64,000 nt of DNA, taken from Dermatophagoides farinae. Lineage: Eukaryota; Arthropoda; Arachnida; Sarcoptiformes; Pyroglyphidae. The stretch covers positions 6,949,001 to 7,013,000 of the forward strand of contig NC_134679.1 of NCBI RefSeq assembly GCF_024713945.1, read 5' to 3'. The position numbers and the translations under genes were made by a program. The notes beneath the pieces were generated by a model that saw nothing but the letters and a program-made list of their open reading frames with translations, had not been told where the DNA came from and ran no database searches. Of this stretch, positions 1 to 64,000 are shown in pieces. Within the stretch, counting starts at the first letter, position 1, and each line of letters starts with the position of its first letter.

Positions 1-82
1 TGAAAACTGCGTTTGACCTTGAATAAAATCAATTGCAAATGGGTGCGATCTGGCAATCTGGGTTCGAATCCCGGTGGGACCT
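1..82 (+). tRNA. 3' end of a tRNA-like gene (partial)
   Basis: Seen: a 5-bp T stem (58-62 with 70-74) encloses a canonical TTCGAAT loop at 63-69. It is followed by a 7-nt acceptor strand TGGGACC (75-81) and a T-run at 82-87 that would end Pol III transcription and supply a U discriminator. The acceptor strand plus U resembles animal tRNA-Gln. Positions 1-57 do not give a clean anticodon arm, so either an intron lies in this part or this is a tRNA-derived fragment. The 5' half with box A would lie outside the window. Isotype is not assigned. Confidence 0.45.
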
Positions 83-263
83 TTTTTATTAAAAATTGGT
101 ATTCATTTTTATCCATTTTTAGGATCATAGATAAATTTTTGTCATTACGTCTTACATGAATGGTATTTGTTGTTGTTTTTGATGATTGATCGAATCAAAA
201 AATTTGAGTTTTTTTCATTCTGTTCTTCTTGTTTACCAAAAAAAGCATTCAAATAAATCCAAG

Positions 264-754
264 ATGGTAAGATATAAAAATGATTTCGGTATCCATTTTG
301 AAAATTTAATTTTCCTTTTTTTCTCCAGATTAAGCCTTCAAACTCTAAACTTCGACCTTCGACTCCTAATTCTTCGTCTTCATCGTTGTCGTTACAAAAT
401 CAGACAGACAATTCAAATGCCTGTAGCAATAATAACGGTATAGCTAATCCATCGATAGCCTATTCATCATTTGCCATTACACATAATAATCATTTGATTG
501 AATATTGTCGTACATCAATGTCAGCATTGGCCGGTTCGACAGCTGGAATCATTGGTCTGACTTCATTATATGGATTTGCATTTTACATACTAATGGTTGT
601 CATTCTATGGTTAATGATCATGTCGAAAGCCGGTCCAAATTATCAACGATATTTTACATCGTCATGGCATGTATTAACAAATGGTTTCATGGGTGGTCTT
701 ACTACTTATGTTCTATTCTGGACCTTTCTATACGGCATGGTTCATGTTTATTAG
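264..754 (+). CDS. EMC6: ER membrane protein complex subunit 6 (EMC6)
   Basis: Small polytopic subunit of the ER membrane complex, which inserts transmembrane segments into the ER bilayer. The C-terminal part is almost identical to the animal family: the DYCRTS-like stretch (here EYCRTSMSALAG), a TAGIIGLTSLYGF helix, a second hydrophobic segment, and the diagnostic end TYVLFWTFLYGMVHVY. Proposed model: exon 1 contributes only the ATG (264-266), directly followed by a GTAAGA donor. The intron is 267-328 (62 nt, ends CTCCAG) and exon 2 is 329-754, in frame throughout, giving 142 aa. The N-terminal 40 or so residues are Ser/Asn-rich and longer than in the human protein (110 aa). Convergent with CIAO1. 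Identity is certain; the one-codon first exon is inferred. Confidence 0.92.
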
Positions 755-935
755 AATTTGAATTGGATAAATGAATGTATAAAACAATGATAAATTGATG
801 CAATTTCATTTTAATTTTTAATTAAAATTTTCACATTTGAACAGTTAATATAAAAAAAATTGATAATGATTGATTGAAACAAAAATATTTGTTTTTTTCC
901 TATTTAATAAATCATCACAAATCTGTACAACTTAA

Positions 936-2090
936 TCATGAGTGTTGTTTTCGTTGTTCGAATGACCATAATCGAACGAATCCGTCATCAGAACCAGACG
1001 CCAACAATAATTGACTATTCGAAATTGGCACAGGATTCCAGTGGATAGAATTAATATCCTGTTCATGTGCTTCAGATTCATATAAAATTTGTCGATATCT
1101 AACCGATGAATATGGATCATCCTGATCATTTTGGAATTGTTTAAATATACGTATGGAATTATCGGCACCAGCAGTTAGTATTAGATTTTCTATTGATGAC
1201 CAATCAACATCATAGATAGGCCAATGATGATATCCACTTAACGAAGCGATGATGGTCCATTTGACTGTAAGTTCAGCATAACGTTTGCCACTCAATTTGG
1301 TTTCATCGATCAATTGATTGTAATTTTTTGGTTGCCATATTTTTATCGATTCATCGGCACTGACACTTACAATTCTTGTGCCTTCAGGATTGAATGCAAT
1401 TGACCATACGGTTGATTCATGTTGATTCAACTGTGTATAACATTGCCAATCATCATCATTTTGACAATAAAGATTAATTTGATTATCAAAACTACTGGAA
1501 GAAAGAATATTCAATTTGGGATGCCATACAACACATTTGACATCTTGACTGTGTTCAGTTTGTACGGATGAACATTCGAAAAATGCTTCCTCATCTGGCC
1601 GATCATTTATGTCACCACCACCACCACCACCACAATCATCGGATTCACAACCAACTTCGATTTTTTCCCATATCCAAACAGATTTATCTCGTGAACATGT
1701 TGCCAAAAATGTATTGTTGGGTGACCAGGCCACACATTTAACTTCATTCTCATGACCTTCAAGTGATACCATCACTGTCCAATCCATTGTTGTTGGTTCA
1801 TCATTATTTTCATTGGCTTTTTGATGCCAAATACAAGTGGTTCCATCAAAACTGGCCGATGCAAGAAATCGTCCATCATGTGACCATGCAATGAAACGAA
1901 TTGTACGCTGATGGCCATCAGTCAATGTTGAAAGACATTTCCATTCATCACCTTCTTTCGACCAAATTTTAATAGTACGATCAGCACCACATGAAGCTAA
2001 CCAACGACCATTTGGATGCCAACGTACACACCAAACACGTTCAATGTGGCCAGATAATGTATTTTCCAATTTAATCTCATAATTATCCAT
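936..2090 (-). CDS. CIAO1: Cytosolic iron-sulfur assembly protein CIAO1 (WD40)
   Basis: Seven-bladed WD40 propeller, the CIAO1/Cia1 subunit of the CIA targeting complex, which delivers Fe-S clusters to cytosolic and nuclear proteins such as DNA polymerases and helicases. Single exon, 384 aa, somewhat longer than human (about 339). WD repeats are visible from residue 8 (GHIERVWCVRWHPNG...GADRTIKIW), then GHQRTIRFIAWSHDG, GHENEVKCVAWSPNN...RDKSVWIWE, HSQDVKCVVWHPK, HESTVWSIAFNPEG...ADESIKIW, PIYDVDWSS and EQDINSIHWNP...GSDDGFVRLW. A hydrophilic insert with six glycines and many acidic residues sits between blades 3 and 4 (around 145-175) and accounts for much of the extra length. Divergent from TAF11 and convergent with EMC6. 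Confidence 0.96.
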   Translation of the reverse strand: MDNYEIKLENTLSGHIERVWCVRWHPNGRWLASCGADRTIKIWSKEGDEWKCLSTLTDGHQRTIRFIAWSHDGRFLASASFDGTTCIWHQKANENNDEPTTMDWTVMVSLEGHENEVKCVAWSPNNTFLATCSRDKSVWIWEKIEVGCESDDCGGGGGGDINDRPDEEAFFECSSVQTEHSQDVKCVVWHPKLNILSSSSFDNQINLYCQNDDDWQCYTQLNQHESTVWSIAFNPEGTRIVSVSADESIKIWQPKNYNQLIDETKLSGKRYAELTVKWTIIASLSGYHHWPIYDVDWSSIENLILTAGADNSIRIFKQFQNDQDDPYSSVRYRQILYESEAHEQDINSIHWNPVPISNSQLLLASGSDDGFVRLWSFEQRKQHS

Positions 2091-2336
2091 TAAAAAAGAT
2101 TTCCAAATCGATAATAGGAAAAATCATCAAAAATTTAAAACGAAAAATTCAATTGAAAAATTCAAATTGTATACAACATGAATACAAACAAACACATGAT
2201 ATAAATTCCGATTTTCACTTAATTGGCCACTTCATGTGTTTATGAGTTAAAACTGCCGCGTTTTATTTGATCACTTGAATCTCAATTTTTTTCCACTTTT
2301 AAATTAAATTCCATTTTGGCGGTTATTATTTGTTAA
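2091..2336. promoter_or_regulatory. Divergent CIAO1/TAF11 promoter region
   Basis: Only 246 bp separate the start codons of CIAO1 (minus) and TAF11 (plus), so both transcripts must start here. No TATA box is obvious near either gene. The GC-containing decamer GGCGGTTATT lies at 2318-2327, about 10 bp before the TAF11 ATG; the same decamer occurs 425 bp upstream of RAD21 (13465-13474). A second GC patch, CTGCCGCG, is near 2252. That this is a bidirectional promoter is inferred from spacing. Confidence 0.6.
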
Positions 2337-3556
2337 ATGGAATTGGACACTGTTGACAATATCAAGATCCCTAAAAATGAAATTGCCGAAACTTCGAATA
2401 TTATCGGCGATGATAAAGAAGACGAATTACAATGTGATCAACAAGATGAATCAAAACAAAATGAAGAAAATTCTTTTACAATAAAAGATATCATCGAGAA
2501 TAAGGAAATGAACGAAACACCAGAAACGAAAAAACCATGCCAAGAAACTACTACTACTACTACTACCAATGAAGAAATCGAGCCTAGAAATGTAACTAAA
2601 AAATTAAAACTTGAAACTGACGACGACAACGACAACGACGACGACAAAAACAAAGAGAAATCGAATGATTTTGCAAGTCTATTAATTGAACCTATTCTTT
2701 CGATTAAATTACCTGACGTCATTCATACACCGAAACCGTCGGCATCAACCAATGATAATAATCATCATGATGATAAAGATGATCATACGGGTGATTATGG
2801 TGATGCCGATGATAATGATGATGTGGATGAAAATTCCTCTATGGATGAAGATCCAGATGAAATGTTGAAGAATTTAACATCCGATCATTGTGATGATGAA
2901 TCAATGGATGATGATAATAATCGATCGTTATTGTTATGCGATAAAGATTCATTAGAATATAGAACCGGGTTAACATTATTACCTAAAAATGGTGGTACAA
3001 TAATGACCGATATTGATCCGACGACATTATCAAAACAGGAACAGAAACAATTGAAAGAAAAACTGCAAGAAGAAGAACGAGAAAGAATGCAGTATGTATA
3101 ATCAAATTTGTTTTTTTTCTCTTTGTAATTCTTGTCAATTTTTATGACTTTAAAAAACAAATAGAGTATTAGTTTCCAACTTTTCCGAGGAACAACTTAA
3201 TCGCTATGAAATGTATCGTCGTGCTGCCTTTCCTAAAGCAGCCATCAAACGTGTAAGCATTATCATCATCATTCTCTCTATGTCTTATATGGATTGATTC
3301 TGATTTTTATCATTTTTTTTTTCAGCTTGTCCAACAAATTACTGGCTGTTCAGTTTCACAAAATGTTGTCATCGCTATATCTGGTATAGCTAAAGTTTTT
3401 GTCGGTGAAATTGTTGAAGAAGCATTGGATTGTATGGAGCGAAATGATGAAACCGGACCATTACATCCTAAACATATTCGGGAATCTGTACGACGATTAC
3501 GATGTAAAGGCATAATACCCAGGTCAAAACAACCGAATCCAAATACATGGATGTGA
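2337..3556 (+). CDS. TAF11: TFIID subunit TAF11 (hTAFII28-like histone fold)
   Basis: TAF11 pairs with TAF13 through a histone fold inside TFIID, the general Pol II initiation factor. Exons 2337-3091, 3165-3252 and 3326-3556; both introns are 73 nt with GTATGT and GTAAGC donors. The spliced product is 357 aa. Residues 1 to about 240 are acidic, low-complexity and rich in Asp/Asn/Thr, coded partly by GAC/AAC and GAT repeats. The conserved C-terminal third reads [54 protein letters not shown], and [19 protein letters not shown], which matches animal TAF11 closely across both splice junctions. The acidic N-terminus is much longer than in vertebrates (human about 211 aa in total). Confidence 0.96.
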
Positions 3557-4070
3557 AAAATCATTGCACACACACAGACACACACCCGCGACCGCAAAAA
3601 AAAATATCACTCAATGAAGTTGAAATGTGTAAACAAAAAAATAAAACGGTGTAATGGTAAATCATCGAAAAAAATTGAAGATTGGTATCATAGAAACACA
3701 CACAAATTATTTTTCATTTATTCAATTCAAATTTGTATTTATTTAAGGAAAAAATGTTTATTAATTACTGCTTTTTTGAATTCAACATAGAATCACAAAT
3801 CATGTTCATCATCATCATAATAATAATAATAAATGGATAAATTGTTTTTCAGAAAGAGAATTTTTTTTTGATTATTGGGACATTGAAAGTTACAAAAGAA
3901 AAAGAAAAAAAAATTAGCAAACAATGTGTGATTGATTTCTTTTGTTTTGTATTTGAATTATAATAATTGGATCATTTTAAAAATAAAAGTTTCAAAAGAG
4001 TAGAAAGAAAAAGATGTTGAATCAAATCTGTTGATTGTTTGTGATCGATCTGAATGAATCATCATAATAT
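3557..4070. other. Convergent 3' UTR space, TAF11 / EIF3A
   Basis: No gene seen. AT-rich sequence between two convergent stop codons. It holds AATAAA-type polyadenylation signals on the plus strand (near 3637 and in the AAATAAAAG run near 3980) and A/T runs, consistent with overlapping or abutting 3' UTRs. Confidence 0.6.
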
Positions 4071-7000
4071 TCAACGACGTTGCGGTAATGGTGGTGGAGC
4101 TCTTGATGACATACGTTCATCACCGCCATGATGATCACCACGCCGTCCGCCGCCTTCACGTGAATCACGTCCACCATAACGATTACGATTATGATCATGG
4201 AAACCACGATTATCGGATACACGTCGATCACCACCACCACCACCACTTCTACCACGGCCATGATCAACTTTCATCCAACCGCCTTCACCATCATCATCAG
4301 CTGTTCCAGAATGTTCCATATCCATTGTGGGTTTCGGTCGCCAACTACTATTATCATCTTGATTTGATGATTGTTGTTGACGCTGCATTGTACGTGAGAA
4401 TCCTCCACGTGTTTCACGACGTTCACCAGTTCGACGAATGCTTGAATCCGAATCCCTACCACTATATTGGCGAGGTGCACCTTGACCACCACCACCATCA
4501 CGTGATTCTGGCCGTTGACGACCGTCCGAATATCGACCAGCATAAGGAGGACGACCACCACCTTCCCGTAATGGAGGCGGCTGAATAACTTTGTTTTCAG
4601 ATGAACGCCAATTATTAGCCGAATCGGCCACTGATTGTGGTGGTGGTTGCCGATTTTGAAATGCACGATTAGGTGGTGGACCTCTATTGCCCATTGATTC
4701 ACGTTCACGATTACGATCACCAATGCCAGCAGCAGCACTTGGAGGCGGCGGTGGTGGTGCTTTCGTTTGCTCAATCGGACGATTAATTCGCCATTGTGGC
4801 CCGGTTGTATCCGTAGAATCTTCTGATTGTTTCGCCGAAACAACAGCTGGCTTACTTAATGGCGGCATTCGATTCTCATTACTTTCATTATCACCACCAG
4901 CTGGTTGTGCTAAACGTTGACGAAGTTTCTCTTCAATTTCGGCCATACGACGTTTTTGAATTTCAGCCACTTTAGCCAAATGTTTTTCTTGTTTTTCTTT
5001 CATATAGGCAACACGACGTTCTTCAATTCGTTTCTGGCGACGAGCTTCCAAACGTTTTTTCCTCTCTTCTTCAACAATTCGATCGAAATTTAACAACTTC
5101 TCTTCATATTCTTCATGGCGGCTATCTAGAACACATTTTTCAAATTCTTTTTTATCATCCAACACCCTAGCAAAACGTTCACGTTCTTTCAATGCTAATT
5201 CGCGTTCCTCTTTCATGGCGATAATTTTCAATTCTTGAGTTTTGGCCCATAATTCTTGATCCTGTACACGCCATTCTTCGTATTGTTGTTTCAATAATGG
5301 AATCTCTTCCACACGTTTGGCACGTTCAAAATGATCAACTTTACGTTCCAATTTTCGTTGTTTAGCCAATTGTTCACGTCGTTCTTTTTCCAATTGTTCG
5401 ACACGTTTTTGATGCAGATCTTGTGGTCGTAATTTAGCCAATTCATCATCATCCAAATTGTCCAATTCCAAATCTGGCAATACTTCTTTCATCTTTTTCA
5501 ATTGATCCATTGTGATTTGTTTACGAATTTCTTTCTCATCCTTTTCACGTTTCAAACGCTCACGTTCTTTTGTTTCTTCAAGCAAACGCTGCATTTCAGC
5601 TTCACGAAGTTTAGCTTCTTCTTCTTCCATACGTTTACGTTCTTCATTTTCACGTCGGATGCCCATCTGTTCCATCATTTCACGACGTTGTTCAATCAAA
5701 TTTTGTCGGCTTAAAATTCGATGATGTTCTTCTATAGCACGCATATGATATTGTTTCATAATTTGTCGTTTCAAATCTTCACGTTGTTGTTTAATGGCAT
5801 CCGGTTCAATAAGATGAATTGCTTTCTGCAATGATGAATACATTGAAACTAATTGACGACGCATCTGTTCATTAGGCATAGATTGCAGATATGGTCCTTC
5901 AATATATTCTTCACCAGTTGAAACACGAAGTTCAGTGCCGAATACATAACAACCACGACGGTGATCAATACGTACTTGAAGATCATGACGACGAGCCGAT
6001 TCGACGACCAATTTTTCTAGATAAATTGGATCAACAAATTGACATAGTTCAGCCAAACGTTTGAATTCAATTGAACGATAAACTTGAGCAATTTCACGAA
6101 TCAAACGTATAACCGTCACCTCTTTCAATGCCGCAATATATTGTTTCAGCTCCGGATATTCGATAGACTTTTCCGGATCAGCAGTGGAACGTTCAATATA
6201 ATCGATAATCTGTTGTACACGGCCACAAATACCCAATGGATGGAATTCAATTTCCAATAATTGAAATAAATCCTGCAAAGGTTGCGATGCAAATTGTAAT
6301 ACACCCATACGTTTTAGATCCTTGACCAATGAAAATCGTGTTGGTGGTTTGGAGCTAATACCCAGCAACGATGATAGATTACGATGATGTTGTTCAATAA
6401 CATTCTCTTCTGTATCGACTAATTTGTCAATTTCAGGACGAATAGGTGGGATTGGAATCGAAAGGGTGGCCAGTACTAATCGTGATGCCATTTTCTGTAC
6501 ATCATCAGCTGTTATATTTTTACGCAATTCTTTCGACAAATGAAATAGACGAAACAAAGCTGTGGCATGGAAAAGATTGGAATTTGCTTTCCAAAATACC
6601 AGTGATAATTTTTGATAATAACTAGCAATCAATTGTGGTTTGCCCAACCCTTTTTTCGTTAGATTCATTAGATTAAATTTTCGAATATCATCAGCTGCTT
6701 TATATGCTTCTTGCCATAATTCCAATTGAATAGCATTATCCAATTGTCGTAATCGAGTCTCCAATTGCATGGCCTGTGAATCCGGTGAGTTTAGATTAAT
6801 AGCATTCTGTTGTTGCGATGCTGATAATTGTTGTTGTTGCTGTCGTTTCAATTGATCCAGATGCATATGTAGATTATCGCATAGTTTGCGAAATTCAGTT
6901 TTTCGATTATATTTGATACAGAAAACAAATGCCTGATGTGCAATATCATGATAAAGACGTTCAGTTTTATTGTTATTCTTCAACATATCCAAACATTGAC

Positions 7001-7529
7001 GATACGATTCCCAAAGAAATTTTACCCACGGTATCAAAACAACACGATCTTTACGATCTTGGGAACCTTCCACGCTAACAGCCGACATAAGAATATCTTC
7101 CGGTGTTTGAGCGTTTTCTAGGTCATCGATTTCCGAGATATTGGCCTGCGATTGTTCTTTCGCTTCATTCGTCTTCGTTTCGGCCATTTGAATATATTTG
7201 CGGATGACATCTTCAAACGAACTGATATAACTTTGTTGACAAATAATTTTATATTGAAATAATCCTTCCTTGGCTACATAACTTTGTTTCAGCTCGACAC
7301 ATAGTTCCAAATATTTCATCATGATCTCTTCGTGTTTTTTCTGCCATACACGATGTTTTTTACTATGTAATACATCGCATAAAATTTCCAACGCTCGATG
7401 TTTATTTTGTACTTCGATAAATTCTACAAATGCAATCAATCAAATTATCATTAATGAATCAAAAAAAGTTAACTACATACCGTTTGCACGTTTTAGTGCA
7501 TTTTCCAAATGTATGAAATGAGCAGGCAT
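4071..7529 (-). CDS. EIF3A: Eukaryotic translation initiation factor 3 subunit A (eIF3a)
   Basis: Largest scaffold subunit of eIF3, which binds the 40S ribosome and recruits the initiation machinery. Two exons on the minus strand: 7529-7481 (16 codons plus one base, reading MPAHFIHLENALKRAN) and 7423-4071, with a 57-nt intron. Joining gives 1133 aa. The N-terminus matches the family (NALKRANEF, SKKHRVWQKKHEEIMMKYLELCVEL, AKEGLFQYK.ICQQ). A PCI domain lies at roughly 320-500. From about 540 to 880 there is a long, highly charged Arg/Glu helix with many EERKR and REQLAK segments, the eIF3b/eIF4B-binding spectrin-like region. The tail (about 930-1133) is Pro, Gly and Arg-rich with GGR/RGG patches instead of the regular decapeptide repeats of vertebrate eIF3a, and the protein is shorter than human (1382 aa). 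Confidence 0.97.
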
Positions 7530-8290
7530 TTTTACATCAATTCAGTTATCGTTTAAAGCAAAAATAAAACTGTGAATATTCAATCAAACAATCACGAAAC
7601 CAAATGTTAAATTGAATTGAAAAATTTTCCAATCAAAACTGACTCACCTCTGATTAATATCATACGCACAAACCAGAAAAAATGAACTTTAAAAACATCA
7701 AACGCGTATTTTACTCAATCGAGGACAAAAAATATTAAATGTAAAACAAAACAAAAAAAAATTCTTCAAGACCACAAGACACGTTGGACAATTTGTGAAT
7801 GGAAACACACACACACGAACCACACCACACCACACACACAAAAGATGATTATAAATAAAAGAAGTAGCATGAACCATTGAGAATAAAAACATTGAGGTGG
7901 CAGCATTTAAGAATGTTGGACTCGGATATACTCGTTGTAATCAATGTATCATGCATGGACCGGTGGCGTCCTCCTTATTATTTTTGTCTTCAACATCATT
8001 GATTGATGCATCGACGACAATCGATGTGAATGCAGGAAGTTAATAGAGATAATATGTTAGAATAGCCGTCGAAAGAAAAATTTAGAAAAGAGAAACTAGG
8101 ATCGAAGCAAATTGATGGATGATTTTTATTACCAAATTGGATAACTTTGATTTTTTTTGGTTTCCATTTTCGAAAAATGAAAACTTTTCGTAAAATTTTT
8201 TTCTGAAAGATTTCTATACAAATAAACAAAAAATTTTTGTCTAAATCAAATGAGATTTTTAATTGATGATAACAGTGACAATTCATTCAA
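7530..8290. other. Intergenic: EIF3A upstream region and 3' flank of the cysteine-rich gene
   Basis: No coding gene supported. The EIF3A promoter should lie just above 7529. The stretch 7890-7985 is richer in G and C than its surroundings (it includes GGACCGGTGGCGTCC) but does not fold into anything I recognise. CA-rich simple sequence occurs at 7805-7840. Confidence 0.5.
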
Positions 8291-8686
8291 TCAATAGATT
8301 AATACACAACACATTTGTCCATTTGGACATTTTCCTGGTCGTCGTACGGTTTCACCACACCAATCCATACATTGATTAACGGTTGGATCACATGGTTGTT
8401 CATCAGCATTGGTATCGTTTGATTGTGGTCGTATACGATGATTGTTTGAATGTCGTAATTCATTGGTTTCGTCATTCGAAATTATTATTCCACCATCGAT
8501 GATTGAACCAACTTTTGTTGTTTGTACTGTGTCAATTTGATTGTAATTAAAACATTTGTTTTCAGTTGTCATTTTCTTTGGCATCGCACACTTACCATTA
8601 CCGGATTGAACCAATGATGAATAATTGAAAATGATCACAATGATGATCGATATTATTGCCAATAATTTCATTAATTCGTTTGCCAT
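8291..8686 (-). CDS. Small secreted cysteine-rich protein with beta-defensin-type cysteine spacing
   Basis: 131 aa from the ATG at 8686; the frame is open further upstream but without an ATG. Residues 1-28 form a signal peptide with a long hydrophobic core (LLAIISIIIVIIFNY), probably cut after VQS. The mature part has two cysteines near its start, a 60-residue linker with many Asn/Ser, and a C-terminal module with spacing C-x6-C-x3-C-x9-C-x5-CC ending CCVLIY. This falls within the published beta-defensin consensus (C-x4-8-C-x3-5-C-x9-13-C-x4-7-CC) and is close to arthropod big defensins. The module is not strongly cationic, so an antimicrobial role is not implied by charge. Single exon, minus strand. 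The function is unknown; an antimicrobial, signalling or structural role are all possible. Confidence 0.6.
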   Translation of the reverse strand: MANELMKLLAIISIIIVIIFNYSSLVQSGNGKCAMPKKMTTENKCFNYNQIDTVQTTKVGSIIDGGIIISNDETNELRHSNNHRIRPQSNDTNADEQPCDPTVNQCMDWCGETVRRPGKCPNGQMCCVLIY

Positions 8687-9320
8687 GTTTTTTCTTTGGT
8701 TTTGAACGTGGTGGTCCTGATACAAAAATGAATGAATGAATGAATGGACTCAAATTAACTGCAATAAAATTAGCTCTGGAAAGAGAAATTTTTGTTTTTT
8801 ATTACTCACCAACAAAAATCAGCTCGATTTTCCCCTTGTTGTTTATTTGCATGACTTGCTTGATTTCATTTCATATTACGTGATTTATATCATTATTATT
8901 ACACATAGTTTCAATTGCAAAATAAACAAAAAAAAATCGAAAAAATATAACCGAATCTTTTTTGATTTCATTTCAAATCAAAAAAGAAAATAGAGAAAAA
9001 CACTTCATCACTTAATTCAATCAACAATCAACCATTGACTAAAAGAATTGATCATAATTCAATGTTGGAATTTACAAATTTCCAAATTTTCAATTTTCTT
9101 CCCAAAAATATTTTCTGGAAAGATGGGATTTGTTGTTGTTGTTTTTGTTTCTCATCCATTCCTCTTTACCTGATTATCAACAACAAAAAAAACTTGTTTT
9201 TCCAGTTTAATCATTCATCATTTTGCATCTTGAGTTTATTTTCTTGATTCATTTTATCAAAAAAAAGATGAGCACATCAATAACGACGACAACAACAACA
9301 ACAACAACATTGGAATTACG
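8687..9320. other. Divergent intergenic region upstream of the cysteine-rich gene and the SDR gene
   Basis: No gene seen. AT-rich with a tandem ATGA repeat at 8728-8744 and a CAA run at 9288-9308 just before the SDR start codon. No clear TATA box was found for either gene. Confidence 0.45.
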
Positions 9321-10488
9321 ATGGAAATAATCCATGAATTTTTCACTTTAATCTGGAATGTTATTTTGGTATATATCCAAATAATAAAATCATGGTTCAT
9401 TCAGTCTCGAGAACCGAAAAATCTTTCTGGAAAAGTAATCGTTCTAACGGGTAGTGCACATGGTATTGGTAAAGAAATTTCCATCGGATTAAATCGTCTT
9501 GGTGCACGTTTAGCATTAATCGATATTAACCGGGTAATACCACCAATTGGTTGTTTTAACAATTTCACAATTTAACAATAAAATCCATTGATTCATTTGC
9601 AGAATCTAAATGATGAATTGATTGAACATTTGAAATCAGAATCCCCAGATTCAGATATAATTGGCTATACATGTGATTTATCCGATGGTTCCGAAATTGA
9701 CCTATGTGTCAGTCAGATCTTGAAACATTTTGGTCATGTTGATATTTTAATTAGTAAGTTTTTTGTTTTTTAATGTGGAAAATCATTTTCTGGAACAATT
9801 TCCTCAATAGACAATGCTGGAGTTGTTAATTGTAAACCATTCAGCGAACTTGAATGGCAAGATATTCGTCATACATTTGATGTAAATGTTTTCGCAAATT
9901 TTCGTTTAATCAAACATTTTCTGCCTGGCATGATTGAAAGACCAAATGGTGGTCATATCGTTGCTATATCATCTGCTTGTGGATTGTCTGGAAAAGGAAA
10001 TCTTGTCGATTATTGGTTAGTCTTTAATATTTGATGATTTGATTTGATTTAATATTGGAATTTGATTTGATTTCAGTGCATCAAAACATGCTGTAATTGG
10101 ATTAATGACAGCATTAGATTGTGAATTACGTTCTTTGAATGTTGATGATAATCATATTGAATTAACAACCATTTGTCCATTAACCATTGCTACCGGAATG
10201 TTTAAACGTCCATCAACTAAATATGATTTTCTAATGCCAATTTTATCACCAATAAAAGTTGCCGAAACAATAATCAATACAATACGCAAACCTGATCCAT
10301 CATTTATTGTTACAATTCCTAGTTATGCATATTGGCTAATAATAATGGAAAAGTAAGTCACACAATCAAATTGCTAATCACAATTCATCTAATGAATATT
10401 TTAAATTCCTTCTATCTATAGAATAATGCCACGTAAAGCATTTGCATTGGTCGATCGATTCTTTGCATACGAAGTCGGTAGACATTGA
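9321..10488 (+). CDS. Short-chain dehydrogenase/reductase, SDR16C type (retinol / 17-beta-hydroxysteroid dehydrogenase-like)
   Basis: Five exons: 9321-9533, 9603-9753, 9811-10015, 10077-10352, 10422-10488; introns 57-69 nt; product 303 aa. An N-terminal membrane segment (about 8-26) is followed by a Rossmann fold: cofactor motif TGSAHGIG (43-50), NNAG (122-125), Asn147, Ser176, and the catalytic YCASK with Tyr189 and Lys193, where the Tyr-Cys codons span the exon 3/4 junction. Layout and the NNAGVV and DYCASK motifs match the SDR16C group (RDH10, SDR16C5, HSD17B11/13), ER or lipid-droplet enzymes that oxidise retinol or steroids with NAD(P). All catalytic residues are intact, so it should be active. 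Exact substrate cannot be told. Convergent with SUMO. Confidence 0.93.
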
Positions 10489-10997
10489 TTAGTTTTCAAG
10501 ACAATTTGATATTCATATAATTATTTTATTTTAAATCAAATCAAATGAATGAAAAAAAAGAGATAGAGTGTTTTGTGATTATTAGGTATGTGTGACAAGA
10601 AAACAATTATATTTCTTAAAGGTTTTACAAAGTTAGATGATAATGAATAGTGATGATTTTGGGATTTCAAATTAAAAAATTTTCTCGTTTTTCTTTTAAC
10701 GAATACAAACGATGTATGTTGTTGCATTGTGTGTTTGAGAGTGAAGCAAATAATCCAATTCCAGAAATAACCTTCATCTTAATTCAATGCTATTAAAAAA
10801 ATGGTACTTTTGTTGTTGATGATGACGAATCAATTGTGTGTGTTTGTGATTATTGATGATGATAATAATAATGACAATGATGGTGAATGATGATTTCGAT
10901 GAAATGGAACCAATACAATTTACTTTTTTTTGTTGAATTTTAACAAAATGAAAATTAAAGATGAAAATCTTTCTTCTGGGCCATTTATATTTTCGAT
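10489..10997. other. Convergent 3' UTR space, SDR / SUMO
   Basis: No gene seen. AT-rich, with GAT/AAT microsatellite-like sequence at about 10817-10890. Both flanking genes end here, so it should contain their 3' UTRs. Confidence 0.5.
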
Positions 10998-11309
10998 TTA
11001 TAAACTAAATGTTGTGGATGAAGAAGAATAACAACCACCACCACCACCACCAGTTTGTTCCTGAAATACTTCTATCACATCTTCTTCTTCCATTTCTAAT
11101 GATTGTGGTGTATCACTATCATCGATTCGACGGCCATCAAATAAGAAACGTAATGATGATAATGGTACACCAACACGATCACTATATGATTTTTTCAGTT
11201 TCGAAAATGATGTTGTTTTCTTCACACGAAAATGTAATTCTGTTGTATCTTGGCCAACAACTTTGATTTTAATATATTCGGGTGAACTTTCTTTTGCGTC
11301 TTCGGCCAT
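10998..11309 (-). CDS. SUMO: Small ubiquitin-related modifier (SUMO)
   Basis: Ubiquitin-like protein conjugated to lysines of target proteins by the UBA2/SAE1-UBC9 pathway. 103 aa, one exon. The start is set at MAEDAKESS (11309), which fits the family; the frame stays open upstream without support. The beta-grasp core is clear: [45 protein letters not shown], then [22 protein letters not shown]. The conjugation Gly-Gly follows QEQT, but here six glycines run on and a 13-residue tail ([11 protein letters not shown] end) must be removed by a SUMO protease. The more SUMO1-like core has no obvious N-terminal VKxE chain-forming site. Neighbours are unrelated in function. Confidence 0.96.
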
Positions 11310-13889
11310 ATTCTTGTTTTTGTTTTCTATCGAAATTCGATATACGCAATGACAATAAGTTGTTTTCTTCTTCTTGTCGATGACACAATTCCGAATTTTG
11401 AAAAGCAGTCGTCCCCCTTGAGTGTTGGTGATTGTCACAAATTCTTGTTCAAATCACGATATTGAATTTATATTCAGGTAAAAAACAATTAGATCTAGAA
11501 AAAAAATGCAATTTTTTGATAAATAAAGAAATGAGATATGAGATACAAACAAAGCAAAGACACAAACACACACAGACAGTACACGCAAACTATAACACAC
11601 AATGAGAAAAATCCATAAATGTTGGCCTTTGGCACAGAGAATGAAAAAAAACAATCGATACTCTGAACAGCGGTATCGATAGTTATCGTCAGTTTTAAAT
11701 TGAAAAAATTACTCACATTGAAGGGAGGGGGAGAAAGAAAATTCTAGAATTTTTTTTTTTAAATTAATTGATTGTTTTTAATTAATTTTAAATTAAATTC
11801 AACCGATTGATGGTATTGAATTGATTGATAAATCTGGGTACTACCTAATTTCGTCAAAAAATAAAAATTTGGAAATCGATCAATAAAATTCAAAGGAAAA
11901 TGAGAACATTCTCAGTACATTTTTCACCCCTCTATCATGTATAAAAATGAGGGTTCTGTTTTTTTCACAAATTTTTTTTGTTCTTTGAGCATGCTCAAAA
12001 TAAAGTCCCTCGGTAACAACCATGAACACGAACATGCCGCCATATTTTTTGAAGTCACACTTCTATCAGGAGAAAAAAATTACTACTACTCCCATTCCAT
12101 TTCATGTATCGATTATAATTGGTTGACATACGAATGCTACTACCTAACTTGATTAAATTAACCAATTAAGATTGAAACATTTATACCACTACAACCACAA
12201 CGGTTTTTTGCAGCAAATATAATAGCAGTAGTCAAGAAATGTGTGAAAAATATTTCTGTTACCGCCCTCTTGTAACAACGATATGTACACCATCTAGTGT
12301 ATAAGGTTCATAATAAAATCTCGTTAGTTTTTTTTCTTGTTTTTCAGCCTGTATGTGCCACAAATAAACATTTTCAACCGTGTGAATGTTGTAGCGAGTC
12401 AGAACGGCCCACGGTTGTGTGTGTGCACACAGAGACAGCTTTGAGTTTAATATTGTTCTAGCTGTGCCTTCTTTTTATTGTGTTGGTGGCTGATTTTTTT
12501 TCTCGTTCGTCGTTTTTTTGGGTTTTGGTTTTTGGATTTGTAATAATTTTTTTTGCTTTTTTTCTTTTTTTTGGTTTGTTTGCTCTCCACACTGCGTCGC
12601 TTGCCCTCGCTTGTTTGATCATCATCATAATCGTTGATCGTTGGTCGTCTTCGATAGAAAATTACGACATATTTATTTATTTTTTTTCAAATATTTATTT
12701 CAATTTCTGTGTGTATGTGTTTGATTAATTATATTCCATCATCTTCATCCTTCAAATTGATTTTTTTAATTTTTTTCCGCAAAAAATAAATAAAGCAAAT
12801 TCGTTTGATGAATATGACTATGAAATCAATTTCTGATCAATCAAAATAAAATTTCTTGCATCAATTTGTCAAAAAAAAACTAGCAATCAATTTTGTATTC
12901 ACCTGAATTTTTCTCATCAATATTATTATTCCTGCGCCAATTACATATGCAACATATAAGAATTGAATTAGAATAGATTGAATTTTTTATGCAAACAAAA
13001 TTCATTTGATATTTTGTGTGTTTGATGGATATTTGGTGTGTGCATCCATTTGAATTGTTTATCGCTTTTTTCGTCTTCTTCATAACTAACTAAATGAAAT
13101 GAAATGGAATAGAATTCGATTGAAAAGTTGATTCGGCCATTTTGTTACTTTTTTCGCGTACATCATCATCAATCATTAATTTTCTTTGATGAAATGTTTA
13201 AAATTTAGCCACACTTTTTTACATGGTATGTTGCCACATTTTCCAATGTTTTAATAAGAATTCTATTGAAAATTGAAAAAGAAATTATGATAATTTTGAT
13301 TTGAAAAATTTTTTTTCAAAAAAAAAAACAAATTCTAAATATTTGTACATAGATTTTATGAATGATCCCTTCATTTGATTTGTTTTTTCATTTGAGTCAC
13401 GAATCAACAACGTCAACGGTTTCGTATAAATGTTATACTCGTATATGACTGGTTTATGAATTGTGGCGGTTATTTTGAATTTAACCAATCAAAGTTTATG
13501 TCACCGCCTATCTATTTTCATTACGTGCTTTGCACGTTTTTTTCTACTAACAAAATATATGTGTTGCCGCTTGTAAAAATATTGCGCGGCTTTTGATTTC
13601 GCGGCATTTTTTTCTTCTGCTTTGCCCATTTGCTTATATTTCTACATATTTTATTTATGGAATCGTTTTTTTTTTATTCAAAATAGATAAAACATTGATC
13701 GACGTTCTACAATTATCATCATCATCATCATCGATGATTCGAAATCAATCACTTATTGATTATCATCATCATAGGCTTTGATTATTTGAAATCCAGTCAA
13801 ATCAAAAATTGATTGTTGTCACTGATTATATACTACATTCTACATACGATATACGATAGTCATATTTAATTCATTAGATTGTAGACACA
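11310..13889. other. Divergent intergenic region SUMO / RAD21 (2.6 kb)
   Basis: No protein gene supported; open frames here are short and T-rich. Expected to contain the SUMO promoter (above 11309) and the RAD21 promoter. Notable non-coding items are a YY1-like GCCGCCATATT near 12035, a perfect TGTTAC/GTAACA inverted repeat (12257-12277) beside two CTCF-like cores (about 12263-12302), a decamer GGCGGTTATT at 13465-13474 with CCAAT nearby, and a hairpin ACGTGC-TTT-GCACGT at 13523-13537 followed by a T-run. All regulatory roles are inference. Confidence 0.5.
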
Positions 13890-16430
13890 ATGTTTTATTC
13901 GGTATTTGTATTGGGCAAAAAAGGCCCATTAGCACGTGTTTGGTTGGCCGCTCATTGGGATAAGAAAATAACGAAAGCACAAATTCTTGAGACAAATATC
14001 GTTGAAAGTGTTGATTCAATACTTCAGCCAAAAGTAAGTAGTTTTTTTGAAATTGTATATTTATTTAATTAATTTATATCTTATTTTCACTGACAATTTA
14101 AGATTAAATTATCATTGCGAACATCTTCACATCTATTGCTTGGTATTGTACGAATATATTCGCGTAAAGCATTATATCTATTACAAGATTGTCAAGATGC
14201 TGCATTTAAAATTAAATCAGCGTTTCGACCTGGTGTTGTTGATTTACCGGATGGTAAAACTGAAGCTGCAATTAGTGCAATTACCTTGCCGGAAATGTTT
14301 GATTTTATCAACGATTTTGATTTGATGGCTGAACCACAATTACATATGGAAGCACCACCAACAACTACAGCAAATATTCGCAATATTACATTGGTTGAAG
14401 ACATTAGTTCGCTTCATGTGGATGATCCACTAATGATGAATGATGTACGTGATTGGAGTGAAATTGGATCAATTGGTGGTGGATCCATAAACATTAAAGA
14501 TTCTGCGGATCATACATTAAACGATAGTGGTATATCATTGAAAAATAATAATATCGATCTTTTCGATCGTCCTGCATTGGATGATGGTTTTGGTGGACAA
14601 TTAGGTGTTGGTATTGTTGACGATGTTGATGCTGATGATGTATTCAATATGCCAATGCCAGACAATATGAATAAAGATGGTTTGAATATCGAGAATGGTT
14701 TAGGAAATGAAAAAGATAATAATCTAGAAAACAATGCTGTTGGTGGCGGTGGCCAATCACAACATGATGAACCAATGGAAAGACCACATTCAGTTATGTC
14801 GGATACAAGTGATCAAAGTTTTGGTGCACCAGCTTCTTTTGGTGGACCATCAAGTCCGGATTCAACTTTAGGAGATATAGATCCATTCAATTCAATTGCT
14901 GCCGATAATACATTGGTTGGTGAAAATCAATTAAATAATGATGATATTGCTGCTGATGCGAATGGCCAAAATCAAAATGATCAAGCTGATGCAAATCAAT
15001 TATCACAAAATACAATGGTATTGGAACCAATCGATCCACAAATCGGTGTATTGGATAAAAAACGTAAACGTCGCAAAAAAATTGGCATGGTCATCGATGA
15101 AGTGAAAACCTTATCCGGTGAAGAAATGAAAGCACAATTATCCGATACATCAGACATTGTTACGAATTTGGATCTGGCACCACCGAATAAGATGCTTATG
15201 AATTGGAAGAAAACTGGATTAAGTGATAAATTATTCACATTACCAGAAAGATCAATATCAGCTAAAGCATTATATCATTATTATTCAAGGAATTTAATTA
15301 CAAATCGCTATGATGAAATGAAACAAGAAGATGATTTACTTGACGAACGTAACAATATTTATCCATATCAACAAAATGACGATGAGTTTGTCAGACAAAA
15401 TCATCATCAAACATTGAATGGTATATCGGATCCAATGATGGAACCATTGCAACCAATTGATGAATATGAACAACAGCAGCAACAACTGCCATTAGATTCA
15501 TCACCACAACCACCAAGAACACCACGTATTTCAATGAAAAACATGCAATCACCAGCACCACAACGTAAACGTAAAAAAATGGAAGATAAAGAAAATAAAG
15601 ATATTGGTGGTGGTAGTGCTGTTAAAAGACAACGTGAAAATTCAAAATATGATTCGAATAAATTAAACCAAACAACAACAGCAGCAGCAGTAGCAACAAA
15701 CAACAATGAATCAAGAAGTCAAACACCAGCGGCTGTAATGGATTCTAGTAATTTAATGATGATGCACGATAATAGTTCAATACCTGGATTTCGTGATCAT
15801 ACAATAAGCGGTGGTGATTTACATGGTGCTAGCTGGAATCCAATCGACAATAATCAACATCATTATAATGGTAATAAAAATTTGGATCCAAATTTTTTTC
15901 AACAAGATCAACAATCAGAAGAAAATAATGAAGAAGAAGAGGAAGAAGATGATATTTTTGATTATGCTGCACCAATGTCTGTTGGACCGGTATGTTGTTT
16001 GCTTTGTGTGTTTGTTTAATTTTTTAATGTTTTTTTTTGCCCAATTTATTAGGCAGAAGAAATGTTGCCGGATGAAACTGTGGATCAATATGAAGAACGA
16101 ATACGAACAAAGCGTTCAAATCTTTTACTGAAATATATGGCAGTACAACTGGAAGATAATGGTCATATACAATTTACTAATCTTGTTCGTAACAATAAAC
16201 GAAAATTGGTCAGTGTTTTATTTCGTTGTTTTTTTTGTAATTTGTGATATTTACATTTTAATTTTTCTCATTTGTTCCAACAGGTTGCCCAAAAATTTTA
16301 TGCATTATTGGTGTTGAAAAAACAGATGGCTATTGAATTATATCAAAATGCTGAAATGCCATATTCAGAATTGATTGTAACAAAAGGACAAAAATATGAT
16401 GAACATATGGTATCGACGACGGTATCATGA
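13890..16430 (+). CDS. RAD21: Cohesin kleisin subunit RAD21/SCC1
   Basis: Alpha-kleisin that closes the SMC1-SMC3 cohesin ring and is cut by separase at anaphase. Four exons: 13890-14033, 14103-15989, 16053-16208, 16284-16430; introns 69, 63 and 75 nt; product 777 aa, longer than human (631). The SMC3-binding N-terminal domain (1-100) is strongly conserved: [26 protein letters not shown] cut short here, then [35 protein letters not shown] and [11 protein letters not shown]. The middle is Asn/Asp-rich and disordered, with basic nuclear-localisation-like patches KKRKRRKK and QRKRKK. The C-terminal winged helix that binds SMC1 spans exons 3-4 ([31 protein letters not shown]...[13 protein letters not shown]). 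No truncation or missing domain is visible. Confidence 0.96.
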
Positions 16431-17545
16431 TTGAAATTGATTGTCTTGGATAAAAATGGAATCTCTTTCTCTATGGATCTTCCTCATATTACACACACAC
16501 ACACTCATATTGTATTTCTATGTATACATCGATTATTACATCAGTGGCAACAATTTTTTTCCTCATCATCATCATCATCCATACATTTGCATTACACAAA
16601 TGGACAATTTTTTCTTATTCTTATTTCAAATTTGACAATTTATTATTATTATTATATTGCCAGAAAAAACATCAACTATATTCAATTATTTCACACTTAT
16701 ATTTTCAATTTTTTTTAATTCACTTTCTTGAAAAAAATACATTGAATTTTCTGAAAAATATTTTCTCTCTTTCCAACTTTCTCATCGTTCGTCGTGCTAC
16801 AGATGTAACACACACACACCACGCATTCATTTATTCATCACGATAATTTTTTTGTCATAGACAAGCGAATATTAACATTGTTATCTCCGAATCTATCTAT
16901 CTAATCTCAATCGATAAATTGAATTATTAGAATTATTCACAAAAACATTGACATTGGCGACATTTTTTTCTGTAAATAATATTGTCATTTCATTACAAAT
17001 TTTTTTTTCTTCATTCACTTCGATTTTCACGGAAATTTTTATCGAAGAAAATATAGGCGCACCACCAATTTTAGCAGACAATTTAAATAAATAAATTTCA
17101 CATTGATCACATTATATGATGTAGATGATCGGATAGTTGTGGAAATTTTTTTTTCCTTTTTTAACTTATTTGTATTGTATAAGATTTTTGAATCATCAAT
17201 CGATTGATTGATGAGTTAACCAATCTCATATGATGACAATAATAATAAAAAAATTTGAATACAGCATGCACACACACACACACAAACAACAATGATGATG
17301 ATTAATAATAATAAAATTCCATATTTATTTATTACGAAAATTGATGATGATGATGATTTTTATTTTTGGTTCAAATTTTTTTATGCAAAAAAAGGATTTC
17401 CTGTGAATTTTCTCATCGATACTATCGATTGTTGTGTGTGTGTGTGTGTGACTGTGTGTTGTCAATCAATGTAATTGAGTTTATTTTTATCCGACTAATC
17501 GAATTGGATTGGATTGTCGAGTTCGGATCATCGGAAAACGAAATA
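16431..17545. other. Intergenic region RAD21 / MOCS2A
   Basis: No gene seen. It should hold the RAD21 3' UTR and the MOCS2A promoter. Contains short CA runs (16491-16503, 17269-17283), a GT run (17432-17448) and many T tracts. Confidence 0.5.
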
Positions 17546-17875
17546 ATGGATTCTACACCACCCATCAACGCCAACACTCAAGTTGAAGTATCGATTTTAG
17601 CTTTTGCCGGTGCTAAAGATTTATTACGAAAATCTTTTGAGGTCAATGAATCAAATGATTGTAATAATAGTGAAATACGATTAACAATACCATCATATTG
17701 GTCTCAAGCATATGATTTACGAAGATTTTTATGTCGAAATAAATGGCCACAATTGGAACGAATTGAACAAAATATTGCCATAGCATTGAATCTCAAATAT
17801 CTACCGCTAGATGAATCGGTAGAAATTAATTCTGGTGATACGCTGGCATTGATACCACCAATTTCGGGTGGTTGA
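17546..17875 (+). CDS. MOCS2A: Molybdopterin synthase sulfur carrier subunit (MOCS2A / MoaD-like)
   Basis: Ubiquitin-like sulfur carrier of molybdopterin synthase; with MOCS2B it converts cyclic pyranopterin monophosphate to molybdopterin. 109 aa, one exon. The family signature is the C-terminal end LALIPPISGG, whose last glycine is thiocarboxylated by MOCS3. Other matches are the N-terminal strand VEVSILAFAGAKDLL and the segment IAIALNLKYLPLDESVEINSGDTLALIPP. The start is the ATG at 17546 (MDSTPPINANTQ). In vertebrates MOCS2A and MOCS2B overlap on one bicistronic mRNA, but no MOCS2B frame follows here. Confidence 0.93.
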   Translation: MDSTPPINANTQVEVSILAFAGAKDLLRKSFEVNESNDCNNSEIRLTIPSYWSQAYDLRRFLCRNKWPQLERIEQNIAIALNLKYLPLDESVEINSGDTLALIPPISGG

Positions 17876-17945
17876 ACTTTTATGTGTGGTATTTATTCAT
17901 CTATTTTTTTTTTGTTTTTAAAAATTTTATCAAATTTCAAACTAA

Positions 17946-17972
<27 letters not shown>
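17946..17972. repeat. (TC)n microsatellite
   Basis: About 13 perfect TC dinucleotides just downstream of MOCS2A, probably in its 3' UTR or 3' flank. Confidence 0.9.
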
Positions 17973-17976
<4 letters not shown>

Positions 17977-20900
17977 ATAACATAGTTGTATTTAAAGAAA
18001 AAATGTTTTAAACTAAATTTTTGTTTGAAAATAAAAAAAAATCGGATTCTTACAACAACATCAAAAATGATGCCTATAAAAATTTCAATGTTTCGGTAAA
18101 TTGATTTTTGTGTTTATTTTTGGAAGCCAAAAGAATTTGAATTTGAAATTCAAACTGTGAGCCAAACAAAATCGAAACTATTCAAATCGATTTATTTGTT
18201 ATTTTCGTATTCATCGACTATAATTGATGACCTTGTCATGTCGTGTATATTTTAATACCGACAAATGAATATAGCAATTCATCGAAAGAAAAAACCGGGT
18301 TTCAGATTATCATCATCCGAAAGTCATCATCATCATATTGCAATGTTCGACGACTGCGGCGACGACGACGATTATTGCATCAAGTTGAGTCGACTCTTGG
18401 AGAGATTTGTTTGTTTATTTCTGTGTGCATATTGGATACATATCAATGATGGCCGTAACTTTTTTTCGTGTGTGTAGATCAACTACGGCGTCGGCGTCAT
18501 CGTTTATCAACAATTTATATTTTGGTTTCTTTGAAAAAGAAAAAACCAGCGCCCGGCATTGCCACATTGCACCATTCATTCATTCCCATTCATAGCACCG
18601 AAGAAAAAACAGAAAACAGAAACTCCAGAGATGACTTTCGTTCGAACGACATATATATGATTCATTCCATTCAATTCAATTCAATTCAACACAACAGACT
18701 TGACTCGACGAAAAACAAATGTTTGTTGTGAAACGATCAAGGAATTTTTTTTACTAAACCAAGAAAATGAAGAATTCTCTTAAAATTCGGCGCATGTAAA
18801 TGATAACAACAAAAACAAAAAAAAAACTTGGTTGTGGTGGTGGTAGCCAACAGTTGCAATACCGTGGTGCTGCTGCTGCTGCTTCTTTTGTTGTTGAATA
18901 CACACAACAATCAAATTTTCCATGTCATTATCATTATCATCATCATCATCGTTTGTTTATTTTGATTTTGTTTCTGTTCGTTTGTTCGTTCGTGTTGTTT
19001 TTAATTCATACTACTAAACAACCAAAAGAAGATTCTTCAGCGATATAGACACACAGCATCATTTCATTTGACATTGCAAAAAAGCCGCATTACTACTGTC
19101 AAATACACAGAATTCATATTTCAATTTTTCAAAACATCGTCGACCATTCAATGAGTGGTTGTTGTTGTTGTTTTTGTATTTCAATGTTTTCATTTTAATC
19201 TCCAAACAGAAGAAGAGAGACACATGTCTAGTCGTGTGTGTTTGTATATGGTTAATATCGTTCGTCAATGAAAGAAAAAGAGAGAGAGAGAAAGATAAAA
19301 AGAGAATGAAATAATTTTGTGGTATATAACTTGGTAGTATAGTTTCAATGTTATAAATGTTTTGTTTTCAAGATTGGTGTCCTGTGCCTGTTTTTTTTTC
19401 TCATTCGAATCAATATTTTTGAATGTCAATGGATTGATGGATGAAGTTTTGACCAAAATGATTCAATCATCATCATCAGAACTATTTATCGGTTGTCGTC
19501 GTTGACAACCAATCGACAACATTACGTGTGTGTGTGTGTTAAAAACATAATCGAGCTTATTATTATCAAAATGTCAAAAAAATTCAAACTTTCATTACAG
19601 CTAAATACAAGGTAGGATATTTCATATGATCATCAATTGAAAACAATCAATGAAATTAATCAAATTAATGATAATGATGATTTTTGTTTCCAATTTTTCG
19701 ATAGGTAAAAAAATTGTTTGAAAAGAACATTTATTTTCTACCACTGCTACTACTACTACTACTGCTACAAGATTTTCGATTAATGGCCATTGATTTTGAT
19801 CAATCAATCAATCATTCGTGAAGACAATATATTGGACAATTAATAAAAAAAAGTAGAAATCAATAAAATTGATCATCATCATCATTATAATCGATGTTTG
19901 AATTCATCTACAATGAAACTATACATCAACCATTATTAGCGAATACTAAGATATTTTTTCTTTTCATGATTTTCAAGGGGAACAAGTTTTTCAATTATTA
20001 TTCATGACCAAACTTGGAAGAGAACAAAACAAAACAAAACAAAACTTTCTTTCGTTCGTTCGTTTGTTGATTTATTCAAAAGTTGGATTCATATGAGAAT
20101 CGTTTATATGTGTGTTTTGAAAATTGAATCATCGTCATCACAAAATTATTACATAAATCATTTGGCTACAAAAAATTTCAATTGAATCAACACACGCACA
20201 ATCGATGATCGGAAATAATAGTCATCATCATCAGTATAACGAATGAACGAATGTTTTGAAGAAAGCAGAATTTTTTTTTGCTCAATTCACTGTTCATCAT
20301 CACAATAACAAATACCAGACATTGACGTATGTATCATTGTAATCAAATGTGTGTTTGTGTAATCATAATTTTGTTAAAAAGAAAAATTCATTTTTTCACC
20401 CCCTCTATCCCATTCTCTTTCTTATTCAAAACGAAAAAACATTCGCTAAATCAAATGATTTTTTCCCAATAATCATCATTAGTGGAAATTGACTAATTGT
20501 GGATTTCCTGGTTTGTTGTCGTTTGTTTCATTTTTGTATTTTAGTCTGGTTCGTTTATCTTTGTGTGTGTGTGTGCGTTTTGTTTTTGTAAAGTTTGAAT
20601 TTTTTTTCTGCAAATTCATCGCCATCCATCTATAGTTACGCATATGACAACATTCATTGTATTTGGATGATACATTTCATTTCCTCACAATCACCAAATC
20701 AACAAACACAAAGGTAAGATTCAAATGTTTTTATTTGGATTTTTTTTTTGTTCGACGTAGTCTTCGACCATATTATACCACATTTACCAGCCATCGTCTT
20801 TTGGTTTTTGGGATGGGCACCAAAATTGTCCACAGTTTTTTCTTTTGTGTGTGTGTGTTTGCTTGTATGATTGACAAATGAAAGAAAAAGTGAGAAAAAT

Positions 20901-23900
20901 CATTTATTTGGTTTATTATGCAGAATATTATAGAATTTACATTCATTCATCCACTTCTGCTTCTTCTGTTGCTGTCATGTGATAATAATAACATAGATTT
21001 GACCCGGTGTGTTTTTTTTTTCATTTTGATCAAATTATTCTCTATCATTCTTTAAAAGATTTTTATTATTAACGGTATGTTGTGTGTGTGTGTGTTTGTG
21101 TTTGTGTAATATTCTAGCCCATTTAACCACATTCTACCTGTACATTCTATTTTTTTCATGTCTAATTTGTTTTCTATAATTCACATTATCATTATGATGA
21201 TGATTATTTTCATTGTTTTTTTTTGGGTGTAGCAGCGAAAAAGAATTGGAATATTCTCGATCTATTTGTTGGTTTAATGTAGAATGATGAATTTCAATAG
21301 GTGGACAACCTGTCCAATGTGTTTTGGTTATGAATTTTGTTGTTGTTCTATGAACAAGGTTTTAGTTTATAATTTATTCAATTCGATTACAATTGTTTTT
21401 TTTGTCTAAACCAATTGCCAAGTCATGTCACCGAATGTAATTTATCGAATTGAAAAAAAATGACGATGATGATGGTATGAAAAAAAACAAAAAAAAATCA
21501 AAAATCATCATCATTGTAACATACTTTTTTTTTGCTCTCTCCGAAATACTGTGGTCAAATAATAATGATGATTGTACAGATTTTTTCTTTTTTCTACTGA
21601 TTACATATCCTGATGATGATGAGAATGAAAACTGTTTTCCGTTTTCCGTTTTTTTTTTGAAATTCTAATAATAAAAGTTTTCAATCCTTTTTTTTTTGTT
21701 AAAATTTTTGTTAGTCTTGTATTTCTATTTAATTCAAAATAATATAATTTATATGCTAATCATTGTATAATTGTGTATATGAGATTCTTTTGTTAGAAAA
21801 ATTCCACATTTATAAACAGAATGAATCAATGAATATATGAATGTGATGATCGATTACCACATTCTTTATCATCATCATCATTATTCTGGTTTCAATTTTT
21901 TTTAGCTAGTTTATTGTTGTTCTGGCTGTTGAGATGATGTTTGAATCAATTATCAATTGTCATTGTTATGTACCATTCATCGATAGATGATGATCGATCG
22001 ATTGTACATTACATCATAGCAAACCGAAAAAGGATTATCAATGTCAATGATTTTGTTTCTAAATCGAATTTCGAAATGTTTTATTTTTATTGGTATATTT
22101 CATTTTTAGTTGAAAGATTTTTTTCTTTTGTCAAGTTGCCAAAATTTTATTCGTCATAAACGAAATAAAACACAACAAGGCCAAACAATTAATAAACACA
22201 AATTACCATGGATACCTGTTAATTTTTTTTCGAAAAAAGAAGGCAAATTAAACAAAACCAACGGAAAAAAAATCCATCGACTTTTGTAAATAGAATTGAT
22301 TTTTTTTGTTTTCTTGAATTCATTTACCTTGAAACTATATATTTGTTGTTTTCGATCGATAAACACAAGATAATTATCATTCTCATTTGGCAATGCGAAT
22401 GGACAAAAAGAATTTTTCGTTCAATTATCGATCCATTCGATAAATCAATTCATCATCCTTGAGTCACGAACCTCCTCCTTCACTTCAATATGTGAAGCTC
22501 ATTCTGAAGAATCGGAATTGTTGACAAAATATTTATTGTCGTCGACTTTTCCTGTTTTTTTCGGTTCTGCATGTGAATCTTGTTGGATCGATTTAATTGA
22601 TTTAAGTTTACCTTATTTTTTTGATTCGTATAAATTTAGCCTCCCACTATAAATTTATTCCATGAAGTTCTAATGGTTTTTTTTTAATATTCAGATTTCA
22701 TCGTTCATCAATCTCATTTCACAATATTCTGTATTCAAATTCATTTTTCTGCATTCGATTCAAGTTTGTGTGTATCTTCTTCTGATTAGTTTCGAGGTCA
22801 TTATCATCAATGTTTTTTTAGTTGTTTGTTCTAAAAAAAATCGAAACGAAATGCATCTGGAGCATTTTCAATAATAATTTCGTTTCTAAAAAAAAGAAAA
22901 GTTTTCTTTATTAATTAACCCGAATTTTTTTTCAAATTGAAAACAAAAACTTTTCATTTGGCTGCCCTGTTGCACTTTTTTTTATCAATCAATCAATTTC
23001 TATCTTTATCTACGTTTGTTTCAAGTGGAACAACGTTTTTTTTCAATACACACAAGCAAGAAAACTAACGAAACTAGGAAGCTGACATAGAAACCTTGAA
23101 AATTTTTTTCGTGAATGGATTGATGAAACAAATAATTATTCCTTCGTTTGTTTGTACGATCATCATCACCATAATAATAAAAAAAGACTTTAATTTAATT
23201 ATCAACATATGTATGGTGTTCCATTTATATTTTTAATGATTGCTCGTGTTTATCATTCATTTTGATTATGATGATGATATGATATGATCCAGGATCAATT
23301 TTCTATCCATCTCTCTCTTTCTCTCTGTTCATCATTTCTTTTCTCTTTCCCCTTTTTCTCTGATTGATTTTGATCGGTGTCAAATTTTTCTCTGTGTGTT
23401 TTGAATTGTTCATTGATCATTGTTCGTGTTTTATAATTGTTTTGATCTGATAGATATCTATTCAGTCATTCATTCATTATTTTTGTTGAATGATTAAAAA
23501 AAATCCTAGCAATCATATCCTTCGTCATTTCATTTTACACAATAAAGCAATAATTTTCATCAACATTTCTATTTGAGCATTCTCATTTGAGCATTCAAAT
23601 GCATTTGGCTGGCACACATTCCTTCCTTATTTTATTTTAGAAATTGATGAAAAAAAAATTTCAAGGTCAAATTTATTATTAAATGATAATTTTTCAATCG
23701 ATAAAGATTTTCTTTTTTTTCCACAGAAATATGAAAACTTGTCGGCTGACTTTCTGAAATCTCTCTTTCTCTCACTTTTTCTTTCATTCATTCATTCATT
23801 CACGATAACTGTGTTTTTAAGTCAAATTTAATGGCCGAATTTTTTTTTTTTTTTTGTTCACTGACATAACTTTTTCCACCATGTGGACAACAAAAAGTTT

Positions 23901-23996
23901 GATAAAAACTTGAGTTTTGTCTGTGTGAAACCTTGTTGTTTAGTTTGTTTAGTTTGTGTGTCTATGTGGACCATTCATGTGGCCATACGCACACAT

Positions 23997-24020
23997 CATT
24001 CATTCATTCATTCATTCATT
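23997..24020. repeat. (CATT)n tetranucleotide repeat
   Basis: Six tandem CATT units in the upstream desert; a shorter run of the same unit lies near 23783-23801. Confidence 0.85.
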
Positions 24021-24305
24021 TAGCTAATTTAATCTTGTCACATTTAATGTGTTTGTCTTTTTTTTTTACAATGTTTGTGTGGATCGAAAAAAATTCAATA
24101 TAGCTGCCATGGTTATGTGTATTTTATATGTCAATGTTTTTTTCTCGTTATTTTTTATTATTATTAAATAAATGTCATTTATGCAAAAAAAAACGAGAAA
24201 ATATGAATTATTGTTCATAATGATCAGAGACATTAATAACCACTAACCAGACATATTGTCATCCATTCTTTGCAACTTTTTTTTCTGATGATAAAAACCA
24301 AAACA

Positions 24306-24376
24306 TTTGGCGTTTCCATTTTTTTTTTTTTTTTGTTTTTTGTTGTTTTTTTTTTTGGCGTTTCCATTTTTTTTTT
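24306..24376. repeat. Local tandem duplication with poly-T
   Basis: The segment TTTGGCGTTTCCATT followed by a T-run occurs twice, at 24306 and at 24354, separated by T-rich sequence. It looks like a recent slippage or unequal-exchange duplication. Confidence 0.75.
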
Positions 24377-25414
24377 CATTTTTCAGTGACAACGTTGTAC
24401 TAATCCAAATATGAACATAATTAGAAGGAAAAAATTCGTGATGAACATTTTGTTATGCTCGATTCTGACATCCGTTTTTTTTCATTGTTTCCAATTGTCC
24501 GATCGTGATCATGAATTTATTGATTGATTAATTAATTAATCGATTAATTCAAGTGATTGATTGATGGTTGATTCGTACAAAATTGTTCATTCATGAATCA
24601 GACTAAGAAAATGATTCATTTGATTTATGTATGATTTTTTTCTTTTTGTCTGTTTGCATCTTGTAAAATTCATCATAAACATTTCAACATTTGCATCTTT
24701 TCATTCATTTATCGATCGATCAATCAATCAATCCAACATAAATCCTTTTGTTTTATTTAGTTTCATCATTTTTTTTTGTAAGTTTTCAATTATTTTTTGC
24801 GCCAATAATCGACATCAGTGAAAAATTTGTGTTACTTGACATACACACAAAGTGAGTAACATTAGATAGCAAAAATGAAAAATGTGAAAAAAAGAGAAAA
24901 AGAAAATTGAATCAAAATTTGAGTTCAAACTCTAGTCAACAAAAAAAACTTGCCTATATTAAGATTGAGATTTTTTTTCTCACTTACTGAATGACTATGA
25001 ATGATTGATGTATTTGAAAGAGAGAAAGACGTGAAATAATCACATATCTCGACCTTTGTTTCATCATCATTGTCTTTAAAGATGTGTAAAGTAAAAAGAT
25101 GTTCCTATGTTTCGGCATCATTTACTAATCATTTTTTTGTTACATTTTTTTTCTAGGAATTTTTCAATTTCATTAATGAACAACGTTTAAATAAACAAAC
25201 ATTGATTGATTGATTATCCATGATTTCTCCAACTTTGAAAATAATTTAAAATTATGAATTTTGATATCAACATCAACATCATATCCACCCTCATTTCATA
25301 TTGAGATCTATTTTTTTTTTTTTTTTTGTTGCTTCATTTACCATTCGTTCATTGACCATTCGTCTGTTTTATTTGTTTATCGATCATCATCTATAATTTA
25401 CGACGACGACAAAC

Positions 25415-28400
25415 ATGAATGACAATTTAGAAAATATGGCATATCATCATCATTATCATCATAATAATAATAATAATCAACGAAAACGACATCCATTTAA
25501 TGACCACGATATGAACATGATCCATAATCGAATACGATCATCGTCATCATATCGTTCAATATTCATATATTCTATATTTCATCTATTTTTATCATCGATA
25601 TTTATTCAGGTAAATAAATTATTCATTTTTATATTAATCAGACTAGAGAAACAAAAGAATTGACAATTTCCGACAATAATTCTGCCCTAAAAATTTTGCT
25701 TGTCTCTGACCTAAATTAATATATCAACTTGAAAAAATATTAGAATAGAGCAGCAATATCCCAATAAAGGAAATCTGTTTCATTTATGAATCACTTAGTT
25801 ATGTTTGTCATTGTCACAATCTTTCAAATCATCATCGTTATGATGTAAGGATGTTTTTGTTTGCAGCACATCAAGATATGAAAACATTTCCAATTGAAAC
25901 GCTTGTTTCTCTAGCCTCTTATCCATTTATTCATCATTCATTTACATTGTGTTTGTATGTTGCATTTCATGCCGAAACACGTTTCTTTTTTTTCATTTCT
26001 TTCCTATAGCGATTTTTTTTTGTTTCATGTGTTGCCCATTATAAACAAAAAAAATGATCTTTCCATTCATGCATGCCTTGTCCTTGACATCTTGATCTTG
26101 ATCCTGTCATTTTATTTCATTCAAAATTAAATTTTTTCCCTTATTCCTGGTTCATGATGAATGGTGAATAAAGATAACGAAAAAATTAAATGTTATGAAC
26201 TTTTCTTTTAAAACATTTGCTGTGTATTTATAGTATAGTAGTATAGTAGGATTATTATATTAAAAAAATAGTTTTCTATGTCTGGATAACATCAACTTAG
26301 ACATTTTCTTCTTAATCATGATCAAGGCAAATGAAAACAAAAACAACACTTTCACATTGACATTGAATCCATTCCAAGAATAAATAAATGTGAAAATAAT
26401 TATATTCTTTGCTTGCTTTTGAATGATGATGTTTTCAGAAATGGTTATTTTTAGAATTTTATTATTATGAAAGTATTCATCATACATCAAACAACTCTAT
26501 AAATAAACAAATGAGACATATGAATTTTTAATTTTAAATTTTTTTTCATTCAACATAGAATGCATTTGCTGCTGAATATGAAAATTTCAATTCCTCATCT
26601 ATAATTAATAATACGACGACAACAACAACATCATCACTATTGTCATCGATCAATATACTGAATGGAATCCATGATAACAATAATTCAAGCACAACAGCAA
26701 ATGTTGCAAAATCACAAAATATTGATTATGACGATGAAGATGATGAAGATATGGAATATGATTATTCAAATGGCAATTCCAATGATGATGATGTTGATGT
26801 TGAAAAATTTATCGTGATTCATCCTGAAATCGAACCAACAATTGATGATTATGAGAATGGATTCTGTATATCGGATAATCGTATGTCATGTGGTAAAGGT
26901 GGTTTTACCGGTGATGTTGATATACCATGTGCTCGTAATACACGGCCACAACGTTTTGAAACCGATGAAGAATTGAATCTAATACGTGATGTTTGTCCAG
27001 AATTTCTGGAAAATATGCAGCCAGGTGAAAGACCTGAACTTTGTTGTAATATGAAAGGATTACATGAGCTTCGTATTAGTTATGATATGCCTAAACAGAT
27101 GGGTATAAGTCGATGTCCATCTTGTTATTATAATTTTCGCCGTTTATTTTGTAATTTTGTTTGCTCACCATATCAAAGTAAATTTTTACGTATCGATAAA
27201 ACCGAATCTGTTTTGATTGGTAATGAAACCTATCAAAAGATACGTGAAATGACTCATTTCATTAATAAAGATTTTGCAAATGGCCTTTATGAATCTTGTA
27301 AATGTAAGTTTTTCGGAAAAAATCCCGTCATGTTTTTGTTAATTTTTAAAACTTTTAACACACAGATGTACAAGGCATTTCTGCTGGTCTTTATGCATTG
27401 GATCTAATGTGTGGTAGTCATGGATCGAAACATTGTAATGGACCAAGATGGATTCAATTTATGGGCATCTCTGCTGATAATGGTGGTTATGCCCCGATTC
27501 ATATTAATTATGAATTTACTGAAGATGAAAAAATTCTTGTCAATAATAGTACGGTATTTGAACCAATGAATCCCGCCACCGTATCATGTGCAAATGTACC
27601 GCCGGGTTTTCCATCCGATGCTACATGTCCTTGTCAAGAATGTTCCACTTGTTTAGAATCAAAAGGTCAACAAGTTTTAGATGGCCTTTTATCGAAACTT
27701 TCCCGTGTTATGAATACACAAGAATATTCATCATTTACCATTTATAAATTGAGTGGTTGTGCAACATTTGGCCTATTTTTATATATTTTCATCGTTATTG
27801 TTGTGTTGGTATATTTTTTGATTTTTAATACAAAAGAAAAATCTTCGTATGATGGTAAGTGGGTGGTGTCATATAGGGGATTAGGGTTGTAATTTCTTCT
27901 TTTTTCATCTTGGTATAGTTTCTGAAACATTTAACGGCGATGAAAAAATGGACAATTTACAGCAACATCAACAACAACAGCAAGAAACCTATCTATCCGG
28001 TTCAAGACATGATGATGGTGGTTCATTTTCACCAACAGCAGCAACAAGTCCTGAAATAGAATCTGAAAAATTTGTTAAAATTAATCCTTGTAATCAAATG
28101 GGCATTATGCAACCATTGGAACATTTGCATACCGTAAACTTGGCATTGGGAATTCGATTGGAACAATTTTTCGAACAAATTTTTCGATCATGGGGTGTTT
28201 TTGTTGCTCGAAATCCATGGTCAATAATAATTGGTTCAATTGTAATTAGTTTATATTTGGCTGCCGGCGTTTTCACCCATTATCAAGTGACTACTGATCC
28301 GGTTGATTTATGGGTACCAGCTGGTAGTCAAGCTCGTAGTGATATGGAATTGTTTAATGAAAAATTTTGGAAATTTTATCGTATCGAACAAGTTATCATT

Positions 28401-31400
28401 GAACCAAAATTGATGAAACCATTCACATTGGCCAACTATACAAATTATGATGGTGATGCATTGATTGAATTTGGTCCAGCGTTTGAACAACAATTCATGC
28501 TGCAAGCATTTGATTTGTATGAAAATATTAAACAATTGAAAGCACGATATTTCGACAAACGCATTGGACAAAATCGTACGATACATTTGGAAGATATTTG
28601 CTATAAACCATTGAGCGTTTCATGTGCAGTACAAAGTATTTTCACTTATTTTGGCCAAGATATTGATCAAGTTCGACGTCCAAATTATATTCGTCGAATT
28701 CAGAATTGTGTAGAGTAAGTTGTTTGTGATTTTTTTTAAAATTAATTCTAATTTTTATTGAATTGTGTTGGACAGAAATGGCTTAAATCCAAAATGTTTT
28801 GGTAAAAATGATGTACCATTACCATATCCTGGTGTAGCATTAGGTGGATTTAAAGATGATCGATATTTAGAAGCTAAAGCGTTAATTATAACCTTACCGG
28901 TTGTCAATCATAATGATCCGAAATCTAACATTCCTGCAAATGAATGGGAAAAAGAATTTCTTGCATTATTGGAAATGGCCACTAAAACAAACAAATATAA
29001 CTTGTTGAATCTAGCTTATAAAGCTGAACGTTCAGTGGAAGATGAGTTAGATCGACAAAGTCAATCGGATATTGTTACCGTTGCGGTTAGTTATCTAATA
29101 ATGTTCATTTATATTCTATTGGCTCTTGGTGATATGGATAAATGTTCAACCATTCTGACGACGGCTCGATTTACATTGGGATTTGTCGGAGTTGCCGTTG
29201 TTTTATTGTCGGTTCTAGCATCGTTGGGTTTATTTTTTTATTTCAACATTCCAGCAACATTGATTATTGTTGAAGTGATACCATTTCTTGTGCTTGCTGT
29301 TGGTGTCGATAATATCTTCATATTGGTTCAATCATTTCAACGTGATAAACGTCAAGATAATGAAACTTTAGTGGATCAAATTGGTAGAGTTGTTGGGGAA
29401 ATTGCACCAAGTATGCTATTATCATCACTATCGATGAGTGCCTGCTTTTTTATTGGTACATTGACCGAAATGCCCGCTGTACGAATGTTTGCATTATATG
29501 CGGCTGTTGCATTGATCATTAATTTTTTCTTACAAATGACCTGTTTTCTTGGCCTGTTCACATTGGACACTAAACGTCAATTGGATCATCGTTTGGACAT
29601 TTTTTGGTGTATTAAAACATCAACCAAAAAACGCGATGTTGACAATATCAACAAAGAAAGTGTCCTTTATTTATTATTCAAAGATATCTATTCATCTGCA
29701 TTGCTGCAAGATAAAGTTCGCATGGTAACATTATTAGTATTTGGCGCATGGTTTTGTTCATCATTTGCTGTTCTGGATAAAATACACATTGGTCTAGAAC
29801 AAGACCTAACGATGCCTGAAGATTCATATATGATAAATTATTTCAATTTTTATCAAAAATATTTTGTCACTGGACCACCAGCATATTTTATGATCACTGA
29901 TGCTGGTTTGAACTATTCAGATCCAAATATTCAACGTATGCTTTGTACACAGAATAAATGTGATCCAAATTCATTGCCATCAATATTGGGAATGCTTTCG
30001 AAACGACCAAACATGACATATATTCAAACGAAACCTGTATCATGGGTCGATAGCTATTTTGAATATCTTGAAAGTTCAAATTGTTGTTATAAAAAATCTC
30101 ATAATCAAACACATGATGAACAATGTTTTGATGATCGTAAGTGTTTTTGTTTGTACTTTTTTCCAATAAATAAGTGTCAATTTTTTCAATTATCCCAGGC
30201 ACTGAATGTAAAATGTGTTGGCCAAAAGAAAGCTGGCCAAGTGGATCAGATTTTATTCGTTTTGTGCCATTCTTTCTGCAACAACCACCGAATTCTGATT
30301 GTGCTAAAGCCGGTCTTGGGCAATTCGATGATGCCGTGCGATATGAATGGCTTGAAGATGAAAATAATATAGAAATTTCAAGTATGTGTTGTTGTTTTCG
30401 TTTTGATTTTGATGAATTTTGATGAATAATCGTTATTTTTCACTCACTCATTTTTCTCATTTTCAGCAACTTATTTATCAGTTTATCGAAGCGTATTAAA
30501 AACTTCGGAAGATTTTTATGAATCTTTACGTTCATCACGTGAAATTGCTGCAATTTTAACGGAAAAGTTACGTAATGCAACCGGCACTGAAGCTGTCGTC
30601 AGGCCATATAGTCTTCCAGATGTTTTCTATGAACAATATCTTACAATGTGGCCTGATACAATCAAAAGTTTAGGAATCTCAATATTAGCCATTTTCATTG
30701 TAACATATTTATTTTTGGGTTTGGATTTTTATTCCGCTTTAATCGTGGCTGTCACAATTCTGATGATTATTGTCGATTTAATGGCAATGATGTATTGGTG
30801 GGAAATATCATTGAATGCCATATCATTAGTCAATTTGGTTGTCGTAAGTTTTTTTCGTTGTTGTCAAATTCAATTCATGACATTTTTTTCAACTTTTTTT
30901 CTTTCTCCACAATCGCGCCGCCAATAGGGTGTCGGAATATCTGTCGAATTCTGTTCACATCTGGTTCGTTGTTATTCGATTTGTTCGTCACCAACACGTA
31001 TACTTCGTGCAAAAGAAAGTTTGGAAAAAATGGGCAGTTCAGTATGTATTGTTGTTGTTGATTGTAGAAAAAAGTTTCTTTTTTTTGACAATTTTAATTA
31101 ATAACTAAAAATGAAAATTGTTCTATTTTCTCTATTTTATTTCACTTTGCTCACAACAGATTCTATCCGGAATCACACTAACCGATTGTGGTATATTGAT
31201 TTTAGCATTTGCAAAATCCAAAATATTTCGTGTATTCTATTTTCGAATGTATTTGGGTATTATTCTTTTCGGTACACTACACAGCCTTATATTTTTGCCG
31301 GTACTATTATCGGTGATTGGACCACCAATTAATAAACAACGATTATTTCTAAATGATTTACATCATCATCGTCGTAATCATCATCATTCATTTCGACGTC

Positions 31401-31639
31401 ATCGTAGTGATAAAAATTGTGTATTGACATATTCATCATCATCATTATCATCATCGTCGTCGTCGACATCATCCTCACCTACGCATTTTTCACTAAATAA
31501 AACGAATAATCAGCAACAACAACGAAGAAGAATTTCTGATTCATCCACTGAATCAATTCCACAGACAAGACAGAATAATCATCAACCAGAATTGGTTACA
31601 ACCACTGTTGATATGCAACCGAAAAATTGTTATTGTTAA
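25415..31639 (+). CDS. NPC1: NPC intracellular cholesterol transporter 1 (NPC1)
   Basis: Late endosome/lysosome membrane protein that takes cholesterol from NPC2 and exports it. Nine exons: 25415-25609, 26559-27303, 27366-27854, 27919-28714, 28776-30136, 30199-30381, 30467-30843, 30928-31041, 31160-31639; total 1579 aa (human 1278). Intron 1 is 949 nt, the rest 61-118. An unusually long His/Asn-rich leader (about 45 aa) precedes the hydrophobic signal segment (about 47-65), then about 100 acidic Asn/Asp-rich residues, then the Cys-rich sterol-binding N-terminal domain from about 165 ([47 protein letters not shown]). The sterol-sensing domain is about 840-1010 ([20 protein letters not shown]). 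Patched-type helices continue through exons 7-9 ([32 protein letters not shown]). The tail is Ser/His/Gln-rich and ends KNCYC, without the terminal di-leucine LLNF known from mammals. Confidence 0.95.
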
Positions 31640-33248
31640 AATAGAAACCATACACATAAATAGGTTTAGATTATATGTTTAAATTTAAAGTGCCATCAAT
31701 TGTGCAAAATGAAACGATAACAAATGCGAAAAAATCAGACAACCTGCAACAACAGAATTTCCTATACATTCCCATTCAGTCAGTCAAATATATAGAAAAA
31801 GAAATTAGTCTCATTTCATTTCATCTCTTCTTATTATCTCTTTCTTTCTTGTATTCATAAATCTGTGATTTACAATTTTATTCGATTCACTTTTATTACT
31901 AATTGGAAATATATCATATTATTCATTCACTTGTTTCATATTTTATTATTTAAATATTTAAATTGGAAATGGAATTGATTGGTTGATTAACAACAAATTA
32001 CCATCACACACTTGATATGATTATTTTTGTTTTTGCCGTATTATTTTTCTATATATAAATTACACATAATAATTACAATCATTTATTGATTGATTTGAAT
32101 TTCTTTTTGTTTCTTTATAATGTTGAAATAAAGTGAGAATGAAAAATCATGATCTTAGTATGATTGATTGATTTCCATCATCATCATTATTGAATAAACC
32201 AGAGTTTTTTTTTGTTAACGACCAAACATGAAACAGAACCAATGTTTTTATTTTTTGTTTTGTTGGTTGGTTGTCTATCTTATCGATTATTGGATAATTT
32301 CCAATGAAAATTTCAAATGTCCGAAGTGTTATTCCAGACATGTTTTCAACCCAGATGAAATCATTTGGTTATATGGATGGTTCTTGAATGGCTTCTTTTT
32401 TGCAAAATCTGTTTTTATATTTTTTTTTTTTTGCTTCAACTTAAATCCACCAGTATACATTAGAATCTTCTGATTTTATTAGATCGATCAAGAGATTCGA
32501 TAATGCATTTTGTTTTTGTTTTTTTTTTCATTGCAAATTACTTTTTTTGGTATTTTCATTGAACATTTTGATGATAAATAATAGATTCATTCTGTTTGCG
32601 TGAACAGGGTTTGATTTTTTCTTTCAATTTGATGATGATGGCTATTCTGGAATTCGTGATGAGCCATTGTTTTAGATTGCTGGACAAATTCAATTTTTTT
32701 TAGCTTGCAGCTTGATTCAGATTTTGGCTTCATTTTTGCTTATAAAATACATGTATGCTAATGGTCTATGAAGGAATAGAAATCTGATCCAAAATCTGTA
32801 AATATTTATTCTGATCCGATTGAAAATGTTTCATTGATTGTGTAACGATGACATGTTTAAATTTGTTTTTGTTTTTAAATGTATTTTTTCTGCAAAATTC
32901 TTCCGGTTTATGTGTAATTGTTGTGCTTGTTTGTTTTAGGGTTTCTTTTATTTTTCTTTATTCTGAAATATACAATGTGTGTGTGCCGCTATTGTTATCA
33001 ATTCACAAATGTGCTCACACAAACACAGACTTGTCATTTTCATTATTGATTTGTATACGATGATTCCATTGTTCCATGTTTGGTTTAGTCATCAATGTGA
33101 TGATTATCATTGTGAATTGAAGAATGAGAATCATTAATAGATGAAAAAATTCACATTCCATTTTTATTATCATTCGGCAATAATAATGATAATAGAAGCC
33201 ATGAGAATTTTCCTTTCTCTTCAGGTTATTTTAACCATCAATTTCATA

Positions 33249-33270
33249 ATTTTTTTTTTTTTTTTTTTTT
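33249..33270. repeat. Poly-T tract
   Basis: About 22 consecutive T bases in the desert between NPC1 and the cyclase. No adjacent retroelement body or target-site duplication was recognised. Confidence 0.8.
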
Positions 33271-34439
33271 TGGTGATTCCACATTTTTTTGATTGATTCT
33301 ACCCGCACATGTATGGCTGATTATTTTGAAATTCTTAGCTCATTATTATATAGTCATTATATGGAATTCTGTTTTTTTTTGTTCTGGAATAATTATTAAA
33401 ATGTGTGTGTGTGTGAATTAATCAGCTCTCGAATAATATTTGGCCAACGACTGACTCAAATACATATGTAAATCGCTGTTATCGCTGTTACTGTAAATGA
33501 TTATGGTAGGAATAAAACAAACGAAATATATTTGAAAATGCAAAAAAAAATTTGAAAAATCCATTATCAATATCATCATTTCTACAATGCTAAATTTCAT
33601 TCTCGCACATATTTATTTATATTGATTTTTTGCCTGAATATATTTTGAGATTCTCAAGCAAATACGTGATGTGATCGTTTTTTTTATTGTCTAATGGAAA
33701 TTGAGAATGTAATGTGATTACAACATCATGAATCATGTTGATGATGATGATAATTTCAATGATCAATTTTTAATGATTTTCAGAGTAATAATTTCATATA
33801 TGATGATAATCAACACCATCATCATAGCGAAAAACGAGAAAAAAAAACATTGCTGTCCTGCTTATTAATGAACAAACAAAATAATTTCTCTTACTCATGG
33901 TGATCTATCTATTTATTTGATATATAAAAATAGAAAAACAAAACAAACGAAAAAATAGACAAATAAAAGTTTTTTATAATTTCTATATGTTTCTCTGCCC
34001 ATTTCGTCAATGAGTGAGAGAGACGAAACATAAATAAATAAATAAATTAGCTTGATAATAAGCCATTCATATATTGTTTTCGAGTTGATTTTGTTGATGA
34101 ATTGTTTGTCCCATAAAGAAAATATTCGTGTATCAGAATAAAAAAAATGCCAATAGAATTTGACATTTGAAAACATTAATTCTGTTTCCGAGCTTTAAGA
34201 ATTTCTTTATCAACAATGTTATTGATGATGATGATGATGATATTGACAGCACAATCATTGTTGTTGCTGTTATTGTTTTTTATTCGGGTCAACACCCAAA
34301 AAAAAATATTGAGTACCGTACAATTCTTGTTTGTTTGTTTTTGAATGATAATTTTTATCGATTGAATTGAAAGTCATTATATTTTTTTTCTGCTTTTATT
34401 GATCTCTAATGAACTATTAAATGTGAATGATGAATTCTC

Positions 34440-34440
<1 letters not shown>

Positions 34441-34466
<26 letters not shown>
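34441..34466. repeat. (GT)13 microsatellite
   Basis: Thirteen perfect GT units in the desert upstream of the cyclase. Confidence 0.9.
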
Positions 34467-34470
<4 letters not shown>

Positions 34471-37400
34471 TTCAGTAGTGCAGTGCTGTAGTATTTGAGG
34501 AGTTATTTTTATTATAATTGTAATTGCAGCCATTTGAAATGTGTTTTTCCTTATTTGGTCGTTTTCCCAGTTATACAGGATTATAGGGTTTGTTCTTCAC
34601 AAGGAAAACGAAAAAAAGGATCAAGATCGAAATTCCTTTTTTTTGGATCAAGTGAAACATGGTTACAATTTTTTCCCTTTTTATTTCTTTCTTCTATTTT
34701 GATCCTTCAAATTCATTTCATTTCATTTATTTACCCATTGCCAATTTGATTGAATTTGAATTGTCTATTGTCTATGGATGCTTCTAGTGCTGCAATTTTT
34801 TTCTCTAATTCCACAATATGTGATGTTGTTAGATATTGGAAATTGGAAATTCACAACAACAGAAAAAAAAGATTTGTCAAGAAAATTCTTCAGGCAATTT
34901 TTTTCGTTTGTTTGTTTGGCTAGAATTTCATTTCAATGCTTACGACAAAAGAGCTTTAGCGGGTTAATTATGAATGAATGATTTAAATTACAAACACAGA
35001 GAGAGTGACGTGGAAAATGAAAACAACAAAAAAATGTAGCAAAATATTTCCAAATAAGAGATGCAACAACAACAATAATAAATAGTCAAAAATCAAAATC
35101 AAAATTATCCAAATACTAAATAAACACACACACACAATCGATTGATTGAATCGATATGATTTTATTAGCTGTAGTTGTTGCTTGATGAATGTTTGAGGCA
35201 ATCATATGGTCGGTTATTTTCTGTGGAAATATTTCAAACGTTGGACGAAACAAAAACAATATTTTGCTCACTTTTTTTCATCATTCAGTTCTTTTTTTAT
35301 AACCATGGATTGATGGAACAAATAAAGATTTTTGTTTGTTTTGTTCATTTTTTTCTTGTTTTGACTGGTTCGATTATCAAGCACGCAATGTTTGTCACGT
35401 CGTTTTTGTTATGTTATTCTGTTGGATCACTATAACTTTATATGAAAAGAATTTTTTCTCTTCTCTTCTTTCTCTTACTCGTTATTGTTCTGAAAGAATT
35501 TTCTCGATTTTTCACGAATATAATGAGTAATGACTCTCTCTCTCTCTCTTTGGTTGTAATGATGACCTAAATATCAATGATGACGATCATTTTTCCCTAT
35601 TATTTAATTGTTATGATGAATGATTAGATTCGGTAACAATAATATCGAATATGAATTGGCGAATTTTTCTTTCTCATTTGGTCCACATAGAATCCATAAT
35701 TCTAAATGATCAATTCTTGATTCTCTCTCTCTATTGTAATTGTCATTGTCATTCATATATTTTAGTACCGGAAAAGACTGGTTATTTCTTTTCTTTTCTT
35801 TCTTCATTTTGTTCATTATAATCATAATCATCATCATTACTATTATCCATATTCAAAACCATGCGATGGTTGATATACAACATTTACTATTCATCAAAAT
35901 TCATTCCCGAGAAGAAGAAGAATAATTTCCGAAATTCTGATTCTAATCCATAATCATCATCATTTTTATCAGCCAGCTATGTTTCATTTAGAAAAAAAAG
36001 TTTACTTTTTTTTCTTATCTTTCTTACTCGTATGCAATTCAATTGTCTCTCGTTTGTTGTTTGTGTCGTCAATTGTGCACATTTTTATCAATCGAATGTA
36101 GTTTAGTTACATGGTAACACACACATACATATCAATATATTGTTGTTGTTGTTGTTGTTATTTATTGATTGTCCGATCGAATAAATCGAAACTTGAATGA
36201 AAAAAAAACAAATTGATCATATCACAACCATGTTTATTCACGAAAAAATAAAACCAAAATCTGTCCATGAAAAAAAAAATTTTCCATAGAAAAATTCTTT
36301 TTTTCAAACAAGATTCGAGAAAAAAGTTTGAATAATGAAATGAAATGGAATGAAGAAAAAATAAAAAATGAATGAATGAATGCAGCAATTTTATTTATTT
36401 TGATCATCATGTTCTTTATTTTTCTAAACTCTTTTGTATTTTTTTTTCAATTCATCTATTTTTTTGACCATCAGATCATCCAGATAGTTTGAAAAGTTAT
36501 TCTTGAGCAGAAAAGCAAAAGAATCAAGAATTTTTAACAATTTTAATTTTTCTCTTCATCTTGACTGTTTAAACGTTTTTTGTTTCTATTTGTAAAACTA
36601 GAGAATGGATGACAATATTTTTTATTCCACTGAAATTTCATTTTTCACGATTAGGCAGGTTCATTGATGAATATGATACTTTCACATTTTTTTCTGGTTT
36701 TTATTTTTAGATTCTTGCCACCACCACCTTGCTGTCTATATATCACTAGAAGTTCAGGAGCTCGATTTCGAAATTTTTCCAAGTTATGAAAAAATAGAAA
36801 TGATATAGAAATCACACAGAAGCACTTGATCATCACTTTTTTTCCTGGTGCAAATTTCAGATTCTCGATAATAATGACTGAATTCCAGATGTTCAAGATC
36901 AATCAATTGATAATAGGTGATCAATTTGGTTTTTGTTTTTTTGGTTGTTCTGAATTGTTATACACCATTCATAACTTACAATGAGAACAGAAATGATACA
37001 TTTAGGGCGTTCCTAATATATTTATATTGATGGTCATAAGTGAAAATCGAAATAACAAACCAAGAGGGATAAAAAATGATGATGATGATGATTGTGGACA
37101 AAACAAACAAATAAAATTCTATCGATCATGCATTATTGTGATCGTCGTTTATCGATAGGTAATGATGATAATAATGAAATGAGCAGCAGAAAATTCATTT
37201 ATTTGGCTATTGAATGGAATTCAAAAAAAAAATCCAAAAGAATTTTGGCCACATGAAAAACATTTGGTTAAAACAGACGGTTCATATTTTTTTCAAGAAA
37301 GCTGCTCAATTCATTCATTGTGGAATGAAAAAGAGAATTCAAACAGAGAAGAGGTTGAATGCGCGCACTCAACAATCAACGACGATTTGGTTTGGCCATA

Positions 37401-40242
37401 CAGATATAAAATAGAATCGGTTTGCATTTGCAAAAGAATCATTCTTCAACATGATGGTGTATTGTGTAGTGAATGTTTTCCTGTAATTTTTTTTGGCCTA
37501 TGCATTCACATTTCGTTTCGATTCGTTTCTTCATCATCAAGTGTTTATACGTTTGTTGTTGTTATGTGTGTGCATAGTTCAAAAATTCATCTTTTTTTTT
37601 TTGGCTTTCGCTTATAAATCATATCATATTTATTGGATGAAAATAGAAAAAAAATAAAGTGATTTATTTTATATTGGGCTTGTAGTGTCTTCTACATTTT
37701 ATTTTTAAACACACACGCACGTATGCACGCTTTTATTGTTTTATTATTGTTGTTTATAAAAATGGATAAACAACACAACCAGTCATCAATTTATTATTAA
37801 CGATTTTTAATTGAAAAATTCGTCTGTTTTATGATACATTAATACATCTTGTCATTATCGATTTGTGCGTGCGTTTATTTCATTTTTATTGTTTTGTAAT
37901 GAAAACATGAAATGAAAAATGTTTATTTTTCTTTCCTGCTGGTTTACAATATTGAAATCAATCAATCATTTTATTCAAATGTTCATTATTGAATGAAAGA
38001 AAACAACAACATAAAATTGGAATGTGATTTTATTTTGTCAATTATCGTGAATACATCAGCAATCGATTTTTCCGGTTTTGGCATCATTATCCAATTTGTT
38101 TTTCTGTGTTTCATATGCACAATTTCTATGAAAACTAACACACAGACGAAAAGTAAGTTGCTAACTGTATAGTTTACACCAATGTAATGACGAAAAAAAT
38201 CCAATTCCTGTTAATGATCTATTTATTTGTATACACAAAAAAAATAATCTCATTAATGATCAGAAAAAAAACAAATAATTGTTGTCGACCTTTTGACATG
38301 AAGAGAATTTTTTTTCACAAAACTCAAATCTATAAACTTGGCAAATTGAAATCAAATTTTTTTTAACTGAACCAAATTCTATATTTAGTAATTGGACAAA
38401 TGAAATGAAATTTAAATATGAAAGACATTTGTTCACCAAAGTGATGGATCAGTTCAATTTACAAAAAAAAATCTATCGTCCATTGCTAGAATGTAAAAAA
38501 AACACACACATAAACAGGATGATGATGATTGCCAACTGTCAAAATCTAGGAAATAATAGCTCCAGTTTCACTTTTTTAAAATGCAGAAATAGCTTTTTTT
38601 TCGTGTAACCACAAATTCATACCAATTATTGTTGTCGTTTGTTGCGGTAATTCTGGCATAAACTTTCTGTCATTTCATTACATGTGATTCGATTTTTTTG
38701 TGATTTTCTTTTTTTAAAATTGAAAGATAAATTTTACCACCGGAAAGCTAGAAAAAAAAGAGATTGAAAAATTTTCCATTTTCTTCTTTCTCTGCTCTCC
38801 GTGAAACTCATCAGAGAATCAAATTTAATTTTTTTCATTTTCTTCTTCATTCAAGTTTGGCTTTTATATTTTTTCTATTTCCTTTAAATTTTTTCTCTGA
38901 CAATTATTCTGAAATTCGTGTATCGAAATTTTAATGTCATTTTTCTCCTTCTTCTTCTCCGCCATCATCATCCAACAACAACAACAACAACTGCAACGGC
39001 AATAGGCAATTTACTAATGTATGTTTCCTGTACCAATTTATTAATTGGTACCAAGAAAAAAGAATAATTTTCTTTTTCTCTCTTGCTACAAAACACGATT
39101 CCCAAAATGTCAGGATTTTTTTCGTTTTGTTTTGTTTTTTTTTTTGAAACGGAAATTAGTTGAGATTATGATGGGGAATGATTTTCGATCCTTTCGTCGC
39201 TTTGTCTTTCAGTTTTAACTTTTTTTTTGAATCAGAATTCTCATTAGAGAATAGAAAAAAGAATTAGTTTGTTTCAATTTTTATTGTGAAAAAAAAACAA
39301 AAGTAAATTCTTAGAATGAATGAACATCAATAGGAAAATTTTCTGATTTGGGATTTTTTTCGCAAAAAACGGTTCATTTTTGTATGCGAGAATCGAGGCT
39401 AGAACAGAAATTAAAAAAAGATGTCATTATTCACTGATATGTTGTTGTTGTTTTTTGTCCAATTGGATTTGCCTTCTGGAAATCCGAAATGTCATAATGT
39501 GAATGAATCAAATACACACACACACACACACACACGCATAGATAAACAAACCTTTCATTTTTTCATCTATTTTAGCAGCTTTTTTTTCCTCTGTTACACT
39601 AACATTACGTTACGGAATTGTAATGGTAATGAAAAACAATTACCCAATGGAATAAATGAATGAGTAAACATTTGAGTCAAATGAAATAAAATTTTCATGA
39701 ATTTTGATATTTTTTTTTGATGAGAAGAAAAAAGTTTAAAAAAATATCATTATCTTCCGCCGATACATATGTTTTGAGTCCATGTTTTTGACAAAAAAAA
39801 CTTCTCTAGAGACAAATTTTTTCGAAATGGGATTCATTTTTGTTTGTTGTGGACCGAAACGGTTTTTTAAATGATGAAGAAAACGAAAAAAATACATAGA
39901 ATTTATTTGTCATCATCAGTATTAATTCATTTGACCGAAAATGAAAAATTCTTTTAATTTTTTTCCGTTCAATTTTGACAATCGATTTTCAGCAACAGCA
40001 GCCGCAATTGTGAAACTAGTGACCATTTTTTTCGAGAAATTATTAATAAATAAATTGTCAGAGAAAACGATTGACACCAAGTCATAGTTTGAACGATGTC
40101 AATAACTTTTTTTTCTAAATGAAATTGTTCCAATAATAATAAAAATTTATTATGGATTATTATGGATATATGGATGTACCACACCATCTTGCTTCAGGAT
40201 CACACAAATAAAGGTTTTCATACATCGCAAATCGGTGATATT

Positions 40243-40331
40243 ATGATCAAGAGCCAACTCATTGATTGTCAACTCGAATGTTCGAATTGATTCGATGCAC
40301 CCCGGTTGAGGTCGCTCTGCTCAATGATCAT
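40243..40331. other. GC-richer inverted-repeat element, possible structured RNA
   Basis: ATGATCA at 40243-40249 pairs perfectly with TGATCAT at 40325-40331. Inside lie two further stems: CGAAT/ATTCG (40275-40279 with 40290-40294) and TTGAG/CTCAA (40306-40310 with 40320-40324); an alternative pairing is AGAGC/GCTCT. The element contains GCACCCCGGTTGAGG and stands out from the AT-rich flanks. It is cloverleaf-like in outline but lacks tRNA boxes A and B. No known RNA family was recognised, and strand is undetermined. Confidence 0.3.
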
Positions 40332-41525
40332 TACGAAATTCATTATTCTCTATCTGAAATTGGCGATACTTGAGAAGTTGTAATGCCTGTATTATTCTTG
40401 GCATTTTGTACTTGAAATTATATCAATATCATGATCATCGTTAAATGTAAAAGAATCATGTTGTAATAAAAAAATGAAAAATTCTACTTGTTTTTATCAT
40501 CATGATCATTAGTTTTCTTTTTTTAATAATAATTCCAGACTAAATGAATGTCCTTCAACATGATTTTGAAAACACTTGGATATATTATTTATCCATATAG
40601 ATAAATTCCAAACATAATAATGAATAATGATCATTGATCCGATATTTTTTGGCGCCCATTCATGTTCATTGTACATACATGGATGTATATGGAACAACAT
40701 TTTTCTTCTTCGCGACGACAGCAACAACAACAACAATCATCATAATCATTGATCAATCGATCTGATATAATATTTTTAGGTTAATTTTATTAGCGAAAAA
40801 ATGAGGAAACACTACCAGTGTGTATGTGTGTGTGTGTCTGGTATCAATAAAAAAAATTTCTTCATTATTGATTCCTTATTGATGTTGAACAACAGAAAAT
40901 TTGAAATTCTTGATGACAAAACAAATTCTTTCTATATTTGATTTCGAAAATTTTTTTCCACGTTCAATTCAATTACCTACAATTTCATATTGATTGAATC
41001 AACACAAAACGAAAAAAAATTCTTTCTGCACAAAAGAGGGAGGAAAAATCAAATTCCAGTGATGATGAAAAAAATTGAGCCATTATTAAGTTTCATTTAA
41101 AAAATACAAAAATTTTTCAGTGCAAATAAAATTAATTTCATCATCATATAATGTTATTTGATTCCATTTTTTTCGGACTTTCATTATTATTTTTCAAATT
41201 TTAATTTATTTACATTGTAATTTTTATGTTCACTGTTTCAAGAATTTCATCATAGAATTTCGTGAATGGCAGAAATTTTTTTTTAAATTCTTTCTCTCTC
41301 TCGTTCTCTATTTGTCTTTTTTGAGAATCAATTAAATCAATAAAATATGTCATCATCATGATAGATGAATATGTGAAAATGACAAATTGTCTCTTTTTTT
41401 GAACATTTGTTTCCATCATCATCATCATCCATTTTATTTCGTTTAATTGATTTGAAAATATTTCATATTTCGCACTTGAATATGCGTGTGAGATAAGCTC
41501 CATTTCATTTAATTTGTTTCTCTCC

Positions 41526-41556
<31 letters not shown>

Positions 41557-41557
41557 G
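41526..41557. repeat. Compound (CT)n(CA)n microsatellite
   Basis: A CT run passes directly into a CA run, ending at 41557. Confidence 0.85.
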
Positions 41558-43385
41558 TCATATCTCAAATTAACATATAATTTTTTTTCTTAAATTAAGC
41601 TAATTTTCACATTTCACATCATTTTTAACCATCAATTTTGTAGATAATGATTGGGAAAAAAAGAATTTCTTTTCTATTTTGGCCACCATCAAAGATGGAT
41701 TCTTAATTCATTACATTCAAAGAAGAATGAGAAGAAGATATCGAATTAACATATTTGAAACGTACACATTTGACAGGCAAAAATAGAAAAAGAAAAAAAA
41801 CCATTAACAAACTTGGTGGGCGGTAGGAAGTTACTAAATAAGTTAGTAAGTAGTAGTAGTAGTAGATTACATCATTACCAAAAAGATCATCATGCATTGA
41901 AGTTTTGTCCATATATTGTATTTTGCATTTCGATTCTCGGTGTGTATTCTTCTTGTTCTTATCTTTCACAAGAATCTCATTATTCTGAAGTGATTTTTTA
42001 TTATTTTTTTCTATCGACATTTTTTTTACACGAAAAGAATGGCACCATACGGTGAATTGGAATGAAAATAAGGATTTTTCTCAATGGTTGCTTTTTCGAT
42101 TTTTTTCAACTTTTTTATACGCATACAGATATATTAATTGATTAGTAGTCAATTTATTTATATATGTGAATCGATAATACGTGTTTAATATATTATATCC
42201 ATAAAGGAGAAAAATCAATCAATTCATATTTTTCTCTCATTGTTTCCAATGAATAGTGAGTGAGTGATTGTATGTGTTCCAGGAAGCAATCGATTCTATA
42301 TACTTAAGCTTTCTTGGATAGAGAATGGATTTTTTGGTGAAAATGACGAAATCAAAACCGATATTCATGTTATTCATAAACAACAACAACAAAAACTACT
42401 TGATAATGAAATTTTCTCATTTTTTATCTTCATTCCCAAGAGAAAGTGAGAGAGAGGGAGAGAAGCAAAGAATGAATGGCGAATTTTAGTCTAAAAATAT
42501 AAAATGTGAATCCTATGCTAAGTATCATAATACGAAAAATGACAAAGCAAAACTGTGTGACAGTTATTATACAACCTGGAGCATTATTGAAACATTTTTT
42601 TGTCGACTTATTTTATCTAATAATGAATGAACAGAATTGAAATCTTATCGCCCAAACAAGAATCATCATAATGATGCAGTGTAATTGCCGATTCATTACA
42701 TTATTATTACGACAAATTTGTTATTTGTTGTTGCCTCATTATCACTTTTCAAATGAGGATGCTCACATTATTAATTATGACCAAAAAAAAAAATCAGAAA
42801 GATGGTCGTTTTTTCTTGTTCAAAAATAAACTGTTGTTGTTGAATTTTCTGGAAGAAAATGATTTTCTTTTCGTTGATTGTGAAAAGTTGACAATTATTC
42901 AGTCCATTATATCGAATTGTTGTTGTCAAGTGAATAATAGAAGCGTATAATAATCATGTTATTTTCATTATAATTCTACTGCCTTTTTTACTCACGAATC
43001 CCTTGATTTTTTTTTCATTTTTTCCCCAAAAATAAATCTCATCAATCCATTCGTGTGAATACACACATAGAATGATATTTCGTTGAGAATTTATTCTTAC
43101 GTTTGAATGAATTTTTTTCTTCTTGCTGTCCAGTCTAGTATCTATTCCAATGATGATGGTGATTTCCATTTCTCTATCATTATCATTTTTGGTCCAAAAT
43201 AATCTCAATATTCTCTTGAATTTTGTCAACATTCTAACACACACACACACAATTTTGCTCGTTGTGGTAGTTGTCAAGATAATTTCCACTCAGTAATTTC
43301 CGTTTATAAATTATTTCTTTGAATTTCAAAAATAATTCAAATTTTTCAATTTTAAATTTTTGCGAAATTTCGATCATCATGATAA

Positions 43386-43414
<29 letters not shown>
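43386..43414. repeat. (GAT)n trinucleotide repeat
   Basis: About nine tandem GAT/ATG units, non-coding, roughly 0.5 kb upstream of the cyclase start codon. Confidence 0.85.
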
Positions 43415-43416
<2 letters not shown>

Positions 43417-43932
43417 TGACGGATAATGTCAAAATGAGAGTGTTTTTAACTAGATTTTTTTGAAAACTTTTCATGTCTGTAATTTTAAACTGTTATGACA
43501 TAACCGGATGACGAGCAGACCTGAATGCATGCCTGTGTCCGATGAAATGATTATTAGGTTCTATTTTCCGGCTGTTTATGAGCTGTAAAAAATTGTTTGA
43601 ATTGATAAAAATAAATCTTTTGAACATGAATTGAATGTGTGGCCAAACATTTAAACATTGAGTGACAAGAAATTTCATTTTTTGTCATTCAATGTTTTGC
43701 CAATAAAAAAAATTCCATAATTTACCTATTTTTGGTCTGATTCGACTAAAAAATGAACTTTCTCTTCTTATATTTCAATTTCAATTGTGCAGTTATTTTA
43801 TTTTATTTTTGATTTTCAACCATTTTTTCCTAGAAACGAAAGAGAAAAAATCTCTGATCGAAACTCTATAATTTAAAACAAAAAAAAAAATCTTTTCTTC
43901 GGGAAGAACGAAAGTAACGACAAAAAAAAACG

Positions 43933-46900
43933 ATGTCTACATCATTTGCCTTGGAAAATTGGAGCTCAAGCTATAAAGGTATGTGCGTTTCGTGAATTTT
44001 ATTTTCTATAGAAAATTATTTTTGTCTGTTTTTCAAATTTGATTCATCATCATCATTTCATTTCATTTTTTGTTTTGTTTCAAAATTAAATTATTTTTTC
44101 CAAAGAAAATAGTTCTGTAGCATGAAAAATTTTTGAATTTTGTTTTGTTTGTTTCGAATTGAATTTTTTTCTCCATTTTCTCTTTAGGAATACTTTTGCT
44201 CAATCTAACAAATCAATTTAAAGATAAACATTTAGAATCGGCTTATCAACGGTATTCACAGCGACAACGACAAAAATCATTAGTTATTGTCAATGTTGTT
44301 GATATAATGGTGAAGATTATATTTTTATTAGCCTACTTTCTAGCAAATTATAACCATAATCATAATGATGACAATAAAAATGATGCTAACAACAACAATA
44401 ATGACAATTATGATGATGGATTAATAATGACTAGAAATTTCATTAATAATTATTATCACAATTCTCATCCAGAATTGATGAATTTATCAAGAAATTCTAC
44501 ATTAAATAATAATCATAATGACGACGATGATGATAAATCTTTAATTAAAATTCTTCAACAAAATAATCATCGAAATCAGTTTCGTCGGAATATATTATTA
44601 CAATCGTCGAAGAATAAGAATATTCTAGGTATCGATAGTATCGATGTTTCACACAACAACAACAACAACATCTATCAGATGCCACAATTTCCTCAAATAA
44701 TTTTAATCAAAATCATCATATTCATTCTCATTCGAATCATTATCATCATCACAACAATCATAATCATCCACAGTATAATCAGCAGAATCGCCATGGCCAA
44801 ATTAATGAGATTGATAAAAAAGTTCATGTTGATGGTAATTTATTCCATTTTTTTTACTCATTATTATTATTGAATGCATTTTCTTTTTGAATAAATTTTA
44901 ATCATTTTTTGTTGTTTTGTTTGTTTTTTTTTGCATTATCATCATCTAATGTTGTCCATTTCTTTTGTTACATTTATAAATATTATGGCATGGCAAAATC
45001 ATCATCATCATGATTCCATTATATGATAATAACCGAAATCATAATTTCTACATTAATTTATCCATATACGAACCCTTTGAATATATCAAATTCCAGAGAT
45101 CATTCCCGAATCTGTTTATCATAGTAATAATATTAATGATCATAATTCCAATTCAGCCTTTATTCCTATATCTGATGTTTTTGATGATGATAATAATAAT
45201 GATGATGATCTACAGCAACGACGGCTACATCAAAGGCACCGAAGACATCATTATCAACTATCGGAAAAAATTCCATCAATTTTACTTGCCTTTTTTACAT
45301 TAATATGGATTATTCTAAATTGTTTGGTAATCAGTTTGATTACATGTTGGAAACGTTTTGCAAATAATCATCTTTATATTGGCGCATTGATTAGTTGGAC
45401 AATATTTACGATTGAAGGTTTTAATTTTCTTTTATTTATTATTATACTCCAGCTGACGAATGATCATGTTTTTTGTTTTTTTTTTGTTTTTGTTTGTAAA
45501 ATTCTAGGTCAAATGGGTTTTGATCCTGAATTAAGTCATCGAACTGTTTCAATGAATGTGGCTCAAGTAACATCCACTTCATCATCGGTGACAATGATTA
45601 GCTATAATGGTGCTATTTGGCATACATTTCTGACAATTTTAATAATTTATGCAATGTTACCATTACCATTATTATGGTGTGCATTCTGTGCTATTATCAC
45701 ATCAGCAATTGATCTGACATTTCGTATATCATTTCTTTCGCAACAAAATCAAAAAAATTATCTGCAATTAATATTTGCGAATCTTTGTCTTTATTCATGT
45801 ATTAATCTAATATCATTATATACTAAATATCTGACCGATTGTGCTCAACGTAATGCTTTCCTAGAGACACGTCGTTCAATTGAAACACGTTATAAAATTG
45901 AACGTGAAAATTCTAAACAGGTAAAATATTGATAATTTGATCATTTCAAACTGATTATTTTTTGTATTTTTTTTTTTTTTTTTTTTTTTGTATCTCAAAA
46001 GGAAAAATTGTTACTTTCTGTATTGCCAAGATTTGTAGCAATGGAAATAATAACCGATATAGCTACACAAGAAGACTGTCAAACACGTGGTAGTCTATTG
46101 CCGACACAATTTCATAAAATTTATATTCATTGTTACAAAGATGTTAGGTAAGTTTTTTTTTTGAATTTCTTTTTTCCGTTTATGCAAATCGTAATTATCA
46201 TCATTGTTAACTGAAATATACTGCACACACACACACCATTTTCCTGTATGATAATAATGATGAATGAATTTTTATCCAAATTCCAACATCATTTCTTTCA
46301 TTCTGTCTATGACTATGGCCTTAAGGCGCAGACCCTTTATATATTTGTCCCCCAACGTTCAATCTTAAATTGAATTTTTTCCATTTCCCATTTGCATCAT
46401 CTAACCTTTATAAATTATTTATTTATTTATTTATATTTATTTATTACAAGGCTAATAGAATGATAAAGAAAAAAGGGTTTATTCTTGCGTGAACCTAACC
46501 TACGGAAGAGAGAAAAGTGTCTTGAAAAAACTGAATTTCGATACAAACACATATTTATTTAATATCCTTTTTTTTCTCGAAGTTCATTTTTTTCCAGTTT
46601 GTTTGTTTACATTACGATTGGATTTTTTTTCTCTTTTCATCCGATTTTCTCTTTTCTTCTCTTCATATGATGATAAAATAAAATTATCATGTGAAAAGGA
46701 AAAACTTTGACATAAAATATTCAAAAATATTATTGAGAATTAATCTTTCCATTTCATCAGAATTCTAGAGGAATTTCGAAAAATTCAATTCGAATAATTC
46801 ATATTTATCTCGTTAAATCTGAATTTAATTGAATCAGATGTAGAATTTCTTTACCAGGTTTTCCTGGTAAAAAAAGGATACACACCGATAGATGGTTAGT

Positions 46901-49900
46901 AAACAAAAGATTGCATTTTTTTTTTTTTGTTTTTTTCTCGCTTAAGGCGAATCAGAACAGAGAAAAAATGGGGAAAAATATTTTTGAAATGAAAAGAGAA
47001 AAAAAGATTCCTCATTCTGTGTTTGTGTGTATGATATGATCCAGAACCAATTTTTTTTTACTTTTGCTTATTCTTAAGAATTTTTTTTTGTTCCATTCTT
47101 CTGGATCAAATCATGGTGATCACTTTGTCATCGTCATTGTCGATGTACCACCACCAATGTTTCAAAGTCCTGATTCGGTCATCTATCAGATTTGATAACA
47201 TTTATTTGTATAGGAATAATGGACAAGGAAAGAACGGGACCAAATGATGTCCATTCATCTTATTCGTATTGATAAATTGTCAAGTTTTCATCTCGGAACA
47301 TCAATAGAATTAATGTATAGAGTGAACAAAAGAAAAAAAATGAACAAAAATCATTCATCGAAATGTTACAATGTTTATTTCCTATTGCATCGAATGGCAA
47401 TGATGATGATGATTCATTTTTTCCACATCATTTATTATTATCATCATTGCCATTTTTTCCAGAATTTCATCTCAAATTTCCATCCATGAAAAATAACAAG
47501 TTGATGATGATGATGATGATGATGAACAAAACAATAATTTCGAAAACATTTTTTCCATTTATTTCATTACTATATTATATTATTTTTACGTGTTTGATTC
47601 AATTGGAAAACATCAGTATATTGTTTGCCGATATTCAAGGATTCACAGCATTGGCATCAAAATGTTCAGCACAAGAATTGGTTGGTGTTCTAAATGATCT
47701 TTATGCTCGTTTTGATCGTAAAGCTGAGGTAAGTACGCGCGTACACGTTTTTTTGTTGATATTTTTACATTGAATAGACACACTAATATAACACAAACTG
47801 AGCATGCTTTAATGTTTTGTACCGATAAAAATGTTTGCCTTTTCTCTCCACAGTTTATCGTATGGAAATTGAACATTGAACAATTCATTTATGACGACAA
47901 CAGGACAGGACATGACATAATAATGAATTCTTCATTATGAGCGAATTTTTAAATAAGCAAGAAAGAGAGAAAAGAAAAAACAACAATTTTCCATTGAAAA
48001 TCTCAGATTTTTTTTTCTCAAATTCATACCTTGATTGTTGTTTTTTTTTTGTTTTATCAACCAAACAAACCGCCTCCACATGCATGGAAATAAATTTCAT
48101 ATGTTAATATCTCTTGTTTATCATTTTGTCATAAACATCTTTTGGCATTTATATTATAGAGTTTTCTAATAGGCAAAACAAATATTTTTCTTGACACACA
48201 CACGCGAACTTTAGCCATTAATTTCGAGCAAAAAACGAAAAAATGTTTTTTCGCTGTTTTCATATAGGCAAAATAAATTCCTAACCCAAACGAATGAAGG
48301 AATGAAAAAAAAACAGTATGCAATATCTGGAAAAACTGAAAAAAAAATGAAAATTCTTCCAGTTTTTCCTAGTTTGTTTGTTTGAAATTTAGTGAAATTT
48401 AACTTTGAACTGGAACGAACAAACAAAAATTTATCCGTCTATGTGTATGTTTGTGATTGATGTATACATGTGTTTTCAATATGGTTATCGTTCCATTTAT
48501 TATTAAATTTTATGCTACGATAATGGCAAAAAAATGTTTTGTCCAGTTTCCAGAGTAGAATAGAATATTAGAATATTCCAATGTCCAGTTTGTGTTTGTA
48601 GGCGAGTGAATCAATAATCAATCATTATGGAAATGTAATAGCTGTTGATTGAGGCCATCATGATGATGATGATCGATATGGTTTATCGTTCATTATTATT
48701 ATGATCACGATTTTAATATTTTTCCGTTCATTCTATGTATAATTTCCATATTTAATTGGGTCATTATTATTTTCATTAAACAACAACAGGAAAATCATTG
48801 TCATCGAATAAAACTATTGGGTGATTGTTATTATTGTGTTTGTGGATTACCGACAGCTCGGCCAGATCATGCACATTGTTGTGTAGAAATGGGTCTCCAT
48901 ATGATTGAAGATATTAAGTAAGTTTCCAGAATGTTTTCAATTTCTCGATTATTATTATTTTTTCTATTTATCCATATATAACTTGATTTTCTCCACACAT
49001 TGTTCTCGTTGTTTTATCTTTCTCCATTTTTTTTTACAACGGAAAATTAAAATACCAGCAGAATGTTATGAAAACAATATCCATAAACAAACAATGATTG
49101 AGTCAGAAAGAAGAAAACAAAACAACGATTTTTGTAATAGAGAATCCATTGAATCTATTGTTTTTTCTTTAAAGAATTTTCTTCTGTATTTCATTGATGA
49201 TAACAATAGAATACTAATGATGGAATTGTATGGAATTCTAAGGGTTATTATTAAGCAACAACAACAACATAAACAAGAGAATCCAGAAACTAATCAGCCA
49301 TTTTTTTTAATGAAATTTAGTTTTTTTTCTCACTCATTCTTGATAGTTGATCCATGTTTTTTCTGTCTCTGAAACTTGTTATATGCATAATATGTAAATA
49401 TTGAAAAGCAAATTTTTTTTCGTCGTCATTGTTGTTGTTCGATGGGAATACGTTTTTTTTTCGTTTTCCTTCTATCTACCTTTATATATCGATCTAATTA
49501 GTATTATCGTCATCATCATCAGTGTAGTGAGTGTTGAGCAAAAACAATAGGGTAATTATATTATTATTATATTATATTCGTTTCAAATGAATAGTTTGTC
49601 GTAATGAGAGATTAAGTTGATGATGATGATGATATTCACCATAAAGATCGTGAAGATTTTTTCATTTTCAGCTACTTTAATAATTTTTTCTGTTGTTTTT
49701 TGTCTGTAATTTAATTCATTGTGAATATTATTACATACTCAGTAGATGAATATCTGCATTGAAACAGAAATGGATAATAATCGTTTTTTTTTGTGATGAA
49801 AGCAGTAGCAGATTAAGCCCGGGTTGGGAAAATGTACAATTTCAAATGAATTTCCCTTGTTCGCTCACTCTCTTGATACTACTGTTTTATTTCATTTGTG

Positions 49901-52838
49901 TAATGTAAAGTACAAAAAAGTTCATTTCCTTTTAAATTCACTTTAAAATGCAATAATTTTTATCATTTTTTTGGTTATGTGAGAAAAAGTTTGAATGGTA
50001 AAAATGATTCTGAAAATTACCTTCATCATTGCTATTATTTTCTGATTAACGGCGTGGGGTGTGGTGGTAGTTGTAGTTATTATTTTGATTAAAAATACTT
50101 TAATTTCCCTTTATTCTTTCTTTTCATCTTGCTTTTATTTTCATGGTTGGGGTACGTGAAGACGAGTACGTAAAAAAACTGGTGTCGATTTAAATATGAG
50201 GTTCGTATTGTATGGTTGACGATTTCCTTTTTATTTTCCATCTCATATTTTTGCTTTATTGTTTGCTCTTTCGGTTTAATGATTTCATGGAATAGAATTG
50301 GTATACATTCTGGCTCAGTACTCTGTGGTGTAATTGGACTACAAAAATGGCAATTTGATGTATGGTCAAATGACGTTACATTAGCTAATCATATGGAATC
50401 GGGTGGTTTACCGGGGTAAGTAAAATTTGATTCAATGATGACACCCACACACATATTAAATTTAGAAACTTTGTATTCTATTATTCAACGATAAGATAGA
50501 AGAAGAGAGCAAATCGACCCAGTTTAATATTGGATTGTCAATTGATGATTTTTTCAAATGTTTGCCTAGTCCGTTAAAAACAAAATAACAGAATTTCCTA
50601 CAATAATTAAGCATACATTTCGCGTATGTTTGTGTTCTAAAATCATTTATATCATTAGCTTGATTGAAGAACTAAATTCCGTTCATTTCATATAACCTTT
50701 TCTGCCATGTTGAGCGAATATAAATTTGTGTGCCCACAACGACAAGACAAGACAAAAGACCTTTTTCCACCATAATAATACAATAATGATAATTTACGTT
50801 GATAACACCAAAAACAGACACACAGGCAGACACCTGAGAAAAACCAGATGAACGAAAAAAATGAAATGAGAAAATATCATGGAATCAAAGTTTAAATGAC
50901 TGACTGACTGACTGACTTATATATACAAGAATATCGAAAGAAAAGTTGTTAATGGAAACTTTTTTCTATTACACACAATGATCTCTTTCTGACGATAATA
51001 CTCATGATGATGATGATAATTCCCAAAAGAAAAGCATTTCTTTTCCTTTTTCTTGATTATTTTTGGACAATGTCCAGAAATGTTTTAGATGTAAAAAAAT
51101 ATGCTAGTGTTTTTTTGACTGTTTGTGTGCTTCTTGTGTGAGATAAAAAAAAGTTTTTTCAATCATTTTTTTCCAACATCCATGACACATGTGTATTTGA
51201 TGTATAGCCTTATATATTCAATTAATTTCATTGAAAATTTTTGTATCGCCATAATTTTCTTTGGAAAACACACACAGTCACAGAATTGTATTCTTGTGAA
51301 TTTGGCATGAAAAACGAAAAGAAAAGAAAAAATTCTGTAAATGAATGGTTATTAAAAATTTTTCAAACAAATAAAACAGAATTTTCTTTTCCATGCTCCC
51401 TCTTTATTCCTTGGAAAAAAATGAAAATTTTTCTCTTGCAACATCAACTTTCACATGAATGAATCATCATCATCATCATGATTATTTAAGTGTAACAAGT
51501 TTTTGCATTTCCTTATTCACTATTGTTTTATTCCCATTGAAAAGAATTCACACACACACGTATATGAATGAATGAATATATGATTCTCATCGATTTGCCT
51601 ATGAGGGCGTTTCGATTTTTCAACTTGTCACTTACACACACACACACTGGTTTTACTTTTTTTTCAAAAAAATAAGATGTTCATTTTTTCAAAAAACAAA
51701 ACAAAAAAATTATATTTTCAACTTGAAAAAAGTTTACATTTCATTTAGTTTTTTTTCAATTGCGTTCTAGTTATCCATACTTGGGTAGCATATAATTATC
51801 CGCCCAGAAAAAACGTATTTTATTTATGTGAAACTGATAAACCGGAGAAAGTATTTTGAAAGTAAAGCTCATTTCACTTTGAAATTGACAGTCATCATCA
51901 TCATTATCATCCAAAGTCAAGAAACAAAAAACAGAAATTTCTTGATAAGCGTTGTAAAATTCCAAGTTTTCAAACGAAAAACAAACACAAAAACGCTTAA
52001 GACGTGAAATGAATTTTTTTCCTTCGTCTTACGTATCATGTTTTGAGTAGTGAAAAAATAAAAACAACAATAAACTTTTTAGAAAAACAAAAAAAAACAC
52101 TGCTATATATTTAGCTTTTAGAGAGAACTTAAGTGATATGTCTTTTTTCTTTGCTGCTCCTGAAACCCTGGACGAAAGTCAAATTAAAATGAATGAAACA
52201 AACGAACGACAAAAACATTATTTGAATTAATGAGAATGAATTTTATCCGCAAAAAACCGACGACGACAATTCTTGAAATAGAAAAATGTATTCTTTTCTC
52301 TCGATATCCTTTTTTTTCGTTTTTAATTTGAAAAAAAACAAATTCATTACAGACACATACATTCAATTATTTGATTGGATAAAGTGAACAAAAAAAGTCA
52401 AAATGAAGATGAAATATAATAATATTTTGGTGAAATGAAAAAAAAAACATTCACGGTCATTCATTGAATTGTTCTGTTGTTGTTTTTATTTTATTCGACA
52501 ACCACCACCGTCATCATAATCATCAATGAGCAATAAAAACCGATCAGTGCAAAAATAAAAAAAAAAAACAAAACAAAAAACAAGTATCTTATTCTGGAGA
52601 TGTTTTTTTCCTTTTCTATTCTGCATTCAACTTAATAATCGAAAATCGACAACAACATCGACAAGATAAACATTTGCCCATATACTTGTGTCACACTTTC
52701 AGTTTAACAAGAAAAAAAACAAGAACTACATTACATTATATGTGACAAACAAAATGTCCAAAACAAGAAAATAATCTAAATTTATTACCTTCACCATCAT
52801 CATCATTTTTTCTGGGACTAATTTTTTTTTTATGATCA

Positions 52839-52891
<53 letters not shown>

Positions 52892-55800
52892 CAGTCTGTG
52901 TTTAGCGTGTAAAATGATGTTTATTTTTTTCTATTGTTGTTTTCTAGTATACTATTCATTCTTGTTCGTTTGTTTTTTGTTTTGTGGTTCAAATTCCTTT
53001 AGAATTAAGATGGAAAGTTTACTGTTATACTTTCAGTCATTTCGTTTGGTTTTCCAACATGAAAAAAGCTTAATTGTTTTTTTTTGTTTTACTTATTTGA
53101 TGAAATGAAGAAAATCCATGATGTATTGGTCATTGATTTTTTGGTTGTTCATTTGATTGTCGCGTGATTTGATATTTTTTTTTTAAAATTTCAAATTGAT
53201 TTTGGTTTCTTTTTTCTTTCTTGTTTTTGTTGCTACTTAGACGAGTTCATATATCTGCTCGTACAAAAGATTATCTACAAGGTGAATATGAATTAGAACC
53301 TGGATATGGTGAACAACGTGATTCATATCTACGAGATCATAATATTGAAACATTTATCATTTTACAAGATAAACCAACCAAATGGAATCCGCTCAAGGTA
53401 AATACAATGATGATGATGATTCATACAGTTTTTTCCCAAAATATTCTGCTGAATATTCTGTTGTCTTAGTTGTGTGTGAAAAAATTTTTATTTTATTTAA
53501 CAATTTTTTTTCTCAATACAGGCTGAAGATTCTTATAAAATTTGTAATTCAACGGCAACAAACACAACAGTAGCAGCAGCAAATGTAATTCCTGAATCAA
53601 ATGTTGAAACAACAATATTGACTGAAATCATTGTTAATAACAATGGTGATGATGATGAAGACAATAATAAAATCAACGATGAAAATTGCAAACAAGAAGA
53701 AAACAAGAAGCAAGAAAAACAACAAGAAAATGAAAATCCTGCTGATTCGGTGAAAACGGCAACAACGGCAATAACCAATAACAATTTAGAGGTTGGAAAA
53801 ATTCCAACGACGACGACGTCAATAAATTCACCACCGAAGGCTACAGAATCGGATAATAATAACAATAACAATAATAATGGTGTAAAAAGTGTTGTAAGCA
53901 TTGAAAATCCATTTGAATCAATTTTTGACAATTCACAACAACAACAACATCATCAACAATCAAATCAGGCTAAATCATTTAAAAAGAAACATAAATCATT
54001 TCGAAATCTATTGAAACGTGTGGACCTTATATCATCATCAGCATCATCAATTGTATCGAATGATTTATTATTGTCATCATCGAATGTTGTAATCACGATT
54101 GATGATGCTATAAATAGTGAACAACCACATCAACAGCATTTGAATCAAAAGAATGTTGATAATGATTCATCGATGAAAAATCAATTGATGTCATCATTGA
54201 ATAATAATAATGATGAATCCAATGATTGGTTACCGGAGATTCCATTTCAAAATATAGTCGATTTACGTTATGAAGATGATCCATTTGAACAATTACCTTT
54301 AGTGGCTACTACTGTTGGTGATAAATCCGAATCTGAATCATTGGAATGTAAACATCAATCATTAAATATTGGTGCTAATTGTTTTGGACAACAACAACAG
54401 CAGCAGCAACAGACAGGAAATTCAATAAATCCAACAACGACAACAACATCGACAACTACAACATTTACAACTAGTTCCAGAAGAAAAAGTTCAACATCCA
54501 CTGTAACAGTTTCGGTTCCTTCGTTTCCGACAAAAATTGAATCACAGCAATCGGAAATTAATAATTCTCACAACAACAGCAGTAATTATAAAACTAATTT
54601 ATCCATAAACAATGCTGATGAAAGCATTACAATTGATGATATACATACAAGCGATGTAATTGTTGATGAAAATGATTCAAAAACTAGAAATAATAATTCC
54701 ATAAAAACCACGAAACCAATATCAACCACAACCATAGCAACAGCAACAGCAGCATCCTCCGCCTCAAATCTTCAACAACAACATCAATATTACTCGAAAT
54801 CAATGAACCAAAAATTAATAAAACGACGAAGAGCACTTTCATGGAATGAACAGATTGATAAATATATTGATCAATGTATTGAAATTGAATCGAATAAGAA
54901 ATTATTTCAGGAGAATGTCAATTGGTTTCTACTTAATTTTCGTTCAAACGAATATGAAAATATGGTATGTGTGCGTGTGTGTCTGTGTGTGTTTGCGTGT
55001 GTGCTCAAATGAAATTGATGAACTTATCATTGATTTGATGTATGCGGATAAAGTTCGAAAGAAAGAATGTGTCTGGATCGATTTCGATCGATTCATTTGT
55101 TTTGATATGGAATCTAATTCTTTTTGTTTTCACCATCACCATTTTCGATTTACATACACATATTTGTAGTTTGGTAAAATTCCCTATCTAGTATTTCGTT
55201 CGAATCTATTTTGTTTTTCTGTGATTTGGCTTTTTATGGTCATCATTTCATTGATCATACTACCGCTGTAAGTATTTACATTTTTGATTTTATTATTCTT
55301 TCATTCCTTTATCTATGTATTATTTATCTCATGGGTATTATATATCTGATTCTGATTCTTATTTTTTTCGAAATAAGAAACAAAAAGAAAATACTCATTT
55401 TCAATTCACAATGGTCCCAGATCTAAAGTCGTTTTTTTCATCTTTTCTCTTTTGTTTTGATTATTATCATTTTTTCGTTAAATGAAAATAGATCCTGGTT
55501 CAATTTCATTGTATATTTAGTTATAAGCCTATTATTTATTGGAATTTTCATACTAATATTATTGGCATATGAAGATTTTGTACCAAATATTTTCAGACGT
55601 TTTGCTGAACGTCTAGAAAATGATCCATCTATAAGGAATCTTTTCTGTACAACGCTGATTATTCTATTATTTACAATGTCCATCATTTTCATGGTAAGTT
55701 TTATGGCAGAATTGATTGAATAAAATTCATAAACGAATGAACGATTGAATGATGAAAACTATTTAGATTATTAGGAATTTATAATCAAATTTTGTTGCAT

Positions 55801-58302
55801 TCATTCATTCGCCCACACACATGTAGTTATTCAAATTTTGTATCTTTTTATGTTGTCATCATCATGTTGTTATTGTGTAAAAAAGTTATGAATTATTTAT
55901 ATAAATTGTGTCTGTCGTGTACTATTTATTTTATAATGATTCTTTTTTTGATGCTTACATAATAATAATAATAGATTATTTGTGTTCATAAAAATCAAAT
56001 TATTATACATCATGGATATCATCATGGACAAATGTCAAATAATGAAACATTGATGAATCATCATCATCATCATCATCATAATCATCATCATCCTCATCAA
56101 CAACAACACCAACAATTTGATTCAAAATCAACGATTCGATCATCATCATCATTGAATGAAATATTGATTCCCGAATTGGACTTTAATAAAATGTTTTTAT
56201 CAATTCAAAGTGATAAAAATAATCAATCGATAATCAAACAACAACATTATGACATGTTTGATAATTCGCAGGTTGGTTTCATATTCGTAAATATTGACAT
56301 ATCATAAACACTTATAGAACTTGAAAATTAGAAAATTTCCCATTATTATTAATTGATTGGTTTTGGTCAATATTACAACATCTGATGTACTTGACCTATT
56401 ACGATAATGATCATTGTACCAATGATGTACTAAAATTGACTATTAATAATTATGTTTGATTTATTTATTTTCTTTCCAGTATTTTGTATTTTTATGGATG
56501 TTAACAATGGTATCGACGACAACATTTCTAAAATTACCTTATATCATTAAATTCACGACCTTATCATCGATGACATTGATTTATATAATAATTGTCAAAT
56601 TTGTATTTATCGTCGTATTTTCTCGTCAACAAAGCTGTTCAATCAGTCTGTTCACCCATGGGTAAGTAATCCATGATGGTATGAAATTCAGGAAATGAAA
56701 AACCAATCTTTTTCTGTTTTTTTTTTCAAATTTTCAACAACAGTGAAATGTGTATGAAATTGGAAACAAAAGTTTTCATCGTTTTAACTCTTTGTTTCTT
56801 TTTGGTCATTCATCATTGCCGTTTGGTAAGTGTTGTCGACAATAATGAAAAAAATTATAAAGTTTGATTTTAATAAAATTCATTCACTTAGATTGAACGA
56901 ACTTCTAGATTGGATTTCCTTTGGAAAAAACAGGCAAAACGTCAATTACAGGATATGCGAGAGATACGTCATTATAATGCACAATTATTGAAAAATATAT
57001 TACCCGATCATGTTGCCAATTATTTTCTTTCTGCACAAGATCGTCCACAAGAGGTATATATAGAATAGCAACATTCTCTGGTTTCATAATTCTGATTTTT
57101 TTCTCGTTGAAAACTTTTCTGCTTTGTGATGTTAGCAACTTTATGCACAATCATATGCTTGCTGTGGTGTGCTGTTTGCATCCATACCAAATTTTGATAA
57201 TTTTTATTCCGAAGATATTAACAATGGTGTTGAATGTATACGTTTATTGAATGAAATTATCTTTGATTTTGATCAGGTTTGTTGCCGTTTCCATGTCATT
57301 CATTTGTTTTATTTATTTATTTTTTTTTTGTCATTTCAGTTACTCGAAGATGAACGATTTCGTTGTATTGAAAAAATTAAAACAATTAGTAGCACTTATA
57401 TGGCAGCATCGGGATTAAATCCACGTGATCAAGGCAAAACTGTTGGTTATCTATTGGATTCATTAGTCGATTTTGCCCTATCAATGATGGATGCCTTACA
57501 AGATGTGAATAAACATTCATTTAATAATTTTAAAATGAGAATCGGTATTAGTAGTGGACCATTAGTCGGTGGTGTTATTGGTGCTAAAAAACCTGTCTAT
57601 GATATCTGGGGTAACACGGTGAATGAAGCAAGTCGTATGGATTCAACTGGATCATTGGATAAAATACAGGTGCCAAAATATACTGCAGATATCCTGAAAG
57701 GTGAAGGCTATCACTTGGATTATCGTGGCTTGATCCAGGTGAAAGGAAAAGGACAAATGGAAACATTTTGGGTTATGGGAAAAATGACACGTGAATCATC
57801 ATTGAATAAATCTCAATATGGTGCTAAAAAATCAATGGCTGAAGTAATTGGCGGTATGGTTGAAGTTCGTCGTAAACAAGCACTTGGATCAAGTCTTAGT
57901 GTACCATCATCATCATCATCATCGGGTCGTAGTCCACGACGTGGTGGTGGAAAACCATTACCGGCAACAACAACAACAATCTCACCATTCGATATCACTG
58001 ATATTGAACAGAATGACGTTGCGGGAAAAGAAACGATAAAATCCGATCAATCATCACCTGTGGCTTCTGAAAGTTCTTCTCGATTGAAAAAACAAGGAAA
58101 AATGTCTGCTAGTTTTCGTTTTCGTAAATCACCAACACCTAGCACACATCAACCATTACATCGTATGATGTCTGAAATATCACGTGTTGGCCGTAGCCGT
58201 TCATTTTATCAACGTAATAATAATTCTAATGATAATTCTAATAAAAATTCCAATCCAACAAGTCCAAAATCAAAAGAATCGAATGATGAGTTCAGAAATT
58301 AG
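43933..58302 (+). CDS. Transmembrane (class III) adenylyl cyclase
   Basis: Makes cAMP from ATP at the plasma membrane, normally under G-protein control. Twenty proposed exons: 43933-43978, 44188-44628, 44679-44834, 45097-45417, 45508-45920, 46002-46147, 47617-47728, 48790-48917, 50162-50200, 50296-50415, 53241-53397, 53522-54964, 55170-55267, 55492-55693, 55975-56271, 56480-56661, 56744-56825, 56892-57053, 57136-57276, 57340-58302. Phases agree throughout; 1882 aa. C1 has both metal aspartates (ILFADIQGF Asp513, LLGDCYYC Asp557). C2 (from about 1516) has Lys1576 in EKIKTI, Asp1650 in YDIWGN, Asn1657 and Arg1661 in NEASR, so the catalytic pair looks complete. Both six-helix membrane blocks are present. 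Low-complexity expansions: a 200-residue Asn/His loop after helix 1, a 480-residue C1b (exon at 53522), a His-rich loop at 55975-56271, and a Ser-rich tail. Subtype not assigned. The 50-nt intron 44629-44678 is the weakest junction. Confidence 0.9.
50898..50916. repeat. (GACT)n short tandem repeat in a cyclase intron
   Basis: Nearly five GACT units in the same 2.8 kb cyclase intron. Confidence 0.8.
52839..52891. repeat. Compound (TC)n(TG)n microsatellite in a cyclase intron
   Basis: A long, slightly interrupted TC run changes into TG at about 52877. It lies in the 2.8 kb intron between the exons at 50296-50415 and 53241-53397. Confidence 0.85.
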
Positions 58303-58853
58303 TTAGAAATTTTATTTTTTTTTTTCGAAAATTTCCATCATCTGTGATATATTACACATGAAGCGCATGTATTTGATAAACAAAATCAGATTGCAATCAT
58401 CATCGGTCATATATTTGATTATCAATCAATCAATTAATCGATTTCAATTTTTGCAATTGTGTCAAAATTTTAATTTTGTTTTTCTCTATCTCTCTGTTTG
58501 TTACTGTGATCATGTCCTCAAAATCCATCTATCCAACACATCCATCTAGAATTTTAATTTGTTGATTAAATAAATCTGTAACCATGTTTTTTCTTCAATC
58601 CCTTTTCTCTTCTCTGTGTTATTGTTTTTTGTTTTTGATGCTGATAAGTTTGACAATTTTGTAATGATGATAATTATGATAAGAAGTACTTGTTGTTCAT
58701 TGTCATTGTGTGCATTTGTTGGATGCAATGCAATCACGGATCTATCTGATACAATGATATGATAATCAATCAATCAAATTGAAAGATCTAAATATTAATA
58801 ATTTTTTTTATTTCTTATTTAATCTAATTACGATTTATAGTTATTTTTTTCAC
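58303..58853. other. Intergenic: cyclase 3' flank
   Basis: No gene seen. AT-rich; it should hold the adenylyl cyclase 3' UTR. Confidence 0.5.
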
Positions 58854-58865
58854 TATATATAAATA
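58854..58865 (+). promoter_or_regulatory. TATA-box candidate of the chitin-deacetylase-like gene
   Basis: TATATATAAATA lies 97 bp upstream of the start codon at 58962. In this AT-rich genome the match alone is weak; the position is what supports it. Confidence 0.4.
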
Positions 58866-58961
58866 AATTGACCCGATAATAAATTGATCGGTATTTTCAT
58901 TTTTGGATCATATTGTTTGCTTTGTAAGTTGATTTAATCGAATTTTGAAAAAAAAAGAAAA

Positions 58962-60630
58962 ATGAAATTGTTTGCCATTTTCGTGGTCAACCTAATTCTC
59001 ATCAGTTCGTCAGGTTTGTATGATGATTGTTGATTTAATTTATGTTTAATGATTATGAATGGATATTTGTATGTTATCTAGTTCTGGCCGGACCTATCGA
59101 TGTCACGGAAACAGAAGAAACATATCCAACAACCGTAACTGAAGAACCTTCAACTATGACAACAATCGTAGAAACAACAACCGAAGAAATGAAAACAACA
59201 CGAACACCATATCATTCTTCATTCAAAAATACGGATTGTAATTTTACAGCATGCGTTGCACCAGATTGTCAATGTTTACAGGATCTGCCACCGAATGGAA
59301 TGAATATCGATGATATACCACAATTTGTAATTGTCACATTTGATGGTGCTGTTACTGTAACAAATTTCCCTTATTATCAAACATTGTTTGATTTCAAAAA
59401 TCCCAACAATTGTCCAATAGAAGCTACATATTTTGTATCACATGTAGATAGTAATTATAAATTGGTACATGAACTTTATCGTCGTGGCAATGAAATTGGT
59501 GTACATTCAATCAGGTTTGAAACAAACGAACTTGTGATGTGTGATTCTAATATATAATTTTTCTATTTTCTTTTTATAGTAAAGCCAAAAATAATAATCA
59601 AGAATTTTGGAAATATCTAGATTATGAAGGATGGCGACAAGAAATGGGTGGACAACGACAAATTCTTTCGAAATATTCAGAAATTCCTATCGGAAAAATT
59701 CGTGGTGTACGAGCTCCGAATCTTCAGACAGCCGGAAATGTTACATTCACTGTAAGTAAATGATAATTGATTGATTGTTGAAATATTGAAGAAACGACTA
59801 CGACAATTAAATTATTCAAATTTTTTCCTTTCAAAAGGCTTTTGTCGATGAAAACTTTGAATATGATTGTTCGAATCCATCACGTCGTGGTATTAATTCG
59901 CCGTTTTTCCCATATACATTTGATTATGGCTTTCAACGTGAAAATGATTGTCAAGTACAACCATGTTTGAAAAAAGGAGAAAATTACCCGGGATTCTGGG
60001 ATGTACCAATGAATGATTGGGATGTCGAATATGAAGTACAAGGAGGTAGGTATTTCGTCTCGTATATATATAACGTATTCTTATTCACTTTTTCCCTTTT
60101 TTTCCTTTCTTCCCTCCATCATAGTAAAAGTTCATCGTGAATGTGCTATGGCTTCTGCATGTATTATGTTCAATAAAGATGGTAGTGTTATCTATCACCC
60201 AACTGCTGATGAAATATATGATTTGTTTGAATATAATTTCAATCACTATTATAATGGTAATCGTGCACCATTTCCATTATTTCTAAGCGAAGAATGGATG
60301 CATGATGAAGCCAAACGTAATGCATTACAACGTTTTATCCAGGATAAATTAGAAAAACATGATGTATTTTTCGTATCGATTGATGAAGTATTACAATGGA
60401 TGCAATCACCAACCAATGTGCATGAATATATTGAAAAAACTAAACAATGTAAACCAATTGTCAAAACAAAATGTGGCCTGAAAGATGGTGAAATTATCAA
60501 TGATATTTCGCAATTTAAACGAAAATGTGATTATGAAAAAATCGATGAATTGAATGGACAAAGCAAACGTATGGTTATCTGTGACGATTTACATTGCCCC
60601 GAACATTATCCATGGCTAAATCGTTTGTAA
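58962..60630 (+). CDS. Secreted chitin-deacetylase-like protein (CE4 fold) with altered metal site
   Basis: Five exons: 58962-59013, 59082-59514, 59580-59751, 59838-60045, 60125-60630; introns 67-86 nt; 456 aa. A signal peptide (1-20) is followed by a Thr/Glu-rich stretch that is probably O-glycosylated (25-60), a Cys cluster (C70, C75, C80, C82) and a polysaccharide deacetylase domain. Family landmarks are present: ATYFVSH, the RRGNEIGVHSI motif, GVRAPNL, WDVPMNDW, and the C-terminal NRAPFPLFLSEEWM. Known active CE4 enzymes have TFDDA, HSxTH and RAPY. Here they read TFDGA (Gly106 instead of the metal Asp), HSISK (His159 kept, Lys163 instead of the second His) and RAPN (Asn209). Activity is therefore doubtful; a chitin-binding or cuticle/peritrophic structural role is possible. 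No separate chitin-binding or LDL-receptor domain was recognised. Confidence 0.88.
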
Positions 60631-61226
60631 TAACAATCGTTATTTTTTGAAATGTCAATGTCACATGGAATATTCCGAAGAAATTGGTTCATTAATCATC
60701 ATAAAACTTAGTTATTGCAAAAAAACAGATTTGCACAAAAAAGTTTGAAATTTTTGTACTTTTTCCCCTCTTGTTTTGTTTTCGTTCAATAAAGCACAGA
60801 ATCAAACCGACCCCTCCACCACCAGCACCACCGCACAGAATAAAATTAAAATTAAAATATGAATTATTACACTGCATTACTTGATTCATTGATTCATTTA
60901 TATTATTTTTAGATGATGATATTTGGTTATATTTGTTTTTTTGAATCATTGTGTCATCACATGATCAATATTAATGATTATTCATGATATTGTGTAGTCA
61001 ATATCGCGAATCTATCTATATCGGTTTGAAAATAAAACTCAACAAATGAAAAAGATGAAATTATCGATATATAAATCCACAATGAAATTAAGAATAATGT
61101 TCCCTGCAAAAAAAAGAAGAAAAACCTAGAGAGATTTTGATTGTTTTTTTTTGTGTGTGTGTGTCTGTACAAATGTACTTTTTTTCCATTCTTTGAAATG
61201 TCTTTGCAGATGAGCATTTTCGGTGG
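60631..61226. other. Intergenic region CDA-like / microexon gene
   Basis: No gene seen. AT-rich, with an AATAAA-type signal (near 60789) that could end the deacetylase-like transcript, and a pyrimidine/purine CCACCACCAGCACCACC patch near 60817. Confidence 0.5.
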
Positions 61227-61235
61227 TATAAAAAG
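61227..61235 (+). promoter_or_regulatory. TATA-box candidate of the microexon gene
   Basis: GG-TATAAAAAG-CCC, a strong consensus TATA box in a locally GC-containing setting, sits 126 bp upstream of the ATG at 61353. This leaves room for a start site near 61260 and a 5' UTR of about 90 nt. Confidence 0.6.
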
Positions 61236-61352
61236 CCCATATGAAAAGTGTACATTTCAACCAAATGTGTGTTTGTGTGTGTTTAAAAATAAATCAGAAA
61301 ATTTTTTTTATAAGTCAACAACATAAAATTTCTTTTTGGCTGAAAAATAAAT

Positions 61353-62352
61353 ATGGCATATTTGAATATACGTGAACCGATGACTCTAAAATCATCTAAA
61401 TCATCATTTTATTTAATGATGATAATCGGATTGGCTTTATTAAACACACAGTCATCATATCATGCAAATGCCATTCCATTATCATCATCATCACCATTAC
61501 AACAAGAATTAGATCAACAACAGCAAACTCAACAGCCATCTGATTCAAATGAATTACAACTTGCAAGATTATTATTTAAACGAGGTGTAAGTTTTTATTT
61601 CATTTTTAATTATGAAATTCATGAATTTTTTTGAAATAATTTATTTCCATCTAAATATCGTCAATTATGCAGAACAATTTAGGACGAAAGGTATGTTGTC
61701 CTATTTAGTAAATGGTTTTCAGATATTATTAATCAGAAATTTTTTCCAATTTGACCCAATCGATTAACAGTTGGTATGTATTTTTTAAATTTTGTAATTA
61801 ACCTTGAATAAAATGTTTTTGTTTTGTTTTGAAACAAATAAAATTACCAACAAATCATCAATCAGATGTGTCAGGTAATTTCCGATGCTTTTCTGGATTA
61901 ATTGTGTGATTAATTTTTTTTCCAACTTTTCATCTCATTTTTTTTATCAACACAAATAGATTGATCATAGGGTAAGTGTTGATCGATATGAAAATTGATT
62001 TTGCATTCTGTTTTCTTAATTTATTTTTTCCTGTTTGAAAAATATAATAGAATTGCCGTTCGGTAAGTTGAATCGATTTCCTTTTTAATCAAATGTTTTT
62101 CACTAGAAAAAATTGAATCAATCCATCCTGATGATAGTTTAATGAAGCTAAACGAATGAACTCAATGACGACGGACAAACGAATTCTACAGAATTTGTTA
62201 CAGAATTTGGCCGATCTATTTGAAAGAGTAATGTTTTTTTCAGATTCAATAATAATTAAGTATAGTCATCATCATTGATGGTTTTTCTTCATTTCCTCCA
62301 CCCACAGAATCCTGACTGGATGTCATCATTATCGTCGATGAAAAGAAAATGA
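61353..62352 (+). CDS. Putative secreted peptide precursor assembled from tandem microexons
   Basis: Eight proposed exons, all phase 0: 61353-61586, 61673-61690 (18 nt), 61771-61773 (3 nt), 61865-61873 (9 nt), 61960-61971 (12 nt), 62051-62062 (12 nt), 62138-62227, 62308-62352. Each microexon is bounded by AG before and GTAAG/GTATG/GTAAT after; the introns are evenly sized (75-91 nt). The joined frame has no stop until the end and gives 140 aa. The N-terminus is a signal peptide (FYLMMIIGLALLN, probable cut after HANA), then a Ser/Gln-rich spacer, then dibasic LLFKR. The microexons encode NNLGRK-L-MCQ-IDHR-NCRS, containing a C-x6-C loop, and the last exons add AKR, DKR and SMKR sites. This is the architecture of a neuropeptide or hormone precursor, but no known family was recognised. 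The 3-nt exon is the least certain element. Confidence 0.6.
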
Positions 62353-63146
62353 ATTTAGTTAGATCGATAAATCGATTCCGAATGGCTGATTCAATTCATT
62401 CTTTGTTATTAGTTGTTGTTCATCTCATCATCATCATTATCATCATCACCACCACCACCACCACCATTAATATTTCAACTTCATTTTATTACAATTTGAA
62501 TCAATTTAGTTAGTTAGTTTGTTTGTTTGTTTGTTGATCATGTGTTAGATTAACGATTATGATTATTCCGAAAACAATTCCAATACAACGAACACATTAC
62601 TGCTATGTTGATGATAAACGAAAATTATATTTTCCAAAATTTTGAAACACACTTCTCACATTGGGACATCTACCGATGAATATTTAAACTAATGATAATA
62701 TTTATGCATAACGTTTGTTATGAACAGTTAGTAGTAGCGTTGTTTTTTTTGAATCACGTGACATTGTCAATGTCAACATTATTTGATTTTTTGTTTTTTA
62801 AAATTTGAAAATAAAATAAAATTTTTGTTTGCCAAACGAAATGATTATTAAATATTTAAGATTTGGGGTTGCTTATGGAAAGAGAAAAATCGAATAAAAA
62901 TTGATTAGAAATTTTATCATCATCATCATCATTGGTAATCAAATTTTCATCGATTTTTTTTCTTTTTTGTTGGCCTTGATGATTCGTACACTTCATTTCA
63001 ATTATTATCTCCTTTAAATTGTTGTTGCACGTATCGATTGTAGTGTTATCAATTTGTTTTTTTTTTTTTTGCAATATTCATTCGTTGTTTTTTCCTTGTT
63101 TGTTTTTATCTAATCAATTCTTAGAATAGAAAATCTTGAAAATAAA
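62353..63146. other. Intergenic region microexon gene / NAPRT
   Basis: No gene seen. Contains a CAT/CAC trinucleotide-rich stretch at 62429-62466 and GTTT repeats at 62517-62534, with T tracts. Confidence 0.5.
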
Positions 63147-64000
63147 ATGAGCACAAAAGTAAGCACCTTTGCCGAAGTGGAAATGGAATTTTAATTATAA
63201 TTTCATTAAATGAGAACTATTCTTGATTATTATTAATTGATTAAATTTTAATTTTTTTATTTTTTACCCTTTGTAAAATTAGCCGACTGAAATGTACTCG
63301 GATCGTGGTTGTCATTCGTCGATTCAATCATCAAATGATCACGTAAATTGTTGTCGACAAATTCACATGCCACTTTTAACAGGTAACAATATCTTATTCA
63401 TTTAAACGGTTTTTTCAGTCATTTCTGTTTTGTAAAATAAGACAAATATCAAATTACAATGGCATATGCCTATTGGAAGAATGGTATGTCGGAAAAATTT
63501 GCCGTGTTTGATATATTTTTTCGTAAAAATCCATTCGGCGGAGAATTCACCGTTTTTGCTGGTCTTGAAGAATGTCTAAATTTTCTACAAGGATTTCATT
63601 ACACATCTGATGGTATTTGGATAGCTAATTTGTATGGATGGAATTAATAGAATTGTTGTTGTTGTTGTTATATTTTGATTTTGATAATAGATATTGATTT
63701 CTTTCGAAAAATTCTTTTCGATGATGTTGAAGATGAGTTTTTTGATTATCTATCAAAAATCACTGCCAAAGATGTTGTCCTTTATTCCGTAGCCGAAGGT
63801 TCGGTCGTATTTCCTAAAGAGCCATTGATGCGTATTGAAGGTCCACTTGTTGTTTGTCAATTATTGGAAACAACATTTTTAACTTTGGTTAATTATGCTT
63901 GTCTTATCGCTACAAATGCTGCCCGATATAAGATTGCAATTGATAATCGTAAAATTCAATTGCTTGAATTTGGACTTCGTCGTGCACAAGGTCCAGATGG
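63147..64000 (+). CDS. NAPRT: Nicotinate phosphoribosyltransferase, N-terminal part (cut by window edge)
   Basis: Rate-limiting enzyme of the Preiss-Handler route: nicotinate plus PRPP to nicotinate mononucleotide, leading to NAD. Exons: 63147-63158 (only MSTK, 12 nt), 63283-63382, 63442-63612, 63691 to beyond 64000. Phases agree and junctions fall in conserved motifs: [18 protein letters not shown] spans exons 2-3, [19 protein letters not shown] is in exon 3, YTSDDIDFFRK spans exons 3-4. Exon 4 has the family hallmarks [25 protein letters not shown] and [13 protein letters not shown], which is the substrate-binding region. About 200 residues are visible of an expected 540 or so. The first coding exon is very short, so an alternative upstream start cannot be excluded. 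Confidence 0.93.

Follow-up and report, generated by a model that had tools for sequence, protein, structure and literature searches.

The gene on the forward strand at positions 61353-62352 of the window, a 64,000-nucleotide stretch of the Dermatophagoides farinae genome, raises the question of whether five consecutive microexons, the shortest of 3 nt, are a genuine part of a small protein-coding gene, and of what such a gene would encode. Microexons are usually discussed as lone cassette exons of neuronal genes or as parts of many-exon effector genes, and astigmatid mites include major allergen sources and parasites. Our analysis indicates that, most likely, the product is a secreted prepropeptide belonging to an unnamed family of astigmatid mites and the five microexons are normally included.

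The gene has eight coding exons of 234, 18, 3, 9, 12, 12, 90, and 45 nt, all in phase 0 and all divisible by 3 in length, which are separated by seven introns of 86, 80, 92, 85, 79, 75, and 80 nt, in that order; when joined they give a coding frame of 423 nt that translates to 140 amino acids. Exon 1 (61353-61586) contains the start, a hydrophobic segment resembling a signal peptide, and a Ser/Gln-rich propeptide ending in LLFKRG. It is followed by microexons 2 (61673-61690, NNLGRK), 3 (61771-61773, the single codon TTG for L), 4 (61866-61874, MCQ), 5 (61960-61971, IDHR), and 6 (62051-62062, NCRS), then by exon 7 (62138-62227), which holds the putative cleavage site FNEAKR, opens the C-terminal peptide, and ends in LFER, and by exon 8 (62308-62352), which reads NPDWMSSLSSMKRK before the stop. 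The joined protein has two Cys residues, the first in the 9-nt exon and the second in the second 12-nt exon, and the pair is flanked by dibasic sites, KR and RK on one side and KR on the other. All seven introns contain at least one stop when translated in the exon frame. Every intron is bounded by GT and AG, as a preliminary description of this DNA had stated, but the uniform GTAAG-type donor that it also proposed does not hold: the donors are GTAAGT in three of the seven introns, GTATGT in two, GTAATT in one, and GTAATG in one, the last. Pyrimidine tracts at the acceptors of introns 1-6 are weak (7-10 of 16). The TATA box placed 126 bp upstream is present as TATAAAA at 61227-61233 on the same strand, 126 nt 5' of the ATG, and may serve as a promoter element; on the far side of the gene, AATAAA at 62810-62815, with a second copy at 62893, is a possible polyadenylation signal.

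Support for this exon chain comes from related proteins. A protein search with the joined sequence recovered six relatives among 24 candidates (P0001-P0006), with 96% identity between the joined protein and a D. farinae protein, and a search with a profile of the core added one relative among 154 candidates (P0007). We define the core as the 27 residues made up in turn of KRG, NNLGRK, L, MCQ, IDHR, NCRS, and FNEAKR, 18 of which come from the microexons. P0004, the uncharacterized protein LOC113796969 of Dermatophagoides pteronyssinus, contains KRGNNLGRKLMCQIDHRNCRSFNEAKR, which matches the product of the window exactly only when all five microexons are joined; P0007, the hypothetical protein TYRP_016697 of Tyrophagus putrescentiae, carries KRGINLGRKMMCQIDHRNCGSFNEAKR. 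Both are predicted proteins that were annotated independently, and by taxonomy Dermatophagoides and Tyrophagus belong to separate superfamilies of Astigmata, Analgoidea and Acaroidea, respectively. We enumerated all GT-AG chains of any phase in 61587-62137, and exactly one of them spells the 18-residue microexon core of P0004.

Conservation is concentrated in the same segment. All 18 microexon residues and all 27 core residues of the D. farinae product recur unchanged in P0004; in P0007, 15 of 18 and 24 of 27 do. Beyond the core, where the alignment is loose, identity falls to 64 of 104 aligned positions for P0004 and 24 of 82 for P0007. Since identity is highest in the core in both comparisons, the segment split into microexons is the most constrained part of the protein. 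NNLGRK is the same in P0004 and in P0001, a D. farinae gene model, and becomes INLGRK in P0007; the 3-nt exon corresponds to L in P0004 and M in P0007; MCQ is kept in both of these; IDHR is kept in all three; and NCRS is the same in P0001 and P0004 and becomes NCGS in P0007. Dibasic sites bracket the conserved peptide in every aligned sequence, from KRG to EAKR. P0004 and P0007 also share the overall plan of the D. farinae product, namely a signal-like segment, a spacer, KRG, a two-Cys core, EAKR, and a C-terminal tail, and in both species comparisons the core is conserved and the spacer changeable, as expected of peptide precursors. They differ from it in the tail, most of all in Tyrophagus; the NPDW of exon 8 is shared with P0004 and not with P0001 or P0007.

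Given that the same peptide is found in the predicted proteins of two other mites, the odd exon structure appears to be real as judged from sequence comparison. The exon chain and the mite relatives thus agree with the preliminary description on five consecutive symmetric phase-0 microexons (18, 3, 9, 12, and 12 nt); the joined translation places the only Cys-Cys loop in them, between dibasic sites, as it had proposed; and the intron stops and the single spelling chain accord with its view that the frame continues through these exons. The remaining relatives, P0002, P0003, P0005, and P0006, are unnamed open reading frames that contain exon 1 and KRG and then read through into intron 1 as VSF, which corresponds to the GTAAGT donor; the D. 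pteronyssinus-like frames among them, P0005 and P0006, enter the intron at the same place as those of D. farinae. Intron 1 (61587-61672) seems to vary among D. farinae sequences in both length and sequence, with P0002 and P0003 diverging from the window after KRGVSFYFIFNYEI.

To judge from our searches, the conserved core exists once in the genome. P0004 matched six places at E ≤10, two of which lie within the locus itself (exons 1 and 7); the other four (L004, L005, L007, and L008; E 0.002 to 1.2) contained no C-x6-C-x-SFN, NLGRK, IDHRN, or NEAKR in six frames, and L007 carries a lone MCQ. P0007 had no match in the genome, a null result that would be expected if the core is split over exons but is uninformative, and the pattern MCQIDH gave 0 matches; no contiguous copy of the core was found by any of these three queries. 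The positive control FNEAKR found the locus, its reversed control giving 1 match, and DHRNC gave 16 matches against 7 in the reversed control, a pattern too short for inference. At the DNA level, the genome yielded, besides the locus, a single stretch of about 100 nt on C9 (L002, G000:C9:2098362-2098460, minus strand) that matches at 74% and aligns with query positions 40-145, in exon 1.

What the gene encodes has to be judged from the anatomy of its product. The hydrophobic segment has an 11-residue core with a mean Kyte-Doolittle value of 2.6 in D. farinae, 2.8 in D. pteronyssinus, and 3.5 in Tyrophagus, a measure of hydropathy only. Every sequence recovered by homology was either from an astigmatid mite or an unnamed open reading frame matching one of these. 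Pfam gave sub-threshold matches only (COPI_assoc at 17 bits with a cut-off of 30, Tau95 at 12.3 with a cut-off of 23.7), as did NCBIfam for P0004 (four matches), with none there for P0007 or P0001; among solved structures, one search by sequence gave three matches at E ≥2.5 and another gave two at E ≥0.24, and Rfam had no match in 60800-63200. Searches with P0004 produced 600 pattern stretches in viral_contigs and 592 in genome_contigs, of which 0 were confirmed, a result of little weight in viral or prokaryotic sets. An AlphaFold2 model of P0004 built with three sequences was of low confidence (mean pLDDT 54, pTM 0.24). Because no family matched and the structure is of low confidence, the case for a hormone is one of precursor anatomy.

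That anatomy is suggestive, in that neuropeptide precursors have a conserved core flanked by KR, and the relatives in two mites, which share both the core and the precursor plan, bear out the earlier proposal of a secreted-looking peptide precursor. We consider it probable, taking the explanation as a whole, that this is a single-locus prepropeptide gene with five constitutive microexons whose KR-cut product is a neuropeptide or hormone with one disulfide. Once the gene is transcribed and spliced, the precursor would enter the secretory path through the putative signal peptide carried by exon 1; it would then be cut after KR and before or after EAKR, and perhaps at RK too, where amidation would be possible through a conserved Gly. 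The mature peptide would contain one loop, C-QIDHRN-C, closed by a presumed disulfide, and might act in signalling as a neuropeptide or hormone. A likeness exists to allatostatin-C-type peptides, which have one disulfide with six residues between their Cys residues and a YFNP-S-CF core (CYFNPxSCF). The spacing of six is the same here, and CYFNPxSCF is absent on direct reading from the translated core, which has CQIDHRNC and a longer tail after it. A paper on stages of D. pteronyssinus names 23 neuropeptides (PMC12105342).

The conserved protein could instead be a secreted effector, an antimicrobial, or a structural peptide, which we regard as possible if somewhat unlikely. The anatomy by itself speaks for secretion and dibasic sites only, no peptide family was matched, and the microexon-rich schistosome MEGs and aphid bicycle genes discussed below are described as encoding host-interaction proteins (PMC8293314, PMC9168663). 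Those families change fast, however, whereas the core found here is nearly fixed across mite superfamilies and occurs at one locus in the genome, and the bracketing of that core by KR is what one sees in neuropeptide precursors. A signalling peptide is our preferred reading of the product.

The preliminary description had also linked exon symmetry to a combinatorial family of peptides from one locus. Our results do not support this, since no part of the protein is more conserved than the residues coded by the microexons, and skipping would be costly: omission of exon 4 or exon 6 would lose one of the two Cys residues, and omission of exon 5 would leave two of the six loop residues. Given this strong constraint and the damage to the Cys loop, we read the five microexons as constitutively included. 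A narrower form of the idea, in which the gene is real and alternatively spliced into at least two forms that differ in whether exons 3 and 4 are present, and hence in whether the Cys loop is on or off, strikes us as unlikely. Symmetric microexons would keep the frame on skipping, and the D. farinae model P0001 does join NNLGRK to IDHRNCRS; it includes microexons 2, 5, and 6 and omits L and MCQ, and thus one Cys. P0004 and P0007, however, have the full core with nothing skipped. UGC close to the 3' splice site is a mark of the neuronal (eMIC/SRRM-type) microexon programme, and within 30 nt upstream it occurs at one of the five microexons, exon 2, on which basis we do not assign the gene to that programme.

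The details of P0001 are themselves doubtful. It ends in LFERYSHHH, as opposed to the NPDW of both P0004 and the window, and that end would require a last intron of 33 nt with an AAG acceptor (62228-62260 in the window); the deposited model is therefore probably wrong at its end, as far as sequence can tell. The skipped form, the only one seen, may be a mapping artefact, as annotation most readily overlooks exons as small as these, of 3 and 9 nt. The published chromosome-level annotation of D. farinae is described as combining homology, RNA-seq, Iso-Seq, and de novo prediction (PMC8487952), and in plants very small microexons are reported to be often misannotated (PMC8831610). That the L and MCQ exons form a switch yielding two signalling peptides, one looped and one linear, which would set the choice of receptor, perhaps by stage or neuron type, seems to us decidedly unlikely; if such a switch existed, splice choice over 12 coding letters would decide the form of the peptide.

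When the DNA sequence is taken by itself, the least secure member of the chain is the 3-nt exon. It could be that the other four microexons (18, 9, 12, and 12 nt) are genuine and that D. farinae does not use the 3-nt exon, giving a product that reads GRK-MCQ: a chain without this exon also exists, P0001 lacks the residue, and some 3-nt candidate arose in 14.5% of 5000 shuffles of the exon 3 interval. We find this very improbable, since L in P0004 and M in P0007 occupy exactly that position, and without the exon the D. farinae product would fall one residue short of both relatives. Candidates encoding Leu or Met arose in only 1.9% of the same shuffles, and in 0.08% with a comparable donor (GTAAG, GTATG, or GTGAG), and TTG is the sole 3-nt candidate in the actual interval.

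We also examined how readily such a chain arises by accident, using random 551-nt stretches from both strands of the window with their ends set to GTAAGT and CAG, and accepting chains in which every exon was symmetric and 3-30 nt long, acceptors were YAG, donors agreed with RAGT in three or more of its four letters, and introns spanned 60-110 nt. A full microexon chain was found in 0 of 20,000 stretches outside the locus; when the locus was allowed, 5 of 20,000 gave one, all 5 overlapping it, and a smaller run that did not exclude the locus gave 2 of 4000. Although GT and AG are frequent (36 and 26 dinucleotides, respectively, in 61587-62307), the notion that a microexon chain can be read into any AT-rich intron is largely refuted by these counts, by the 0 of 2000 dinucleotide shuffles of the interval that spelled the core, and by the relatives in two further species, and we give it a negligible probability.

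With introns of 75-92 nt, each could be recognised by the splicing machinery as a unit (intron definition). As the two sites of the 3-nt exon could hardly be bound together, its flanking introns would be removed in turn, so that the exon is probably joined stepwise, one intron leaving before the other. In Caenorhabditis elegans, microexon inclusion is reported to need PRP-40, a U1 component, except where the introns on either side are unusually short, a finding that the authors read as evidence of intron definition (PMC8378409); this result, together with introns of about 80 nt here, suggests that runs of microexons may be tolerable. Introns around plant microexons are likewise described as being removed sequentially (PMC8831610). 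The size of the introns is not special to this gene, since an intron in the neighbouring nicotinate phosphoribosyltransferase gene is 78 nt long. We also considered that the introns might be recent copies of each other, and rejected it: 20 of the 21 intron pairs lie within the shuffle null, the exception being introns 2 and 6, whose score was exceeded in 1 of 60 shuffles, and the short direct repeats among introns are T-rich.

The known systems closest in exon structure lie elsewhere. Schistosome MEGs are described as encoding secreted proteins from runs of short symmetric exons, with 72 genes in 25 families that consist mainly of such exons and are tied to protein variation (PMC8293314). The mite gene resembles them in anatomy only, as a secreted protein encoded with a run of short symmetric exons; general homology searches found no MEG homology. 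By the MEG criterion, under which a symmetric exon may not exceed 36 bp, five of its eight coding exons would count, but they hold 54 of the 423 coding nucleotides, and the mite gene differs further in being one locus with a fixed core. Aphid bicycle genes, from another arthropod group, likewise encode secreted proteins and have numerous internal exons that are unusually small and share one phase; they are reported to form a large divergent family with a mean of about 17 exons, nearly all of phase 2 (PMC9168663), whereas the mite gene is in phase 0 throughout, has eight exons, and is a single locus with a conserved core. Drosophila troponin T has a 3-nt exon, described as a single cassette in a muscle gene (PMC8042270), while the mite 3-nt exon is one of five in succession and codes for part of a peptide-precursor core. 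The preliminary description knew of no arthropod peptide precursor built this way. For peptide precursors this may hold, in that none appears among the matches listed from open-licence literature (judged by titles, the starts of abstracts, and counts), but the bicycle genes show that microexon-rich genes as such are present in arthropods (PMC9168663).

What makes the locus interesting is that a probable hormone has its conserved core spread over five consecutive microexons, down to 3 nt in length, within a compact genome whose introns measure about 80 nt. If our reading is correct, the gene would add a peptide precursor family of astigmatid mites, one that may escape ordinary annotation given how hard it is to place a 3-nt and a 9-nt exon. 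It would also offer a compact natural test of the spliceosome on exons too short to be bound at both ends simultaneously, and it would raise the question of why introns have gathered in just that segment of a small gene which is under the tightest constraint.

On its upstream side, the locus is preceded by open frames at 59039-60627 without a Pfam match, one of them Cys-rich. The downstream gene, at 63441-63998, encodes the nicotinate phosphoribosyltransferase (NAPRTase_N), with the 78-nt intron at 63613-63690.
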